DNA of 64,000 nucleotides from Flavobacterium limnosediminis JC2902 (GTDB lineage Bacteria > Bacteroidota > Bacteroidia > Flavobacteriales > Flavobacteriaceae): contig NZ_AVGG01000001.1 of the NCBI RefSeq assembly GCF_000498535.1, forward strand, positions 310,001 through 374,000. Reading direction: 5' to 3'. A program made the position numbers and the translations under genes. The notes beneath the pieces were generated by a model. It saw nothing but the letters and a program-made list of their open reading frames with translations. It searched no databases and was not told the origin of the DNA. Below, piece by piece: positions 1 through 64,000 of this stretch (positions are counted from its first letter, which is position 1; every line of letters begins with the position of its first letter).

Positions 1-1172
1 GCAGTCGTAATCAACTTTGCAATCATGGAATCGTAATTCGACGGAATCGTGTACCCTGCATAAACATGGGTATCCAAACGAACTCCGTGTCCTCCCGGCG
101 CATGTAAAACCGTGATTTTACCCGGAGACGGACGGAAATCATTGTAAGGATCTTCCGCATTGATACGACATTCTATAGAATGTAATTGCGGCAAATAGTT
201 TTTACCTGAAATCGGAATTCCGGCAGCTACCATAATTTGCTCACGGATCAAGTCATAATCAATAACCTGCTCAGTAATCGGGTGCTCTACCTGAATACGC
301 GTGTTCATTTCCATGAAGTAGAAGTTTCTGTGTTTGTCCACTAAGAACTCAACAGTACCTGCTCCTTCGTATTTAATGAATTCGGCAGCTTTTACAGCAG
401 CTTCACCCATTTTCTCACGCAATTCGTCCGTCATGAACGGAGAAGGCGTTTCTTCAGTTAGTTTTTGGTGACGACGTTGTACCGAGCAATCTCTCTCCGA
501 AAGGTGACAGGCTTTACCGTAAGCATCACCCACAATCTGAATTTCGATGTGGCGCGGTTCTTCGATTAATTTCTCCATGTACATACCGTCATTTCCGAAA
601 GCAGCTGCTGCTTCCTGACGAGCACTTTCCCAAGCTTTCAGTAATTCTTCGGCTTTCCATACGGCACGCATTCCTTTACCACCACCTCCGGCAGTTGCTT
701 TCAGCATCACGGGATACCCCATCTCTACAGCTAATTTCTGCGTTTGCGCGTAATCTGCCAACAATCCGTCAGAACCCGGTACACATGGAACTCCTGCTGC
801 TTTCATTGTAGCTTTTGCAGAAGCTTTGTCTCCCATTCTGTCAATCATTTCAGGAGAAGCGCCAATAAATTTAATATTGTGCTCCTGACAGATTTTAGAG
901 AATTTAGCATTCTCGGAAAGGAAACCGTAACCTGGGTGAATTGCATCTGCATTGGTAATTTCTGCAGCGGCAATGATATTTGACATCTTTAAATAGGAAA
1001 GGTTACTTGGTGCCGGTCCGATACAAACTGCTTCGTCAGCAAACTTAACGTGCAAGCTTTCTGCATCAACAGTGGAATAAACCGCTACCGTTTTGATTCC
1101 CATTTCTCTACAGGTTCTGATAATACGAAGTGCAATCTCTCCCCTGTTTGCGATTAATATTTTTTTAAACAT
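1..1172 (-). CDS. accC: Acetyl-CoA carboxylase, biotin carboxylase subunit (3' end outside window)
   Basis: Carboxylates biotin on the carrier protein AccB using ATP and bicarbonate, the first half-reaction of malonyl-CoA synthesis. About 390 codons are visible, starting [14 protein letters not shown]; the C-terminal part lies beyond base 1, so the gene is partial. Visible motifs are the ATP-grasp glycine loop ([11 protein letters not shown]), the [12 protein letters not shown] segment and the catalytic [14 protein letters not shown] segment. It follows accB on the same strand after 93 bases containing a heptanucleotide repeat. Family assignment is certain; whether the gene is intact downstream cannot be seen. 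Confidence 0.97.
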
Positions 1173-1232
1173 AATATTCAATTAGATAATTAGACAATGT
1201 GTCCATTAGACAATTAAGATGAAGGAAGAAAA

Positions 1233-1267
1233 ACTTCTAACTTCTAACTTCTAACTTCTAACTTCTT
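1233..1267. repeat. Heptanucleotide tandem repeat (ACTTCTA, almost five copies) between accB and accC
   Basis: Four perfect copies of ACTTCTA plus a six-base partial copy abut the accB stop codon (1266-1268). The rest of the accB-accC spacer also holds the imperfectly repeated string TTAGACAATT. No coding role is visible. It resembles other short tandem repeats found in leaders elsewhere in this window. Confidence 0.9.
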
Positions 1268-1748
1268 ATGATGGATCTACTAAGAATAATGGCTGATCGA
1301 ATTCTACCGGAGAAGCGTCATCCACTAAAATTTTAACGATTTTTCCAGAAATTTCCGCTTCGATTTCGTTGAATAATTTCATTGCTTCAATTACGCAAAC
1401 TACATCTCCTTTAGAAATTGTACTTCCCACTTCAACAAACATCGGTTTATCCGGAGATGGTTTTCTGTAGAAAGTACCAATCATTGGTGACTTGATCGTG
1501 ATGTATTTTGAATTTTCGTCTGCTGCAGGAGTAGCTGCTGCTGGTGCAACCGGTGCTGCCGCTGCCGCAACTGGTGCTGCAACATGAGGCATCGCCTGCA
1601 TAGGCATTTGCTGAATATATGTTGTTTCAGCTGCTCCGGCTTCAGTGGTTTTGATGGTGATTTTAAAATCATCCATTTCTAATTTTACTTCTGTAGCACC
1701 TGATTTTGCTACAAATTTGATTAGGTTTTGAATTTCTCTGATATCCAT
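1266..1748 (-). CDS. accB: Biotin carboxyl carrier protein of acetyl-CoA carboxylase
   Basis: Carries the carboxybiotin between AccC and the carboxyltransferase. The 160-residue protein has an N-terminal helical region, a flexible Ala/Pro/Met-rich linker (about residues 45-77) and a C-terminal biotinyl domain with EAMKLFNE, whose Lys124 is the expected biotinylation site. Length is normal for the family. It lies between fabH (26 bases upstream) and accC, in the same direction, consistent with one fatty-acid operon. Confidence 0.97.
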
Positions 1749-1774
1749 ACTATTCTAAATTTGGTTTTGTTTGT

Positions 1775-2773
1775 TTATTGTTTGTTATAGGCCCATTTCA
1801 GATAGACAGCTCCCCATGTGAAACCGCCTCCGAAGGCTGCAAAAATAATATTATCTCCTTTTTTCAACTGACTTTCAAAATCACTCAACAACAATGGTAA
1901 AGTTGCCGAAGTGGTATTCCCGTATTTCTGAATGTTGATTAAGACTTTTTCCTCATCAAGACCCATTCGGTTAGCCGTTGCATCAATAATTCGCTTATTA
2001 GCCTGATGTGCCACTAACCAGTTTACATCGTCTTTAGACAAATTATTACGTTCCATGATTTTCTCACTTACATCAGCCATTCCTGAAACTGCATATTTGA
2101 ATACTGTTTTTCCGTCTTGGAACACATAATGTTGTTTGTTTTTAACCGTTTCTTCCGAAGCCGGTAAAATAGAACCACCTGCATCGATTTTAAGAAATTC
2201 TCTTCCTATACCGTCGCTTCTCAAAAACTCATCCTGAAACCCTAATCCTTCTGTGTTAGGTTCAAACAATACAGCTCCGGCGCCATCTCCAAAGATGATG
2301 CAGGTCGCTCTGTCGGTATAATCGATGATGGAAGACATTTTGTCGGCGCCAATTAAAAGGACTTTTTTGTAACGTCCTGATTCAATATAGGCGGATGCGG
2401 TTGAGATTCCGTATAGGAAACTTGAACATGCTGCGTGAAGATCGTAAGCAAAAGCATTTACGGCTCCAATTTGAGTGGCAACATACACTCCTGTAGAAGC
2501 AACCGGCATATCCGGCGTTGCGGTAGCCATGATTACCAAATCGATATCTTTAGGATCGATTCCTGCTTTTTCGATAAGGTTTTGTGCTGCTTTTATAGCC
2601 ATGAAAGAAGTTCCTTGTCCTTCTTCCTTAAGCATTCTTCTTTCTTTAATTCCGGTACGAGAGGTAATCCATTCATCATTCGTATCCACCATAGTTTCCA
2701 GCACTTGGTTTGATAAAACAAAGTCCGGAACATAGGCTCCCACTGCTGTAATAGCGGCTGATATTTTATTCAT
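1775..2773 (-). CDS. fabH: 3-oxoacyl-ACP synthase III
   Basis: Starts fatty-acid synthesis by condensing an acyl-CoA primer with malonyl-ACP. The 332-residue protein has the thiolase fold with catalytic Cys116 in AACSSFLYG, the His of VAHQANKR and the Asn of KYGNTTSA. Length is normal. It lies downstream of rpmF and yceD and upstream of accB. The 163-base spacer to rpmF contains an apparent terminator (2886-2917), so fabH may depend on read-through or on its own promoter, for which I see no clear TAnnTTTG box. Confidence 0.97.
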   Translation of the reverse strand: MNKISAAITAVGAYVPDFVLSNQVLETMVDTNDEWITSRTGIKERRMLKEEGQGTSFMAIKAAQNLIEKAGIDPKDIDLVIMATATPDMPVASTGVYVATQIGAVNAFAYDLHAACSSFLYGISTASAYIESGRYKKVLLIGADKMSSIIDYTDRATCIIFGDGAGAVLFEPNTEGLGFQDEFLRSDGIGREFLKIDAGGSILPASEETVKNKQHYVFQDGKTVFKYAVSGMADVSEKIMERNNLSKDDVNWLVAHQANKRIIDATANRMGLDEEKVLINIQKYGNTTSATLPLLLSDFESQLKKGDNIIFAAFGGGFTWGAVYLKWAYNKQ

Positions 2774-2885
2774 AAAAGTTGTATTTTTCTTCCTGAAAAT
2801 GTGACTTCAAAAAGTGGTTGAAATTACAAAAAAAATCCCAAACCAATATTCTTTTATCCCTACTTAATTTATTTCCAATAGGTTT

Positions 2886-2917
2886 TAAAAAAAAAACCCC
2901 CACACAGTGAGAGTTTT
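2886..2917 (-). terminator. Hairpin plus T tract between rpmF and fabH
   Basis: On the minus strand an 11-bp stem (AAAACTCTCAC pairing with GTGGGGGTTTT, two G-U pairs) with a TGT loop is followed by about ten Ts. It sits 20 bases after the rpmF stop and upstream of fabH, so it should end or attenuate transcription within the cluster. Confidence 0.7.
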
Positions 2918-2936
2918 CTCTATTCTTTTTTTCGGA

Positions 2937-3131
2937 TTATGCCTCCGCTACTTGTTTGTCAATAACAACTTGACCTCTGTAGTACATTTTACCTTCATGC
3001 CAGTAAGCTCTGTGGTATAAATGCGCTTCTCCTGTTATAGGACATGTTGCAATTTGAGGAGTTGTCGCTTTATAATGCGTTCTTCTCTTATCTCTTCTTG
3101 TTTTCGAGGTTTTTCTCTTAGGATGTGCCAT
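2937..3131 (-). CDS. rpmF: 50S ribosomal protein L32
   Basis: Small basic large-subunit protein, 64 residues, starting [16 protein letters not shown] after the Met, the standard L32 N-terminus. Only one Cys is present ([10 protein letters not shown]), so the four-cysteine zinc ribbon of some L32 proteins is missing. It follows yceD by 9 bases, the widely conserved yceD-rpmF pair, and precedes fabH as in many bacteria. Confidence 0.97.
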
Positions 3132-3140
3132 CTTACTATA

Positions 3141-3680
3141 TTATTTATCCGTTAATAGTTGTTTTAATTTATCCCAACGGGGATCAATATTTTCTTCTTC
3201 TTTTTCCTTAAATTGTTCTTTTGGAGCCAATTCATCTAATTTCTGAATCGCTTCCGAATCCAAAGTACCGTCTTTAACGCCCGGATGAATCCTTTTGGTC
3301 GGTACAGACAATACAATCATTTCATAGATATACTGAGCCACATCAACCTGGAATTCTCCGTGAGGCAAAATCAGTAATTCATCATTCTCATTATTAAAAG
3401 CATCCCCGAATTTTACGAATAAATTCAGCTTTCCTTTTATTGGTAAATCGAATTCCTCACCGGTCAAATCACAAGGCACATTGATTGTTCCTTTGTGTTT
3501 AAAAGCAAGTTCAAGCATCGTGCTCTTCTTATCGAAAACCAACTCCACTTTGACATTGACGTCGTTATATTCGTCAAATTCAAAGCCCTCAAAGAACTTT
3601 TTATCTATTTGATAATCAAACTGATGTTTCCCCAACTTTAATCCCACAAACGGAATTAAAAAATCTTTCTGAATATTCAT
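3141..3680 (-). CDS. DUF177 (YceD-like) protein, large-subunit rRNA accumulation factor family
   Basis: A 179-residue acidic protein with no membrane segment. The core (about residues 60-130, with CDLTGEEFDLPIKG) and its place directly before rpmF identify the DUF177/YceD family, whose bacterial members are implicated in 23S rRNA accumulation. It is the first gene of the cluster and sits downstream of a strong promoter. The C-terminus is rich in Lys and Glu and ends with NIDPRWDKLKQLL, typical of the family. Molecular function is known only from relatives. Confidence 0.85.
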   Translation of the reverse strand: MNIQKDFLIPFVGLKLGKHQFDYQIDKKFFEGFEFDEYNDVNVKVELVFDKKSTMLELAFKHKGTINVPCDLTGEEFDLPIKGKLNLFVKFGDAFNNENDELLILPHGEFQVDVAQYIYEMIVLSVPTKRIHPGVKDGTLDSEAIQKLDELAPKEQFKEKEEENIDPRWDKLKQLLTDK

Positions 3681-3699
3681 ACCAACAGTTTTGAGCGTG

Positions 3700-3728
3700 C
3701 AAAGATATAAAATTATTGTAAATTCAAA
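3700..3728 (-). promoter_or_regulatory. Promoter of the yceD-rpmF-fabH-accBC cluster
   Basis: On the minus strand TTTG (3725-3728) is followed after 17 bases by TATCTTTG (3700-3707). This matches the Bacteroidetes primary sigma consensus TTTG...TAnnTTTG. The start codon of yceD is 19 bases downstream of the box. Confidence 0.75.
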
Positions 3729-3750
3729 CGAGTTGTAAACATTTTTTTGT

Positions 3751-4800
3751 TTATAACTGTTTTTGCTTTGTTTTTAAGGGGTTTTTCACCAACTCTTTGT
3801 ATTCGTTTCGGTTATGAAACACATCCAAAGCCAAATAAACCGCTTCTTTAAACGAATTGAAATCCGCTTCTCCTTTCCCTGCTATTTCGTAGGCAGTTCC
3901 ATGATCTGGCGACGTTCTTATCTTATTCAGTCCCGCCGTGTAATTCACTCCTTTTCCAAAAGACAGCGTCTTAAACGGGATCAACCCCTGATCGTGGTAA
4001 GCCGCGATAACCGCATCGTATTTCTCATACTGCCCCGATCCGAAGAAACTGTCGGCAGAATACGGTCCGAAAACCATGATTCCCTCATCAAAAAGTTTTT
4101 TCAGCGCCGGCTTGATTACTTCATCATCTTCCTTCCCAATCACGCCATGATCACCACAGTGCGGATTCAATCCCAACACCGCAATTTTTGGCTTTGTAAT
4201 TCCAAAATCCTGAATAAGCGTCTTATTTATAGTTTCCAACTTGGTTCGAATCAACGCTTCTGTTAAATGTCCCGAAACTTCATTCACCGGAACATGATCG
4301 GTTAACAGTCCGACACGCAGAGTATCCTGAACCATTAACATCAAGGCATCACCTTCAAGTTCCTGATTCAGATAATCCGTATGACCGGGAAAGTGAAATT
4401 CTTCCGATTGTATATTGTATTTATTAATAGGGGCCGTTACCAAAACATCAATCAATCCGTCTTTCAACGCCTGAGTTGCAGCGGTAAATGACTTAATTGC
4501 ATATTTCCCAACAGCTTCATCATTCACACCGAATTGCAGGTTCACACCTTCACGCCAAATATTCAGCACATTGATTTTACCGAATACCAACTGATCCAGC
4601 CTGTCGATGCCGTGCAAATTAGACTCTAAATTCAGCGTTTTCTTAAGAAACGAAAGAATTTTGACATTCCCGAAAATAACCGGCGTGCAAAGCTCAAGCA
4701 TACGGATATCTTCGAAAGTTTTTAAAATCACTTCGCTACCGATACCGTTCAAATCACCGATGGAAATCCCTACAATAATATTTTCTGCTTTTTTAACCAT
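3751..4800 (-). CDS. pdxA: 4-hydroxythreonine-4-phosphate dehydrogenase
   Basis: NAD-dependent oxidation of 4-phosphohydroxy-L-threonine in the DXP-dependent pathway to pyridoxal phosphate. The 349-residue protein carries the metal-binding His segments FPGHTDYL and AAYHDQGLIPFK and the GLNPHCGDHG loop. It is divergent from ribE, with a 57-base shared promoter region. The short Lys/Gln-rich tail (KTKQKQL) is not conserved in the family. Confidence 0.96.
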   Translation of the reverse strand: MVKKAENIIVGISIGDLNGIGSEVILKTFEDIRMLELCTPVIFGNVKILSFLKKTLNLESNLHGIDRLDQLVFGKINVLNIWREGVNLQFGVNDEAVGKYAIKSFTAATQALKDGLIDVLVTAPINKYNIQSEEFHFPGHTDYLNQELEGDALMLMVQDTLRVGLLTDHVPVNEVSGHLTEALIRTKLETINKTLIQDFGITKPKIAVLGLNPHCGDHGVIGKEDDEVIKPALKKLFDEGIMVFGPYSADSFFGSGQYEKYDAVIAAYHDQGLIPFKTLSFGKGVNYTAGLNKIRTSPDHGTAYEIAGKGEADFNSFKEAVYLALDVFHNRNEYKELVKNPLKTKQKQL

Positions 4801-4820
4801 GCTGACTAGTTATTTATTCC

Positions 4821-4842
4821 TAATTTTGGATATGCAAATTTA
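4821..4842. promoter_or_regulatory. Back-to-back -7 boxes for ribE (+) and pdxA (-)
   Basis: TAATTTTG at 4821-4828 reads toward ribE. TAAATTTG at 4835-4842 reads on the minus strand toward pdxA. Neither has an obvious TTG at the usual spacing. The boxes are separated by only 6 bases, so the two polymerases would compete for the same DNA. Confidence 0.5.
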
Positions 4843-4857
4843 GCAAAATAAATACTT

Positions 4858-5448
4858 ATGTTTACAGGAATTATCGAAACTCTTGGAACTATTCAAGATA
4901 TTCGAAAAGAAGACAGCAATATTCACGTTACGGTAAACTCTTCCATTACCAGTGAATTAAAAATCGACCAAAGCGTAGCACATAACGGCATCTGTTTAAC
5001 AGTCGTGGCCATCAAAAATGACACCTATACCGTTACTGCGATTAAAGAAACTATCGAAAAAACAAATTTAGGCGATTGGCGCATTGGCGATGTGGTAAAC
5101 ATAGAACGCGCCATGAAATTAGGCGATCGTCTGGACGGACACATTGTTCAGGGCCATGTAGACCAAACAGGCACCTGCAAAAACATTGAAGACGTCAGTG
5201 GAAGTATTTACTTTACCTTTGAATATGATAGTAATCTAAACAACATTACCATCGAAAAGGGATCCATCACCATAAACGGCGTAAGTTTGACCGTTGTGAA
5301 TTCAAAGAAAAACGAATTCAGTGTAGCAATAATCCCCTACACTTTGGAGCACACTAATTTTAAAAACTTTAAAATAGGTACAAAAATAAATCTGGAATTT
5401 GACGTTATCGGGAAATATGTCGCCCGATTACAAGAACTGAGACAATAA
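4858..5448 (+). CDS. ribE: Riboflavin synthase, alpha subunit
   Basis: Dismutates two 6,7-dimethyl-8-ribityllumazine molecules to riboflavin. The 196-residue protein consists of two lumazine-binding repeats. It starts MFTGIIETLGTI, and the first repeat contains NGICLTVV and the second NGVSLTVV. Length is normal. It is transcribed alone and ends in a bidirectional terminator shared with the small gene on the opposite strand. No FMN riboswitch is seen in the short leader. Confidence 0.96.
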   Translation: MFTGIIETLGTIQDIRKEDSNIHVTVNSSITSELKIDQSVAHNGICLTVVAIKNDTYTVTAIKETIEKTNLGDWRIGDVVNIERAMKLGDRLDGHIVQGHVDQTGTCKNIEDVSGSIYFTFEYDSNLNNITIEKGSITINGVSLTVVNSKKNEFSVAIIPYTLEHTNFKNFKIGTKINLEFDVIGKYVARLQELRQ

Positions 5449-5479
5449 AAAAGCTTCAAATTATTTTGAAGCTTTTTTT
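5447..5479. terminator. Bidirectional terminator between ribE and the PID-CTERM-like gene
   Basis: Perfect 10-bp stem AAGCTTCAAA/TTTGAAGCTT (5451-5460 and 5465-5474) with a 4-base loop, A tract on the left and T tract on the right, so it works for both convergent genes. The loop contains the stop codon of the minus-strand gene, and one arm encodes its last residues. Confidence 0.9.
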
Positions 5480-5673
5480 ATACTGCTATTTTTTATAAAA
5501 TAAAAGGCTAATCCAAGAGCACCTACTATAAGAACTCCCACTCCAGCATCAATCGGAATTCCCGGCGGTGTCGTTGGCGGTGGTGGGGGCGATGGCACGC
5601 TCTCAGCAAAAACTGCTGAAGCATTCAACAAGACTACCGCACTCATTAGTATTTTACGTAGGTTATTCTTCAT
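5461..5673 (-). CDS. Small PID-CTERM-like surface protein
   Basis: A 70-residue protein with a signal peptide (about residues 1-23, ending SAVFA), a Pro-rich stretch (PSPPPPPTTPPG), the tripeptide PID, one hydrophobic helix (about 43-60) and a basic tail. The layout GxPID, helix, basic tail matches the PID-CTERM sorting signal described for Bacteroidetes, which is thought to be handled by an exosortase-like enzyme. No exosortase gene is in the window. If the signal is cleaved, only about 20 Pro-rich residues remain, so the mature product would be a short peptide. Assignment is from motif layout only. Confidence 0.7.
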   Translation of the reverse strand: MKNNLRKILMSAVVLLNASAVFAESVPSPPPPPTTPPGIPIDAGVGVLIVGALGLAFYFIKNSSIKKASK

Positions 5674-5924
5674 GGTTGTAAAAATATAAAAATTAACTTC
5701 CCCACAAAAGGAAATCTAATGTTTTATCAAAATTTAATATTTAATTAAAACGTTATCGGATTAATTTCAATCTCATACACAATCCAGACATGCACCCCAT
5801 CATCGTTTAGACGAAAATAAAAATATTTTTCTGTTAAACAATATTTTTTTATCAAAAATCTTAATTTTTGTTATTTTAACAGAAAAAGCCCTCTTTGCAG
5901 AAGGCTTTTTCGTAATTATAATTG
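5674..5924. other. AT-rich intergenic stretch
   Basis: No coding sequence is visible. It contains an inverted repeat CTGTTAAA (5831-5838) / TTTAACAG (5875-5882) enclosing an AT-rich loop, and the terminator listed next. Confidence 0.5.
5884..5911 (-). terminator. Terminator downstream of the tRNA gene
   Basis: Stem AAAAAGCC/GGCTTTTT with a 12-base loop, beginning 13 bases after the tRNA 3' end on the minus strand and followed by Ts. Confidence 0.75.
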
Positions 5925-5998
5925 TGGTCCCACCTGGGCTCGAACCAGGGACCACCTGATTATGAGTCAGGTGCTCTAACCAACTGAGCTATAGGACC
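5925..5998 (-). tRNA. tRNA with anticodon CAT (Met, or Ile2 if lysidine-modified)
   Basis: A 74-base cloverleaf: acceptor GGTCCTA/TGGGACC, D arm with AGCTCAGTTGGTTAGAGC, anticodon stem CCTGA/TCAGG with loop CTCATAA, T arm with GGTTCGAGCC. The discriminator is A and CCA is not encoded. CAT fits elongator Met or the lysidine-modified Ile2; the sequence alone does not settle which. It is not the initiator type, since the three G-C pairs at the base of the anticodon stem are missing. Confidence 0.93.
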
Positions 5999-6044
5999 GG
6001 TTAAGAGGTTGCAATATTACTATTATTTTTTGTTCCGACAAAAA

Positions 6045-6449
6045 TTAATTCGGGTTTTCTTGGCATAATTCCACTAAAACACCATTTGTGCCTTTGGGAT
6101 GCAGAAAAGTAACCAGTTTATTGTCGGCCCCTTTTTTAGGCACTTCGTTCAACACCACGAACCCTTCCTGTTGTAAACGAGCGATTTCCGCAACGATATC
6201 TTCCACATCGAAGGCGATATGATGAATCCCTTCTCCTTTTCTCTCAATAAACTTCGCAATCGGACTTTCCGGATTGGTGGCTTCCAATAGTTCGATTTTA
6301 TTGGGACCGTTCATGAAAAAGGACGTTTTTACGCCTTCGCTTTCCACTTCTTCCTGTTTGTAGGCCGGTGCTCCGAATAATTTCTCAAAAATCAGGTTGG
6401 ACGCTTCCAAATCTTTTACCGCTATACCTATATGTTCTATTTTTCTCAT
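6045..6449 (-). CDS. mce: Methylmalonyl-CoA epimerase
   Basis: Interconverts (S)- and (R)-methylmalonyl-CoA. The 134-residue protein is made of two VOC/glyoxalase modules, with metal ligands in IEHIGIAVKDL, GIHHIAFDV and VLVELCQ. Length is normal. It stands alone between the tRNA and a spacer holding a repeat element. No mutase subunit is in the window. Confidence 0.92.
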   Translation of the reverse strand: MRKIEHIGIAVKDLEASNLIFEKLFGAPAYKQEEVESEGVKTSFFMNGPNKIELLEATNPESPIAKFIERKGEGIHHIAFDVEDIVAEIARLQQEGFVVLNEVPKKGADNKLVTFLHPKGTNGVLVELCQENPN

Positions 6450-6518
6450 GTTTTTTTTTATTGAACCGCAAAGTTCGCAAAGTTTTTACAATGTTTCCAA
6501 AAATTAAAATGGTTTTTC

Positions 6519-6600
6519 CCCTAGCCCTGATAGAGCGGATTAGCTCCCGTCTCGTTTCTTTTAACGAGATGGGACTATGAGCAAAAGCAGGAAAATGGAT
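6519..6600. repeat. Flavobacterial-type hairpin element, copy 1
   Basis: Begins CCTAGCCCTGATAGAGCGG and ends AGCAGGAAAATGGATC. In the middle is a 12-bp stem TCCCGTCTCGTT (6545-6556) / AACGAGATGGGA (6563-6574) with a 6-base loop. From memory this layout (CCTGATAG...GCGG, stem, AGCAGGAAA) recurs between genes in Flavobacterium genomes; I could not check this. A related copy lies at 11274-11371. It sits between mce and rbfA, outside both predicted transcripts unless mce starts far upstream. Confidence 0.6.
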
Positions 6601-6664
6601 CACAAAAAACCACTACCCATTCGCTCCTGCACGTTCACTCCTATATAATTAACTTAAAAAATCG

Positions 6665-6672
6665 TATTTTTG
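6665..6672 (+). promoter_or_regulatory. -7 box of rbfA, giving an almost leaderless transcript
   Basis: TATTTTTG matches TAnnTTTG and ends only 4 bases before the rbfA ATG (6677). Transcription starting about 5 bases after the box would begin at or next to the start codon. No clear TTG is seen at 17-23 bases upstream. Confidence 0.6.
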
Positions 6673-6676
6673 CAGC

Positions 6677-7069
6677 ATGGAAACAAACAGACAAAAAAAG
6701 ATAGGAACGGTTTTGCAAAAAGATTTAGTGGATATTTTGCAGGGAGAAGTGCGTAAAAACGGAATCAGCAATCTGATTATTTCTGTATCGAAAGTAAATG
6801 TAACCACCGATTTATCGGTTGCGAAAGTATATTTGAGTATTTTTCCGGTAGATAAAGGTCCGGAACTTTTGGCGGCGATTCGTACGAATACCCCACTGAT
6901 TAAACATGATTTAGCACAACGCGTGAAACAACAATTACGCCGTGTGCCGAATCTGACTTTTTACATCGATGACAGTTTAGACTATATCGAAAAAATTGAC
7001 ACCGCTTTAAAAGGCGAAGAAAACCCGATTGAAAACCGCGACCTTTTAGCCAAGAGAAAGAAATCGTAA
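6677..7069 (+). CDS. rbfA: Ribosome-binding factor A
   Basis: Assists 30S maturation at the 5' end of 16S rRNA. The 130-residue protein has the KH-like fold, starts METNRQKKIGTVLQKDL and contains the family segment RRVPNLTFYIDDSLDY. Length is normal. It is followed after one base by the permease gene, so the two are probably cotranscribed. There is almost no room for a leader behind the promoter box. Confidence 0.95.
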   Translation: METNRQKKIGTVLQKDLVDILQGEVRKNGISNLIISVSKVNVTTDLSVAKVYLSIFPVDKGPELLAAIRTNTPLIKHDLAQRVKQQLRRVPNLTFYIDDSLDYIEKIDTALKGEENPIENRDLLAKRKKS

Positions 7070-7070
7070 T

Positions 7071-8270
7071 TTGAATTTCCCGTTTTACATAGCGCGCCGG
7101 TACACAATCAGTTTCAGCAAGAGCACTGCCATCAATATCATTACCGGCATTGCCATGGTTGGGATTATCGTCAGTGCCATGGCGCTCTTTGTGGTGTTGT
7201 CGGTATTCAGCGGATTGCGGGAATTCAGCCTTTCGTTTGCTAATGATACCGATCCCGATTTAAAACTGTCCAACATCGTCGGCAAATCACTCGTAATTAC
7301 CCCGCAACAGGAAAACCAATTAAAGCAATCGAAAAACATTGCGCTTTACAGCAAAACCATTGAAGAACGCGTATTGTTTTCTTTCAACGGAAAACAGGAA
7401 GTGGCTTTTTTGAAAGGTGTTGACAGTGTTTTCAAGAAAACAACTCCGTTCGAAAAGAAAATTTATGCCGGGGAGTGGCTCAAACCCAATACCTCACAGG
7501 TGGTTATCGGTTACAGCATCGCCAATAAACTTTCCATGGGACTGTTTGATTTCAATAATGTTTTTGAAGTTTTTGTACCGAAACCGGGAAAAGGAACCAT
7601 TGAAAATCCGAATGAAGCCTTTAACGAATCTCCATTGACACCAATCGGTATTTATGCCATTAACGATGATCTGGACAGAAAATATGTTTTTGCCGATTTA
7701 GGTTTAGCACAGGAATTACTGCAGTACCAACCCAATCAGGTTACTTCGGTTGAACTGAAACTGAAACCTTCCGCTTCCGAAGAGGATGCCATTGCAGAAT
7801 TGCAGACTATTTTCAATAACAAAGTATCGGTAAAAACACGGGCGCAACTGAACGACAGCTTGTACAAAATGCTCAATACCGAAAACATTGCCGTGTACCT
7901 TATATTCACTTTAGTAATTATTGTCGCCTTATTCAACCTGGTCGGCGCTTTAATCATGATGATATTGGATAAAAAAGCCAACCTGAAAACCCTTTTCAAC
8001 CTTGGTGCCGAAATCGGACATCTCAGAAGCATTTTCTTATTACAGGGAAGCCTGCTGACGTGCATTGGCGGAATTATAGGATTAGCATTAGGCGTAGTAT
8101 TTGTCATACTGCAAAAAAAATTCGCCATGATTATGATTACCCCTTCCATGGCCTACCCTATTCAGTTTAGAGTCATCAACGTGATCATTGTCCTGGGAAC
8201 TATCGCCGTCCTGGGATTAACAGCATCCTGGATTGCCTCCAGCCGTGTAAGCAAAAACCTGCTTGAATAA
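7071..8270 (+). CDS. FtsX/LolE-like ABC transporter permease
   Basis: A 399-residue membrane protein of the lipoprotein-releasing (LolC/E) and MacB-like permease family. It has one N-terminal helix (about 22-47), a large periplasmic domain (about 50-260) and three C-terminal helices (about 272-300, 320-350, 365-385) forming the FtsX domain. Start is TTG, one base after the rbfA stop; the sequence NFPFYIARRY is the normal N-terminus for the family, so the TTG start is convincing. No ATPase partner is adjacent; a LolD-like protein encoded elsewhere is expected. Confidence 0.88.
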   Translation: MNFPFYIARRYTISFSKSTAINIITGIAMVGIIVSAMALFVVLSVFSGLREFSLSFANDTDPDLKLSNIVGKSLVITPQQENQLKQSKNIALYSKTIEERVLFSFNGKQEVAFLKGVDSVFKKTTPFEKKIYAGEWLKPNTSQVVIGYSIANKLSMGLFDFNNVFEVFVPKPGKGTIENPNEAFNESPLTPIGIYAINDDLDRKYVFADLGLAQELLQYQPNQVTSVELKLKPSASEEDAIAELQTIFNNKVSVKTRAQLNDSLYKMLNTENIAVYLIFTLVIIVALFNLVGALIMMILDKKANLKTLFNLGAEIGHLRSIFLLQGSLLTCIGGIIGLALGVVFVILQKKFAMIMITPSMAYPIQFRVINVIIVLGTIAVLGLTASWIASSRVSKNLLE

Positions 8271-8425
8271 CGCCGCTTTAAAATTAATTTCTATATTTGC
8301 TGCTCAATAACAGAACGCCCATGATTGTATTTGTCTAGTCCTTTTACTTTTCGATAGATAGTTAGGACATTTAACCTCTTCCGGATTTTTCAATTCGGCT
8401 TTATTCATTTTTATCCTAATTTATC
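8271..8425 (+). promoter_or_regulatory. Leader of the MATE exporter gene with a -7 box
   Basis: TATATTTG at 8292-8299 fits the Bacteroidetes -7 box, with TTG at 8263-8265 at a longer than usual spacing (26). The resulting leader would be about 120 bases. I recognise no known riboswitch in it. Confidence 0.4.
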
Positions 8426-9850
8426 ATGACAGACACATCAAGACATACTACCCTTTCACGAATTTATCAGACCCTGAAGAGCGCCATTAAAGGCGACGAC
8501 TCCTTCGATTACACAAAAGGAAGCATTAAAAAAGCCGTCATCCTCTTAGCTATTCCGATGGTTTTGGAAATGATGATGGAATCCGTTTTCGCTTTAGTCG
8601 ATTTATACTTCGTGGGGCATTTGGAACACAGCAGCTTTGCCATTCAAACAGTAGGTTTAACCGAATCGGTGATTACCATTATCTATTCATTGGCTATTGG
8701 AATCAGTATGGCGGCCACAGCGGTAGTGGCACGACGCATTGGCGAAAAAAATCCGGTAGCAGCCGCCAAAGCCGGAATGCAGGCGATTATTATTGCTTTT
8801 GTAATCAACTCAATAATTAGTGTATTCGGATTTATTTATGCCAAAGACATCCTGCTGATTATGGGCGCCTCACAGGAAGCTGCTGATTACGGTGTGAATT
8901 TTACCCAAATCATGATGGGCGGAAGTCTGTGCATTATGCTTTTATTCCTGATTAACGGAATTTTTCGCGGAGCCGGAAATGCAGCGATTGCAATGCGCAG
9001 TTTGTGGTTGGCCAACATCTGTAATATTATTTTATGTCCGATTTTAATTAACGGATTCGGACCGATTCCTGCTTTCGGATTGATTGGCGCCGCGATGGCA
9101 ACCACCACCGGAAGAAGCATTGGCGTACTGTACCAGTTATATCATTTATTTAACGGACGAGGAATTCTGAAAATCATCCCGTCCTATTTTATTCCCGATT
9201 TCGAGCAGATTAAAAACATAGCCAAAATTGCCGCTCCGGGTGTCTTGCAATTTGTAATCGCGTCGTGCAGCTGGATTTTCTTAGCGCAATTGGTTGCCAC
9301 AACCGGAGGAGATCACGGTTCGGCCGGCTATCAGACGGCATTGCGAATCATGATGTTTTTCATTCTTCCGGCCTGGGGACTGAGTAATGCCGCAGCGACT
9401 TTGGTCGGACAAAATTTGGGTGCCAAACAGATTGAACGCGCCGAAAAATCCGTATTTACCACCGCAAAATACAATACGGTTTTCATGGCTACTATTATGG
9501 TGATCACCCTACTGTTTGCACGGTATATCATTTCATTTTTCTCGAATGATGTGAATGTGCAGAACATTGCAGTGGAAGCCTTGCAGACCATGAGTCTGGG
9601 TTATGTTTTCTACGGAATTGGAATGGTGTTGATTAATACGTTTAACGGTGCCGGAGATACCTGGACACCTACATGGGTGAATTTTTTCGGATTCTGGCTG
9701 TTTCAGATTCCTTTGGCTTATGTTTTGGCAAAACAGTTTAAAATGGGTCCGACCGGAGTTTTTATGGCGGTACCGATTGCTGAAACCGCAATAACACTTG
9801 CGAGTATTGTGCTTTACAAAAAAGGGAAGTGGAAGAAAATACAGGTTTAA
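8426..9850 (+). CDS. MATE-family multidrug exporter
   Basis: A 474-residue inner-membrane protein with twelve hydrophobic segments in two related six-helix halves, the architecture of MATE (NorM/DinF-type) cation-coupled drug exporters. The N-terminal 40 residues are cytoplasmic and polar. Internal features include PMVLEMMMESVFALVD in helix 1 and the matching helix 7. Substrate cannot be read from the sequence. It is transcribed alone and ends with a strong palindromic terminator. Confidence 0.92.
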   Translation: MTDTSRHTTLSRIYQTLKSAIKGDDSFDYTKGSIKKAVILLAIPMVLEMMMESVFALVDLYFVGHLEHSSFAIQTVGLTESVITIIYSLAIGISMAATAVVARRIGEKNPVAAAKAGMQAIIIAFVINSIISVFGFIYAKDILLIMGASQEAADYGVNFTQIMMGGSLCIMLLFLINGIFRGAGNAAIAMRSLWLANICNIILCPILINGFGPIPAFGLIGAAMATTTGRSIGVLYQLYHLFNGRGILKIIPSYFIPDFEQIKNIAKIAAPGVLQFVIASCSWIFLAQLVATTGGDHGSAGYQTALRIMMFFILPAWGLSNAAATLVGQNLGAKQIERAEKSVFTTAKYNTVFMATIMVITLLFARYIISFFSNDVNVQNIAVEALQTMSLGYVFYGIGMVLINTFNGAGDTWTPTWVNFFGFWLFQIPLAYVLAKQFKMGPTGVFMAVPIAETAITLASIVLYKKGKWKKIQV

Positions 9851-9884
9851 AAAAAAGGCTCAACAATTGTTGAGCCTTTTTTTA
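9851..9884. terminator. Bidirectional terminator after the MATE gene
   Basis: Perfect palindrome AGGCTCAACAATTGTTGAGC plus CT (9856-9877), flanked by A and T runs; serves the MATE gene and the convergent small membrane-protein gene. Confidence 0.9.
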
Positions 9885-9897
9885 TTTTAAATCAATT

Positions 9898-10134
9898 TTA
9901 ATTCTTCTTTGCTATTACCAACAAATACATAATTATCAAAAACTGAAAACACACTATCCAACTCAATGAATAAACATGATTATAGGACAACTCAATTATT
10001 TCATTACCAATCCCTTCTACTGATTCAATTGTATATTTAATATCTAAAAGAAACCCTAAAAACATAAATACAAAAACAATGACAGATAAGATGGATGCGA
10101 CTAATAAAAAATACCAGGTTTTATTATTATTCAT
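9898..10134 (-). CDS. Small two-helix membrane protein, unknown function
   Basis: A 78-residue protein starting MNNNKTWYFLLVAS, with two hydrophobic helices (about 7-30 and 56-74) separated by an acidic loop (IESVEGIGNEIIELSYNH), ending in a basic tail AKKN. I do not recognise a family. It lies 14 bases after the dusB stop on the same strand and may be cotranscribed with it, and it has a shared terminator downstream. Coding is likely from its clean membrane-protein pattern and position, but no homology is claimed. Confidence 0.6.
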   Translation of the reverse strand: MNNNKTWYFLLVASILSVIVFVFMFLGFLLDIKYTIESVEGIGNEIIELSYNHVYSLSWIVCFQFLIIMYLLVIAKKN

Positions 10135-10148
10135 TTAGTGTTTACTGA

Positions 10149-11150
10149 TTAAACCATCTGATAATCCGAATAAGCATCGCGGATTTCATCAAAAATTTTC
10201 ATTAATTCTTCTGGGCTGTCGTTAGTGACTAACTTTTGTCGGTGTTCCTTAAAACTGTGGATCCCTTTAAAATAGTTGGTGTAATGACGACGCATTTCCA
10301 CTATACCCACGCGTTCTCCTTTCCATTCCATTGACCAGGTCAGGTGATTTTGTGCGGCTTGGATACGAGCTTCCATATCGGGTGGCGGTAACAATTCGCC
10401 GGTTTTGAAATAATGCTTGATTTCGTCGAAAATCCATGGATAACCTATGGCCGCGCGACCAATCATCATGCCGTCCAGACCGAATTTATTTTTATATTCC
10501 AATGCCTTTTGAGGCGAATCGATGTCACCGTTTCCGAAAATCGGCATGGTGATTCTTGGATTGTTTTTCACCCGCTCGATGTGGGTCCAATCGGAATGCC
10601 CTTTATACATTTGGGCACGCGTTCTTGCATGAACCGTCAGCGCCTGCACGCCTATATCCTGCAAACGTTCGGCCACCTCATCAATATTGATGGAACTTTC
10701 GTCCCAACCCAAACGGGTTTTTACTGTTACCGGAAGGTTTGTTCCTTTGATTACCGCTTTGGTTAGGCGTACCATCAAGTCTACATCTTTCAACACACCG
10801 GCACCGGCACCTTTGCACACAACTTTTTTTACAGGGCATCCAAAATTAATATCCACCAAATCAGGCTGAACGGTGTCTACAATTTTCGCAGACATTTCCA
10901 TCGCTTCCTCATCGCCACCAAAAATCTGGATGCCGACAGGACGTTCGTAATCGAAAATATCCAGCTTCATTCGGCTTTTCATGGCATCACGGATCAGTCC
11001 TTCACTGGAAATAAATTCCGAGTACATCAAATCGGCGCCGTGCTGCTTGCACAAACGACGAAACGGCGGATCACTCACGTCTTCCATAGGCGCGAGTAAC
11101 AAAGGGAAATCGGGTAATTCTATGTTGCCAATCTTAACCATCTTCTTCAT
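10149..11150 (-). CDS. dusB: tRNA-dihydrouridine synthase
   Basis: FMN-dependent reduction of uridine in tRNA D loops. The 333-residue TIM-barrel protein has LLAPMEDVSDPPFRRL at the N-terminus, the catalytic Cys in NFGCPVKKVVCKGAG, TVKTRLGWD, VHARTRAQMYKG and GNGDIDSPQKA. Length is normal for DusB. The -7 box lies 7 bases before the ATG, so the leader is extremely short. Confidence 0.95.
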   Translation of the reverse strand: MKKMVKIGNIELPDFPLLLAPMEDVSDPPFRRLCKQHGADLMYSEFISSEGLIRDAMKSRMKLDIFDYERPVGIQIFGGDEEAMEMSAKIVDTVQPDLVDINFGCPVKKVVCKGAGAGVLKDVDLMVRLTKAVIKGTNLPVTVKTRLGWDESSINIDEVAERLQDIGVQALTVHARTRAQMYKGHSDWTHIERVKNNPRITMPIFGNGDIDSPQKALEYKNKFGLDGMMIGRAAIGYPWIFDEIKHYFKTGELLPPPDMEARIQAAQNHLTWSMEWKGERVGIVEMRRHYTNYFKGIHSFKEHRQKLVTNDSPEELMKIFDEIRDAYSDYQMV

Positions 11151-11157
11151 TTTGGCG

Positions 11158-11165
11158 CAAAATTA
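11158..11165 (-). promoter_or_regulatory. -7 box of dusB
   Basis: TAATTTTG on the minus strand with 7 bases between the box and the start codon; no clear TTG upstream. Predicts a nearly leaderless mRNA. Confidence 0.5.
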
Positions 11166-11239
11166 CGAATTTTTATGAGTTTTAATTAAGGTTTAACGTT
11201 TCCGGTGATTAATCTGCATTCTGCAATCAAAACTTTAAC

Positions 11240-11247
11240 TATATTTG
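11240..11247 (+). promoter_or_regulatory. -7 box upstream of lepA
   Basis: TATATTTG fits TAnnTTTG. A start about 5 bases after it would give a leader of about 140 bases containing the hairpin element at 11274-11371. No TTG is seen at the usual distance. Confidence 0.45.
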
Positions 11248-11273
11248 CCGATTAATTCACTACCTTTATAAGT

Positions 11274-11371
11274 GGTGCTTGCGTTAGGGATTGCAGTGGA
11301 AATCCTTTTATTTTTTTCTTTAAAAAATAAAAGATTGGAACGGAAAGCCCGACCCTTGTGGGAACGCCCAA
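11274..11371 (+). repeat. Flavobacterial-type hairpin element, copy 2, in the lepA leader
   Basis: Contains GGGATTGCAGTGGAAATCC, then a perfect 12-bp stem CTTTTATTTTTT (11305-11316) / AAAAAATAAAAG (11322-11333), then GATTGGAACGGAAAGCCCGA. The two flanks are themselves similar (GATTGcAgtGGAAA and GATTGgAacGGAAA). It resembles copy 1 at 6519-6600. It lies between the candidate lepA promoter and the lepA start. Confidence 0.6.
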
Positions 11372-11393
11372 AAAATTTTGACAAAGAACGAAG

Positions 11394-13190
11394 ATGAAGC
11401 ATATTAGAAATTTCTGCATTATTGCACACATTGACCACGGAAAAAGTACGCTGGCCGACCGTTTGCTTGGCGCCACACAAACCGTTACGGCGCGTGAGGA
11501 AAAAGCACAATTGTTGGACAACATGGACTTGGAGCGTGAACGTGGGATTACGATTAAGAGTCACGCCATCCAGATGGAATACACCTATAAGGGCGAACAA
11601 TATATTCTGAATTTGATTGACACACCCGGACACGTGGATTTCTCGTATGAGGTTTCCCGTTCGATTGCCGCTTGCGAAGGCGCGCTTTTGATTGTGGACG
11701 CGGCACAGAGTATTCAGGCACAAACGATTTCGAATTTATACCTGGCTTTGGAAAATGACCTGGAAATTATTCCGGTATTGAATAAAGTGGACTTACCGAG
11801 TGCGAATCCGGAGGAAGTGAGCGACGATATTATTGACTTGTTAGGTTGTAAATTAGAGGATATTATTCACGCTTCGGGGAAAACCGGTTATGGTGTGGAG
11901 AATATTTTAGCGGCGATTATCGAACGTATTCCGGCTCCGAAAGGCGACCCGAACGAACCGTTACAGGCGTTGATTTTTGACTCGGTGTACAATCCGTTCC
12001 GAGGAATTGAAGTTATTTTCCGAGTGAAAAACGGGGAAATCCGTAAAGGTCAGAAGATTAAATTCATGGCAACGGGTAACGAATATTTTGCAGACGAAAT
12101 CGGTACGCTGAAACTGAATCAGGTTCCGAAAAACGTGATTTCTGCAGGAGATGTGGGATACTTAATTTCCGGAATTAAAGAAGCGAAAGAAGTAAAAGTG
12201 GGTGATACGTTAACCGACGCTAAAACCCCTACTACCAATATGATTACCGGTTTCGAAGATGTGAAACCGATGGTATTCGCCGGAATTTATCCGGTAGACA
12301 CCGAAGATTATGAAGACTTGCGTGCGTCGATGGAAAAACTGCAACTGAATGACGCTTCGTTGGTATTTACCGCGGAGAGTTCGGCAGCGTTAGGCTTTGG
12401 TTTCCGATGCGGATTCTTAGGGATGCTACACATGGAAATTATCCAGGAGCGTTTGGAGCGTGAATTCGACATGACGGTAATCACCACGGTTCCCAACGTA
12501 TCGTATTTGGCGTATACCAAAAAAGATCCGGAAACGGCGCTTGTGGTTAACAACCCGTCCGACTTACCGGAACCTTCCAAATTAGACCGTGTTGAAGAGC
12601 CTTATATCAAAGCTACGATTATCACCAAAGCGGATTTCGTGGGGAACGTAATGAGTTTGTGTATTGAAAAGCGCGGACTGATTACCAACCAAACCTATCT
12701 GACTACGGAACGTGTGGAATTGAATTTCGACATGCCGTTGGCGGAAATCGTATTCGACTTCTACGACCGATTGAAAACGGTTTCCAAAGGGTATGCTTCG
12801 TTTGACTATACACCTATTGGTATGCGTACTTCGAAATTGGTGAAACTGGATGTGTTATTGAACGCACAGTCGGTGGATGCGCTTTCGGCGTTGATTCACG
12901 AGGACAATGCATACAACATCGGTAAAAAAATGTGTGAGAAATTGCGCGAACTGATTCCGAGACAACAGTTTGACATTCCGATTCAGGCAGCGATTGGTGC
13001 TAAAATCATCGCTCGTGAAACTATCAAGGCATTGCGTAAAGACGTTACCGCTAAATGTTACGGAGGGGATATTTCCCGTAAACGTAAATTATTGGAAAAA
13101 CAGAAAAAAGGTAAAAAACGTATGCGTCAGGTAGGGAATGTAGAGATTCCGCAAGAGGCATTTATGGCGGTTCTTAAATTGAATGATTAA
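11394..13190 (+). CDS. lepA: Elongation factor 4
   Basis: Ribosome-associated GTPase that acts on stalled or misplaced elongation complexes. The 598-residue protein shows the G1 loop AHIDHGKST (residues 11-19), the G3 motif DTPGH, the G4 motif NKVD, and the LepA-specific C-terminus with [20 protein letters not shown]. Length is normal. It is transcribed alone with a long leader holding a hairpin element and ends in a terminator. Confidence 0.97.
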
Positions 13191-13214
13191 GAAGTTTAAA
13201 AATAGAATAACTGA

Positions 13215-13246
13215 AAAACCCGATGATAAAAGTTGTCGGGTTTTTT
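13215..13246 (+). terminator. lepA terminator
   Basis: Stem AAAACCCGA / TCGGGTTTT followed by T6. Confidence 0.85.
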
Positions 13247-13362
13247 GTTTTTATTCCGATTTACTATTACCTTGTCTGCGGTACGATATGTACACCGGTT
13301 AACCGTACACATCTCGAAAATATTTGTAATTTTAATACCCCCAAATACCCTAAATTGTATAG

Positions 13363-16300
13363 ATGAAAAAATTCCTATCAATAGCATTTATTTTGCTTTG
13401 CGCCAGTTCTTATTCGCAAACGATAACAGTTGACGACACCTCAAATACCCCTACAGATTTAGTTAATTTATTACTGGGAAATTCGTGCGTTACCGTTTCG
13501 AATATCTCGTCTTCATCGGCGCAATCTGTTGCCTATTTTAATCAGAACGGCTCGTCTTTTCCAATCAGCGAAGGGATAATTATCCGAAACGGGATTGCTA
13601 CGAACACTCAGGGATCATACACCGGATTAAACATGAGTACCAATGCCGTCGGTGGAGGAAACGATGCTTTTCTGCAAAATCTGAGTAATGTCAGTAGTGG
13701 TCAAAATACCGCGCTGGTAGATTTGGCCTTTTTACAGTTTGATTTTGTTCCCGTATCCAGTTCGTTCAGTTTCAATTTTCTTTTTGCTTCTAACGAATAC
13801 GGTCAGTTTCAATGCCTTTCCAATGATATTTTCGCTTTTGAATTAACCGACCTCACCACAAACATCACCACCAATCTGGCGGTAGTTCCGGGGACTTCCA
13901 ATCCGGTAACGGTGAAAAACATCAAAAACTCCTTATACAACAATACCTGCAGCTCCACCAACCCGAATCTTTTCGGGGTATATAATGTGAATAATCCCGC
14001 TGCATCCACACTGAATATGAGAGGTCATACCGTGGCTCTGAATGCTGCTTCTGCCGTTCTACCCAACAATCCGTACCGTTTAAAACTTATCATTGGTGAT
14101 TATGGTGATTATGAGTATGATTCGGCTGTATTTATCGCTGCCGGAAGTTTCGAAAACACGTTCGACTTGGGCGCTGACCGTTCCATCTGCACCGGAGATT
14201 CTTACGTCGTGGACACCAATTTGGACAACTCTTATACTTATGTATGGCTTTTAAACGGATCTCCAATCGCTGGGGAAACGAATCCTGCATACACGGTTAC
14301 GCAACCCGGCACTTATACCGTTGAAATCCGAAAAGGATCTTGTTTTTTAACAGACACAATTATTTTCAATCCGTTATCTGTTACCGCTCCGGTAAATCTT
14401 CAAACCTGTGATACGGGAAGCGCTACCTATACTTTTGATTTAACCACCAATAGTGAATCGCAATTGGGGATTGACACGAACATCTATGATGTTTTCTATT
14501 ATGAATCTTTAGCGGATATTGCCTCGAATTCCCCTATCCCGAATGGAAATTTAGCTTCGTACAACAGCATTGGAGGACAAACCATCTACATTAAAGTTTT
14601 CAACACGGTTAGTGGTAACTTCTGTGATGCGGTATATCCTTTCAATCTGATTGTAACCAATCCGGTAGTTGCCGGTACCGGTATTAATATCAGCATCTGT
14701 GACAGCACAACAGGACAAAATTACAATCTACCAAACATTAATCCGGAAGTGCTTGACGGCTTGCCTTTTCCCGACTACACCATAACCTATTATAACTCAC
14801 AAGCCGATGCGCAACAGGGAATAAACAGTATCGGAACTTCCATCAATATTCCGGCAGGCACAACATCCGTAACGGTTTGGGCGCTATTGCAGGACAACTC
14901 GAATTTGAATTGTTTTGATGTAACCAGCGCCGTTATTACTATCAATCTGCTTCCTGTTGTTGATACCATTACACCCAATCCGATAGAATGCAGCAGTTAC
15001 ACATTACCTGTACTCACAAACGGAACGTATTATGAAGGCCCTAACGCAACAGGGAATCAGATGAATGCCGGAGATATCATAGACGAATCTGGAACCTACT
15101 ACATTTTTGTCGGACCGGACGCCAATGGATGTACCAATGAAAGCACTTTCAATCTTCATTTGGTGGATGAATACGAACCTATTTTAGACAACTGCGGAAG
15201 TTTTACAGTTCCGGTACCCGCTTATAATATCGGAGCATTTTACACGGCTCCCGGAGGGCCTACAGGCACGGGAACACTTATACCGGCAGGCACTGTTTAT
15301 TCAAATACAACCCAGGCCACGATAACTCAGAATATTTATTATCATGCCGAAGTTAACAACCTCCCTTGTGTGGACCGTTTGTTTACGATAAACATCCACC
15401 CGTTGCCACTTCTGGATGACCCTGCCGATGTGACAACCTGCAACTCATACACACTCCCGGCTATTACTAATGGCTCTTATTACACCTTGTCTGGAGGACC
15501 TTCTACTTTAGGACAAATCACCCTTAATCCAGGGGATGCGATAACCAGTTCGCAAACCGTATACGTGTACAATCAGCTGGCCCATACCGATACAAATAGT
15601 AACATCGGTTATTGCTCGCTGGAAAACCAGTTTGTCGTAAACATTGTTGACTCATCACTTTTTGTACCCGTTTCCATCTGCGGTAGCTATACGCTGCCCC
15701 CGATACCATTTGGAAATTATTATACCGCCCCGATGGGAGGAGGTTCCATCGTGAACCCGAATATTCCGATAACCACTTCACAAGTTGTATATTACTATGC
15801 CAATACAACGACACTGCCAAATTGTACAAACAATTTAAATTACAACATTACCATCCATCCGCTGCCTCTTGTAGACACAGTTGCCAGCGGAACACATTGT
15901 GGTGAATTTATTTTTCCGAACCTGACAAACGGTTCTTACTACACATTACCAGGAGGACCTACAACACCGGGACAAATACCCCTTTCGGCAGGTGCTATTA
16001 TAGATTTATCAGGAGTGAATTTAAGTCCGGGAACCTATTACATCTACAACGGACCCGATGGGAATCGCTGTGCGAATGAATCCAGTTTTACAATCAACCT
16101 AAATCCATACCCGGTAACCGATGATCCGATAAATACGATTCAGTGTTCGCCGTATTCCATTCCAACCCCTGTCAACGGAGCCGTGTATACTGCCCCGGGC
16201 GGACCGAATGGAACCGGAACCCTTGTAAACCCATCGGATGTATTCAGTACGGACAACACTTTTTACATGTATAACGTGGATTCCGCTACCGGCTGCGTGT

Positions 16301-17577
16301 ATGACAAACCTTTTGAAGTGTACTTCAACGGTATCGATTTACCCGATTATAACAATGTGAACGAATGCGACAGCTATAGCCTGCCGGTATTGACACACCT
16401 TCCGCCGGAGCCATCCAACAATTATACGATCGGTTATTTTTCAAACCCGAACGGCGTGAATCCTATTCCCAACGGAACAACCTTCACTTCTGCCAATACC
16501 CCAGCCACAGTGTATGTTTATGCGGTCAACTCCGGACGTTTCGGCATCACTTGTATTGAAGAAAAAACCTTTACCATAACCGTTTCAGACACTCCCGTAC
16601 TGCCTCCAATGGTATTTGACACCGCAGAATGTGGCAGCTACACTTTACCTGCATTACCTGTAGTGAATTACACTATTAATTATTATTCACAACAAGGGGG
16701 TGTCGGACTTATCTCGCCGGCCGATTACACATACGCAACTCCGGGCACGTACACCGTTTATGTATATGCAACAGCTGTCAATAACGCAAATTGTAATGAT
16801 GAAACGCAATTTACCTTTACAGTTCATCCGTTATTGAATATTGATTTCCCCGACGGAATTATCTGCGTGGACCCGACAACAAATGCAACTCTTCGACCTT
16901 ACCTCATAAGAACCGGACTCAATCCGGCCATTTACAGGGTAGATTGGTATTTGGGAGCAACACTTATGGGAACAGGTCCGAATTATATGGCTACTCAGGA
17001 AGGAACCTATGATGTCCGGTTTACAAAACTCACTCCCGATGTTGGAGCTAACTGTAACTACAAAGACACCCAGGTCGTGATTACCAAATCCAGTGCCGCG
17101 CTGGCGACAATTACTTTGAGTGGTGCTTTCGAAGATGACATCGACATAACGGTCAATATAAATGGCGGTTATGGCGAATACGAATTCCAACTGGACAACG
17201 GACCGTTTCAGATGAGCAACACCTTTCACAATGTTGCTTCCGGTGACCATACGATAACTATTCGGGACACAAAAGCAGGGTGCTCCAATGTTGTCTTAAC
17301 AACTACTGTTTTACGCTACCCGAATTTCTTTACTCCCAACGGAGACGGAATCAATGACTACTGGAACATTACCGATTTAAAGGACCAGCCCGATGCCATA
17401 ATCAACATTTATGACCGTTATGGCAAATTATTGAAGCAAATGAGTCCGACTGATCCGGGATGGGATGGAACCTTTAATAGTCATCCGCTTCCTTCCACCG
17501 ATTACTGGTTTCAGGTGTTTTACAGACTAAACAATGACAGTCGGGAATTTAAGGCCCACTTCAGCATGAAACGATAA
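13363..17577 (+). CDS. Giant secreted surface protein with choice-of-anchor L domain, tandem repeats and T9SS type B sorting domain
   Basis: 1404 residues. Order: signal peptide (about 1-19, ending SSYSQ); choice-of-anchor L-like domain (about 25-265, with SNEYGQFQCLSNDIFAFELTD split over two strands); an Ig-like module (about 270-340); two degenerate repeats; about eight repeats of 60-80 residues (about 539-1155), each opening with C-x-S/P-Y-T/S-L/I-P and mostly containing YYTxPGGP; two further modules; and the gliding-motility-associated C-terminal domain (YPNFFTPNGDGINDYW onward), the type B signal for type IX secretion. Likely an adhesin or gliding-related surface protein. Transcribed alone with a terminator; substrate unknown. 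Confidence 0.9.
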   Translation: MKKFLSIAFILLCASSYSQTITVDDTSNTPTDLVNLLLGNSCVTVSNISSSSAQSVAYFNQNGSSFPISEGIIIRNGIATNTQGSYTGLNMSTNAVGGGNDAFLQNLSNVSSGQNTALVDLAFLQFDFVPVSSSFSFNFLFASNEYGQFQCLSNDIFAFELTDLTTNITTNLAVVPGTSNPVTVKNIKNSLYNNTCSSTNPNLFGVYNVNNPAASTLNMRGHTVALNAASAVLPNNPYRLKLIIGDYGDYEYDSAVFIAAGSFENTFDLGADRSICTGDSYVVDTNLDNSYTYVWLLNGSPIAGETNPAYTVTQPGTYTVEIRKGSCFLTDTIIFNPLSVTAPVNLQTCDTGSATYTFDLTTNSESQLGIDTNIYDVFYYESLADIASNSPIPNGNLASYNSIGGQTIYIKVFNTVSGNFCDAVYPFNLIVTNPVVAGTGINISICDSTTGQNYNLPNINPEVLDGLPFPDYTITYYNSQADAQQGINSIGTSINIPAGTTSVTVWALLQDNSNLNCFDVTSAVITINLLPVVDTITPNPIECSSYTLPVLTNGTYYEGPNATGNQMNAGDIIDESGTYYIFVGPDANGCTNESTFNLHLVDEYEPILDNCGSFTVPVPAYNIGAFYTAPGGPTGTGTLIPAGTVYSNTTQATITQNIYYHAEVNNLPCVDRLFTINIHPLPLLDDPADVTTCNSYTLPAITNGSYYTLSGGPSTLGQITLNPGDAITSSQTVYVYNQLAHTDTNSNIGYCSLENQFVVNIVDSSLFVPVSICGSYTLPPIPFGNYYTAPMGGGSIVNPNIPITTSQVVYYYANTTTLPNCTNNLNYNITIHPLPLVDTVASGTHCGEFIFPNLTNGSYYTLPGGPTTPGQIPLSAGAIIDLSGVNLSPGTYYIYNGPDGNRCANESSFTINLNPYPVTDDPINTIQCSPYSIPTPVNGAVYTAPGGPNGTGTLVNPSDVFSTDNTFYMYNVDSATGCVYDKPFEVYFNGIDLPDYNNVNECDSYSLPVLTHLPPEPSNNYTIGYFSNPNGVNPIPNGTTFTSANTPATVYVYAVNSGRFGITCIEEKTFTITVSDTPVLPPMVFDTAECGSYTLPALPVVNYTINYYSQQGGVGLISPADYTYATPGTYTVYVYATAVNNANCNDETQFTFTVHPLLNIDFPDGIICVDPTTNATLRPYLIRTGLNPAIYRVDWYLGATLMGTGPNYMATQEGTYDVRFTKLTPDVGANCNYKDTQVVITKSSAALATITLSGAFEDDIDITVNINGGYGEYEFQLDNGPFQMSNTFHNVASGDHTITIRDTKAGCSNVVLTTTVLRYPNFFTPNGDGINDYWNITDLKDQPDAIINIYDRYGKLLKQMSPTDPGWDGTFNSHPLPSTDYWFQVFYRLNNDSREFKAHFSMKR

Positions 17578-17580
17578 ACT

Positions 17581-17613
17581 AAAACCCGATTGCGAAAGTA
17601 GTCGGGTTTTTTG
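17581..17613 (+). terminator. Terminator of the giant surface protein gene
   Basis: Stem AAAACCCGA...TCGGGTTTT with an A-rich loop and a T6 tail, beginning 3 bases after the stop codon. Its arms are nearly the same as those of the lepA terminator. Confidence 0.85.
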
Positions 17614-17624
17614 TTTGGAATAAT

Positions 17625-17688
17625 CCTTTGCAACTTTGTGCTTTTACAACTCAGCAACTTTGTACCTTTGCAACTCAGCAACTTTAGA
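17625..17688 (+). repeat. 24-base tandem repeat in the thiL leader
   Basis: Two imperfect 24-base units (17641-17664 and 17665-17688), each containing CAACTCAGCAACTTT, preceded by a partial unit CCTTTGCAACTTTGTG. The second junction creates TACCTTTG (17663-17670), which fits the -7 box, with TTTG 24 bases upstream (17635-17638). Confidence 0.7.
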
Positions 17689-17691
17689 AAA

Positions 17692-18738
17692 ATGATTGAA
17701 GATAAAAACCAACCCCGAACCAGTATCGCACAATTAGGCGAATTCGGTTTGATAGACCATTTAACCAAACAGTTTGAAATTGCACAGCCAACCACCATCA
17801 AAGGAATTGGTGATGACGCGGCCGTTTTGGATTTCAAGGACAAGAAAACCATTGTTTCCACCGATTTATTAATTGAAGGAGTGCATTTTGATCTGTCGTA
17901 CATGCCCTTAAAACATTTGGGATATAAAGCGGTTGCGGCGAATGTTTCCGATATCTGCGCAATGAATGCAAAAGCAACGCAGATTACGGTTTCTATTGCC
18001 GTATCCAATCGTTTTCCGTTGGAAGCTTTAGAAGAACTTTTTGCTGGAATTGCCATAGCCTCTAAAACTTACGGTGTGGATGTTGTTGGTGGCGACACCA
18101 CTTCTTCCCAGAAAGGATTGATTCTTTCCATTACCGCTCTTGGTGAAGCCAATGAAGACGAAATCGTGTACCGAAGCGGTGCCGGAGAAACTGACTTATT
18201 GGTGGTTTCCGGTGATATCGGAGCAGCTTATATGGGATTACAGGTTTTGGAACGCGAGAAACAAGTATTCTTGGTAAATCCGAACAATCAACCCGATCTG
18301 GATAATTACACTTATCTGATAGAGCGCCAGTTAAAACCGGAAGCCCGCGTAGATGTACGTGAACTTCTGGAAAAACTGGAAATAAAACCGACCTCAATGA
18401 TTGACATTTCCGACGGCTTGTCTTCGGAGATTATGCATTTGTGCAAACAGTCGGAAGTAGGCTGTAATTTATATGAAGATAAATTGCCGCTGGATCCACA
18501 GTTTATCAATGTATGTGAGGAGTTCAATATCGACAGCACAACGGTAGCCATTAACGGCGGTGAAGACTATGAATTGTTGTTTACCATAAAAATGGAAGAC
18601 TTCGACAAAATTAAAGGAAATCCGAATTTCTCGATCATTGGTCACATGACGCAAGAAAGCGAAGGCATTCACCTGGTAACCAGGGCTAATACGAAAATCG
18701 AACTGAAAGCGAGGGGCTGGGATGCCATGACGGAGTAA
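17692..18738 (+). CDS. thiL: Thiamine-monophosphate kinase
   Basis: Phosphorylates thiamine monophosphate to thiamine diphosphate. 348 residues from the ATG at 17692, chosen because the 27 extra in-frame codons upstream run through the tandem repeat and are not conserved-looking. Motifs of the PurM/ThiL ATP-binding fold are GIGDDAAVLD, STDLLIEGVHFDL, VVGGDTTSS and DISDGLSSE. Length is normal. No other thiamine gene is nearby. Confidence 0.95.
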   Translation: MIEDKNQPRTSIAQLGEFGLIDHLTKQFEIAQPTTIKGIGDDAAVLDFKDKKTIVSTDLLIEGVHFDLSYMPLKHLGYKAVAANVSDICAMNAKATQITVSIAVSNRFPLEALEELFAGIAIASKTYGVDVVGGDTTSSQKGLILSITALGEANEDEIVYRSGAGETDLLVVSGDIGAAYMGLQVLEREKQVFLVNPNNQPDLDNYTYLIERQLKPEARVDVRELLEKLEIKPTSMIDISDGLSSEIMHLCKQSEVGCNLYEDKLPLDPQFINVCEEFNIDSTTVAINGGEDYELLFTIKMEDFDKIKGNPNFSIIGHMTQESEGIHLVTRANTKIELKARGWDAMTE

Positions 18739-18782
18739 AATTCCAATCCAAAAACTTTCAGGATCAAATTCAAAAAACAATA

Positions 18783-18822
18783 AAAAATCCCAAACTCCTA
18801 TATTGGAATTTGGGATTTTTAT
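18783..18822. terminator. Bidirectional terminator between thiL and glyS
   Basis: Long stem AAAAATCCCAAACTCC / GGAATTTGGGATTTTT with one mismatch and a 5-base loop, A run on one side and T run on the other. Confidence 0.9.
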
Positions 18823-18842
18823 ATTTGATATTTTAAAGATAC

Positions 18843-20384
18843 TTACATCTTCATCAACCAGTTTCTCATGGAAACCTCATTGTTGATAATACCTCTTAAT
18901 GCTTCAATTTTAACTCGGTCTTGTTGCATGGAGTCTCTGTGACGGATGGTAACCGTTTGGTCTTCCAACGTTTGGTGATCCACCGTAATACAGAAAGGGG
19001 TACCAAGTGCATCCTGTCTTCTGTAACGACGCCCTACCGCATCTTTTTCGTCATAAGCTACATTGAAATCCCATTTCAAATCTTCGATGATTTGTCTGGC
19101 GATTTCCGGTAAACCGTCTTTTTTCACCAATGGTAAAACGGCGGCTTTGGTTGGCGCCAATACCGAAGGCAATCGCAATACCGTTCTTACAGAACCGTCT
19201 TCCAGCGTTTCTTCTTTCAAAGAGTTGGAGAAAACCGCAAGGAACATACGATCCAAACCTACCGAAGTTTCCACCACATACGGGGTGTAATTCTGGTTCA
19301 ATTCGGTATCGAAATACTGCATTTTTTTACCAGAGAACTGTTCGTGTGCTTTCAGATCGAAATCGGTACGCGAATGGATTCCTTCCAGTTCTTTAAATCC
19401 GAACGGGAAGTTGAATTCGATATCGGCAGCAGCGTTGGCATAATGTGCTAACTTCTCATGATCGTGGAAACGGTAATTTTCCTTTCCTAAACCAAGCGAC
19501 AAATGCCAGTTCAATCGCGTTGCTTTCCAATACTCGTAATATTTCATTTCCTCGCCCGGACGCACGAAAAACTGCATTTCCATTTGTTCGAATTCACGCA
19601 TACGGAAGATAAACTGACGCGCAACAATTTCGTTACGGAAAGCTTTTCCGGTTTGTGCGATTCCGAACGGGATCTTCATACGACCAGTCTTTTGTACGTT
19701 CAGGAAGTTCACAAAAATTCCCTGAGCCGTTTCCGGACGCAAATACAAATCCATTGCCGAATCTGCGGAAGCGCCTAATTTGGTCCCGAACATCAAATTG
19801 AACTGACGTACTTCGGTCCAGTTTCTTGAACCGGTTTCCGGATCGGCGATTTCCAATTCTTCAATTAACGCTTTCACGTCGGCCAGATTTTCCGTTTCCA
19901 GCGAACGGGCCATACGCTCCAGAATTTCTTTTTTCTTACCAAGATATTCCATCACACGCGCGTTGGTGGTAATGAATTCCTGTTCGTTGAAAGCCTCACC
20001 AAAACGGGTTCTTGCTTTCTCGATTTCTTTTTGGGCCTTCTGGTTTAATTTTTCGGCATAATCCTCAATTAAAACGTCGGCGCGGTATCTTTTTTTGGAA
20101 TCTTTGTTGTCAATCAACGGGTCATTGAACGCATCCACGTGTCCGGAAGCTTTCCAGGTAGTCGGGTGCATGAAAATCGCCGAATCAATCCCAACGATAT
20201 TTTCGTGCATCTGCACCATAGATTTCCACCAATAGTCCCTGATGTTTTTCTTTAGTTCCACTCCGTTCTGAGCATAGTCGTACACTGCACTCAACCCATC
20301 GTAAATTTCGCTCGACTGGAAAATAAATCCATATTCTTTTGCGTGCGAAACCACATTCTTAAATAAGTCTTCTTGTTTTGCCAT
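18843..20384 (-). CDS. glyS: Glycyl-tRNA synthetase, homodimeric type
   Basis: Class II synthetase charging tRNA-Gly. 513 residues, the single-chain (eukaryote/archaea-like) form used by Bacteroidetes rather than the alpha2beta2 form. Visible motifs: motif 2 region GKAFRNEIVARQFIFRMREF, YLRPETAQGIFVNF, and motif 3 region TSVGLDRMFLA. The C-terminal anticodon-binding domain runs from about residue 405. The -7 box lies only 7 bases upstream of the start codon. Confidence 0.96.
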   Translation of the reverse strand: MAKQEDLFKNVVSHAKEYGFIFQSSEIYDGLSAVYDYAQNGVELKKNIRDYWWKSMVQMHENIVGIDSAIFMHPTTWKASGHVDAFNDPLIDNKDSKKRYRADVLIEDYAEKLNQKAQKEIEKARTRFGEAFNEQEFITTNARVMEYLGKKKEILERMARSLETENLADVKALIEELEIADPETGSRNWTEVRQFNLMFGTKLGASADSAMDLYLRPETAQGIFVNFLNVQKTGRMKIPFGIAQTGKAFRNEIVARQFIFRMREFEQMEMQFFVRPGEEMKYYEYWKATRLNWHLSLGLGKENYRFHDHEKLAHYANAAADIEFNFPFGFKELEGIHSRTDFDLKAHEQFSGKKMQYFDTELNQNYTPYVVETSVGLDRMFLAVFSNSLKEETLEDGSVRTVLRLPSVLAPTKAAVLPLVKKDGLPEIARQIIEDLKWDFNVAYDEKDAVGRRYRRQDALGTPFCITVDHQTLEDQTVTIRHRDSMQQDRVKIEALRGIINNEVSMRNWLMKM

Positions 20385-20391
20385 AGTGACG

Positions 20392-20399
20392 CAAAAATA
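20392..20399 (-). promoter_or_regulatory. -7 box of glyS
   Basis: TATTTTTG on the minus strand, 7 bases from the ATG; no clear TTG upstream. Predicts a nearly leaderless mRNA. Confidence 0.5.
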
Positions 20400-20450
20400 T
20401 AAAAATAGGTCGGGAAAAAATAGTCTGAAAACTATCTTTTTGGAAGATTT

Positions 20451-21164
20451 TTAATTGACTCTGAAATTGGTGGAACCGATAACTTCCCCATTGTGAACAA
20501 GATTGATTTTATAATCCCCAACAATCAGTTGGTGCTGGTACAGATCAATAAATACACAAGCATCAGTATTGAGTCGGTCATAGTAGACTTCTTTGACCAA
20601 TTGGGTCTCTGATTTACCTTTTAAGGCGAGCAGACGTTTTTTAGGATTGATTATCTGTATAGCGATTTCCTTGTTTCCCGATTCAAGATCCCTGTTTTCT
20701 TCCAAAGTGAAACGGATACGTACCTGATCAATTTTTGAGGATACGCAGGTCTCAACAACATCTCGTGAAATTAACCGCACACCACGTGCGTTGATATTAC
20801 AGGCAGAAAGTTTTTTCTCGACCTCCTTTGCTGTTGTATTTTTACCTTTTCTGAAGTTTAGTTGACCTGAAGGAGCAACTTTACGAACTGTAGCAGATTT
20901 CTTTACAAGTGAAACCCCATCGCTATAATTTCTGTTAACGGAATCATATCTTTTCAATATCTCAGAAATCTGATTCTGATGTATTGATTTCTCCAAAGTT
21001 ATTTTATCTTTGAGTTCATTATTTTTTACAGAAAAATCATACAGTTTGAAAGAAACTATAATCAATCCTATGGTGAGCATCCCAACCCCCGAAGCGGTTA
21101 AGTATAGTAATTTATTTTGCGGCATTTTATCAAAAAATAATGTCGAAGCTACCATTATTCCCAT
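20451..21164 (-). CDS. Membrane-anchored protein with coiled coil, unknown function
   Basis: 237 residues from MGIMVAS; an alternative start is MPQNK at 21125, nearer the helix. One transmembrane helix (about 19-41) is followed by a polar, coiled-coil-like stretch (about 45-80, KNNELKDKITLEKS) and a C-terminal domain (about 105-237) rich in beta-strand patterns with paired Cys in SACNIN and ETCVSS. I recognise no family. It is divergent from comF, with only 24 bases between start codons, and sits upstream of glyS on the same strand. Confidence 0.72.
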   Translation of the reverse strand: MGIMVASTLFFDKMPQNKLLYLTASGVGMLTIGLIIVSFKLYDFSVKNNELKDKITLEKSIHQNQISEILKRYDSVNRNYSDGVSLVKKSATVRKVAPSGQLNFRKGKNTTAKEVEKKLSACNINARGVRLISRDVVETCVSSKIDQVRIRFTLEENRDLESGNKEIAIQIINPKKRLLALKGKSETQLVKEVYYDRLNTDACVFIDLYQHQLIVGDYKINLVHNGEVIGSTNFRVN

Positions 21165-21188
21165 TAACTAACCAAAAAAATCGACGAA

Positions 21189-21872
21189 ATGATAAAAAAC
21201 CTGGTCAACTTACTCTTTCCCTCAATTTGTCATGGTTGCAACACCCCTTTGTTAACCAACGAAGAAGTGATTTGCTCCGCATGTCGTCACGATTTACCCT
21301 TTACAAATCACCATTCTGTTAAGAACAACGAGACCTTTAAAAAATTTTACGGAAGACTTCCTGTCGAACACGCTTCTTCCATTGTCTATTTTCATAAAAA
21401 AGGAATCGTACAACAACTCATCCACAACTTAAAATATAAAGGTGCCGAGGAAATAGGAACGCTTTTCGGAAATCTGTATTACACGGAATTAAATGAAATT
21501 CATTTGGCGGAAAAGTTTGATGCGGTGATTCCGGTACCGTTACACAAAAAAAGACTTCGGGAAAGAGGATATAATCAGGCAACACCATTCGGAACCACTT
21601 TAGCCAAAGGACTTAACATCCCTTTTAACGACACGCTGCTGATCCGAAAACACTATTCCAAGACACAAACCAAAAAAAATCTTTTGGGGCGAACCGAAAT
21701 AGACACTACTCTGTTTGAAGCCAATTTCTCTGAAAACGATTGCGGAAAACATTTTTTACTGGTTGACGACGTCATTACAAGCGGCGCCACATTGGAAGCC
21801 TGCGGAAAAGCACTTTTAAAAATCCCGAATGCAAAAGTAAGCATCATCACCATTGCCTTTGCCCATTCATAA
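21189..21872 (+). CDS. comF: ComF-family phosphoribosyltransferase
   Basis: 227 residues. An N-terminal zinc finger with Cys14, Cys17, Cys29 and Cys32 (ICHGC...ICSAC) precedes a type I phosphoribosyltransferase domain with the PRPP loop LLVDDVITSGAT. ComF proteins support DNA uptake in competent bacteria; the exact biochemical role is not settled, and many non-competent bacteria carry the gene. It is followed by a lipoprotein gene 55 bases downstream. Confidence 0.93.
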   Translation: MIKNLVNLLFPSICHGCNTPLLTNEEVICSACRHDLPFTNHHSVKNNETFKKFYGRLPVEHASSIVYFHKKGIVQQLIHNLKYKGAEEIGTLFGNLYYTELNEIHLAEKFDAVIPVPLHKKRLRERGYNQATPFGTTLAKGLNIPFNDTLLIRKHYSKTQTKKNLLGRTEIDTTLFEANFSENDCGKHFLLVDDVITSGATLEACGKALLKIPNAKVSIITIAFAHS

Positions 21873-21927
21873 TTTTACAGAAAACATTTCGTTTCCTCTA
21901 AATATAATTGTTATTTTGTGCTGTTAA

Positions 21928-23559
21928 ATGCAATTCAGAATGTTGAAATCAAAGTACATACTATTTTTTATCTTTTTTTCCATCAGTGTCATTCTTTCCG
22001 CTTTGGCGACAGGATGCGCAAAAAGAGGCACGGTTACCGGTGGCGGAAAAGACACCATTCCACCTGTGATTGTAAGCAGTTCGCCGAAAAATTTCAGCAC
22101 GGACTTCAAAGGTGATTTTATCAAGATCAACTTTAACGAATACATCAAGATAAAAGATATCAACAAACAACTGATTATTTCGCCACCCATGAAAAATGCT
22201 CCGGTAATTGTCCCGATGGGGAATGCGAGCAAATTCATCACCATAAAAATATTGGACACTTTACAGTCCAACACCACTTACAGTTTTAATTTCGGACAGA
22301 GCATTACTGACAATAACGAGGGGAATCCGTATTCACAATTCAAATATGTTTTTTCAACGGGCAGTTATATCGATTCATTGAAATTGGGCGGAACCATCAA
22401 AGATGCCTATTCAAAAAAGCCGGATCATTTCGTAAGTGTAATGCTTTACGATGCAGTAACGTATACCGATTCCACCGTTTATAAAAAACAACCTCTTTAT
22501 GTTACCAATACGCTTGACAGTTTAAAAGCCTACGTACTGGAAAACATGAAACCTGGAAAATACCGTCTGATAGCGCTAAAAGACGAAAACAACAACTACA
22601 AATTTGACCCAAAAGACGACAAAATAGGTTTTCTGAAACAGGAAATCACCCTTCCCACCGACACTTTGTATCAGGTTGAATTATTTAAAGAAAAGCCAGT
22701 TTTTAAAGCCTACAAACCTTCGCAGGCCAGCGCCGACAAATTAGTCATGGGATACGAAGGAAATCCGAAAAACACTAAGGTAACCGTGCGCAACGGAAAC
22801 CAAATTATTGATTCGAGACTCACCCGATTTCCCGGGAAAGACTCACTTAATATCTGGATTCCGAAACTGAAAGCGGATTCCCTTCAGATAAGTGTTACCA
22901 ACGACAATTACAGCAAAACCTTCACTTCCAGAATCAAGGAAATGAAAACCCGTGATACTTTAGCCATCAACACCAAACAAAAAGGTATTTTACACTTCAG
23001 GGAAACTTTTGCCCTAACCACAACGTTACCCATATCCAAAATAGACCCTTCCAAAATTGCAATAACCAAAAAGGATTCGACCAAAGTTGACTTTACCACG
23101 GAATATAAGGAAATGGACCAGGAAATCACAATTGATTTCAAGAAGGAAGAAAACCAGAAATACGACATCCGATTATTCCCTGGCGCCTTAAAAGATTTTT
23201 ACGACAAGGAAAATGACTCATTACAATTTTCCATAAGCACTAAAAATTTAACCGATTATGGTAATTTCAGACTTAATTTACAGAATGTGAATCGGTTTCC
23301 CATTATCGTGGAATTGTTGGACAGCAAGGAAAATGTTCTCGCTTCAGCTTATTCCGAAAAGGAAACCGTGTTGAATTTTGAATCTTTGGAACCGAACAAA
23401 TACACGCTTCGCATCATCTACGACGATAACAAGGACAGAGAATGGACTACGGGCAGCTTTCTTGAAAAACGACAGGCTGAAGAAGTCGTTCATTTTCCTG
23501 TGGTATTGGGTGTGAATGCCAATTGGGATGTCGATGAAACTTTTACTCTGACAAAGTAA
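21928..23559 (+). CDS. Lipoprotein with N-terminal Ig-like (SbsA/Big_5-type) domain
   Basis: 543 residues. The signal peptide ends with a lipobox LATGC (Cys30). An Ig-like domain follows at about 43-145 (PPVIVSSSPKNFSTDF ... YSFNFGQSITDNNEGN), then a domain with KPGKYRLIALKDENNNYKFD near 210-225, typical of a large conserved Bacteroidetes lipoprotein family, and a second beta-rich half. Likely outer-membrane anchored; function unknown. Start could also be the Met at residue 5. Its last 17 bases overlap the 3' end of the convergent amidohydrolase gene. Confidence 0.85.
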   Translation: MQFRMLKSKYILFFIFFSISVILSALATGCAKRGTVTGGGKDTIPPVIVSSSPKNFSTDFKGDFIKINFNEYIKIKDINKQLIISPPMKNAPVIVPMGNASKFITIKILDTLQSNTTYSFNFGQSITDNNEGNPYSQFKYVFSTGSYIDSLKLGGTIKDAYSKKPDHFVSVMLYDAVTYTDSTVYKKQPLYVTNTLDSLKAYVLENMKPGKYRLIALKDENNNYKFDPKDDKIGFLKQEITLPTDTLYQVELFKEKPVFKAYKPSQASADKLVMGYEGNPKNTKVTVRNGNQIIDSRLTRFPGKDSLNIWIPKLKADSLQISVTNDNYSKTFTSRIKEMKTRDTLAINTKQKGILHFRETFALTTTLPISKIDPSKIAITKKDSTKVDFTTEYKEMDQEITIDFKKEENQKYDIRLFPGALKDFYDKENDSLQFSISTKNLTDYGNFRLNLQNVNRFPIIVELLDSKENVLASAYSEKETVLNFESLEPNKYTLRIIYDDNKDREWTTGSFLEKRQAEEVVHFPVVLGVNANWDVDETFTLTK

Positions 23560-24310
23560 ACCTGTCACGATCGCGAAGGAATCCGAATTTATTCCGGTTG
23601 GCCAGCATCAGTTCTTTATCTAATCGAACTGAAAAAACCATTTCTTTTTCCGAAGGTTCCACCATAAAAGCCCCGAAATAATCCAAAATTTGGGAATGAC
23701 CGGGATAATTGTTGTCATTTTCATCTTCCCCTACGCGATTAACCCCCACCACATACGTCATATTTTCGATTGCACGGGCTTTTAACAGGGTATCCCAGGC
23801 AATGATTCTGGGTTGCGGCCAGTTAGCCACATAAATCAGTAAATCGTAATCGTCGTCAAATCGTGAAAAAACAGGAAAGCGCAAATCATAACAAATTAAC
23901 GGACAAATGCGCCATCCAAGATAATTGATAATCTTTTTATCATTTCCTTTAGTATAGGTCTTATCTTCTCCGGCCAATGAAAACAGATGACGTTTATCGT
24001 AATACTCGATTTCACCAGTTGGAAATACAAATAACAATCGGTTATAGTAGTTATCGTCTTCACGGATAATGATGCTCCCGGTAATTGCAATATTCCTGTT
24101 CATGGCTGTAGCCTTCATCCAGCGGATCGTTTCACCGTCCATGTCTTCCGCAACCTCGTGCGGATTCATTGTAAATCCGGACGTAAACATTTCCGGCAGA
24201 ACAACCAATAACGTTTCTTCGGGAATGACTTGAATCTTGGCGGAGAAATAATTACGGTTGACCTCCGGGTTTTCCCAAAAAAGAGGTGCCTGAATGATAG
24301 AAATTTGCAT
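23543..24310 (-). CDS. Carbon-nitrogen hydrolase, YafV/omega-amidase type
   Basis: 255 residues from ATG at 24310; the upstream in-frame Met would add a stretch that overlaps the terminator at 24344-24371 and is rejected. Nitrilase-superfamily triad: Glu in VVLPEMFTSG, Lys in YDKRHLFSLAGE, Cys in PLICYDLRFPVF. The pattern YVANWPQPR and length fit the YafV omega-amidases, which hydrolyse 2-oxoglutaramate and 2-oxosuccinamate from transamination and methionine salvage. Convergent, with 17 bases of overlap with the lipoprotein gene. Confidence 0.9.
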   Translation of the reverse strand: MQISIIQAPLFWENPEVNRNYFSAKIQVIPEETLLVVLPEMFTSGFTMNPHEVAEDMDGETIRWMKATAMNRNIAITGSIIIREDDNYYNRLLFVFPTGEIEYYDKRHLFSLAGEDKTYTKGNDKKIINYLGWRICPLICYDLRFPVFSRFDDDYDLLIYVANWPQPRIIAWDTLLKARAIENMTYVVGVNRVGEDENDNNYPGHSQILDYFGAFMVEPSEKEMVFSVRLDKELMLANRNKFGFLRDRDRFTLSE

Positions 24311-24340
24311 AACGAAACTTTTTATTAAATATAGGAAAAA

Positions 24341-24375
24341 CAAAAAACGCATCCAAATTTAGATGCGTTTTGATT
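24341..24375 (-). terminator. Terminator of the 24397-24954 lipoprotein gene
   Basis: Stem AAAACGCATC / GATGCGTTTT (24344-24371) with an 8-base loop; T run on the minus strand. Confidence 0.85.
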
Positions 24376-24396
24376 TTTATTCTTTAAATCCCATTG

Positions 24397-24954
24397 CTAT
24401 TCAGCAAGGAGGATATAATTAAAAGACCCTGAAACAAAGTGTGTTTGATCAGATGATACTCCGTCATTGGTTGTAAACTCAAAAGTCCCTTTCAATCTGT
24501 TAGTAGTGACATCCCAACTCTCGACGATAATTGTACCGCCGGCAGTCTCTTCATCTTCACCCTCACCGGCTGATTCTGAAGTGATTTCCAAATCGGCAAA
24601 ATATCCGTCAGGCAATTGGTTGCCGGTAAAATTATAGGTTCCGGCAGCAATACCGATTTTCGGAATTGCCAATCGGATATAATAATCATGTGCTACAATT
24701 GGTTCTCTGGAAGTTATTGTACCAACCACATTTACCACCTTATACCCTTCCAACAGATGAAAATCTGAGCCAAACATCCCTCCGGACGGATCGCTCAGAT
24801 TTCCTCCAACTTCAGGCTGCATTGAAAAAGTCTGTCCATCAACTGTAGCAACCATTGGAGATGTTGTAGGATTCCCCCCAGCAGGAGAATCATCATCGGA
24901 ACTGCAGGAAACTGCAAACACAGCCGCAAACAGTAATGCCGTAAACTTTTTCAT
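24397..24954 (-). CDS. Lipoprotein, unknown function
   Basis: 185 residues; signal peptide with lipobox FAVSC (Cys17) followed by SSDDD, the acidic run after the lipid Cys that is common for surface-exposed lipoproteins in Bacteroidetes. The rest is beta-rich (for example YDLE-like strands and GTFEFTTNDG) and may belong to one of the small DUF lipoprotein families of this phylum, but I cannot name it. It lies 10 bases after sdhB, so it may be the last gene of the sdhCAB transcript, and it has its own terminator. Confidence 0.8.
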   Translation of the reverse strand: MKKFTALLFAAVFAVSCSSDDDSPAGGNPTTSPMVATVDGQTFSMQPEVGGNLSDPSGGMFGSDFHLLEGYKVVNVVGTITSREPIVAHDYYIRLAIPKIGIAAGTYNFTGNQLPDGYFADLEITSESAGEGEDEETAGGTIIVESWDVTTNRLKGTFEFTTNDGVSSDQTHFVSGSFNYILLAE

Positions 24955-24964
24955 AATCAGATTT

Positions 24965-25726
24965 TTATTTTAAACTCGCTTTTAAGTACTCTCTGTTCAT
25001 ACGGGCGATGTTTTCCAAAGAAATTCCTTTCGGACATTCGATTTCACAAGCACCTGTATTGGTACAGTTACCGAATCCTTCTTCGTCCATCTGACGTACC
25101 ATATTCATTACTCGTTGTGTTGCTTCCACTTTACCTTGTGGCAATAAGGCATACTGCGATACTTTAGCTCCCACGAATAACATCGCAGATCCGTTTTTAC
25201 ACGTAGCCACACAAGCACCACAACCGATACATGCAGCAGCCTCGAAAGATCTGTCCGCATCGTGTTTCGGAACCGGAATCGCATTGGCATCAATAGTATT
25301 TCCGGATGTATTTACCGAAACGAAACCACCAGCCTGCTGGATTCTGTCGAAAGCAGTTCTGTCTACCACTAAATCTTTAATTACCGGAAACGCTTTACTT
25401 CTCCATGGCTCGATATAAATCGTATCACCATCGTTAAACATTCTCATGTGTAACTGACAGGTTGTAATTCCAGTATCCGGTCCGTGCGCACGTCCGTTGA
25501 TGTATAAAGAACACATTCCGCAAATACCTTCACGACAATCGTGATCAAAGGCAACCGGCTCTTTTCTTTCGTTAATTAATTGCTCGTTTAATTGGTCTAA
25601 CATTTCCAAAAACGAACTTGCAGTAGAAACATTATCTAACTTATAAGATTCCATGCTACCTTTTGATTTAACGTTTTTCTGACGCCAAATTTTAAGGTTT
25701 ATATTTATATTTTTTGCTGCACTCAT
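24965..25726 (-). CDS. sdhB: Succinate dehydrogenase / fumarate reductase iron-sulfur subunit
   Basis: 253 residues from the ATG at 25726 ([17 protein letters not shown]), chosen because the longer open frame overlaps sdhA. A 2Fe-2S plant-ferredoxin domain carries CREGICGMC and a further Cys in TTCQLHM. The C-terminal dicluster domain carries [12 protein letters not shown] and [12 protein letters not shown]. Passes electrons from SdhA flavin to the membrane subunit. Starts 7 bases after the sdhA stop. Confidence 0.96.
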
Positions 25727-25733
25727 AATTTTT

Positions 25734-27743
25734 CTATTTGTAATTTCTAGCTGCAATTTTAATTTCTTCGTATTTCAATTCTTCTTTGTGAAGTTCTTCT
25801 TTGCTGATATCATCGCCTTTGTATTCCCAAGCACCAACAAATTTGAAGTTTTCGTCATCACGTAACGTTTCTCCTTCAGCATCCTGGTATTCTTCACGGA
25901 AGTGACCTCCACAAGATTCTTTACGTTGTAAAGCATCCATTGCCATTAATTGACCTAATTCGATAAAGTCAGCCACTCTTAATACTTTTTCCAATTCCGT
26001 ATTAAATTCGTCTGCACTACCAGGTACATAAACATCTTTGTAGAAATCTTCTTTTAACTGAGCGATTTCGGTAATAGCCTCTTTTAATTGCGCTTCATTA
26101 CGTCCCATTCCCACTTTATTCCACATAATCAAACCTAATTTCTTATGGAAATAGTCTACCGATTTCGTACCGTTATTGTTTAGGAATTTGTTGATAGAAT
26201 CTTTAACTCTTGCTTCTGCTTCTAAGAATTCCGGAGAATCTGTTGAAATTTTTCCTGTTCTGATTTCGTCAGCTAAATAGTTAGAGATCGTGTAAGGCAA
26301 TACGAAATAACCATCCGCCAAACCTTGCATTAAAGCCGATGCCCCAAGACGGTTCGCTCCGTGGTCAGAGAAGTTGGCTTCACCTGCTACGAAACAACCC
26401 GGAATAGTTGATTGTAAGTTATAATCCACCCATACACCACCCATAGTGTAATGTACCGCCGGATAAATTTTCATCGGAGTCTCGTATGGATTCTCGTCAG
26501 TAATTTTCTGGTACATGGTAAACAAGTTTCCGTATTTTTCTTCCAACCACTGTTTTCCTAAAGCCGTGATTTCTTCGGCAGAAGGGTTGTGGTTTCCTTT
26601 GGCATACGCCGCTTGTTTCCCTTTATTTTGGATTTCGGTAGAGAAATCTAAGTAAACCCCCTCATTGGTATCATTAGCTTCGATTCCGTAACCGGCATCA
26701 CAACGCTCTTTTGCAGCTCTGGAAGCTACGTCACGAGGTACTAAGTTACCAAACGCAGGATATCTTCTCTCTAAGTAGTAATCTCTGTCTTCTTCCGCAA
26801 TTTGTGTTGGTTTTAATTTCCCGGCACGAATAGCTTCTGCATCTTCTTTTTTCTTTGGAACCCAAATACGACCCGAGTTACGTAACGATTCAGACATCAA
26901 GGTTAATTTTGACTGATTCGTTCCGTGAACCGGAATACAAGTTGGGTGAATCTGCACATAACATGGATTAGCAAATAACGCCCCTTGTTTGTGGATTTTC
27001 CATCCTGCAGTTACGTTACTTCCCATTGCATTGGTAGACAAGAAATACACATTTCCGTATCCTCCGGTTGCAATAACAACAGCATGAGCTGAATGTCTCT
27101 GGATTTCACCACTGATTAAATCACGAGCGATAATTCCACGCGCTTTTCCATCTACCTTAACGATATCCAACATTTCGTGACGGTTGTACATTTGCACACG
27201 TCCTAATCCGATTTGTCTTGATAAAGCCGAATACGCTCCTAATAATAATTGTTGTCCTGTTTGTCCGGCAGCATAGAATGTACGTTGTACCTGTGTTCCA
27301 CCGAACGAGCGGTTGTCTAACATTCCGCCATATTCGCGGGCAAAAGGAACACCTTGCGCCACACATTGGTCGATGATATTTCCTGACACTTCCGCTAAAC
27401 GGTGAACGTTTGCTTCACGCGCACGGTAGTCACCACCTTTAATAGTATCATAGAAAAGACGGTAAACACTGTCCCCGTCATTTTGGTAATTTTTAGCAGC
27501 ATTTACTCCACCTTGAGCCGCAATAGAGTGCGCACGACGAGGAGAATCCTGAAAACAGAATGCTTTTACATTGTATCCCATTTCCCCAAGAGCAGCAGCA
27601 GCCGAAGCTCCGGCCAAACCAGTTCCTACTACAATAATATCGATTTTTGGTCTATTGTTAGGAGCAACTAATTTCAGGTGATTTTTATGATTGGTCCATT
27701 TTTGGGCGAGTGCCCCTTCTGGTATTTTAGAATCTAACTTCAT
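25734..27743 (-). CDS. sdhA: Succinate dehydrogenase / fumarate reductase flavoprotein subunit
   Basis: 669 residues. The FAD-binding N-terminus [20 protein letters not shown], the flavinylation region [11 protein letters not shown] (His), the substrate-site HPTCIP segment and the FAD segment [20 protein letters not shown] (split across strands) are present. Long form typical of Bacteroidetes and epsilonproteobacterial-type enzymes. Lies between sdhC and sdhB. Confidence 0.97.
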
Positions 27744-27758
27744 ATATTTTGATGTTGA

Positions 27759-28616
27759 TTATTTAACAAAGTGAATGTAAACCGGAATGATCGCAAACAA
27801 TAAAGGAACGATGATTGCAAATAATTTTCCGAAAGTCTTAATAGCCGGAGTGAACTTGTTGTTTACCCCCAACGATTGGAATGCACTTTGGAATCCGTGT
27901 AATAAATGGAATGCCAAAACACCCATTGCCAATACGTACAGAATAGTTGCAAGCAAACCTGTTTTTGGATTTTGGAAGAATGCAAAAGTGATTTTGTGCA
28001 AATCTTTAAACAACTCTCCAATTTTCACATTAGCCTGAGCGTTGTAAATATCGGTTCCGTTTTTGATTACCATTGGCTTTGGCATCATTGGATTCGCAGG
28101 TTCTGTCGCCAATTGAATCTGATCTGCCGGATAAAATTGCCCAACTTCTCTTCCCAAATACACTTCTTGCTTCATTCCCTGAGCTTCAACGGTTTGCTTC
28201 ATCAAAGGCATGTTTTTATCAAAATGCATTACCGCCCAGAAGTTAACCATGTGCGTAACAATGAAAACCAAAATCAAAGTTCCCAAAACCGCCATGTTTC
28301 TGGATGCTAAAGTACTGTTGTTACTCGGATTGTTCATTGCATAAGCTACCGGTCTTGCCTTCTTGTTTTGAATAGTCAACATAATCCCGTCGATAGCGTG
28401 GAAAAGAATTGAAAAGTAGGTAACGTAAGATAATAATTTTACCGCCGGATTGGAAGTCATGAATAATGCATACTGATTAAACTGTAATGCATCGCCAAAA
28501 ATCAATTGAAGATTTCCGGCCAGGTGACCTGCCAAAAACAAGCATAAAAATAAACCCGTAAGAGCCATCCAGTATTTTTTTGCAATGGACGACTTTAAAA
28601 GTGCAGATTTTGCCAT
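27759..28616 (-). CDS. sdhC: Succinate dehydrogenase cytochrome b subunit
   Basis: 285 residues with five hydrophobic helices (about 14-36, 58-80, 104-128, 213-240, 261-283), the single-polypeptide di-heme anchor of the B-type enzyme. His residues in AGHLAG, FHAIDG, VTHMVNF and AFHLLHGFQSAF are candidate heme ligands. Between helices 3 and 4 is an unusually long polar loop (about 130-205), so the protein is longer than the roughly 220-230 residues I expect for the family. First gene of sdhCAB, behind a clear promoter. Confidence 0.94.
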   Translation of the reverse strand: MAKSALLKSSIAKKYWMALTGLFLCLFLAGHLAGNLQLIFGDALQFNQYALFMTSNPAVKLLSYVTYFSILFHAIDGIMLTIQNKKARPVAYAMNNPSNNSTLASRNMAVLGTLILVFIVTHMVNFWAVMHFDKNMPLMKQTVEAQGMKQEVYLGREVGQFYPADQIQLATEPANPMMPKPMVIKNGTDIYNAQANVKIGELFKDLHKITFAFFQNPKTGLLATILYVLAMGVLAFHLLHGFQSAFQSLGVNNKFTPAIKTFGKLFAIIVPLLFAIIPVYIHFVK

Positions 28617-28654
28617 AGTGTTAGTTTGAGTGTAATAGTTTTTAAAAAATCAAA

Positions 28655-28686
28655 CAAAAATAAGGCTATTTGATTTTAACCACAAA
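28655..28686 (-). promoter_or_regulatory. Promoter of sdhCAB
   Basis: TTTG (28683-28686) and TATTTTTG (28655-28662) separated by exactly 20 bases on the minus strand. Leader to the sdhC start is about 35 bases. Confidence 0.75.
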
Positions 28687-28732
28687 TGTTTACCGCTAAT
28701 TTATAATGAATTTAAAATGTCGGCGTTTCCAA

Positions 28733-28762
28733 TAAAAAAAGCCACTCGCTAAGAATGGCTTT
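28733..28762 (-). terminator. Terminator of the 28771-29649 lipoprotein gene
   Basis: On the minus strand AGCCATTC TTAGC GAGTGGCT followed by T7. Confidence 0.8.
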
Positions 28763-28770
28763 CTAAATTG

Positions 28771-29649
28771 TTATTCAAAACTCGGAATCAAACCGCGCAA
28801 TCCCATATCTACGACATTTTCTCCGGCAGCGGGTTCATACTTCCCGTCAACATTAACTTCCTGCCATTCAAAGCTGTTGTTAACCGACAACGAAAGCGTG
28901 ACAATAATATCCTGCGTTTCATTTCCGGTAATCACCAGATTGGAAGCGAAATTTCCTGTTACCACACAAGAGCCTGATGGAATCGGAGATGTTGCAAACA
29001 AGGGATTCGGAACCGTGGTCGCCCCTGCAGGAGCCTGCCCGGAGGTTGAATACGGAACTCCCTGCAGCCCAAAGGCCCAATAACCCTGATTCTTATTGGC
29101 ATTAACCGTAAAAGAATACCCTCCCGAATTAAATGTGGTTATATAATTTCTGAAACCGACAAAACTGGCTAACGTTCCAACGTATTCGGTTCCTCCGCTC
29201 AGCACATTGATATTGTAATCCTGATATGATAAGGAACAGCGGACCCATTCATAACTTCCGACAGCTATACTTTTCAGAGGAATCGACAAAAAAGCCTCGC
29301 CTTCCCCTACAATTTTCGCCTTACTGAAATCAATCGCATTTAACCCTCCGGCCGTTGTTTCAGGTGCATGGTATAAAACCGTCCCTCCCCCCAGTGCCGT
29401 AGCGGCATTCGGCGCCAACTCAAGATAATGGGAGCTTATTTTATTAAAAACCGGTGATTGCGCCGCATTTCCAGCCGAAACCGTTGATGGCTGACCAAGA
29501 TTATTCAAACGAACCTGCGTAGGATCAAATTTAAACTTTACTATTAATTGCGGCTCCTGAGGCGTAATCACTACGGAATCATCCTTATCCGAACATGAAA
29601 ACAGCGCAAACGACAATGCGGTAAGAGACAACAGGTTTTTAATTGTCAT
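28771..29649 (-). CDS. Lipoprotein, unknown function
   Basis: 292 residues; signal peptide with lipobox LFSC (Cys19) followed by SDKDDS, the acidic export-type motif. The remainder is Gly/Ser/Thr-rich and beta-like, with a late segment NETQDIIVTLSLSVNNSFEW that resembles the C-termini of small Bacteroidetes surface lipoproteins whose preceding domain binds metals or glycans; I do not recognise the family. It stands alone, with its own terminator and an AT-rich upstream region. Confidence 0.78.
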   Translation of the reverse strand: MTIKNLLSLTALSFALFSCSDKDDSVVITPQEPQLIVKFKFDPTQVRLNNLGQPSTVSAGNAAQSPVFNKISSHYLELAPNAATALGGGTVLYHAPETTAGGLNAIDFSKAKIVGEGEAFLSIPLKSIAVGSYEWVRCSLSYQDYNINVLSGGTEYVGTLASFVGFRNYITTFNSGGYSFTVNANKNQGYWAFGLQGVPYSTSGQAPAGATTVPNPLFATSPIPSGSCVVTGNFASNLVITGNETQDIIVTLSLSVNNSFEWQEVNVDGKYEPAAGENVVDMGLRGLIPSFE

Positions 29650-29785
29650 GATAGTATGTTTTAGTGTGAAAAAAAATTACAGATATCAAATCGATAAACG
29701 AACGATAACTAACAATATATTATTGCAATATATTAAAATACTATAAAAAAAATTCAGGAATACCTCTTTTTGCTTTTAAAGTTTA

Positions 29786-29793
29786 TAAATTTG
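29786..29793 (+). promoter_or_regulatory. -7 box upstream of pepP
   Basis: TAAATTTG fits TAnnTTTG, 33 bases before the ATG. A TTTG at 29769-29772 is only 13 bases away, too close for the usual upstream element. Confidence 0.4.
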
Positions 29794-29826
29794 AAATCTT
29801 GTACATCTTTTAAATTTTATTTCATC

Positions 29827-31119
29827 ATGAAATACCATCAGATAGACCGTGATTTATTCATAAAAAACAGAAGTAAATTCACGGCACAAATGAAACCGAA
29901 CAGCGTGGCTGTTTTCAACTCGAACGACATCTACCCCGTTTCAGCCGACAGTACTTTGCCCTTTACACAACACCGTGACATTTTTTACCTGAGCGGCGTG
30001 GATCAGGAAGAGAGCATTTTATTGCTTTTTCCGGATGCCCCTTATGAAAACCTGAAGGAAATTTTGTTTTTGAAGGAAACCAACGAACACATTGCGGTTT
30101 GGGAAGGCGAAAAACTAACCAAAGAACGTGCGTTTGAAGTAGCCGGAGTAAAAACAGTAATTTGGCTTCAGGATTTCCATAAAACACTGAAGGAAGTTAT
30201 GGCATACGCCGATACGATTTACATCAACACCAACGAGCATTATCGCGCCACGATTGAAACCGAAACCCGTGAAGCCCGCTTTGTAAAATGGTGGAAGGAA
30301 AATTATCCGGCACATAAAGTGGAAAAATCCAATCCGATCTTACAGGTTTTACGCTCGATAAAAGAAAGCGAAGAAATCGATTTGATCCAGCACGCGTGCA
30401 ACATTACCGAAAAGGGAATCCGAAGAATTTTACCTTTCGTGAAACCGGGCGTGATGGAATATGAAATCGAAGCCGAACTGGCACATGAATTTTTAAGAAA
30501 CCGTTCCAAAGGCTTCGCTTATACCCCGATTATCGCTTCAGGTGCGAATGCCAATGTATTGCACTATATCGAAAACAACCAACAGTGTAAGGATGGTGAT
30601 TTATTACTTTTGGATGTTGGCGCGGAATACGCGAATTACTCCAGTGACTTATCACGTACCATTCCGGTTTCCGGTCGTTTCACAGACAGACAGAAAGCGG
30701 TTTACAATGCAGTTTTACGTGTAAAGAACGAAGCCACCAAAATGTTGGTTCCCGGAAATTACTGGAAGCAATATCACGTGGAAGTGGGTAAAATCATGAC
30801 TTCGGAATTGTTAAGTTTAGGATTGATCGACAAAGCCGATGTACAAAACGAAAATCCGGATTGGCCGGCCTATAAAAAATATTTCATGCACGGAACTTCC
30901 CACCACATGGGATTGGACACGCACGATTACGGCTTATTACACCAACCGATGGAAGCCAATATGGTATTCACGGTGGAACCCGGAATTTATATCCCTGCAG
31001 AAGGTTTCGGCATCCGTTTGGAAGACGATGTGGTGATTCAGGAAAAAGGAGAGCCTTTCAACTTAATGCGCAACATTCCGATTGAAACGGAGGAAATTGA
31101 GAGTTTAATGAACGTTTAG
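29827..31119 (+). CDS. pepP: Xaa-Pro aminopeptidase (aminopeptidase P)
   Basis: Removes N-terminal residues preceding proline. 430 residues from ATG 29827 (MKYHQIDRDLF); the longer open frame would start inside the promoter region. N-terminal creatinase-like domain, then a pita-bread metallopeptidase domain with metal ligands in LLLDVGAEYANYSSDLSRT (Asp, Asp), HGTSHHMGLDTHD (His), VEPGIYI (Glu) and IRLEDDV (Glu). Length is normal. Ends in a strong terminator. Confidence 0.95.
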   Translation: MKYHQIDRDLFIKNRSKFTAQMKPNSVAVFNSNDIYPVSADSTLPFTQHRDIFYLSGVDQEESILLLFPDAPYENLKEILFLKETNEHIAVWEGEKLTKERAFEVAGVKTVIWLQDFHKTLKEVMAYADTIYINTNEHYRATIETETREARFVKWWKENYPAHKVEKSNPILQVLRSIKESEEIDLIQHACNITEKGIRRILPFVKPGVMEYEIEAELAHEFLRNRSKGFAYTPIIASGANANVLHYIENNQQCKDGDLLLLDVGAEYANYSSDLSRTIPVSGRFTDRQKAVYNAVLRVKNEATKMLVPGNYWKQYHVEVGKIMTSELLSLGLIDKADVQNENPDWPAYKKYFMHGTSHHMGLDTHDYGLLHQPMEANMVFTVEPGIYIPAEGFGIRLEDDVVIQEKGEPFNLMRNIPIETEEIESLMNV

Positions 31120-31150
31120 TCAGTTCTCAGTCTCAGTTTACAGATATGGA

Positions 31151-31182
31151 AACGGCTCACAGATTTTGTGAGCCGTTTTTTA
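31151..31182 (+). terminator. pepP terminator
   Basis: Perfect stem AACGGCTCAC / GTGAGCCGTT with 7-base loop and T6. Confidence 0.9.
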
Positions 31183-31239
31183 TCTTAATTTTTGTTTCAC
31201 CAAAATGTTGAATAGATTTGTAGTCCTAACAAAAAAGCC

Positions 31240-32301
31240 ATGAGGTATTTATTCTTTTTTCTTTTTTCAGTCACGAATTTTTTTGCACAACAACAGCTTA
31301 CAGAAGAGACTGCTTTAAAATTAAGCCAATTACCGTTACATTGCATTAACACTGAATTCCCAAATAAAACCTCTCATTTATCTGATTCTGAAAAAGACGC
31401 AGTATTGCTTCCGCACGAACTACATCCAGTCTTTTACGGATGTCTTGACTGGCACAGCAGCGTTCACGGCCACTGGATGCTGGTAAAACTTCTGAAAACA
31501 TTTCCCAACCTGAAAAACAAAGATTCCATCATAGCCGTATTGGACAACTCATTTCAAAAAGAAAAAATGATTTTGGAGGCCAATTACTTCGGAAAGTATA
31601 CCGCTTCCTCCATTTTTGAACGAACCTACGGCTGGGCTTGGTTATTAAAATTAGATGAAGAATTGTACACCTGGAATACTCCACAAGGAAAGAAATGGCA
31701 CGAAGCCCTGCAACCTTTAACCGCTAAAATTGTACAGTTTTGGAAAGCCTACCTACCTAAGGAAACTTATCCAAATCGAACTGGTGTACACCCAAATACC
31801 GCTTTCGGTCTTTGTTTCGCTTACGATTGGGCCAAAGCCACTAACGACAAAATTTTCCTTGAACAAATCACCCAAAAAGGAAAAGGTTTTTATTTTTCAA
31901 ATTCAAAAATTCCCGCTTATTTGGAACCTGACGGCAGTGATTTTTTTTCTCCAAGCCTGCAAGTCGCCGATTTGATGACACGCCTTCTTCCAAGAGACGA
32001 GTTCCTTAAATGGTTTAAGCACTACTTCACCAAAGACGGATTGAAACGAATCTGTACCCTACCGACGGTAAGCGACCGTAGTGATTACCATATCGTACAT
32101 TTAGATGGTTTATCGTTCAGCAGAGCGTGGAACATGAAAAATATCGCGAAACAACTTCCCAAAAACAATGCAACAAGTAAACATTTCAAACAAACCGCCG
32201 ATGCGTTTATAACCAAATCATTACCTGTTTTATTCGAAAGCGGCTATGGTGGCGGACACTGGCTTGCTTCGTTTGCAATTTACGCCCTAACTTTAGAATA
32301 A
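31240..32301 (+). CDS. DUF2891-family secreted protein
   Basis: 353 residues with a signal peptide (about 1-16, ending NFFAQ). The segment FYGCLDWHSSVHGHWML (about 67-83) and the late GGGHWLASFAIYAL match the DUF2891 family, an alpha/alpha-barrel-like protein of unknown activity. Conserved Trp, His and Asp residues suggest a carbohydrate-active fold, which is inference. It is followed after 6 bases by an alpha/beta hydrolase gene, probably in one transcript. Confidence 0.85.
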   Translation: MRYLFFFLFSVTNFFAQQQLTEETALKLSQLPLHCINTEFPNKTSHLSDSEKDAVLLPHELHPVFYGCLDWHSSVHGHWMLVKLLKTFPNLKNKDSIIAVLDNSFQKEKMILEANYFGKYTASSIFERTYGWAWLLKLDEELYTWNTPQGKKWHEALQPLTAKIVQFWKAYLPKETYPNRTGVHPNTAFGLCFAYDWAKATNDKIFLEQITQKGKGFYFSNSKIPAYLEPDGSDFFSPSLQVADLMTRLLPRDEFLKWFKHYFTKDGLKRICTLPTVSDRSDYHIVHLDGLSFSRAWNMKNIAKQLPKNNATSKHFKQTADAFITKSLPVLFESGYGGGHWLASFAIYALTLE

Positions 32302-32307
32302 TTCCTT

Positions 32308-33090
32308 TTGAAAACACTCCTCCATAAAAACACCAAAATCGCCTATTCCGAAACCGGAAAAGGAACCGCTATTGTGCTACTGCACGGTTTTCTGGAAAAT
32401 GCAACCATGTGGGATTTTTATGTGGCGGATTTTGCTAAGAAATACCGCGTCATCACCATTGATTTGTTAGGTCACGGTCAAACCGAATGCATGGGTTACG
32501 TACACACGATGGAGGATATGGCCGATGCTGTTCACGCCGTTTTGCACGAATTGCGCATCCGGAAAGCGATTTTTGTCGGACATTCGATGGGTGGTTACGT
32601 TTCTTTGGCTTTCGCCGAATTGTATCCGGACAACGTAAAAGGCCTGGTGCTTTTAAACTCGACTTCCCGTGCCGACAGCGACGAACGTAAATTAAATCGC
32701 GACCGTGCCATCATTGCCGTAAAACAAAACTATTCCGCTTTCATCCGAATGTCGATTGCTAATTTGTTCAGTGAAGACAACCGCGAAAGATTGGTGAACG
32801 AAATTGAAAGCGTAAAACTTGAAGCTTTAAAAACGCCGCTTCAGGGCATTGTTGCCGCTTTGGAAGGGATGAAAATACGCAACGACCGCGAGGTGTTACT
32901 GCATTTCGCTCCGTATCCGATTATGCTGATTTTAGGCAAAAAAGATCCGGTACTCAACTATGATGAAAATCTGGAGCAACTTGAAGGAACTGATGTCAAA
33001 TTCACTTCCTTTCCCGATGGACACATGAGTCACATCGAAAACAGAAACAAATTGGGAAAAGTGCTGTTGGATTTTTTTAAAGGGATTTAA
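32308..33090 (+). CDS. Alpha/beta hydrolase
   Basis: 260 residues starting with TTG (KTLLHKNTKIAYSETGKG follows); there is no in-frame ATG before the oxyanion region LLHGFLENATMWD, so TTG is the best start. Catalytic triad: Ser in VGHSMGGYVS, Asp in LGKKDPVL and His in PDGHMSHIE. Lipase/esterase-like superfamily; substrate unknown. Probably cotranscribed with the DUF2891 gene. Confidence 0.88.
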   Translation: MKTLLHKNTKIAYSETGKGTAIVLLHGFLENATMWDFYVADFAKKYRVITIDLLGHGQTECMGYVHTMEDMADAVHAVLHELRIRKAIFVGHSMGGYVSLAFAELYPDNVKGLVLLNSTSRADSDERKLNRDRAIIAVKQNYSAFIRMSIANLFSEDNRERLVNEIESVKLEALKTPLQGIVAALEGMKIRNDREVLLHFAPYPIMLILGKKDPVLNYDENLEQLEGTDVKFTSFPDGHMSHIENRNKLGKVLLDFFKGI

Positions 33091-33203
33091 CTTTGTGACA
33101 AAAAGGAAACGCGGATAACACGGGTACTGGCAACGCAGATTTTTACGGATTTCAAAACTTTGCGCTTCTCGGCGGTTTCTTTGTGCTTCTCTGTTTAATA
33201 GCC
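33091..33203. other. Spacer with GCGGATAACACGG-type repetitive sequence
   Basis: Contains CGCGGATAACACGGGT and CGCAGATTTTTACGGATT, degenerate repeats of a CGGATT-like unit, followed by TTTGCGCTTCTCGGCGGTT and TTTGTGCTTCTCTG. No coding sequence is visible. It lies between two convergent genes, and I see no hairpin terminator. Confidence 0.5.
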
Positions 33204-33872
33204 TTAAATCATCCCTACTTTCAAATAACCCCTGTCGATCAACTCGTTTTTATCTTTGAGATGATGAGTTTTTCCGGCCGTCATCAGGATTAAGTTTGAT
33301 GACACCTCGATGACGTTCCGGTAATTATGATCGGTAATGATAATACCTTTGTGTTCAGCATTTTCTCTGATTAGCCGATTCACTTTTTCCACCATTACCG
33401 GCGCTAATCCATTATAAGGTTCATCGAGTAAAACGAATTTTGACGCATTGAACAAGATCAGTTTGATTTCCAGATACCTTAATTCGCCTCCCGACAAGTG
33501 ACTGATTTTCTTATCCAAAATTGACCGAATCATTTCGTCGTTACAAAACGAATCCATTTTCTCTTTATGAATCGACAAACGGATGGCTTTGGAAACCGAA
33601 AAATGCTTCGGAATAAAATTATCCTGAGACAGATAACCGATTTCTTTTAATAATTCGGAGGTTTTTAGCTTCAGTTTTCCGTCAATGCGGACGAACTTGT
33701 AATCCGCAGGAACAATTCCGAAAATGATTTTTAGCAAGGTCGATTTCCCGGAACCGTTTCGTCCCAGCAATCCTATTATGTCACCGGTTTCGCATTTGAG
33801 ATACACATCGGAAACTACTAATTTATGCTGATAGTATTTCTGAACACTGTCAATTTCCAGAATATGCCTCAT
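33204..33872 (-). CDS. ABC transporter ATP-binding protein
   Basis: 222 residues from the ATG at 33872 (MRHILEIDSVQ), chosen because it overlaps the stop of the upstream small membrane gene in the arrangement ATGA. Walker A GLLGRNGSGKST (about 33-44), signature LSGGELRYLEIK, Walker B FVLLDEPYNG and H-loop ITDHNYRN are all intact. The sequence is most like LptB/branched-chain amino acid-type ATPases by signature and H-loop. The usual large permease is absent; the only neighbour is a tiny two-helix protein. Confidence 0.9.
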   Translation of the reverse strand: MRHILEIDSVQKYYQHKLVVSDVYLKCETGDIIGLLGRNGSGKSTLLKIIFGIVPADYKFVRIDGKLKLKTSELLKEIGYLSQDNFIPKHFSVSKAIRLSIHKEKMDSFCNDEMIRSILDKKISHLSGGELRYLEIKLILFNASKFVLLDEPYNGLAPVMVEKVNRLIRENAEHKGIIITDHNYRNVIEVSSNLILMTAGKTHHLKDKNELIDRGYLKVGMI

Positions 33873-34105
33873 ATCAAAAAAGAGCAAAGTATAAATAGTA
33901 TCACCCCAAAAACAAGATTCAGTATAACAGTATAAAACAACAACTGTTTTTTGGACAGTCCGTTATTATGATAGAACAAATATTCTTCTTTATTTTTTAA
34001 TTCCTTAAACAGAAGACTAATTCCAAATCCGAAACTAATGAATAGAAAAATTACTTCATAAAACCGTAAAAACAGTATAGGAAGTAGTGAGATAGCCAAA
34101 TTCAC
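33869..34105 (-). CDS. Small two-helix membrane partner of the ABC ATPase
   Basis: 78 residues from a GTG at 34105, with helices at about 8-30 and 57-77 and a cytoplasmic loop (KELKNKEEYLFYHNNGLSKKQ). The stop overlaps the ATPase start by 4 bases (ATGA), a sign of translational coupling. The open frame continues about 26 codons upstream and reads plausible protein (IRKLNNLIAFYRSTLPV) but has no ATG, GTG or TTG, so the true start may be a rare codon or the GTG. I recognise no family; in size it is too small for a classical permease. Confidence 0.7.
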   Translation of the reverse strand: MNLAISLLPILFLRFYEVIFLFISFGFGISLLFKELKNKEEYLFYHNNGLSKKQLLFYTVILNLVFGVILFILCSFLI

Positions 34106-34172
34106 CGGTAAAGTGCTCCGGTAAAAAGCGATAAGGTTGTTTAATTTTCTGATAGCGGACGATTTAAAAAAG

Positions 34173-36350
34173 TTAGTTGTTAATCACTGTAATAGCTCTG
34201 TCCAGCACTTCGTCTTTACCTTCGCGGATGCCTTTGACAGTCGGCAAGGCTTTAACATCCGGAAGAATCCCAACGCGTTGTGTTTCGGAACCATTCGGTG
34301 TTAAAACCCCGATTCCTGAGATAAAGGTAAAAATACTTCCCGGTAAATAGATCGCCGAAACATTTCCGTCAGCACCGGCCGTAGTGCTTCCCAAAACAAC
34401 GGAATTGGGCGCGGTTCGTAACGCCATTGCGGTATATTCGGCGTTACTTTGTGTTACTTCATTAACTAAAATCACCACTTTCCCCTTAAAAGCATCACTG
34501 TTACTGCCACCTATAGAACTGCCGCTTCTGTACGTAAACAATCCAGGTGTTTTACTGCTGCCTTCCGTAAATTTCACAAACTCTTTTTTCTCATTCAAAA
34601 GATATTTAGACAAACTGAAAACTATAAAATCTGACGGATAGCATCGCAAATCGATAATTAATCCTTTCTTGTCCATAAATTTCGGCATAATCTCATCGAT
34701 TTCGCCTTCTTTCAAACTACCCGGATAAATATAACCGATATTATCATTAAGCACTTTGTGCGAAGCAGGATCTTCTCTAAAATATTTATTCGGAATCGTG
34801 GCAAGCGTTACTTTTTTGATTTCTGCTCCGGTATCTATCGTAATTTCTAAATTTTTCTGATTGGTTCGCAACAGTTTTCCTGCAATATCGCGTAACTGTG
34901 TCGAATAATTGGAGGCCGGGAAATACTTTATGTTTTCCTTAATCCAGTCGTCGACTTTCACGCCGTTGATTTCAGTTACGATGTCACCCACCTTAACGGA
35001 ATTGTCTTTAAACTCCGACTGCAATTTCACGACAACCGCCTTATTTTCCACAAAATTCAGGCTGATCGGAACAACATTTTCACCAAAAAATGCAGTCAGC
35101 ACAGTATTCTGGCGCCAAATGTTGGCATGTGTATCCTGTACTTTTCCGATTAACTCCAACAACGCTAACGTATATTCTTTCTGATCCTTTGAAGTGGTCA
35201 TTCTCGGAATAAAATCTTTTAAAACCGCATCCCAGTTTTCGTCCATTAAATGTCGGTTTGGAAAAAAGTATTCAATCATATTCCAGTATCGGAATAACGC
35301 CAGTAGTTTTACACCACTGTCATCATAGCTCATGGAAGCATACGTTTTTTCGTTCTTAAAATCGGGATTGTTCACCCCATTGTGAAAAGCCAAATAGTAA
35401 TTGGTACTGCTTCGGTCGGCTTTGTTTATTTTTTGCAGCAACGTTGTCAATTCGGCGGACAATAAATTAGTGTCTGTCAGCCATTGATTGTTGGGCAGTA
35501 GTTTCGTATCGGCCGTATCGGGAAGTTTCTGTTCACGGGTTTTGAACGTTCCTAATTTATTGATCCATTGTACTACTTCATTATCGAAATTTTCTTCGTT
35601 TATTTTCGGTAATATTCGGAACAGTTCATAATCCCAGCTGATGGTTCCTTTGGCTATCGCCGGATGGTGGTATTTTACAAAACCCCATACTTTCCCCAGC
35701 ACAAACAGATTCCTTTTTTGCGTGTCATTCAAAACGGTAGCGCTAAACTTTGAACCGCCGTCAAATTCGATGTCTTTGTCTACTAGAGAAGGCTCTATTT
35801 CAACCTGTTTTAAACTTTCGATTGGTTTTCCGTCGATGTAAACTTTAAAATTGTCAAACCAGGCTTTCCCCTTTCCGACCATAATACCGCCTACGTAAAC
35901 CTTATCCGGATCTCCTTTAAAATTCAGATCTATAGTGTATTTCTTCCAGTCTTGCGTTCCCTGTAGTTTCTGCCTTTGCATGTTATCAAAAGCGACGGAA
36001 GCACCTTGCTTATCCAAACGCATCAATAATCCCACAAAACCGTCGCGGGCATTTTCATATTTCACATAGCCTTCCAGTGTGATTTTTTTTCCTTTATAAT
36101 TGGCCGGCAGCTGGTACGCCACACATCCGAAAGATTCCCCGTTTTCGGTTTCAATCCGCATGGAATAGTTTCCGGACTGGGTGGTTACAGAATCTTTTTC
36201 GAGCGGATAATCGCCCCATTTGATCCAATCTGTAGGCAATTTTTTCCCTTCGGACAATTCTTCGAAATCAAGGTTGAATTTCGGAGCAGCATCTTGAGCA
36301 AACAAAGGACTAATCAAAAGAACAGCAAGAAGCGTGAAAATGTTTTTCAT
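34173..36350 (-). CDS. S41-family peptidase with galactose-binding-like and PDZ domains
   Basis: 725 residues from ATG 36350; signal peptide about 1-19 (ending SPLFAQ). An N-terminal carbohydrate-binding-module-like domain at about 25-175 is followed by a helical region, a PDZ-like segment (VKVGDIVTEINGVKVDDWI) and the C-terminal tail-specific protease core with the nucleophile in TQSNAEYTAMALR and the loop GSTTAGADGNVS. Periplasmic or surface. The catalytic base cannot be assigned from sequence alone. Lies 67 bases upstream of the small ABC module, same strand. Confidence 0.9.
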   Translation of the reverse strand: MKNIFTLLAVLLISPLFAQDAAPKFNLDFEELSEGKKLPTDWIKWGDYPLEKDSVTTQSGNYSMRIETENGESFGCVAYQLPANYKGKKITLEGYVKYENARDGFVGLLMRLDKQGASVAFDNMQRQKLQGTQDWKKYTIDLNFKGDPDKVYVGGIMVGKGKAWFDNFKVYIDGKPIESLKQVEIEPSLVDKDIEFDGGSKFSATVLNDTQKRNLFVLGKVWGFVKYHHPAIAKGTISWDYELFRILPKINEENFDNEVVQWINKLGTFKTREQKLPDTADTKLLPNNQWLTDTNLLSAELTTLLQKINKADRSSTNYYLAFHNGVNNPDFKNEKTYASMSYDDSGVKLLALFRYWNMIEYFFPNRHLMDENWDAVLKDFIPRMTTSKDQKEYTLALLELIGKVQDTHANIWRQNTVLTAFFGENVVPISLNFVENKAVVVKLQSEFKDNSVKVGDIVTEINGVKVDDWIKENIKYFPASNYSTQLRDIAGKLLRTNQKNLEITIDTGAEIKKVTLATIPNKYFREDPASHKVLNDNIGYIYPGSLKEGEIDEIMPKFMDKKGLIIDLRCYPSDFIVFSLSKYLLNEKKEFVKFTEGSSKTPGLFTYRSGSSIGGSNSDAFKGKVVILVNEVTQSNAEYTAMALRTAPNSVVLGSTTAGADGNVSAIYLPGSIFTFISGIGVLTPNGSETQRVGILPDVKALPTVKGIREGKDEVLDRAITVINN

Positions 36351-36445
36351 AAATACGTAGCGGATTAACAGCAATTTTAATAATTAACTTACATTTTGTA
36401 CTCGTAAAGGAATGAAAAAATATGTAAGAAAATTATAATGAAATG

Positions 36446-39205
36446 TTAAACCTTCTCCTCAAAATGAATTTCAGCATCAAGAATCTCATTGATTAAACTC
36501 ACAACTTCCGTTTTGAAAGCCTTTAAAACTTCTGCGCTGATTACGACATCCGCATTTTTATCTTCCTTAATCCCAAAAGGTAAAAAACCGGCACGCATGT
36601 TTTTAAACGAAACGATTCCGGCTTCCAGTTCCATGCCGTTCTTTTGCTCTTCGTACATGAAAGCATAGCACAACAACTGGATGATTTTGTCGTTTTTAAT
36701 ATCCGATATCAATCCGTTCCAGTCTTTGAGCTGAACACTTCTGAGTTCCACTTTTCCGGTTTTGTAATCGATGATTCGGATTTTTCCGTTGCGTTGTTCG
36801 ATCCGGTCTACATTTCCGGCTATTTTCACAGGATATGGCAAACGGGCATCTTCCAATATACGCTCCAGCGAAATTTCCAGTGCGAGTACTTTCACCACAT
36901 CACCTTGGTCAATTAACTTTTTTTCTTCGTTTAAAAAATTGAAGACATTGCGTTTAGCTACTTCAAAAGCCAACAGGTTCTTCCCCTTCTTGATTTCACC
37001 TTCCTTATAGACTTCGCGGAATTGCTTTTCGACTTCGCCATTCGCCTTGGAAAGCATTTCATTTATATTGTCAACCGACAAAAATTGGTTTAAAAACGGC
37101 TTGTACAATTCCTCCAAAGCACCGTGAATGATGGTTCCGAGAGTATTCAATGCGATGTTTTCCTCCACCTCTTCCACTTCCGAAATACGCAAAACCCGCT
37201 GGTTGTAAAACTGCATGGGATTTCGGATGTAACTCGTCAATCCCGAAGGTGAGAATCCTTTATCTGTCGCAATTTCCTTCAGCCTTTCCATCACTCTATC
37301 AGATTTCGGAACAACAATCGGCTCATAAGCTTTGTCCGGCAAATAGGCATTATAGATCTGATGCGTGATGGTATGCTTGGGCTGTTTTTCGATTTCCAGC
37401 TGGGTGATGAAACGGCTTTTCTCGCCCGCATCCAAACCTTCGCTTTCGGTGTTGTACAGCAGATATATATTCTTGGCGCGCATCAGCAAATGATAGAAGT
37501 GATAGCAGTAAATAGCGTCTTTTTCCTTGTAAGTCGGCAGCCCCAACTCGCGCTTCACATCATACGGAATGAACGAATTCATCGATTTTCCGGCCGGAAA
37601 CACGCCTTCATTCATGGACGTAATGATCACGTTATCGAAATCCAACACGCGACTTTCCAGAACTCCCATGATTTGCAATCCGGAAAGCGGTTCACCTTCA
37701 AAAGACACTTCGGCCAAATCAATAATCTGCTTGTAAATCGTTTGCAACATGGCCACGGAATCAATACGGTTGTATTTTTCCTGATAATTGATCAGTTTGT
37801 TGATGGTTTTGAAAATGGAATACAGAAACGCTTTGGCCACCTTTTCTTCTTCGGAATTGTCCCCTAAAAAAGATTTTATTTTTAAAATGATAGCTGACAA
37901 TCGGTTCAAAACCGAAAGCACATCACCCTCCCATCGACCGAACAACAACAAAAACAACTCGGATGGTTCCTGACTGAGTTCCAGGAATTTCTTTTGCGAC
38001 AAGAACGTAATGTTGTTCTGATTGATTTTCCTAATTACGTCCGAAGCATTATTGTATGGTTCCACCAAAGGATGCGTAAGGATGTCCAGCACTTCCTTGT
38101 AATAAAAGGTATAACTCGTCTCACTGCGCTGCACCGCATTGGCATGCAATCGGAACAATTTACTGATTAGAATCTGGGCGGGGTTGTTCTTGCTGCTGTA
38201 ACCCATCGTGATGTTGAGACTTTCCACGGAGTTCGGCAAAGCATATAAAGCAGGTATCAACAGGTTTTCTTCACCGAGAACAAGCGCGGTTTTGTCCAGA
38301 CTTTCACCATTAGCCTGAATTCCTTCTATAACCCTTCCGGCAATTTTAGCCTGACCGATCGTCTTTGGTGTTCCGATAATCTGAATGTTCTTTTCTTTTC
38401 CGAATTCACTGGAAATCCATTCGAAAGGCTGATTGGCGAATTGCTTCCATTCCTTTTTGAACCGTCGGATAAACAAACCCGCGTCGTGATGCCCGTCACT
38501 TAGGAAAACGGCATCGATATCCCAGTAAATCTTTGCCTGATCGTTGAATAATAGTTGTTGTATAATTTTTTCTTCGGCCTGATTCAGCGCGTTGAACCCT
38601 GCGAAAATGAGCTTCTTGTTACCCAGTGCTTCCGAAAAATACTGGAGATTTTCAACTGCTTCTCTATAAATTAATCCCTGATACCCGATTCCTTTGTTTT
38701 TCAAATGATGATAAAACGTATCGTAATATTCCGGCAGTCGGCTCCAGAATTCCAGATGTTTATCGATTAATACGGTAGTTTCAGAAGGTTGCAGATCCCA
38801 GCGTTTTAGCACTTCAATATCTTTCAGATAAGAGAAAACATGCGAGGGTTTTAACAGGTAACGATCGATTTCATTAAAATCCTGAATCAGTGTTTTTCCC
38901 CAATTGGCAAACAGTTCGAAGTCCTGCTGTATTTCAACAGGAGTTACCGAAAGATAAACATTGTAAAATTCGAAAAGCAACTCAACGGAATCCACAGACC
39001 TCACACCGGCCACGTCCTGTATAAAGTCTTCGATACTGATTATATTTGGGGCAAAAACAGTTTGATCCAACCGCTTCTTCAATGCTTCTAAAAGAAACAC
39101 ACGAGCTCTTTTGTTGGGCAGTATTATGGTTATTTCTGAAAGGCTGTCCCCAAATTGAGAAACAATCTCATGGCTTACTTTGTCGAGGAATGAAAAATGT
39201 GTCAT
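36446..39205 (-). CDS. AddB-like PD-(D/E)XK exonuclease subunit
   Basis: 919 residues. The N-terminal inactivated helicase-like part (ITIILPNKRARVFL) has no Walker A. The C-terminal nuclease shows GTIIHGALEELY, then IRIIDYKTGKVEL (catalytic Asp and Lys) and the motif IIQLLCYAFMYE. At the position of the Fe-S cysteine of AddB (SPSGLTSYIRNPMQFYNQ) a Asn replaces Cys, and only two Cys pairs/isolated Cys occur in the protein, so the iron-sulfur cluster appears lost. Works with AddA in double-strand end processing for recombination. Separated from the AddA-like gene by ompA and kbl. Confidence 0.85.
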   Translation of the reverse strand: MTHFSFLDKVSHEIVSQFGDSLSEITIILPNKRARVFLLEALKKRLDQTVFAPNIISIEDFIQDVAGVRSVDSVELLFEFYNVYLSVTPVEIQQDFELFANWGKTLIQDFNEIDRYLLKPSHVFSYLKDIEVLKRWDLQPSETTVLIDKHLEFWSRLPEYYDTFYHHLKNKGIGYQGLIYREAVENLQYFSEALGNKKLIFAGFNALNQAEEKIIQQLLFNDQAKIYWDIDAVFLSDGHHDAGLFIRRFKKEWKQFANQPFEWISSEFGKEKNIQIIGTPKTIGQAKIAGRVIEGIQANGESLDKTALVLGEENLLIPALYALPNSVESLNITMGYSSKNNPAQILISKLFRLHANAVQRSETSYTFYYKEVLDILTHPLVEPYNNASDVIRKINQNNITFLSQKKFLELSQEPSELFLLLFGRWEGDVLSVLNRLSAIILKIKSFLGDNSEEEKVAKAFLYSIFKTINKLINYQEKYNRIDSVAMLQTIYKQIIDLAEVSFEGEPLSGLQIMGVLESRVLDFDNVIITSMNEGVFPAGKSMNSFIPYDVKRELGLPTYKEKDAIYCYHFYHLLMRAKNIYLLYNTESEGLDAGEKSRFITQLEIEKQPKHTITHQIYNAYLPDKAYEPIVVPKSDRVMERLKEIATDKGFSPSGLTSYIRNPMQFYNQRVLRISEVEEVEENIALNTLGTIIHGALEELYKPFLNQFLSVDNINEMLSKANGEVEKQFREVYKEGEIKKGKNLLAFEVAKRNVFNFLNEEKKLIDQGDVVKVLALEISLERILEDARLPYPVKIAGNVDRIEQRNGKIRIIDYKTGKVELRSVQLKDWNGLISDIKNDKIIQLLCYAFMYEEQKNGMELEAGIVSFKNMRAGFLPFGIKEDKNADVVISAEVLKAFKTEVVSLINEILDAEIHFEEKV

Positions 39206-39218
39206 GCCATAAAAATAA

Positions 39219-39250
39219 AAAAAACGCCCCGATAAATCGAGGCGTTTTCA
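39219..39250 (-). terminator. ompA-family gene terminator
   Basis: Stem AAAACGCCTCGAT / ATCGGGGCGTTTT (39221-39248, minus strand) with T run. Confidence 0.85.
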
Positions 39251-39269
39251 TTATTTGTAAAGAAATAAA

Positions 39270-40664
39270 TTATTTCACTAATTTCACTTCTACACGTCTG
39301 TTGTTAGCTTTACCAGCTTTTGTTTTGTTAGAATCGATTGGCATAGTTTCACCAAAACCTTTAGATGATAATCTATCAGCATTGATTCCGTTCTCAATGA
39401 AGTAGTTTTTAACTGCTGCAGCTCTTTCGTCAGACAACTTCATGTTGTATGCGTCTTTACCGTCGCTATCAGTGTGACCTTCGATAGAGAATTTAGCCTC
39501 TGGGTATTCTTTCAAGATAGATACGATGTTTTTCAATACAGCGTAAGATCTTTGTTGGAATGTAGCTTTGTTAGTCACGAACAAGATAGTTTTAGCATAA
39601 TCGTTCAATGATTTGATTACCGCTTCACTTAATTCAGGACATCCGTTGTTAGCTATTGTACCCATTACATCCGGACACTTGTCATCTTTATCAGCTACAC
39701 CGTCTTTATCAGTATCTGGCCAAGGACAACCAGCGTTTTCAGCAGGACCTTTAACGTCAACACATTTATCAACATTATCAGCAACACCGTCACCGTCTGT
39801 ATCAGGACAACCTTTCATTGAAGCCGGACCAGCTACCTCAGGACAATCATCGTTTACATCAGCGATTCCGTCACCGTCTGTGTCAGGACAACCGTTTAAT
39901 TCTTTCGGACCAGCAACATCTGGACAAGCATCGTCTTTATCAGTGATTCCGTCAGCATCCGTGTCAGGACATCCTTGGAATTCTTTCAAACCTGCAACTT
40001 CCGGACAAGCGTCATCTTTATCATAGATTCCGTCACCGTCTGTATCTTTACCTCCGATTTTGAAAGAAAGACCCAAGAAGTGCTGCATGTGTGAAGCTAC
40101 GTCCACATCCGGAGTTCTTGTATCGTCGAAAGACTGTTTGTATGTTGATTGGAAAGATAAACCTACCTGATCCGTAAACCAGAAGTTAACACCCAAACCA
40201 CCATTCACTGTACCTGCTGAAGCGTCACCCAAGAAAGTGTAACCTCCACCGATGTGAGCATACGGATCAAACCAGCCTTTCAAGAAGCTGTATTTGATAA
40301 CTCCATCAACTGCATAATACATTAAATCTCCAGGATTTACCACAGGGTAATCTCCAGGAACAGTAGGTCTTTCTAAAACAAATTTATCAACTTTGTTTAC
40401 TGACCCTGTAATACCGAAAGAGAAATTATTCCCAACCAGTCTTGATACGTTTACGTAAGACACCGAAGGAATAATGTTCCAGTAATCTTTGGCATTGAAA
40501 TACTGAGAGAACTGGTCTTCTACTTTAGAAGCAGCACTCACCCTACCTCCATCCATCGCGTTTGCTCCGAATGTGATAGCCCATGGATTGTTACTATCCT
40601 GTGCTTGGGCGTTTAAACCTGCAAACATTAGAGCAGCAACAAATAATTTGTTTAGATGTTTCAT
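39270..40664 (-). CDS. OmpA-family outer-membrane protein with thrombospondin type 3 repeats
   Basis: 464 residues: signal peptide (about 1-21, ending NAQAQ), beta-barrel (about 22-205), five or six calcium-binding type 3 repeats (about 210-330, [19 protein letters not shown] pattern) and a C-terminal OmpA peptidoglycan-binding domain ([20 protein letters not shown] and [10 protein letters not shown]). Links outer membrane to cell wall. Highly regular acidic repeats. Behind a perfect promoter and in front of a terminator, so likely strongly expressed alone. Confidence 0.95.
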
Positions 40665-40701
40665 ACTTTTTTTATTTAATTACAATACGTTATAATCAAG
40701 A

Positions 40702-40732
40702 CAAAAATAATAGGTTAATTATTAACTACAAA
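40702..40732 (-). promoter_or_regulatory. Promoter of the ompA-family gene
   Basis: TTTG (40729-40732), 19 bases, TATTTTTG (40702-40709) on the minus strand, a perfect consensus match. Leader about 33 bases. Confidence 0.8.
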
Positions 40733-40778
40733 GAGTTTTGTTAAAAAAAATACATTTTCTTACTAAAAAAAACCCTAA

Positions 40779-41972
40779 TTATATCACATTTAACATTTGT
40801 CCAACCTCAGTAAATGCGAGAATTGCTTTATCAAGATGTTCTTTGGTGTGCGCAGCCGATAACTGCACCCTGATTCGCGCCTTATCTTTTGGCACTACCG
40901 GAAAGAAAAATCCAATCACGTAAATCCCTTTTTTCAACAACTCATCCGCCATTATCTGCGATAATTTCGCATCGTACAACATCACCGGAACAATAGCCGA
41001 ATCACCATCAATAATATCAAATCCGGCTTTCTTCATACCATCCTTAAAATAGTTGGTATTCCATTCCAATTTATCTCTCAAAGTCGTATCCTTTTCTAAC
41101 AACTCAAAAACCTTGATGGACGCTCCCACAATGGAAGGCGCTAACGAATTGGAAAACAAATACGGACGCGAACGCTGACGCAAAATTTCAATCACTTCTT
41201 TTTTAGCCGTTGTATATCCTCCCATGGCTCCACCAAGTGCTTTCCCTAATGTTCCTGTGATAATATCCACACGGCCCATTACGCCTTTAGCCTCCATAGT
41301 CCCTTTTCCGGTTGCTCCGATGAATCCGGCAGCGTGACATTCGTCCACCATTACCATCGCATCGTACTTATCGGCTAAGTCACAGATTTTATCCAACGGC
41401 GCTACCAATCCGTCCATAGAGAACACTCCATCGGTAACTATTAGTTTGAATCGACGTCCGTCAGCATTTGCCTGAATCAGTTGTTTTTCCAAATCTTCCA
41501 TGTTGCTGTTTTCATAACGGTAGCGTCCTGCTTTACACAAACGCACTCCGTCAATAATAGAAGCATGATTCAAACTGTCTGAAATGATACAGTCTTCTTC
41601 TCCTAGCAAAGGTTCGAAAACCCCACCGTTTGCATCAAAAGCCGCAGCATACAAAATCGTATCTTCGGTTCCGTAGAAATCAGCAATCTTTTTCTCCAAT
41701 GTTTTGTGAATATCCTGGGTTCCGCAGATGAAACGCACTGACGACATTCCGAATCCATGCGTATCCAAAGCATCTTTGGCCGCCTGAATCACTTCCGGAT
41801 GCGAAGACAATCCCAAATAGTTGTTGGCGCAAAAATTCAAAACCGTTTCTCCGGTTGAAATGGTGATTTCCGCTCCCTGTGGCGAGGTAATGATACGCTC
41901 TTTTTTATACAATCCGTTTTCCTGAATGGTATTCAGTTCGTTTTGCAAATGCTCTTTAATTTTTCCGTACAT
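40779..41972 (-). CDS. kbl: Glycine C-acetyltransferase (2-amino-3-ketobutyrate CoA ligase)
   Basis: PLP-dependent enzyme that cleaves 2-amino-3-oxobutyrate with CoA to glycine and acetyl-CoA in threonine breakdown. 397 residues; PLP Lys in [28 protein letters not shown], and C-terminal [17 protein letters not shown]. Length and N-terminus ([16 protein letters not shown]) are normal. No threonine dehydrogenase gene is nearby. Lies between AddA and OmpA on the same strand. Confidence 0.95.
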
Positions 41973-42094
41973 GTTGTTATGTGTTTATTCGGTTATTCGA
42001 TTGTTTGGTTATTTGAATTTGATATCTGAAACATCAACACTCCCACTTCTTGCCTCTTGGCTCTATTCTCTATTCTCCATTTCCCATCTTCTTC
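41973..42094 (-). repeat. Low-complexity leader of kbl
   Basis: On the minus strand a purine-rich stretch with repeated GAGAATA/GAGAATAGAG and GCCAAGAGGCAAGAAG is followed by repeated AATAACC-like units (AAATAACCAAAC, CGAATAACCGAATAAAC) up to the kbl start. No terminator for the AddA-like gene is seen. Confidence 0.6.
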
Positions 42095-45000
42095 TCAAGG
42101 CTGCAAATGTACTACTTCTAATTTTTCTCCTATATATACCAGCGTTTTTTTCTCGACATAAAAACCCATCTCCTGCAGTGCTTTTTCATATTCCGCCAAT
42201 TGCATTTCGTATTTTGCTTGGTGCGCTCCGGTTTTATAATCCAGCAGATAGGCTTTATCTCCATTTACAGAAACACGATCCGGCTTAATGGTTGCGGTTC
42301 CTTTCTTAATAATATTCTGCTCGTTGTACACTTTTTTATCAGATTCAAAGAAAACCTGCAATTCAGGATGACCTACAATCTGAAGTACCGTTTTCCGGAC
42401 TTCTTCTTTCTGCGATTCGGTAATCAGTCCGCTTTCGACCGATTTCATCAGCGCCGCTTCCACATCGTCTTTAGTTTTCACAAACGACAAAATCTCGTGC
42501 ATAATATTACCGAATTCAATAGCTTTTATCTGATCGGTTCCCCACATCAGCGCTTCGCGTTGTGCGATTTTGATTTTTTTCGGATTAAAAACTTCCTTTA
42601 CGATTTCTATGGTAGGCTGTTTTTCCTTTTCACCTTTGGATGCCGAAAGCCGGTTGCTGTCACCAAACTCAAATTCAGCTTGATCGACATGATACACACC
42701 TTTAAAATCAAGGTAGTTGATAAAGTACGACGACATATTGTTCGTCAATTCACCTTTACTGGTCAGATTTTTATTGGAGATAACATACAACTGTTCTTCG
42801 GCTCTTGTTAACGCCACATACAGCACATTGATATTATCCAAAAGTTCCTCCTGACTTCGTTCTTCATAAACCTGCGCGGCATTTTCTCCGTATTCGGCGA
42901 CTTCTTTTTTGGTATCGACTAACGCTTTCGGGATATTCAATGTTTCATCTTCCAGTTCCAGCCACATTTTATTTCGCGGTGAACGGGCGTAATCTTCTTC
43001 AGCAAAAGGAAAAATCACCACAGGAAATTCCAGCCCTTTCGATTTATGAATCGTCATAATCCGCACGGCATCATTACCTTCCGGGGACGGAATACTGAAC
43101 TTGGTTCCGTTATTTTCCCAATACTCCAGAAAATCCGAAATTCCGGCCTGCGTGCGCACATCACGTTCCAGCACCAAATCCATAAAATATTGCACATAGG
43201 AGACCGTACTTTTCTCTTTGATGAAGGTCGACACAATTATTTCCACCGCTTCATACAACGACTTTTTACGGCAATTGGTAAACGAAATGGAAATGTCGAA
43301 TCCGGTCAGCCACTTTTGCAGCTCTTCTTCCGAAAATTTCGTCATGCCGATTTCGATAAAATCATGAATCGGCAACTCAGACTGTTTGTTTTTGGCGATG
43401 AAATACAGGAAAGCGGCTTTGGCTTCCTTATCGTTGTTATTTTTGAGATAACGCAGCACATTTAGAATCAGTTTTACCTCTGTCGCATTATCAATCAGCA
43501 AGGTTTCCGAAGATAAAATCGGAATATCGTTTTCGGTTAAATAATTTGCCAACGCAACCCCCGATGTTCGCTTTCGCGTAAGCAAAACGATATCGCGGTA
43601 CTGAAACCCTTTCGCTTTCACTTTTGCAATGGTTGCCAAAGTTGCTTTCAGATACAATTGCTCCTTGTCATCGGTTTCCTCATCCGAAGCATCATCGTTT
43701 TTTTCCACTTTCGGAATGAAGGAAATATTTACGTAACCACCTTGTTTATCGTTGACTTCCTGACCGCTTTTGTTTCGGTACAAATCCTGATAATCGGCAT
43801 TGGAAAACTCATCGGCCAGCATCGCAAAAAACGCATTATTGAATTCGATGACCTCCGAATAACTTCGGTAATTTTTACCCAATCGCACCAATTCCTTACT
43901 CGGATTGGAAAACGGCTTTTCATCTTTACTCAGACTGATGAACTGTTCCGCTTTTCCGCCACGCCAACGGTAAATCGACTGTTTCGGATCACCCACAATC
44001 ATCAGCGAACCCTGTGTTCCCGACAAATCTTCCGAAGAAAGCGCATTGTCAATCAGCGGAACCAGATTGTGCCACTGCATTTCGGAGGTGTCCTGAAATT
44101 CGTCGATAAAAAAATGTTTATAGCGCTCACCCAATCGTTCATAGATAAAGGGAGCAGGCTGATTCTGGATTTCGTTGTAAATAATGGCGTTGAATTCGGA
44201 AATCGACAGAATATTTTTCTCTTTCTGAATTGCTTCCAACTCCTGCGCAATCGAATTCAGCAACGACAACGGCGTGATATTTTTCTGAAAGGCGGAATAG
44301 AAATTCTTCTTTTCGTAATTTTTATAGACTTTGGCCAGAATCGCAATCAGTCCGGGCGCGATACTTTCGATGATTGCTTTGTCCTTGGCCGCTTTATTCA
44401 CCTGAATGTCTTCGGCTTCGAAGAACTTTTTATGCGAACTTTTCAACTCGCCCTTTTGAATGTACCCCAAATGATTAGGAAACGTTCCGCGGGAAAACGA
44501 ACTCACATCAATATTATTGCTTTCTATCAACCGCAGTGCTTCATCGGCGAAAGCCACACATTCATTCTCCAGTTTTTTTATTGTTTCCGATAATTTTTCC
44601 CGAATCACTAAAAACTCATCAATGGTTTTTTCGTGGAAGTGGGAAATTTCATTTCGGTTGTTTTCGTTGACCAACAATTTGCTCACGTCGAACAATTCAT
44701 GCGTCACGTCCCAACTCTTATCATTATCGGTTTTATCCACCGAAAAATCAACCAATATCTTTGTCAGTACTTCATCTTCACCGGCTTTGGCAATGATGGC
44801 ATCTACGGCTTCCTGTAAAAGCAAATCGGTCTCCAGCGAGACTTCAAAAGTCACCGGAAGATCCAGATCGTGCGCAAAAGCGCGGATTACTTTATGCGTA
44901 AATTTATCAATCGTGGAAATATCAAAAGCCGCATAATTGTGAATGATGTTTTTGATAATCGCTTTCGATTTGTCTTTGATGGTGGCTACTGAAAGTTTGG

Positions 45001-45253
45001 TTTCCGAAGCGACGTCTTTCATGAATTCCAATGCTTTTGGACTCGGGTCGTCTTTTGAAAATTCGTGCAGTGAATTCACAATACGCGATTTCATTTCCTC
45101 CACCGCCTTATTGGTAAAAGTTATGGCGAGAATTTTTTTATAAGCGTCGTTCGTATTGGCCAGCATCAGAATTTTCAAATATTCTTTTACCAGCGTATAG
45201 GTTTTTCCGGAACCCGCCGAGGCGTCGTAAATGGTGAAAGCTGCTTTGTTCAA
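42095..45253 (-). CDS. AddA-like UvrD/Rep helicase-nuclease (exodeoxyribonuclease V beta-like)
   Basis: 1052 residues. Helicase motif I ASAGSGKT (residues 11-18), motif Ia-like AITFTNKAVEEMKSRI, motif II IDEFQDTSEMQW, motif III/IV region MIVGDPKQSIYRWRGG, motif V MTIHKSKGLEFPVVI, motif VI NVLYVALTRAEEQLY. The C-terminus is a PD-(D/E)XK nuclease: EFGNIMHEILSF and AYLLDYKTGAHQAKYEMQLAEY (split by fragments). Degrades double-strand ends and prepares 3' tails for RecA. Partner of the AddB-like gene 3 kb away. Confidence 0.9.
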   Translation of the reverse strand: MNKAAFTIYDASAGSGKTYTLVKEYLKILMLANTNDAYKKILAITFTNKAVEEMKSRIVNSLHEFSKDDPSPKALEFMKDVASETKLSVATIKDKSKAIIKNIIHNYAAFDISTIDKFTHKVIRAFAHDLDLPVTFEVSLETDLLLQEAVDAIIAKAGEDEVLTKILVDFSVDKTDNDKSWDVTHELFDVSKLLVNENNRNEISHFHEKTIDEFLVIREKLSETIKKLENECVAFADEALRLIESNNIDVSSFSRGTFPNHLGYIQKGELKSSHKKFFEAEDIQVNKAAKDKAIIESIAPGLIAILAKVYKNYEKKNFYSAFQKNITPLSLLNSIAQELEAIQKEKNILSISEFNAIIYNEIQNQPAPFIYERLGERYKHFFIDEFQDTSEMQWHNLVPLIDNALSSEDLSGTQGSLMIVGDPKQSIYRWRGGKAEQFISLSKDEKPFSNPSKELVRLGKNYRSYSEVIEFNNAFFAMLADEFSNADYQDLYRNKSGQEVNDKQGGYVNISFIPKVEKNDDASDEETDDKEQLYLKATLATIAKVKAKGFQYRDIVLLTRKRTSGVALANYLTENDIPILSSETLLIDNATEVKLILNVLRYLKNNNDKEAKAAFLYFIAKNKQSELPIHDFIEIGMTKFSEEELQKWLTGFDISISFTNCRKKSLYEAVEIIVSTFIKEKSTVSYVQYFMDLVLERDVRTQAGISDFLEYWENNGTKFSIPSPEGNDAVRIMTIHKSKGLEFPVVIFPFAEEDYARSPRNKMWLELEDETLNIPKALVDTKKEVAEYGENAAQVYEERSQEELLDNINVLYVALTRAEEQLYVISNKNLTSKGELTNNMSSYFINYLDFKGVYHVDQAEFEFGDSNRLSASKGEKEKQPTIEIVKEVFNPKKIKIAQREALMWGTDQIKAIEFGNIMHEILSFVKTKDDVEAALMKSVESGLITESQKEEVRKTVLQIVGHPELQVFFESDKKVYNEQNIIKKGTATIKPDRVSVNGDKAYLLDYKTGAHQAKYEMQLAEYEKALQEMGFYVEKKTLVYIGEKLEVVHLQP

Positions 45254-45327
45254 ATTATTTAGGCTTCAATTGGTTTTGATACTGTAAGAATAGCCGATAA
45301 CTATTTTCTTTTACGAAGATAAATTTA

Positions 45328-45335
45328 TAATTTTG
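45328..45335 (+). promoter_or_regulatory. -7 box upstream of the superoxide dismutase gene
   Basis: TAATTTTG fits TAnnTTTG, leader about 32 bases. No TTG at the usual distance. Confidence 0.4.
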
Positions 45336-45372
45336 AATGCATTTAATTATTAATCTTAAATATAAAAATATC

Positions 45373-45978
45373 ATGGCATTCGAATTACCACAATTACCAT
45401 ACGCTTATGATGCTTTAGAGCCTCATATTGATGCACGTACGATGGAAATCCACCATTCAAAACATCATAACGCTTATATCACAAACCTGAACGCTGCCAT
45501 TGCAGGGACAGATTTGGAAGGAAAATCGATTGAAGATATCCTGAAAAATCTTGACATGAACAACATGGCGGTGCGCAACAACGGTGGCGGGCACTACAAT
45601 CACACTATGTTCTGGGAAATCATGGCACCAAATGCAGGCGGTCTTCCAACAGGAGAATTGGCTGAGGCTATCAACGCTGCTTTCGGTTCTTTTGAAGAGT
45701 TTAAGGCACAGTTCGCTAAAGCAGGTGCGACCCGTTTCGGTTCCGGATGGGCTTGGTTGTGTGTTAAAGACGGAAAATTAGAAGTATGCTCTACGCCAAA
45801 TCAGGACAACCCGATTATGCCGGGCGTACCTTGTGGTGGCCAACCGATTTTGGGAATGGACGTTTGGGAACACGCGTACTACCTAAACTACCAAAACAGA
45901 AGACCGGATTATATCGAGGCGTTCTTCAACGTAATTAACTGGGCTGAAGTTTCAAAACGTTACGCAGCAGCGAAATAA
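45373..45978 (+). CDS. Superoxide dismutase, Fe/Mn family
   Basis: 202 residues from ATG 45373 ([17 protein letters not shown]); upstream in-frame codons are AT-rich and not conserved. Metal ligands in [21 protein letters not shown] and [21 protein letters not shown]. The [17 protein letters not shown] segment leans to the Mn or cambialistic type, but metal choice cannot be read from sequence. Followed by its own terminator, then the duplicated small-RNA region. Confidence 0.95.
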
Positions 45979-46002
45979 GAGAAAAATCAGCGTACAGAAT
46001 AT

Positions 46003-46042
46003 AAAAAGACGGATGAACTTTAAGGGTTTATCCGTCTTTTTC
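46003..46042 (+). terminator. Superoxide dismutase terminator
   Basis: Stem AAAAAGACGGAT / ATCCGTCTTTTT with a 15-base loop and T5. Confidence 0.85.
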
Positions 46043-46091
46043 TTTGCTCTATTTTCTTGGTTCTATTTTCCCTTTTTCTTCACTTTACCCC

Positions 46092-46178
46092 AATAAAAAA
46101 GGTGGAATTGCTTCCACCCTTTTTGCCCCAAATCTACCATAAACTTAACCTACTAATGCTATGGTAGTACGAATGTAT
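46092..46178 (-). repeat. 87-base direct repeat, copy B
   Basis: Identical over 87 bases to 46308-46394; the identity breaks at 46091 and 46179. No transposase, inverted ends or target duplication. Confidence 0.95.
46095..46166 (-). ncRNA. Candidate small RNA, copy B
   Basis: Predicted RNA of about 70 nt on the minus strand. 5' stem CTACCATA / TATGGTAG with an 18-base loop, a single-stranded linker ATTTGGGGCAAAAA and a 3' intrinsic terminator GGTGGAA GCAA TTCCACC followed by T6. The TSS is estimated a few bases after the -7 box. No coding potential. Its twin is at 46311-46382. Not recognised as a named family; Rfam was not searched. Confidence 0.65.
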
Positions 46179-46201
46179 GGCGGTTGTTACTCAACTTCAA
46201 A
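46170..46201 (-). promoter_or_regulatory. Promoter of candidate small RNA copy B
   Basis: TTTG (46198-46201), exactly 20 bases, TACATTCG (46170-46177) on the minus strand. The 20 bases between differ from those of copy A, but the two boxes and the spacing are the same. Confidence 0.65.
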
Positions 46202-46307
46202 TAAATCAGACATACTACTATTTTTTTCGATAAAATGCATCTTTAGGCTTTAATCTCCTTTAATCAAAAAAAGGATGGAGCGCTTTCTTCAAACCGAAAG
46301 TAACTAA

Positions 46308-46394
46308 AATAAAAAAGGTGGAATTGCTTCCACCCTTTTTGCCCCAAATCTACCATAAACTTAACCTACTAATGCTATGGTAGTACGAATGTAT
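46308..46394 (-). repeat. 87-base direct repeat, copy A
   Basis: Identical to 46092-46178; nearer to purF. It begins 76 bases after the purF stop codon. Confidence 0.95.
46311..46382 (-). ncRNA. Candidate small RNA, copy A
   Basis: Same predicted 70-nt RNA as copy B: 5' stem-loop with CTACCATA / TATGGTAG, linker, and terminator hairpin GGTGGAA / TTCCACC (46317-46334) with T6. Located just after purF on the same strand but with its own promoter-like boxes, so it need not be processed from the purF mRNA. Confidence 0.65.
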
Positions 46395-46417
46395 CACGAC
46401 GGCTTTCATTCATCAAA
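46386..46417 (-). promoter_or_regulatory. Promoter of candidate small RNA copy A
   Basis: TTTG (46414-46417), exactly 20 bases, TACATTCG (46386-46393) on the minus strand; TACATTCG differs from TAnnTTTG at one base. Confidence 0.65.
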
Positions 46418-46469
46418 AAAAACAGATAAACTGCAAATAAAATCGTTGAAAGTCGTTTTTAATCTTTTT

Positions 46470-48368
46470 TTAATATGCACGGGCATCTTTCCCTTCGTAG
46501 AAATTCATAAAGGCGCGGTTCACTACACGATTACCTCCATCAGTCGGATAGTCACCGGTAAAATACCAATCACCTAAATTTTTAGGACAGGCCTTATGTA
46601 AATTCTCAACCGTCTGGAAAATAATTTTAACTTCTGTCTTAACCGAACTTTCTGTTAACATCTGAGCAATTTTATCGGAGATTTCCTGATCGGTAAACGG
46701 TGCGTAAATTTCTTTCACGTAATTCACCACCTCACTGTCGTGGAAATTTTCCTGTGCTTTGGATTTCTGATATACTTCTTCCACAATGTGTAATAAATTA
46801 CGCTCTTTCAGCAATTCCATTGCCGCACGGAACGCCACCAAGCCTTCGAGTTTCGCCATATCGATTCCGTAGCAGTCCGGATAACGGATTTGCGGAGCGG
46901 AAGAAACAATAACAAGTCTCTTAGGATTCAGACGGTCCATCATTTTGATAATACTTTTCTGCAACGTCGTACCACGAACGATACTATCATCTATAATTAC
47001 CAGATTATCTGTCGGTTTGATTACACCGTAAGTCACATCATATACGTGTGCCACCATATCATCACGACTGCTGTCTTCTGTGATGAACGTACGCAGTTTC
47101 ACGTCTTTGATTGCAATTTTCTCCGAACGCAGTTTTACGGATAAAATCTCCTGCAATGTTTCTGCGGAAAGCGAATCTTTATGAGCTAAAATATCGGCTA
47201 TTTTTCTTTGATTCAAGAAGTCATTGGCCGCTTCCACCATTCCGTAGAACGAAGTTTCCGCCGTATTCGGGATATAGGAGAACACGGAATTATCAGTATC
47301 ATTTTCAACCGCTTCCAGAACCGCCGGCATGATCAGTTTCCCTAAATTTTTACGTTCCTGATAAATTTCGGCATCACTACCACGAGAGAAATAAATACGC
47401 TCGAACGAACACGCTTTCAACGGTAAGGCTTCACGGATTTGCTCGTCGATTACACGACCGTCTTTTTTAACGATGATGGCATGTCCCGGAGTGATTTCTT
47501 TGATAGAATCGAATGGCACATTGAAAACGGTCTGAATTACAGGACGTTCCGAAGCTACCACCACGATTTCCTCATCTTCATAGTAAAACGCCGGACGAAT
47601 CCCTGCCGGATCACGCGTTACAAAAGCATCACCGTGACCTAACAATCCAGCCATGGCATAACCACCATCCCAGTTTTTGGAAGCTCTTCTTAAAATTCTT
47701 CCGATATCCAGTTTCTCGGCAATAACCGGAGAAGCTTCTCTTTTGCTTAAACCTTCGTTTTTACATTCCTGATACAAATCGGTAACTTCATCATCTAAGA
47801 AATGTCCGATCTTTTCCATTACGGTAACGGTATCCGCCATTTCTTTCGGATGCTGACCCAGACGTACCAGATCCTGGAAAAGCTCCTTAACATTGGTCAT
47901 GTTAAAGTTTCCGGCTACAATCAGGTTTCTGTGCATCCAATTGTTCTGACGAAGAAAAGGGTGCACACTTTCAATACTGTTTTTACCGAAAGTTCCGTAA
48001 CGTACATGTCCTAAAAACAATTCGCCGATGTAAGGAATGTTTGCTTTCTGAAGTGCAACATTATTCTGATATTCAGGATTTTGTTCCATTTCGTCATTAA
48101 TGCGCTGATTAACCTGCGCAAAAATATCCTGAATGGGCTGTGCCTGATTGGAACGCACACGACTGATGTAACGTTCTCCCGGTTCCATATCCAATTTTAT
48201 GCTGGCAAGACCAGCTCCGTCCTGACCGCGATTGTGTTGCTTTTCCATTAAAAGGTACATCTTCTGTACACCATAGAAAGCCGTGCCATATTTTTCTTTG
48301 TAGAATTCCAATGGCTTTTTCAATCTTAAAAGGGCAATACCGCATTCGTGTTTTAAAGCGTCACTCAT
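46470..48368 (-). CDS. purF: Amidophosphoribosyltransferase (glutamine PRPP amidotransferase)
   Basis: First committed step of purine synthesis. 632 residues, the long Bacteroidetes form. The N-terminal Ntn nucleophile is Cys9 (HECGIALLRL), so an 8-residue propeptide would be removed. The phosphoribosyltransferase part carries the PRPP loop VIIDDSIVRGTTL. Translation starts directly after three CAACAACA repeats and there is no Shine-Dalgarno sequence. No purine riboswitch-like fold is seen in the leader. Follows the PfkB kinase gene. Confidence 0.95.
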   Translation of the reverse strand: MSDALKHECGIALLRLKKPLEFYKEKYGTAFYGVQKMYLLMEKQHNRGQDGAGLASIKLDMEPGERYISRVRSNQAQPIQDIFAQVNQRINDEMEQNPEYQNNVALQKANIPYIGELFLGHVRYGTFGKNSIESVHPFLRQNNWMHRNLIVAGNFNMTNVKELFQDLVRLGQHPKEMADTVTVMEKIGHFLDDEVTDLYQECKNEGLSKREASPVIAEKLDIGRILRRASKNWDGGYAMAGLLGHGDAFVTRDPAGIRPAFYYEDEEIVVVASERPVIQTVFNVPFDSIKEITPGHAIIVKKDGRVIDEQIREALPLKACSFERIYFSRGSDAEIYQERKNLGKLIMPAVLEAVENDTDNSVFSYIPNTAETSFYGMVEAANDFLNQRKIADILAHKDSLSAETLQEILSVKLRSEKIAIKDVKLRTFITEDSSRDDMVAHVYDVTYGVIKPTDNLVIIDDSIVRGTTLQKSIIKMMDRLNPKRLVIVSSAPQIRYPDCYGIDMAKLEGLVAFRAAMELLKERNLLHIVEEVYQKSKAQENFHDSEVVNYVKEIYAPFTDQEISDKIAQMLTESSVKTEVKIIFQTVENLHKACPKNLGDWYFTGDYPTDGGNRVVNRAFMNFYEGKDARAY

Positions 48369-48392
48369 TGTTGTTGTGTTGTTGTGTTGTTG
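48369..48392 (-). repeat. Three perfect 8-base repeats directly upstream of purF
   Basis: CAACAACA three times in a row on the purF coding strand, ending at the base before the ATG. CAA-rich unstructured leaders are known to aid translation; copy-number change by slippage is possible. Confidence 0.9.
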
Positions 48393-48403
48393 TATTAATT
48401 GAA

Positions 48404-48424
48404 AGAGCCCCGTTTCCGAGGCTC
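48404..48424 (-). other. Small hairpin between the PfkB gene and purF
   Basis: GAGCCTCG GAAA CGGGGCTC, 8-bp stem with one G-U pair and a GAAA tetraloop, followed by TTTCAATT rather than a T run. A terminator is possible but weak; an mRNA stability or processing element is equally possible. Confidence 0.5.
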
Positions 48425-48436
48425 ATGTATATAGTG

Positions 48437-49366
48437 CTAGTTTTCCAGCGCGATATCAAATTGTGTCAAGGCCTTAAACTGCTGTAAACGAGCCGAAACC
48501 TCCTCTTTCTGCAATTTTTCCATTCTTTCTGTTCCGAATTTCTCCACACAGAAGGAAGCTAAATTCGAACCGTAAATGATGGCGTTTTTCATGTTGTCAA
48601 ACGAAATGTTCTCGCTTTGCGTGATGAATCCTGCGAAACCACCCGCGAAAGTATCTCCGGCTCCTGTCGGATCAAACACTTCTTCCAAAGGCAATGCTGG
48701 TGCAAAAAACACCTGACTGTTATTGAAAAGTAAAGCACCGTGTTCTCCTTTTTTGATCACGACATATTTCGGACCCATTGTATGGATTTTAGCTGCTGCC
48801 TTCACCAAGGAATATTCTCCGGATAACTGACGGGCCTCTTCATCGTTAATTGTAATCACGTCTACGCGTTTCATTACGTCCAACAATTCCGGAAGCGCAC
48901 AATCCATCCAGAAATTCATCGTATCCAAAACCACTAATTTAGGTTTCACTTCCATTTGATCCAAAACACTGCTTTGTACCAACGGGTGTAAGTTTCCTAG
49001 CATTACCACTTCGGCGTTTTTAAAATCGGCCGGAACTTTTGGCTGAAAATCGGCCAATACGTTCAATTGTGTATCCAAAGTGTCTCTGGAATTCAAATCG
49101 TTATGGTAACGACCGCTCCAGAAAAATGTTTTTCCGCCCTGAACCACTTCAAGACCTGACAAGTCGATGTTTTTGGCTTTTAATAAATCTAAATATTCTT
49201 GTGGGAAATCGTCTCCTACAACAGAGACAATGGCTGATTTCAAGTTAAAATGAGAAGCTGAAAGTCCAATATACGTTCCTGCACCACCTAAAATTTTGTC
49301 GGTTTTCCCGAAAGGAGTTTCAATCGCATCAAAGGCTACTGTCCCCACAATCAATAATTTATTCAT
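48437..49366 (-). CDS. PfkB-family carbohydrate/nucleoside kinase
   Basis: 309 residues of the ribokinase superfamily: N-terminal GTVAFDAIETPFGKTDKILGGAGTY (glycine-rich substrate loop, split) and the catalytic DPTGAGDTFAGGFAGF with the base Asp. It reads in the same direction as purF 68 bases downstream, suggesting a nucleoside or ribose role. Adenosine kinase-like or sugar kinase activity cannot be separated by inspection. Confidence 0.88.
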   Translation of the reverse strand: MNKLLIVGTVAFDAIETPFGKTDKILGGAGTYIGLSASHFNLKSAIVSVVGDDFPQEYLDLLKAKNIDLSGLEVVQGGKTFFWSGRYHNDLNSRDTLDTQLNVLADFQPKVPADFKNAEVVMLGNLHPLVQSSVLDQMEVKPKLVVLDTMNFWMDCALPELLDVMKRVDVITINDEEARQLSGEYSLVKAAAKIHTMGPKYVVIKKGEHGALLFNNSQVFFAPALPLEEVFDPTGAGDTFAGGFAGFITQSENISFDNMKNAIIYGSNLASFCVEKFGTERMEKLQKEEVSARLQQFKALTQFDIALEN

Positions 49367-49423
49367 AAAATGATCCTACTTTTGAAGAGGCAAAGGTACG
49401 ACATAGTTTTTATTTCTAAAAGC

Positions 49424-50044
49424 CTATTTTTTGTTAAGATTTTCAACGCGTTTCCGAAGCGCTTTAAACGAATCAAACGGACCTTTGGTAACAACCATAT
49501 TCACCATAAAGGCAGGGACATCACCCGAGGGGTCGCCGTAAATCTGCTGCATTACCAGCGTCTGCTTGGCATTTATCCGCTTCAGATACCAGAACCCTTT
49601 AAAGTTGGTCAACCTAACGCATCCTGATCTTTCCTTAAGCAACCTGTTTTCAGGCTGAATCAAAATGGTCTGCTCGTTCTTTTTCTTTATCAGGGTAACC
49701 CGGGAAATATGGTCCCGATCCTGAACCGGCCATCCCAAACGGTGCCTCATGTAAAAAATCCAACTGGTATCGGAAATCTTTTTTATCAGTTCGCTGTAAC
49801 GGGTTTTATAGTTCCATTGCTGGAGATTTTTCACATCAATGAGTTGCTTCACAACGGTATCAATATTAGCATTAACCGTCATAACCGCACGATATTCCCT
49901 GAAGGCAGTAGTGTCAAATTTAGTCAGATACACTTTAATACCCTCTTTATCCAGGGCGAGTTCAGTCTTTTTCTGTGAATGGACATTAAAGCCGTTCAAC
50001 AGAAAAAAAAGGCTGAGAAAAAAAAGTATTCGGGATTTTTCCAT
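49424..50044 (-). CDS. Secreted START-domain protein
   Basis: 206 residues with a signal peptide (about 1-23, ending NVHSQ) and a START/SRPBCC lipid-binding fold: GIKVYLTKFDTTAFREY, then LQQWNYKTRYSELIKK, SWIFYMRHRLGWPVQDRD and a C-terminal helix GPFDSFKALRKRVENL. Probably a periplasmic hydrophobic-ligand carrier; ligand unknown. Lies 18 bases after rnhA on the same strand. Confidence 0.85.
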   Translation of the reverse strand: MEKSRILFFLSLFFLLNGFNVHSQKKTELALDKEGIKVYLTKFDTTAFREYRAVMTVNANIDTVVKQLIDVKNLQQWNYKTRYSELIKKISDTSWIFYMRHRLGWPVQDRDHISRVTLIKKKNEQTILIQPENRLLKERSGCVRLTNFKGFWYLKRINAKQTLVMQQIYGDPSGDVPAFMVNMVVTKGPFDSFKALRKRVENLNKK

Positions 50045-50062
50045 TCCCTAAAGTTATGAAAA

Positions 50063-50545
50063 TCAAAACAAGTGACCTTCTTCTTTTTCATAAAAAAAAT
50101 CAACAGACAGTTTCGCCTGCTGTGAGGCCATAACCGCCAAGGCGTCGCAACGCTCGTTTTGAGGATGCGCGCTGTGCCCTTTTATCCAGCGGAAATCAAC
50201 CTGATGTTTGCGGTAAATCTTCAAAAAACGCATCCATAAATCGGGATTTTTCTTTCCTGCGAAATTTTTCTTTTCCCAGCCGAAAACCCAACCCTTCACC
50301 ACGGAATCGATCACGTACTTGGAATCGGAAGTAACCAGAACCGAAGTTCCTTGCTTTTTTAGTTTTTCCAGTCCGACAATAACCGCGAGCAGCTCCATCC
50401 TGTTATTGGTAGACAGCCGAAAACCCTCGTAAAACTCTTTTTTATAAGGAGTCCCCACCATTTCCATAATCACACCATAACCGGCAGGACCTGGATTTCC
50501 TTTAGAGGCACCGTCGGTGTAAATATGGACTTCGTAGGATTTCAA
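50063..50545 (-). CDS. rnhA: Ribonuclease HI
   Basis: Degrades RNA in RNA-DNA hybrids. 160 residues; active-site acids in YTDGASKGNPG (Asp10-11 region), MELLAV (Glu), TSDSKYVID (Asp) and the last acidic residue in RCDALA; WIKGHSAHPQNE is the His loop. Length is normal. Starts 9 bases after purN. Confidence 0.95.
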   Translation of the reverse strand: MKSYEVHIYTDGASKGNPGPAGYGVIMEMVGTPYKKEFYEGFRLSTNNRMELLAVIVGLEKLKKQGTSVLVTSDSKYVIDSVVKGWVFGWEKKNFAGKKNPDLWMRFLKIYRKHQVDFRWIKGHSAHPQNERCDALAVMASQQAKLSVDFFYEKEEGHLF

Positions 50546-50554
50546 TAGTATGCG

Positions 50555-51124
50555 TTATAAATTATGAGTTATGAGTTTTTCGATTACTTCCGGAAAATGC
50601 TTATGCTCCAGTTCGTGTACTTTCGTCACTATTTCTTCAGGCGTGCTACAATCTTCTATGTTGACTGATGTCTGAAAAATTATTGCACCTTCATCGTATT
50701 TTTCATTAACATAATGAATTGTGATACCGGTTTCCTTATCCTTATTGTCCAAAACCGCCTGATGCACATGCATGCCATACATTCCTTTTCCGCCGTATTT
50801 CGGTAAGAGGGCCGGATGAATGTTTATGACTTTATCAGGATAACCGGCGATGATATCCTTCGGAAACATTAAAAGGAATCCTGCCAGCACAATCAGATCG
50901 GGTTGCAGATCCTTAACCTTTTTCAGTACCGTTCCGTCATTAAGTTCCGCTTTGTTAAAAACTACCGCAGGTACATTGTGATTTTCAGCACGTTCTATCA
51001 CTTTAGCGTTCGGATTGTTCGTTAACACCGCAACCACCTCAGCCGCACCGCTGTTTTTGAAGTGCGCAATGATGTTTTCGGCATTCGACCCCGACCCCGA
51101 AGCAAAAATCACTATTTTTTTCAT
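50555..51124 (-). CDS. purN: Phosphoribosylglycinamide formyltransferase
   Basis: Transfers a formyl group from 10-formyl-THF to GAR in purine synthesis. 189 residues; N-terminal FASGSGSNAENII (phosphate loop), catalytic INIHPALLPKYGG (His) and HYVNEKYDEGAII (Asp). First gene of the purN-rnhA-START group, 200 bases from the divergent acpP. Confidence 0.96.
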   Translation of the reverse strand: MKKIVIFASGSGSNAENIIAHFKNSGAAEVVAVLTNNPNAKVIERAENHNVPAVVFNKAELNDGTVLKKVKDLQPDLIVLAGFLLMFPKDIIAGYPDKVINIHPALLPKYGGKGMYGMHVHQAVLDNKDKETGITIHYVNEKYDEGAIIFQTSVNIEDCSTPEEIVTKVHELEHKHFPEVIEKLITHNL

Positions 51125-51265
51125 CTGTCCCGTAATTTTTATTTAGGCTGAAAACCCTCGTTTTCACACTGCAAAAAAAAGAATAATAAATGATAATAAA
51201 TAAAAATTAGGGGGCTTTGTAAAATTATTTTTTTAATTTCGTAGTCACATTTATTAACTAAAAGG

Positions 51266-51294
51266 TTGTTTTAAAATAAAGTTTTTTATTTTTG
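51266..51294 (+). promoter_or_regulatory. Promoter of acpP
   Basis: TTG (51266-51268), 18 bases, TATTTTTG (51287-51294), consensus match. Leader about 26 bases and very A/T-rich. Confidence 0.75.
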
Positions 51295-51324
51295 CCAACA
51301 ATTTAAATTTTAAAATTAAAGATT

Positions 51325-51561
51325 ATGTCAGACATTGCATCAAGAGTAAAAGCGATTATCGTAGACAAATTAGGTGTTGACGAAAATGAAGTTGTAACAG
51401 AAGCTAGCTTCACAAACGACTTGGGAGCTGATTCATTAGACACTGTTGAGCTTATCATGGAGTTCGAAAAAGAATTTGATATCCAAATTCCGGACGACCA
51501 AGCTGAAAACATTGCTACTGTTGGTCAAGCTATTTCTTACATCGAAGAAGCTAAAAAATAA
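51325..51561 (+). CDS. acpP: Acyl carrier protein
   Basis: Carries acyl intermediates of fatty-acid synthesis on phosphopantetheine at Ser37 in [10 protein letters not shown]. 78 residues, strongly acidic, normal length. Followed by a hairpin terminator and then fabF, the common acpP-fabF-rnc order. Confidence 0.97.
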
Positions 51562-51575
51562 TAACGTATAGACAT

Positions 51576-51613
51576 CCCATGTATTCCCCGGAATGCATGG
51601 GTGTTATTATTTT
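51576..51613 (+). terminator. Hairpin and T-rich tail after acpP
   Basis: CCCATGTATTCC pairs with GGAATGCATGGG (one G-U), effectively 11 bp with a 4-base loop, followed by TGTTATTATTTTTT. Likely a partial terminator that sets a high acpP to fabF ratio. Confidence 0.75.
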
Positions 51614-51664
51614 TTCCATTTGAAAAAACACTGATTGGGAGCAATCAAAAAAATACAATCTAGT

Positions 51665-51703
51665 ACCCATGTTTCCTTTACAGATTAGAGAAAAGCAACA
51701 TGG
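51665..51703 (+). other. Second hairpin in the fabF leader with the same outer arms
   Basis: CCCATGTT (from 51665) pairs with AACATGGG, with inner CCTTT / AAAAG pairing partly possible. The outer arms and the following GTATTATT repeat those of the acpP terminator hairpin, so the two hairpins could exchange strands. Function not known. Confidence 0.5.
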
Positions 51704-51739
51704 GTATTATTTGTTTAAATACATTGTAAATAATATATT

Positions 51740-52993
51740 ATGGCATTAAAACGAGTTGTAGTAACAGGTTTAGGCGCTCTTACACCCATTGGAAATTCCA
51801 TCGAAGAATACTGGGATGGATTGGTTAATGGCAAAAGCGGCGCTGCCCCAATAACATATTACGATACCGAAAAACATAAAACCAAATTCGCATGTGAAGT
51901 GAAAAGCTTCAACATCGAAAACTATATGGATCGTAAGGAAGCTCGTAGACTGGATAAATTTGCGCAATATGCCGTTGCAGCGAGTGACGAGGCAATAAAA
52001 GATGCCGGAATTACTGCTGAAAATGTTGATAAATACAGAGTGGGAGTAATCTGGGGTGCCGGAATCGGCGGTTTGGAAACCTTCCAGGAAGAAGTTATTT
52101 ATTATGCTAAAGGTGACGGAACGCCAAAATTCAATCCTTTCTTCATACCTAAAATGATTGCCGATATTGCCCCTGCGCATATTTCCATGCGTAACGGCTA
52201 TATGGGTCCAAACTATACAACAGTTTCTGCTTGTGCGTCTTCTGCCAATGCATTAATTGATGCGTTCAACTACATCCGTTTGGGTATGTGCGACGTTATC
52301 ATTTCCGGCGGATCGGAAGCAGCTGTAACGATTGCCGGGATGGGCGGATTCAACTCCATGCACGCTTTGTCAACCCGTAACGAAAGTCCGGAAACTGCTT
52401 CAAGACCTTTTGATGCTACCCGTGACGGATTCGTTTTGGGCGAGGGAGCCGGAGCATTGGTTTTGGAAGAATACGAACATGCCAAAGCCCGTGGAGCAAA
52501 AATCTACTGCGAAATTGGCGGCGGAGGAATGTCATCCGACGCTTACCATCTGACTGCACCGCATCCGGAAGGAATCGGGGTAATTGCAGTAATGAAGAAT
52601 ACATTAAGAGACGCGGGGATGAAACCCGAGGATGTTGATCACATCAACACACATGGAACTTCCACGCCACTTGGTGACGTTGCGGAACTGAAAGCGATCA
52701 GTGCTGTTTTTGGCGAACATGCTAAAAACATCAATATCAATTCGACAAAATCAATGACAGGTCACTTGCTTGGTGCTGCCGGAGCTATCGAAGCCATCGC
52801 TTCTATTTTAGCTATGAAACACGGTATTGTTCCACCAACAATCAACCACTCGGTTGTAGACGAAAACATTGATCCGAGCTTGAATTTAACGCTGAACAAA
52901 CCGCAAAAAAGAGACGTAAAAGTTGCGATGAGCAACACGTTTGGTTTTGGCGGCCACAACGCATGCGTTTTATTCAAAAAATTAGAGGAGTAA
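51740..52993 (+). CDS. fabF: 3-oxoacyl-ACP synthase II
   Basis: Elongates acyl-ACP with malonyl-ACP. 417 residues; catalytic Cys near 163 in VSACASSANAL, His in NTHGTSTPLGD and His in KSMTGHLLGAAG. Length is normal. 178 bases after acpP and 9 bases before rnc. Confidence 0.97.
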   Translation: MALKRVVVTGLGALTPIGNSIEEYWDGLVNGKSGAAPITYYDTEKHKTKFACEVKSFNIENYMDRKEARRLDKFAQYAVAASDEAIKDAGITAENVDKYRVGVIWGAGIGGLETFQEEVIYYAKGDGTPKFNPFFIPKMIADIAPAHISMRNGYMGPNYTTVSACASSANALIDAFNYIRLGMCDVIISGGSEAAVTIAGMGGFNSMHALSTRNESPETASRPFDATRDGFVLGEGAGALVLEEYEHAKARGAKIYCEIGGGGMSSDAYHLTAPHPEGIGVIAVMKNTLRDAGMKPEDVDHINTHGTSTPLGDVAELKAISAVFGEHAKNININSTKSMTGHLLGAAGAIEAIASILAMKHGIVPPTINHSVVDENIDPSLNLTLNKPQKRDVKVAMSNTFGFGGHNACVLFKKLEE

Positions 52994-53002
52994 TAGCTTG
53001 TT

Positions 53003-53746
53003 ATGAGTATCATCCGGAAAATATTTTCAAATTCCCGCTCTCCAGAAGACGGGATTTTTTTTGACGCTATTCAGAAAATATTGGGCTTCAAACCGCTCAA
53101 TCTGAACAATTACCGGAAAGCCTTTACCCATCGTTCGTTGAACAAGGTGGACGACAAAGGAAATCCGGTAAATTACGAACGTCTCGAATTTCTGGGTGAT
53201 GCCATGCTTGGCTCCGTAATTGCAGCGCACTTATTCAATGAAGTGCCAACCGGAGACGAAGGTTATCTAACCAAGATGCGTTCGAAAATAGTAAGTCGGG
53301 ATCACCTGAACGAATTGGGAAAGGACCTGAATCTGATAAAATATGTAGAAAGTAAAGTCTCTACACAACACTTTGGTGAAAACATTCACGGTAATCTTTT
53401 CGAAGCCTTAATCGGAGCCATTTATCTTGATCGTGGGTTTGTATACTGCGAAAAATTCATCCATAAAAAAGTGATCATCCCTTATGTGGATATCCCTAAA
53501 CTGGAAGGCAAAGTCATCAGCTATAAAAGTTTGGTCATTGAGTGGTGTCAGAAAGAAAAAAAATCGTTCCACTACGATGTGTTTGAAGACAACGGAAACG
53601 AGGGCGTGAAATATTTCGGCGTAAAACTGAAGATCGACAATAAAATCATTGCCAGAGCCCGGGCAACCTCCAAGAAAAAAGCCGAAGAAAAAGCATCCCA
53701 ACGTGCCTACTTCGCTTTTCAGGAAAAAATGAGTTCCAACGACTGA
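53003..53746 (+). CDS. rnc: Ribonuclease III
   Basis: Cleaves double-stranded RNA, including rRNA precursors. 247 residues; signature YERLEFLGDAMLGSVIA and second acidic cluster GNLFEALIGAIYLDRG, then a C-terminal double-stranded RNA-binding domain (about 175-240, with ARATSKKKAEEKASQRAY). Cotranscribed with fabF. Confidence 0.96.
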   Translation: MSIIRKIFSNSRSPEDGIFFDAIQKILGFKPLNLNNYRKAFTHRSLNKVDDKGNPVNYERLEFLGDAMLGSVIAAHLFNEVPTGDEGYLTKMRSKIVSRDHLNELGKDLNLIKYVESKVSTQHFGENIHGNLFEALIGAIYLDRGFVYCEKFIHKKVIIPYVDIPKLEGKVISYKSLVIEWCQKEKKSFHYDVFEDNGNEGVKYFGVKLKIDNKIIARARATSKKKAEEKASQRAYFAFQEKMSSND

Positions 53747-53836
53747 TTGCAGCTTCACTAAATTATCGTTAACAACACCGTTTTGCTGTTTTTTCATATG
53801 ATAATGTACTATATTTACATTATCTTTTACAGCACT

Positions 53837-54322
53837 ATGGCGATTCACAAAATCCTGATTGACGATTTTATTTCTATTGATTATCAGCTAGTAGCAATAC
53901 ATTCCTCGCTGGAGGATTATCGTCTGGCGTATTTCATAAATCAGAAATTAGGCATTTCCTTTGAAAAAAGCGAAAATGACATCGGCATTCAGATTCCTGA
54001 AGGGAAAAGTCATTTTACCCGCTTTGTTTTTGACGATGAAGAACACGAGATATTTTGGAATCTGATTCCCAACAAAACAAAAGTCGCAACCCGACAAACC
54101 AAAGCCACTTCCCTTTTCGAGGAAACAGAACTGGAAATTACAACCAATATTTTTCTGCTTCCCGAACTCAAAAAAGTAGACTATATCCTGAAAATTGAAA
54201 ATACTGACGATTTTTTTGATACGGATTCTTTAATTGACAACCTACTCACAATTAAACAGATAACAACCGCATATAAAATCGAACAAGACAAACTGAAATC
54301 GAAAAATAATTTAATTTTCTAA
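53837..54322 (+). CDS. IPExxxVDY-family protein
   Basis: 161 residues from ATG 53837 (MAIHKILIDDF); the longer frame runs through the AT-rich promoter region. The motif LLPELKKVDYILKIE near 110-125 is the family signature, here with Leu for Ile. The family is conserved in Bacteroidetes next to pyruvate kinase; its function is not known. It precedes pyk by 4 bases. Confidence 0.9.
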   Translation: MAIHKILIDDFISIDYQLVAIHSSLEDYRLAYFINQKLGISFEKSENDIGIQIPEGKSHFTRFVFDDEEHEIFWNLIPNKTKVATRQTKATSLFEETELEITTNIFLLPELKKVDYILKIENTDDFFDTDSLIDNLLTIKQITTAYKIEQDKLKSKNNLIF

Positions 54323-54326
54323 TACA

Positions 54327-55757
54327 ATGCCAACAAGAAAAAAGACGAAAATTGTAGCAACCCTAGGCCCTGCATGCAGCACCAAAGAAGTCCTTAAAGA
54401 GATGATTGATGCCGGGGTAAATGTTTTTAGAATTAACTTCTCCCATGCCGATTACACTGATGTGCAGCACCGCATCGACATCATCCGCGAACTGAATAAT
54501 GAATTCGGATATACCACCTCCATTTTAGCCGATTTACAAGGTCCGAAACTACGCGTAGGCGTTATGAAAGAAGATGTTGTGGTAACCAAAGGGGATGTTA
54601 TCACCTTTACAACAGCCGAAGACATCCTGGGTACAGCCGAGAGAGTTTACATGAACTATAAAGAATTCCCGAAAGATGTGAATCCGGGCGAACGTATTTT
54701 GCTGGACGACGGAAAACTGATTTTCGAAGTACTTACGACCGATAAAAAAACCGAAGTTGAAGCCATTGTTATTCAGGGCGGTCCTTTAAAATCCAAAAAA
54801 GGCGTTAACCTTCCCAATACAAAAGTTTCCCTTCCCGCGCTAACGGAAAAAGACATCCGTGATGCCCTTTTTGCCATTAAAAGTGAAGTGGATTGGATTG
54901 CGCTTTCTTTCGTGAGAACGGCCGAAGATTTAAAAGATCTACAGGATCTGATTATGGCAAACTCCAGTCATAAGATTCCGATCATTGCCAAAATTGAAAA
55001 ACCGGAAGCCGTGGAAAACATTGACCGTATTGTAGCGTATTGCGACGGTTTAATGGTAGCGCGCGGTGACCTGGGTGTGGAAATTCCGGCGCAGGAAGTC
55101 CCGTTGATCCAGAAAAAACTGGTTTACAGAGCCAAAACCGCCCGTATTCCCGTAATCATCGCCACACAAATGATGGAAACCATGATTACCAGTTTGACGC
55201 CAACGCGTGCCGAAGTAAACGACGTGGCCAACTCGGTTATGGACGGTGCCGATGCGGTAATGCTGTCCGGAGAAACCTCCGTTGGAAACTATCCCGTGCA
55301 GGTTATTGAAAAAATGACACAGATCATTGAAGCCGTGGAAGATTCTCCGCTGATTCAGGTGCCACAGAACCAACCTCAGATAAAAACCAACCGCTACATC
55401 ACCAAAAACATTTGCTATCACGGAGCGCTTTTGGCCAATGATATCAATGCCAAAGCAATCACAACGCTTACCAACAGCGGCTATACCGCATTTCAGGTTT
55501 CTGCATGGAGACCGCATGCACATATTTTGGTTTTTACATCCAACAGAAGAATCCTTACCCAACTGAACTTGCTTTGGGGCGTAAATGCGTTCTTATATGA
55601 TAAGTTTGTAAGTACCGATGACACCATCGATGACATTAACGCGATTTCAAAACAAAAAGGATTTGTAAAGACCGGAGACATGCTGGTAAACTTGGCCGCC
55701 ATGCCGGTTACCTCAAAAGGAATGGTAAATACGCTCCGCATTTCCGAAATTGAATAG
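54327..55757 (+). CDS. pyk: Pyruvate kinase
   Basis: Converts phosphoenolpyruvate and ADP to pyruvate and ATP. 476 residues; N-terminal ATLGPACSTKE, metal and substrate site MVARGDLGVEIP, GADAVMLSGETSVGNYP and a C-terminal allosteric-domain region. Length is normal. Coupled to the IPExxxVDY gene (4 bases). Confidence 0.97.
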   Translation: MPTRKKTKIVATLGPACSTKEVLKEMIDAGVNVFRINFSHADYTDVQHRIDIIRELNNEFGYTTSILADLQGPKLRVGVMKEDVVVTKGDVITFTTAEDILGTAERVYMNYKEFPKDVNPGERILLDDGKLIFEVLTTDKKTEVEAIVIQGGPLKSKKGVNLPNTKVSLPALTEKDIRDALFAIKSEVDWIALSFVRTAEDLKDLQDLIMANSSHKIPIIAKIEKPEAVENIDRIVAYCDGLMVARGDLGVEIPAQEVPLIQKKLVYRAKTARIPVIIATQMMETMITSLTPTRAEVNDVANSVMDGADAVMLSGETSVGNYPVQVIEKMTQIIEAVEDSPLIQVPQNQPQIKTNRYITKNICYHGALLANDINAKAITTLTNSGYTAFQVSAWRPHAHILVFTSNRRILTQLNLLWGVNAFLYDKFVSTDDTIDDINAISKQKGFVKTGDMLVNLAAMPVTSKGMVNTLRISEIE

Positions 55758-55792
55758 AAAAAAGTATATTTGAGTACTAAAAGTAAAAAAAC

Positions 55793-56566
55793 ATGAATTC
55801 AAACAATCCGTTTTTTAAGAACAAATCGTTCACCAACACGACCCGTTATTCCTCTGATAACACAAATGATAATCAAATAATCACTGTTGACTATACCGAC
55901 ACGATGACTGTGCAGGGAACCATCAATAAAAGTTTACTGATGCTGGTTTTACTTGTTGCCGGAGCCGCTGTAACCTGGTCGATGACTTTTAGCGGTTACA
56001 ACCCGATGGTATTGACTATCGGCGGAGCAATTATCGGTTTTATCTTAGTGCTTATTGCCGCTTTCAAACCGCAACATTCCGGTTATTTGGCTCCGGGTTA
56101 TGCGATTTTTGAAGGGCTTTTCATTGGCGGACTTTCGGCTATTTTTGAATCGATGTACCCTGGCTTGGTTATTCAGGCAGTTGGCGCCACTTTTGTGACT
56201 TTCATCGTTTGTTTCGGACTGTACAGATACAATATCGTTAAGGTAACCGATCGTTTTCGCTCCGTAGTGGTTGCTGCTACCCTTGCGATTGCAAGTTTTT
56301 ACCTGATCTCATGGTTGCTTTCCTTATTTATCGATTTCCAACCGGTACACCACGGCAATTCATTGATGAGCATCGGAATCAGTGCTTTCGTAATTGTGGT
56401 TGCGGCTTTGAATCTATTCTTAGACTTTGATCAGATTGAAAAAGGAGCCCAAAGAAGTCTTCCAAAATACATGGAATGGTTTGGCGCGATGGGATTGATG
56501 ATTACTTTAGTTTGGTTGTACGTGGAATTTTTACGTTTGCTTTCCAAAATTTCCAGCAGAGATTAA
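55793..56566 (+). CDS. Bax inhibitor-1/YccA-family membrane protein
   Basis: 257 residues; polar Asn/Thr-rich N-terminus (about 1-43) and seven hydrophobic helices (about 45-250), with the conserved late LDFDQIEKGAQRSLPKYMEW segment carrying the acidic pair of the family. Bacterial members act as pH-sensitive calcium-leak channels or interact with the FtsH protease system; role here is not defined. Ends in a terminator. Confidence 0.9.
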   Translation: MNSNNPFFKNKSFTNTTRYSSDNTNDNQIITVDYTDTMTVQGTINKSLLMLVLLVAGAAVTWSMTFSGYNPMVLTIGGAIIGFILVLIAAFKPQHSGYLAPGYAIFEGLFIGGLSAIFESMYPGLVIQAVGATFVTFIVCFGLYRYNIVKVTDRFRSVVVAATLAIASFYLISWLLSLFIDFQPVHHGNSLMSIGISAFVIVVAALNLFLDFDQIEKGAQRSLPKYMEWFGAMGLMITLVWLYVEFLRLLSKISSRD

Positions 56567-56586
56567 TCCGCAAAAACATATAAAAG

Positions 56587-56619
56587 AAACCGATTTCAGA
56601 TTGAAGTCGGTTTTTTTTT
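56587..56619. terminator. Bidirectional terminator between the Bax-inhibitor gene and dinB
   Basis: AAACCGA...TCGGTTT stem with inner TTC/GAA pairs, T9 tail; the dinB stop lies 2 bases beyond. Confidence 0.85.
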
Positions 56620-56620
56620 G

Positions 56621-57703
56621 CTAAAACTCAAACTTCAGCTGCACTACCACCGATTTCTTCATTTCGGTATTCAGGTTATGCAATGAAATTCCGAGCAAAC
56701 GAACCGAGTCTTTCATCTTTTCCTGATACAGTAATTCTTTGGTCGTTTCGAGAATCAGGCTTTTGTCGGAAATGAAATACGGCAGGGTTTTGCTTCGGGT
56801 TTGCAATGTAAAATCCGAATATTTGATTTTCAGTGTTACTGTTTTTCCAGAGATTTTGTGTTTTTGAAGCCGTCTGGAAAGTTCGGCTGCGATGCGTTCC
56901 AGTCGTTCTTCCATGAAAATTTCCGAAGTCAGATTCGTATTAAACGTATGTTCCGCCGCTACGGATTTCGTAATCCGGTTGGGTTTAACGGGACTGTTGT
57001 GAATCCCTCTAACAATACTGTAATAATGGCCACCGCTTTTTCCGAAATGTTCTTCCAGATATTCTTGTGTGCGTTCCTTCAGATCCTTTCCGGTGAAAAT
57101 GCCGTGTTGGTACATTTTTTCTGCTGTAACTTTTCCGATCCCGTAAAATTTTTTGATGTCCAGAGCTTCCAGGAACGGTTCGACCTCATCCGGATTAATG
57201 GTTTTTTGTCCGTTGGGTTTGTTATAATCCGAAGCAATTTTAGCCACAAATTTATTAACCGAAATTCCAGCCGAAGCCGTTAAACCCACTTCTTCAAAAA
57301 TACGTTTGCGGATTTCCTGTGCAATTAAGGTCGCGCTCGGATTTCCTTTCTTGTTTTGGGTCACATCCAGATAAGCTTCGTCCAGTGAAAGCGGTTCGAC
57401 CAAGTCGGTATAGTCGTGAAATATTTTGCGGATTTTATTCGAAATCTCCTTGTAACGGTCAAAACGGGGACGAACAAAAATCAGTTCCGGACACAATTTT
57501 CGGGCCAGATAACCGCTCATCGCACTGCGAACCCCAAACTTACGGGCTTCATAACTCGCCGCCGAAACCACGCCACGAACTTCACTTCCCCCCACGGCAA
57601 CGGGTTTCCCTTTGAGCAACGGATTGTCCATCTGCTCCACCGAAGCATAAAAAGCATCCATATCGACATGGATAATTTTTCTCTGAAGTACCGTTGGTTC
57701 CAT
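56621..57703 (-). CDS. dinB: DNA polymerase IV
   Basis: Y-family translesion polymerase. 360 residues; catalytic acids in HVDMDAFYASVEQ and SLDEAYLDV; palm, thumb and little-finger regions in order. The C-terminus VVQLKFEF fits a beta-clamp-binding motif (Q-L-x-F-like). Length is normal. Divergent from a Rossmann-fold gene 40 bases away; no LexA box is recognised in the gap. Confidence 0.95.
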   Translation of the reverse strand: MEPTVLQRKIIHVDMDAFYASVEQMDNPLLKGKPVAVGGSEVRGVVSAASYEARKFGVRSAMSGYLARKLCPELIFVRPRFDRYKEISNKIRKIFHDYTDLVEPLSLDEAYLDVTQNKKGNPSATLIAQEIRKRIFEEVGLTASAGISVNKFVAKIASDYNKPNGQKTINPDEVEPFLEALDIKKFYGIGKVTAEKMYQHGIFTGKDLKERTQEYLEEHFGKSGGHYYSIVRGIHNSPVKPNRITKSVAAEHTFNTNLTSEIFMEERLERIAAELSRRLQKHKISGKTVTLKIKYSDFTLQTRSKTLPYFISDKSLILETTKELLYQEKMKDSVRLLGISLHNLNTEMKKSVVVQLKFEF

Positions 57704-57743
57704 GTTGTAAATTTATGTATATTCAATAGAAATTTTCAAGCCG

Positions 57744-58406
57744 ATGAAAAAAACAGCATTACTTTTGGGAGCCTCGGGATTAACAGGCGGTTTGCTTTTG
57801 GAGCTGTTGCTTTCCGATTCGGATTTCGACAGAATAAAATTATTTTCCCGTAAAAATTCCGGAATTGCTCATCCGAAAATCGAGGAACATATCGTTGATC
57901 TTTTGCATCTTGAAAACCATGCGGCCTATTTTACCGGCGATGTGGTGTTTTGCTGTATCGGAACCACCAAAGCCAAAACTCCGGACCAAACCGAATACAA
58001 AGCTATTGATTTCGGCATTCCGGTTACCGCGGCACAGTTGGCGAAACAAAATAACATCCCGACGTTTATCGTGATTTCCGCTTTGGGTGCGAATGTTAAA
58101 AGTCCTGTTTTCTATAACCGCATTAAAGGTGAGATGGAACGAAGTGTCATTGGCCTTGGAATTCCCAGAACGTATATCCTGGAACCTTCACTGATTGCGA
58201 GTGACCGAAACGAAGCGCGGGTCGGTGAGATGATGGGCATTTATCTGATGAAAATCATTAATCCGATATTGATCGGAAAACTAAAAAAATACAGAAGTAT
58301 CGCTCCGGAAAACATAGCCAAAACGATGTGGTATCTTTCAAAAAATGATTATCCAAAAACCATCATTCCTTCGGATATGATTTTCAAATTGTCGCAATCA
58401 GGCTGA
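57744..58406 (+). CDS. NAD(P)-binding Rossmann-fold protein (HTATIP2-like)
   Basis: 220 residues; N-terminal LLGASGLTGGLLLELLL nucleotide-binding motif, YNRIKGEMERSVIGLG in the place of the SDR-like catalytic helix, and a late PEN segment. Extended or atypical short-chain dehydrogenase family; substrate unknown. Its last 9 bases overlap the 3' end of the convergent recombinase-family gene. Confidence 0.85.
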   Translation: MKKTALLLGASGLTGGLLLELLLSDSDFDRIKLFSRKNSGIAHPKIEEHIVDLLHLENHAAYFTGDVVFCCIGTTKAKTPDQTEYKAIDFGIPVTAAQLAKQNNIPTFIVISALGANVKSPVFYNRIKGEMERSVIGLGIPRTYILEPSLIASDRNEARVGEMMGIYLMKIINPILIGKLKKYRSIAPENIAKTMWYLSKNDYPKTIIPSDMIFKLSQSG

Positions 58407-60431
58407 TTTTTTATTTTTTACCGGAACGAAGAATGCCATTGGTCGTTTCTTGAAATATTTCCAAATGGCTTTGTTCAGAAAATGCAGTTCGGAAAGCGGA
58501 ATGTTTCTCGAACGGAAAGCCAATCCCAAGGAAAGCGAAAAACTCACCATGAAATTCACAAATCCGATAACGGCAATTCCGAAAATTCCCCAGAAAAGCA
58601 TCTGGTGATCTACATTGAAATGTCCGCCATATAGCCCGAGTGCCAGATTTCCACTTGCAAAAGTAATGTGGCGGATATCCAAATCCAGTCCCAAAAACAG
58701 TCCGACGGAAGCTGTACTCCCCATAAAAACACCAAACCAGGCATTGGAAACCACACCTGCCCAATTGTTCTCAAACCACTGTGCGATTCGCTTTGTTTTT
58801 TTTACTCCGAAACTTTTTTTCAGCAACGGATGCTCCTGAATCCGGTAAATAAGTTGGTGGTGCTTGTTTCGGTTGGAAATGCTTCCCGAGATAATTCCAG
58901 AGAGAAACAGAAAAACGCCAGCAATGGCCGCATGAAATATTGCAGGTGAATCGACTAGGCTGATATCGGTTAACAATGTATTCCATTTCGCTTCGGCAAT
59001 ATTGTTGTCAAAAGCATAATCAATCAGCCAGATTCCCACAAGCGCAACCGGAAAAGCGACAATCACATTTCCCACAAAAGCAATAAACTGTGAACGGAAC
59101 AATCGGACGAAAAGATGCGCAAACGAACTGTGCTTCTCTCCCTTTTTGTTTTGCTTTTTCATACCGCTTTCCAGTGCTTTGGCTAACGTAGCGGCGGTCA
59201 TGGCTGGTTGCTTCGTAGCTAAAGTAAATCCTAGAAGAAAAATGGAAACGAAACCGACTGCGTAATTCAGACTGTATAAAAAAGCGTGACCGAAATAACT
59301 TGTCTCGATTTTCCCGAGCAATACCTTGATGATACACAGAATTCCGACCACTGCCCCGCCCCCCATGGCCGTGTAAAACATATTGAAATATTCTTTTGAA
59401 GATTCCGTGATGTAATGTTCTCCTGTTTTAGCGGAATGTTGTGTTATTTCATAAGAAAGTAACTGCGTACTTTCGTTTATGAGCTGCCCAACGTTTTTTT
59501 TATAGCAATTGTATCTGATTACTTTCTGTGCCAGTCGGATACTGTTGTTGTATTTATCTTCCTCCTTGTCAACCACCAGCAAAGAAATAAGGATTTTCAG
59601 TCGGTTCAATTGTTGTCGGATGCGTAACAAACTTTGATTTACCTTTAACGAAATCCCGTATTTGGAACTGTTACTGAACGCTTTGTCTACATAGTCTTCG
59701 CATTGTTTGTGCAGGATCAGAAACTGTTTGTAGCGCAAATCTTCCGAAGTCATGAAATATCGGTTTTGATTTCTGATTGTATCTTCTATCCGCAGAAATT
59801 CCTTTTCCAGCGCCACAAACGGACTTTCCAGCGAATCATACTCAGGAACCATTTTTATCACATCGGTTTCCATGGCACGACCACTCATCCGTTGAGTAAT
59901 CAGTCCCATAGCATTGATTAGTTCGGATAAAATCGAAAGTTCTTTTACAGAAGAATAAATATCTGCAAAATTGAGAATCTCAATCAGACGCAAAAGTTCC
60001 TCATCTGCAATTTTACCAATCCAGATCGCGTCTGAGTCCAGGTAAAAAACCTGATTTAAAACATATTCCAACGTGTCTTTTTCTGGCTGGTACGGGAGAA
60101 TCTTATCGAAAAGGCGTTTTTTTACCTCATATATAAAATCAGAATCGCGAAGAATTCCGGTATCCGAAAGCATACGACTGACTTTTCTGTTGCTCAGCAA
60201 ATCCTTCAGATGATCGATGAATACGGCTTTCTCCTGGGGATTTTCAACTAAAAAAAGGAGTAGTTTTTCTATGGAAACCGTACTTTCGTTAAGCTTTTCG
60301 GGGCGGAAATAACGAACAATGTCTACCAAAAAATGCAGGGATTCCTTCGATGTGTACTTCCCATCCGAAAAATGTTTACGGAATAAACTCTCAATGGTGA
60401 TTTCCGGCTTTGTATATCTGCGTAATCTCAT
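58398..60431 (-). CDS. 'Site-specific recombinase' family membrane protein (PF10136-like)
   Basis: 677 residues from ATG 60431 (MRLRRYTKPEITIESLF); the upstream in-frame codons overlap the divergent CYTH gene promoter region and are rejected. The N-terminal half (about 1-350) is a helical soluble region; the C-terminal half holds about seven hydrophobic helices (about 365-655). The family is called recombinase in databases after a Neisseria gene, but I see no integrase or serine-recombinase catalytic motif, so the name should be treated with doubt. Function unknown; inner membrane. Confidence 0.75.
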   Translation of the reverse strand: MRLRRYTKPEITIESLFRKHFSDGKYTSKESLHFLVDIVRYFRPEKLNESTVSIEKLLLFLVENPQEKAVFIDHLKDLLSNRKVSRMLSDTGILRDSDFIYEVKKRLFDKILPYQPEKDTLEYVLNQVFYLDSDAIWIGKIADEELLRLIEILNFADIYSSVKELSILSELINAMGLITQRMSGRAMETDVIKMVPEYDSLESPFVALEKEFLRIEDTIRNQNRYFMTSEDLRYKQFLILHKQCEDYVDKAFSNSSKYGISLKVNQSLLRIRQQLNRLKILISLLVVDKEEDKYNNSIRLAQKVIRYNCYKKNVGQLINESTQLLSYEITQHSAKTGEHYITESSKEYFNMFYTAMGGGAVVGILCIIKVLLGKIETSYFGHAFLYSLNYAVGFVSIFLLGFTLATKQPAMTAATLAKALESGMKKQNKKGEKHSSFAHLFVRLFRSQFIAFVGNVIVAFPVALVGIWLIDYAFDNNIAEAKWNTLLTDISLVDSPAIFHAAIAGVFLFLSGIISGSISNRNKHHQLIYRIQEHPLLKKSFGVKKTKRIAQWFENNWAGVVSNAWFGVFMGSTASVGLFLGLDLDIRHITFASGNLALGLYGGHFNVDHQMLFWGIFGIAVIGFVNFMVSFSLSLGLAFRSRNIPLSELHFLNKAIWKYFKKRPMAFFVPVKNKKSA

Positions 60432-60525
60432 CTCAGTTATTTTGGCGTTACTGTCTTGTAAAAATACAATACGCACCGCTATAATTTTCTTAACTTGCTC
60501 CCAAATTCTATTAATTTCTTTACAG

Positions 60526-60993
60526 ATGCAGGAAACAGAACGGAAATTTCTGGTCACTTCAGACGATTTTAAGACCTTGGCGTTTACCCAAAACCGAATT
60601 GTTCAGGGGTATTTAAACTCACACCCGGAACGTACGGTTAGGGTCAGAATTAAAGGTGACAAAGGTTTTTTAACGATTAAGGGAAAAGGAAACGAATCGG
60701 GCACCACACGTTTCGAATGGGAAAAAGAAATTCCTATTACGGAAGCTGAACAATTACTACCGCTTTGCGAAGAAGGGACTATCGATAAAATCCGTTATGA
60801 AATAACCGTGGGGAAGCACGTCTATGAAGTGGATGTGTTTTCTGGTGCCAACGAAGGCCTGATCATTGCTGAAATCGAACTTTCTTCTGAGACAGAATCC
60901 TTCGAAAAACCAAACTGGCTGGGAAAAGAAGTTACAGGTGACGAACGTTATTACAATGCGTATCTGAGCAATCATCCGTTTAAAAACTGGTAG
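60526..60993 (+). CDS. CYTH-domain protein
   Basis: 155 residues from ATG 60526 (MQETERKFLV); the longer open frame begins inside the neighbouring gene. The EXEXK motif (ETERK) opens the CYTH triphosphate tunnel fold, and later basic pairs RTVRVRIKG and FEWEKEIP line it. The family includes class IV adenylate cyclases, thiamine triphosphatases and inorganic triphosphatases. Which activity applies is not readable. Divergent from the recombinase-family gene, convergent with the RlpA gene (2 bases apart). Confidence 0.9.
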   Translation: MQETERKFLVTSDDFKTLAFTQNRIVQGYLNSHPERTVRVRIKGDKGFLTIKGKGNESGTTRFEWEKEIPITEAEQLLPLCEEGTIDKIRYEITVGKHVYEVDVFSGANEGLIIAEIELSSETESFEKPNWLGKEVTGDERYYNAYLSNHPFKNW

Positions 60994-60995
60994 AT

Positions 60996-61451
60996 TTATT
61001 CTTTTACGATCTCCAGATTGACGTTGATGAATCCGCGTCCTTTGGCATGCGCAATTTCCATGAAGGCTTTTTTGGACAGGTCGATTTCACGTCCTCTGGT
61101 GAATGGTCCCCTATCAATAACCGTAACGACTACAGACTTATTATTCACGGGATTTGTAACCCTAATGGCTGTTCCGAAAGGTAATTTTTTATGAGCTGCG
61201 GTTAATTTGGAATTATCAAAGCGTTTCCCGCTTGCTGTTTTTCGACCGTTAAACCTGTCGTGGTAATACGAAGCGTGTACTGCTTTTTTGTAAGGCTTAT
61301 ACTTTAAACGGACCGGTATAGAATCTGTTTTTAACGTATCCTGCACCGTCTTTTTGGCTTTAGCGTGCAGCGCCATCCGTTCGCTGGTAAAACTACTGGC
61401 AAAGAATACAAAGATGAAAAGCAGTAAAGTTGGGGCAATAATTTTTTTCAT
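60996..61451 (-). CDS. Septal-ring RlpA-like protein
   Basis: 151 residues with a signal peptide (about 1-22) and a double-psi beta-barrel (about 55-150): ASYYHDRFNGRKTASGKRFD, PFGTAIRVTN and VIDRGPFTRGREIDLSKKAF. No lipobox Cys is seen and no C-terminal SPOR domain, so this is the short form. Probably periplasmic, acting on peptidoglycan denuded strands. Confidence 0.9.
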   Translation of the reverse strand: MKKIIAPTLLLFIFVFFASSFTSERMALHAKAKKTVQDTLKTDSIPVRLKYKPYKKAVHASYYHDRFNGRKTASGKRFDNSKLTAAHKKLPFGTAIRVTNPVNNKSVVVTVIDRGPFTRGREIDLSKKAFMEIAHAKGRGFINVNLEIVKE

Positions 61452-61499
61452 GTTCTAATTTTTAAACTACAGGACTAACAAGAAATATGCCATAGAAAG

Positions 61500-61524
61500 A
61501 AAAAGCCCTAAACGGGCTTTTATG
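61500..61524 (-). terminator. Terminator of the 61528-61959 gene
   Basis: AAAAGCCC / GGGCTTTT with a 5-base loop, followed by Ts on the minus strand. Confidence 0.8.
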
Positions 61525-61527
61525 GAT

Positions 61528-61959
61528 TTAGAACCAAAGGTTCCACGGAATTCTGCTGAGTATTAAAAGCAATCCGGCAAGATACAAATACCCTATCTTC
61601 TTAAATTTACCATTACTGCTTTCTTCCTTTTTATGCTTTGACCAACCAATGGTTATTAAAGCGATGGCAATTACGTTAATTAACGGATGCTCCAAAGACG
61701 TTAAACGTAAGGCTGCATTGCTCATCTCGCCAAGTGCTGCCATCCCTAATGGGGAAACAAAGTAAACCACTAGTCCCAAAAGCAATTGAACATGACAGAA
61801 AATCAGGGCAAACAAAGAAATTTTTCGGTCTTTATCCTCAAATCCTCTTTTTGATGAGATTGCCAAAAAGGCGTTGATTACTGCAAATACTAATATTCCT
61901 AAAGCCAAATAAGCTATTCCGGAATGTGCTTTCTGAATAATTTCGTACATAAACTCCAT
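61528..61959 (-). CDS. Four-helix membrane protein of unknown function
   Basis: 143 residues (MEFMYEIIQKAHSGIAYL; the start may be the second Met, at 61950). Four hydrophobic helices (about 12-34, 47-70, 92-110, 120-141) with TSLEHPLINVIAIALITIGWS between helices 2 and 4. From memory, homologs in Flavobacteria are sometimes mislabelled as 50S ribosomal protein L27; it has nothing in common with L27. A single His in LEHP and one in KAHSG could bind heme, which is speculation. Confidence 0.75.
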   Translation of the reverse strand: MEFMYEIIQKAHSGIAYLALGILVFAVINAFLAISSKRGFEDKDRKISLFALIFCHVQLLLGLVVYFVSPLGMAALGEMSNAALRLTSLEHPLINVIAIALITIGWSKHKKEESSNGKFKKIGYLYLAGLLLILSRIPWNLWF

Positions 61960-61992
61960 TTATTAGTTAAACAAATATATTGAATTAAAAAT

Positions 61993-62023
61993 AAAACCCG
62001 CTACTTTTTTAAGATAACGGGCC
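61993..62023 (-). terminator. Weak terminator of the metalloprotease gene
   Basis: On the minus strand CCCGTTATCTT...AAGTAGCGGG imperfect stem followed by TTTTATTTT. Confidence 0.6.
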
Positions 62024-62044
62024 ATATTTCATGCAAAGAATGTT

Positions 62045-64000
62045 TTACAACTTCACTATTTTAAAGTTAATCAACTGATTATCAATTTTCATTTTAAAGA
62101 AATAAGTACCTGCAGCAAAACCTGAAATATCTACCTGGGCAGTAAGGTTATTAATCGCTCCGGAGAACAGCAATCTTCCCTCAACGTTATAAACCGACAC
62201 ATCAGAAATGATGTCCTTGGAATTGATGGTCACTAATCCGTTCGTAGGATTTGGATAGTAGGTATAATCAATATAACTGTCTTCAGCAATTCCCAATGTT
62301 GCAATACATGATGTTGTGGCAGCCCAACCTCTGTCTGTCACACCACCATCGGATACAAAGCGAATTGTTAAAGCTCCGTCGGATGCTGTAGACTCTATAG
62401 GACCAGGCAAAGCCGTTCCCGTGTAACCGTTAGGAGCAAATAAAGGTGATGTGGTACCGGATCCGTTATAAACATATAAATAGTCATAATCCTGCTCCAA
62501 AGAGAATGCTGTGAAATTCAATTGTATCTTATTGTTGGCCAGATTAGGTATTATCGTTCTGACAAAATTTTGGTTATCGGTGTAATTCCCCGTCAATCCT
62601 CCCGTATCTGTCAAGGTAATTCCGTTGCAATAATTGGCAGATGTCAGAAAAACATACTCTCTGGTTGAAGCCGTCAAACTACCACAACTTGGTTTAACCC
62701 TGAATTTATAATAGGTATTGGGCGACAATCCAGTTGCCGTAAAATTGGGCGAGGTCACCGTATTCCAAATCGGCGAATTACCTGAGAAAGGCATTACCGC
62801 CACTTGCCAAGTATCTTCAGTGGTGATGTCAGCCCAGGTTATAACTGCACTAGAAGCTCCGACATTATATTGCGCATCTATGGAACCGACTCCATTAACA
62901 CAAACGGCAATACAGTCTGAGCTTAAACAGCCCCTTGAATTGATAAAATTTAAAATAGCGGCACTGGGTTGTGAACCAAATCCATTGGCAAAACTGATTC
63001 CGACCCCGCCTACAAGATGGCAATAACTCATGATTGTTCCCTTAACCGAACTGCTCGGAATGATTGGAGGAGTTGTCATGCACGAATATCCTTCAGCAGA
63101 CGCACCAATTGCATACGGCGCACAATTGTCTATGGCAGTATTGTTGCCGTTCCAGACACAAGCGTGAGTGTGGCGTGAACCCAGATTATGTCCGAATTCA
63201 TGCGTAACCACCTGAATTGTCCAGGAATATGTTGGAACAGTCGAATAGCTCATACTAACATCCGAATACACATAATTGTTTGCTGTGCACAGACTCCCTA
63301 TTCCCATGGATACTCCGCCAAGACCTCCGGGATCTATACCCACCAACTGGCCTACATCTCCATCAAAAACAGGCCGAACATCCTTAAACTTATACAGATA
63401 GTCCCTTGAACTTGTCCCTGTTCCCTCATATGGATCCTGAGAAGTCCATATGTAAACCGATTTTAGCGCAACGGTAATTCCGTCATTACTGTACAGCGTC
63501 TGCATATTATTAAAAACAGAAGTCATCCAGTTAGTAGTGGTAGTGGTACTGCTGCCGTTTGAAACAAATAAATTATTATCCATTTCGAAATACATGGCAA
63601 CACATTTGGCACTTGAAGGCGATTTCAATTCGTTTGATATATTTTCCGTGTCTGATGCCAGTTCATCTGAAGTATGACAATCGTTGGTATTTGCCACTTT
63701 CATTTTCTGATCTTCGTAAATGATGTACTCACTTTCGTTTCCGGGTTCATCAATCTTTGCCACAACCAGATTGCTCAGTCGGGAACTGGAAACTACACCA
63801 TTAAATTCACCGTTAAAGAAATTAAATGAAGCTAAGGAAGTAGGATCATCTTTAACAATCCCTCTATAATAAACCCCTTTAGTGTAGTTTATGTTTTTCT
63901 GCTTATCCGTATCTACGTGAAAACCTTCGGAGAACAGATCAACCCGGTAAAGTTGCAAAAGCAGGATCTCGCCGTGGTAGGACACCCCTAATTCGATGGT
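62045..64000 (-). CDS. Secreted zinc metalloprotease, M12B-like, with fibronectin III, CUB-like and T9SS type A domains (5' end outside window)
   Basis: 651 residues visible; the reading frame is open through base 64000 (TIELGV before the in-window GTG), so the true start and signal peptide lie beyond the window. Order: propeptide part (to about 110), catalytic domain (about 115-370) with VTHEFGHNLGSRHTH (HExxHxxGxxH, coding bases about 63161-63202) and the Met turn GTIMSYCH, fibronectin type III (about 375-460), CUB-like domain (about 462-575, NYTDNQNFVRTIIPN and YDYLYVYNG), and a C-terminal type A sorting domain (YPNPTNGLVTINS ... FKIVKL). Exported by the type IX system; likely an extracellular protease. 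Confidence 0.93.
   Translation of the reverse strand, partial: TIELGVSYHGEILLLQLYRVDLFSEGFHVDTDKQKNINYTKGVYYRGIVKDDPTSLASFNFFNGEFNGVVSSSRLSNLVVAKIDEPGNESEYIIYEDQKMKVANTNDCHTSDELASDTENISNELKSPSSAKCVAMYFEMDNNLFVSNGSSTTTTTNWMTSVFNNMQTLYSNDGITVALKSVYIWTSQDPYEGTGTSSRDYLYKFKDVRPVFDGDVGQLVGIDPGGLGGVSMGIGSLCTANNYVYSDVSMSYSTVPTYSWTIQVVTHEFGHNLGSRHTHACVWNGNNTAIDNCAPYAIGASAEGYSCMTTPPIIPSSSVKGTIMSYCHLVGGVGISFANGFGSQPSAAILNFINSRGCLSSDCIAVCVNGVGSIDAQYNVGASSAVITWADITTEDTWQVAVMPFSGNSPIWNTVTSPNFTATGLSPNTYYKFRVKPSCGSLTASTREYVFLTSANYCNGITLTDTGGLTGNYTDNQNFVRTIIPNLANNKIQLNFTAFSLEQDYDYLYVYNGSGTTSPLFAPNGYTGTALPGPIESTASDGALTIRFVSDGGVTDRGWAATTSCIATLGIAEDSYIDYTYYPNPTNGLVTINSKDIISDVSVYNVEGRLLFSGAINNLTAQVDISGFAAGTYFFKMKIDNQLINFKIVKL

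Follow-up and report, generated by a model that had tools for sequence, protein, structure and literature searches.

The window analysed here is a stretch of 64,000 nt from Flavobacterium limnosediminis JC2902 (contig NZ_AVGG01000001.1, positions 310,001 to 374,000), and the coordinates below are positions within it. A superoxide dismutase [Mn] gene (45337..45978, plus strand) and purF (46470..48368, minus strand) converge there on a short intergenic region. The best NCBIfam matches of the two open reading frames agree with the identities given in the preliminary description, at 252.5 and 123.9 bits, both below the curated cut-offs, and the synteny of both genes is conserved. The region between them carries the same 87 nt twice on the minus strand, with copy 1 next to the dismutase gene, sodA (46092..46178), and copy 2 next to purF, its upstream neighbour on that strand (46308..46394). 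The two copies are identical and start 216 bases apart. A whole-genome blastn search returned these two copies, both here, so the repeat is not dispersed, and our RNA covariance model R1 likewise has two matches in this genome.

The two repeat copies are separate units, each equipped with promoter boxes, an operator and a terminator. Direct reading bears out the proposed minus-strand boxes: a TTTG at -33 (46198..46201 in copy 1, 46414..46417 in copy 2) is followed, after 20 bases that are unlike between the copies, by the -7 box TACATTCG (46170..46177 and 46386..46393), whose position is conserved. The predicted sRNA of about 74 nt occupies 46095..46168 in copy 1 and 46311..46384 in copy 2, its 5′ end being placed from the promoter and its 3′ end from the T run. 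It is supported by direct reading, by the predicted fold and by R1, whose match at copy 2 is not independent, as copy 2 was in the training set. At the 3′ end of either copy stands the full intrinsic terminator that had been claimed, GGTGGAA-GCAA-TTCCACC followed by T6 (46311-46316 in copy 2), and its G+C part (46101..46118 and 46317..46334) is backed by reading, fold and covariation. Upstream of the boxes, LytTR-type direct-repeat half-sites spaced at 20 bp form an operator at 46206..46240 for copy 1 (25.4 bits) and at 46422..46456 for copy 2 (27.4 bits). These operators, together with the family-wide conserved arrangement, the candidate regulator and the partner RNAs described below, go beyond the preliminary description.

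Folding of an 81-nt version of the minus-strand RNA gave a 5′ hairpin and the terminator, with an energy of -26.4 kcal/mol that none of 200 dinucleotide shuffles equalled (z = -5.1). An open stretch, AGAUUUGGGGCAAAAA, lies between hairpin and terminator. The predicted hairpin loop AUUAGUAGGUUAA (46145..46157 and 46361..46373) is strongly conserved in the alignments. The linker AGAUUUGGGGC (46125..46135 and 46341..46351), which we predict to be the seed from its conservation and from its complement in partner elements, has 10 of 11 columns invariant in alignment A1 and the remaining column above 90%, and its core AUUUGGG is kept in at least 95% across the family. Covariation, which had been suggested as a check on both stems, was assessed on 160 R1-matching copies from 78 loci, the best 150 of which (131 distinct) were aligned in an alignment fitted to the structure. 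The terminator covaries, with 12 of 13 pairs changed on both sides, while the 5′ stem does not (0 of 7) because its sequence is nearly constant; none of 500 shuffles scored as high as the structure as a whole. Single-sequence and alignment folds both place a hairpin at the 5′ end, without covariation support there. The near-invariant sequence of the 5′ stem fits conserved antisense pairing, with the hairpin itself still a prediction.

We also considered a coding reading from an AUG in the 3′ stem arm, and rejected it because the frame differs between clades, where a one-base difference after the AUG (GGTA versus GGTAA) shifts it. The preliminary description had linked the sequence to no RNA that it could name, and no Rfam 15 family reached its gathering threshold in 46092-46394. 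In the whole window, the Rfam 15 matches at threshold are one tRNA and a Flavo-1 RNA (RF01705; 11276-11358, plus strand, 66.8 bits), both elsewhere, the latter being the sole non-tRNA match.

Conservation and copy number beside purF

A blastn search in the genus matched 127 of 150 Flavobacterium genomes at E<=0.01, or 121 of 150 once six matches weaker than 1e-12 are dropped, and this conservation excludes a chance origin of the 87-base repeat. With R1, built from 57 distinct copies, 240 of 299 Flavobacteriaceae genomes matched at E<=1e-4; at E<=0.01 the count was 249 of 299, in 200 of 236 genera, nine of the matches being weaker than 1e-4. The number of matches per genome ranges from one to seven. 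In an order-level R1 search (196 genomes, the family included), matches outside the family had E-values of 5.8e-4 or weaker. A pattern scan of named genomes returned at least 118 stretches, and the 80 listed carry the names of Flavobacteriaceae genera, of Flavobacteriia or of unclassified Bacteroidetes/Bacteroidota.

Twenty of the 23 blastn-negative members of the genus were searched again with R1, and 13 gave nothing and seven gave matches at 28-34 bits. Six of these seven are terminator-like stretches away from purF. The seventh, at locus L261 of genome G117 (1400-1590), consists of AAAATAGCATTAGTAAAATTTAATTTTACGGTATTTTTGGGGG and a terminator and is best read as a diverged sRNA copy. It directly follows purF and has both a promoter-like box and an operator (14.9 to 18.7 bits), and L261 is the only one of the seven loci where an operator reaches 15 bits. 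Judging from this copy, the RNA sequence can probably drift while location and operator persist.

Synteny was followed in 226 loci with 473 copies, where overlapping loci are counted more than once. All 442 copies in loci that contain purF share the strand of purF, and in the 177 loci that also contain the dismutase gene all 394 copies lie between the ends of purF and sodA. Nine loci lack both genes: L071 and L089 span 3 kb and contain several copies each; in L120, L193 and L218 the ends are close to the copy; and L047, L111, L162 and L172, with at least 1.2 kb on either side of the copy, are likely second sites. L047, L402 and L405 contain copies with no purF or dismutase gene in the stretch covered, and of the genomes concerned G303 and G243 have a purF-linked copy as well (L403, L081). 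The copy at L402 (G173) is without an operator, and that at L405 has one of 17.9 bits. At L107, five tandem copies follow each other in steps of about 240 nt with upstream regions that are nearly identical in four, an array that would reflect recent amplification or gene conversion.

The preliminary description had proposed two tandem small-RNA genes, and this is supported by the identity of the two copies, their separate promoters and terminators, and the conservation across the family. Taken together, the sequence evidence indicates that the pair in the window is a pair of genuine sRNA genes belonging to a large family, undescribed in the literature searched. The suggestion that such duplicates tune dosage also fits, as the copies are separate units and other genomes have one to seven matches, which in the loci covered lie nearly always beside purF.

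The direct-repeat operator and its candidate regulators

Alignment of the upstream regions on the 5′ stem revealed a -7 box of the form TAYWTTTG at a conserved position and, further upstream, a direct repeat of approximately TGC[AC][GT]TTY[AG]TC[GT]AA; a clear TTTG -33 box was seen by eye mainly in Flavobacterium copies. Scored with a matrix that was defined after the sequences had been seen, two half-sites are present in 342 of 428 distinct upstream regions, with a spacing of exactly 20 bp in 313 of the 342 and of 21 bp in 20. Shuffled upstream sets gave 41 half-site pairs on average, scattered across all spacings. When a double-site weight matrix was run over 1.29 Mb, 377 matches fell at sRNA copies and 36 elsewhere, 21 of which precede sRNA variants missed by the search expression; the other 15 stand before a LytTR gene (2), before a gene whose product begins MSDIASRV (8) or before other sequence (5). 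Counted by copy across loci, the operator scores at least 15 bits at 396 of 498 copies and under 15 at 102, with 67 under 10. Nothing else in the 64-kb window reached 8 bits besides the two sRNA operators.

Other arrangements were noted in passing. In L129, L141, L155, L160, L190, L192, L203 and L224, operator-like sites of 18-22 bits stand shortly before the MSDIASRV gene, which we take from its appearance to encode an acyl carrier protein. At L218:404 (plus strand) an operator of 31.8 bits lies about 90 nt before a gene whose product looks, by eye, like a secreted protein rich in glycine. In Maribacter-like genomes the upstream region of some array copies has a different conserved block, TTTGTTATTT...ACAATACCAGTA, and in L066, L135, L165, L183, L189 and L192 one copy per locus has a TTTGTTATTT...ACAATACCAGTAATTTAG block that replaces the LytTR operator. 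This TTTGTTATTT...ACAATACCAGTAATTTAG block is, we predict, a second way to switch on one copy.

The assignment to LytTR regulators was suggested by their half-site consensus. With a 9-bp unit, a spacing of 20 bp corresponds to a gap of 11 bp, inside the published LytTR range of 11-13 bp. In L177 and L139, operators lie just upstream of a receiver + LytTR gene that adjoins glyS. A search for the L139 LytTR protein in 40 relatives gave 13 best loci (L227-L239), all with an operator about 200-250 nt upstream of the LytTR gene at 17.7 to 36.4 bits, L227 being identical to L139, and 7 of the 13 genes are about 4 kb from the sRNA. None of 51 other LytTR loci, four priA-linked ones included, had an operator of at least 15 bits (best 11.3). 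The receiver + LytTR gene of L227-L239 is likely an autoregulated second LytTR regulator. As this gene is missing from the genome of the window, where the best match has 29% identity, another LytTR protein would have to take on this role.

Nine genomes possess just one LytTR gene, and it adjoins priA in all nine. The sRNA operator is kept at 15.6 bits or more in the eight of these that were scored (the ninth, G397, fell outside the scoring), with that of G309 placed about 13 bases farther upstream than usual. Three genomes with no LytTR match, which are 86-95% complete, have kept the sRNA, and the operator is absent in all three. The number of LytTR genes fails to separate genus members with the sRNA from those without it. 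In the genome of the window the priA-linked orthologue is found on contig C18 (L260:2374-3069:-), and the best candidate for the activator is this priA-linked LytTR protein, whose binding to the operator we predict.

Alternatively, the operator could be bound by an activator of another class that also happens to control a LytTR gene. The 20-bp spacing could be taken this way, as most LytTR systems have a 12-bp gap in the published account (PMC6193735), and so could the lack of an operator at the priA-linked gene itself in four scanned loci. Three genomes (G314, G202 and G290) are counter-cases to our candidate, as they have the priA-linked gene together with sRNA operator scores of -7.4, -7.4 and 3.0. 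On the other hand, such an activator would not be expected to leave the operator at 13 of 13 L139-type LytTR genes, nor to have it disappear with the LytTR genes and persist wherever one was scored as the sole such gene. We judge an activator of another class unlikely, and the link between LytTR regulation and the sRNA operator appears good.

Predicted antisense partners and the proposed circuit

Partners were sought in 12 genomes with the exact 11-mer GCCCCAAATCT, the complement of the linker. With the sRNA genes left out, including the second-site copy of G173, the linker complement matched 23 times and the reversed control pattern 4 times. Of the 23 matches, 12 are intergenic (outside any ORF of at least 80 aa), 3 lie on the sense strand of an ORF and 8 on the antisense strand of one. 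Linker complements within ORFs were taken as chance and serve as the pairing control, these eleven sites pairing with the sRNA at -23.6 to -34.4 kcal/mol.

A strong partner is a multi-unit antisense stretch downstream of scoB, seen in 3 of the 12 genomes and at this place in all three genera, with no ORF of at least 80 aa following it. L399 has three perfect linker complements within 118 bases, L400 has two, and L397 has one together with a one-mismatch site; the operators in this set score 24.1, 18.4 and 22.9 bits, and the units of the stretch pair with the sRNA at -37.4 to -47.8 kcal/mol. These elements keep GCCCCAAATCT while their remainder diverges. With several sRNA-complementary sites and apparently untranslated, the stretch has the sequence features of a sponge, its transcript being predicted. 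No match to this putative decoy was found in phage records. In Flavobacterium G005, the leader of a gene for a CAP-domain lipoprotein is complementary, apart from internal mismatches, to 44 nt of the sRNA; the pairing spans the ATG (-45.1 kcal/mol), and an operator of 29.9 bits lies upstream. The leader of a receiver-domain (REC) gene in the same genome has a linker complement under an operator of 20.6 bits, and this gene is apparently the first of an operon that also encodes a family 2 glycosyltransferase and a protein with a sulfatase domain; the pairing of the leader (-30.4 kcal/mol), like that of five of the 12 intergenic sites (-26.3 to -33.5 kcal/mol), is no better than that of the sites in ORFs.

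A scan of 2.32 Mb of loci, allowing at most one mismatch to the 11-mer and covering pairing energies of -58 to -36 kcal/mol, left four strong elements that are not sRNA genes, namely the CAP leader and the decoy of each of three genera, and every one has an operator upstream. The set scanned includes overlaps and is enriched, some loci having been chosen for this 11-mer, and sRNA genes were excluded by eye. Shuffle z-scores for partner sites were disregarded because they are inflated by the preselection of sites with the 11-mer. The analysis covered 493 kb (14%) of the genome of the window, in which no decoy or leader element was conspicuous; it contains a single intergenic site, at -35.2 kcal/mol, and five sites that resemble the operator, at 15-20 bits. 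A site of this genome at G000:C2:244750, before an ORF starting MFLFKAFEKG, was tried as a target and taken as chance, because its pairing energy is -27.2 kcal/mol and the close relatives G079 and G010 have no intergenic match.

Two further stretches are recorded here. In L395 (about 2863-3030), an operator of 24.1 bits faces a gene that resembles, by eye, one for a sigma factor, and the opposite strand has a short RNA-like stretch that includes ACCTACTTATG and a terminator-like hairpin with GCCCCAAATCT in its loop; this is possibly a second kind of decoy. At L392:14466 (minus strand), a linker complement lies 7 nt upstream of where a 248-aa protein that has no Pfam match begins, and no operator of at least 15 bits was found in that stretch.

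We consider it probable that the RNA is a multicopy sRNA which is activated by a LytTR regulator, blocks translation by antisense pairing to leader elements, and is titrated by a decoy in some relatives. A LytTR-type response regulator would likely activate each copy of the array separately, so that copy number would set the dose, and each copy would yield a stand-alone transcript of about 74 nt. Pairing would start at the linker AGAUUUGGGGC, after which the opened hairpin would extend the duplex over the leader and start codon. On the mRNA of the CAP-domain lipoprotein the duplex would block access to the start codon, and the predicted multi-unit antisense RNA beside scoB, which shares the operator of the sRNA, would titrate it. 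Everything in this model from transcription onward is inferred. The case for pairing and for a sponge is strong at the level of sequence and comes from few genomes.

A different possibility is that the sRNA mainly binds a protein, for example the RRM protein RbpB, and not mRNAs, the antisense elements being by-products of inverted copies. The loop and linker are strongly conserved across the family, as a protein site would be, and the FopS sRNAs of Bacteroides, which are multicopy and of similar size, are reported to bind RbpB (PMC11697453). In relaxed Rfam scans FopS (RF04319) was also the best-scoring family from Bacteroidota, at 20.6-21.7 bits, with STnc40 (26.2) and sraA (23.4) from other groups. 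The FopS score is, however, far under the gathering cut-off of 56, and membership of FopS or of another Rfam family was rejected on such scores. Moreover, GCCCCAAATCT is retained in the antisense elements, which occupy a common position in three genera and lie under the operator of the sRNA, as would not be expected of by-products. We therefore hold a mainly protein-binding role to be quite improbable, and favor antisense pairing. That the repeats have no RNA function, being non-coding sequence maintained by gene conversion or a small mobile element, is hardly credible: copies within a genome can be near-identical, as the five in L107 are, but place and strand are conserved, the terminator shows compensatory changes, and promoter and operator lie at a fixed distance. 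A mobile repeat was rejected separately, as there are two genomic copies and the sequence is absent from viral contigs (exact pattern) and from phage and plasmid records (blastn).

The antisense model could extend to a titration switch operating throughout the family, in which one LytTR regulator would drive the sRNA array, the target mRNAs and the scoB decoy, and the ratio of array to decoy would set a threshold for surface proteins and an exopolysaccharide-like operon; we regard this broader proposal as evenly balanced between holding and failing. If the model is true, this RNA, with a core that is almost unchanged in most of the family genomes examined, would be a central post-transcriptional regulator. 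Studies of sRNAs in Flavobacteriaceae are few, and this one has no Rfam 15 match at threshold. The candidate regulator, the sRNA array, the targets and the sponge are named by sequence, so the circuit is testable. The variable copy number at one conserved locus makes sRNA dosage directly testable, and the system could offer a route into the function of LytTR regulators in Bacteroidota.

Relation to known systems

Like the FopS/GibS RNAs of Bacteroides, the RNA described here is found in Bacteroidota, is multicopy, measures about 70 nt and ends in a 3′ terminator. The weak alignment between FopS and the window sRNA shows the short common stretches AUUAG, UUAAG and GAUU. The 5′ part of FopS is described as single-stranded, and B. 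thetaiotaomicron as carrying 14 paralogues, whereas we predict a 5′ hairpin and find a tandem array at purF, and the available text of the FopS descriptions mentions no LytTR operator.

Within the flavobacteria, the sRNAs Rfp1-89 have been reported from F. psychrophilum, among them Rfp18, an RNA conserved in the genus without which two metalloprotease mRNAs are reduced in a deletion strain (PMC9723704). According to that account Rfp18 pairs with its targets through a third stem-loop, while the window sRNA is predicted to have two. The window sRNA may belong to the Rfp set, with which we compared it by description. Candidate sRNAs with no Rfam matches are also reported from F. columnare (PMC5395568). 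Judged by title and abstract start, the flavobacterial sRNA literature that we searched contains no description of this RNA, and our search for literature on LytTR direct-repeat binding sites in Bacteroidetes found none.

The LytTR regulators HdrR and BrsR are described as acting at direct repeats upstream of the -35 box, with a gap of 12 bp or, less often, 11 or 13 bp, and with autoregulated regulator operons (PMC6193735), and AgrA likewise binds direct repeats upstream of its promoters (PMC4227749). Compared with these systems, a main output here would be an sRNA array, and in Bacteroidota. In contrast to the autoregulated LytTR operons, the candidate gene adjoins priA and has no operator of its own in four loci. 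Enterobacterial RNA sponges, such as SroC and the chbBC leader, are transcripts with sRNA-complementary sites that titrate an sRNA. The predicted scoB sponge differs from these in having several tandem antisense units and the operator of the sRNA itself.

LhrC1-5 of Listeria monocytogenes are near-identical copies that all depend on LisRK and impair translation of a surface-protein mRNA (PMC4132741). The window shares with them several near-identical copies, each with promoter and terminator, and a response-regulator-type site at each of the two copies. LhrC uses CU-rich motifs and LisRK, where we find a G-rich linker and a LytTR-type candidate regulator, and a co-regulated sponge, which we predict here, is not mentioned in the available text on LhrC. 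If our model is right, LhrC, compared here by its description, would be the best functional parallel to the array beside purF.
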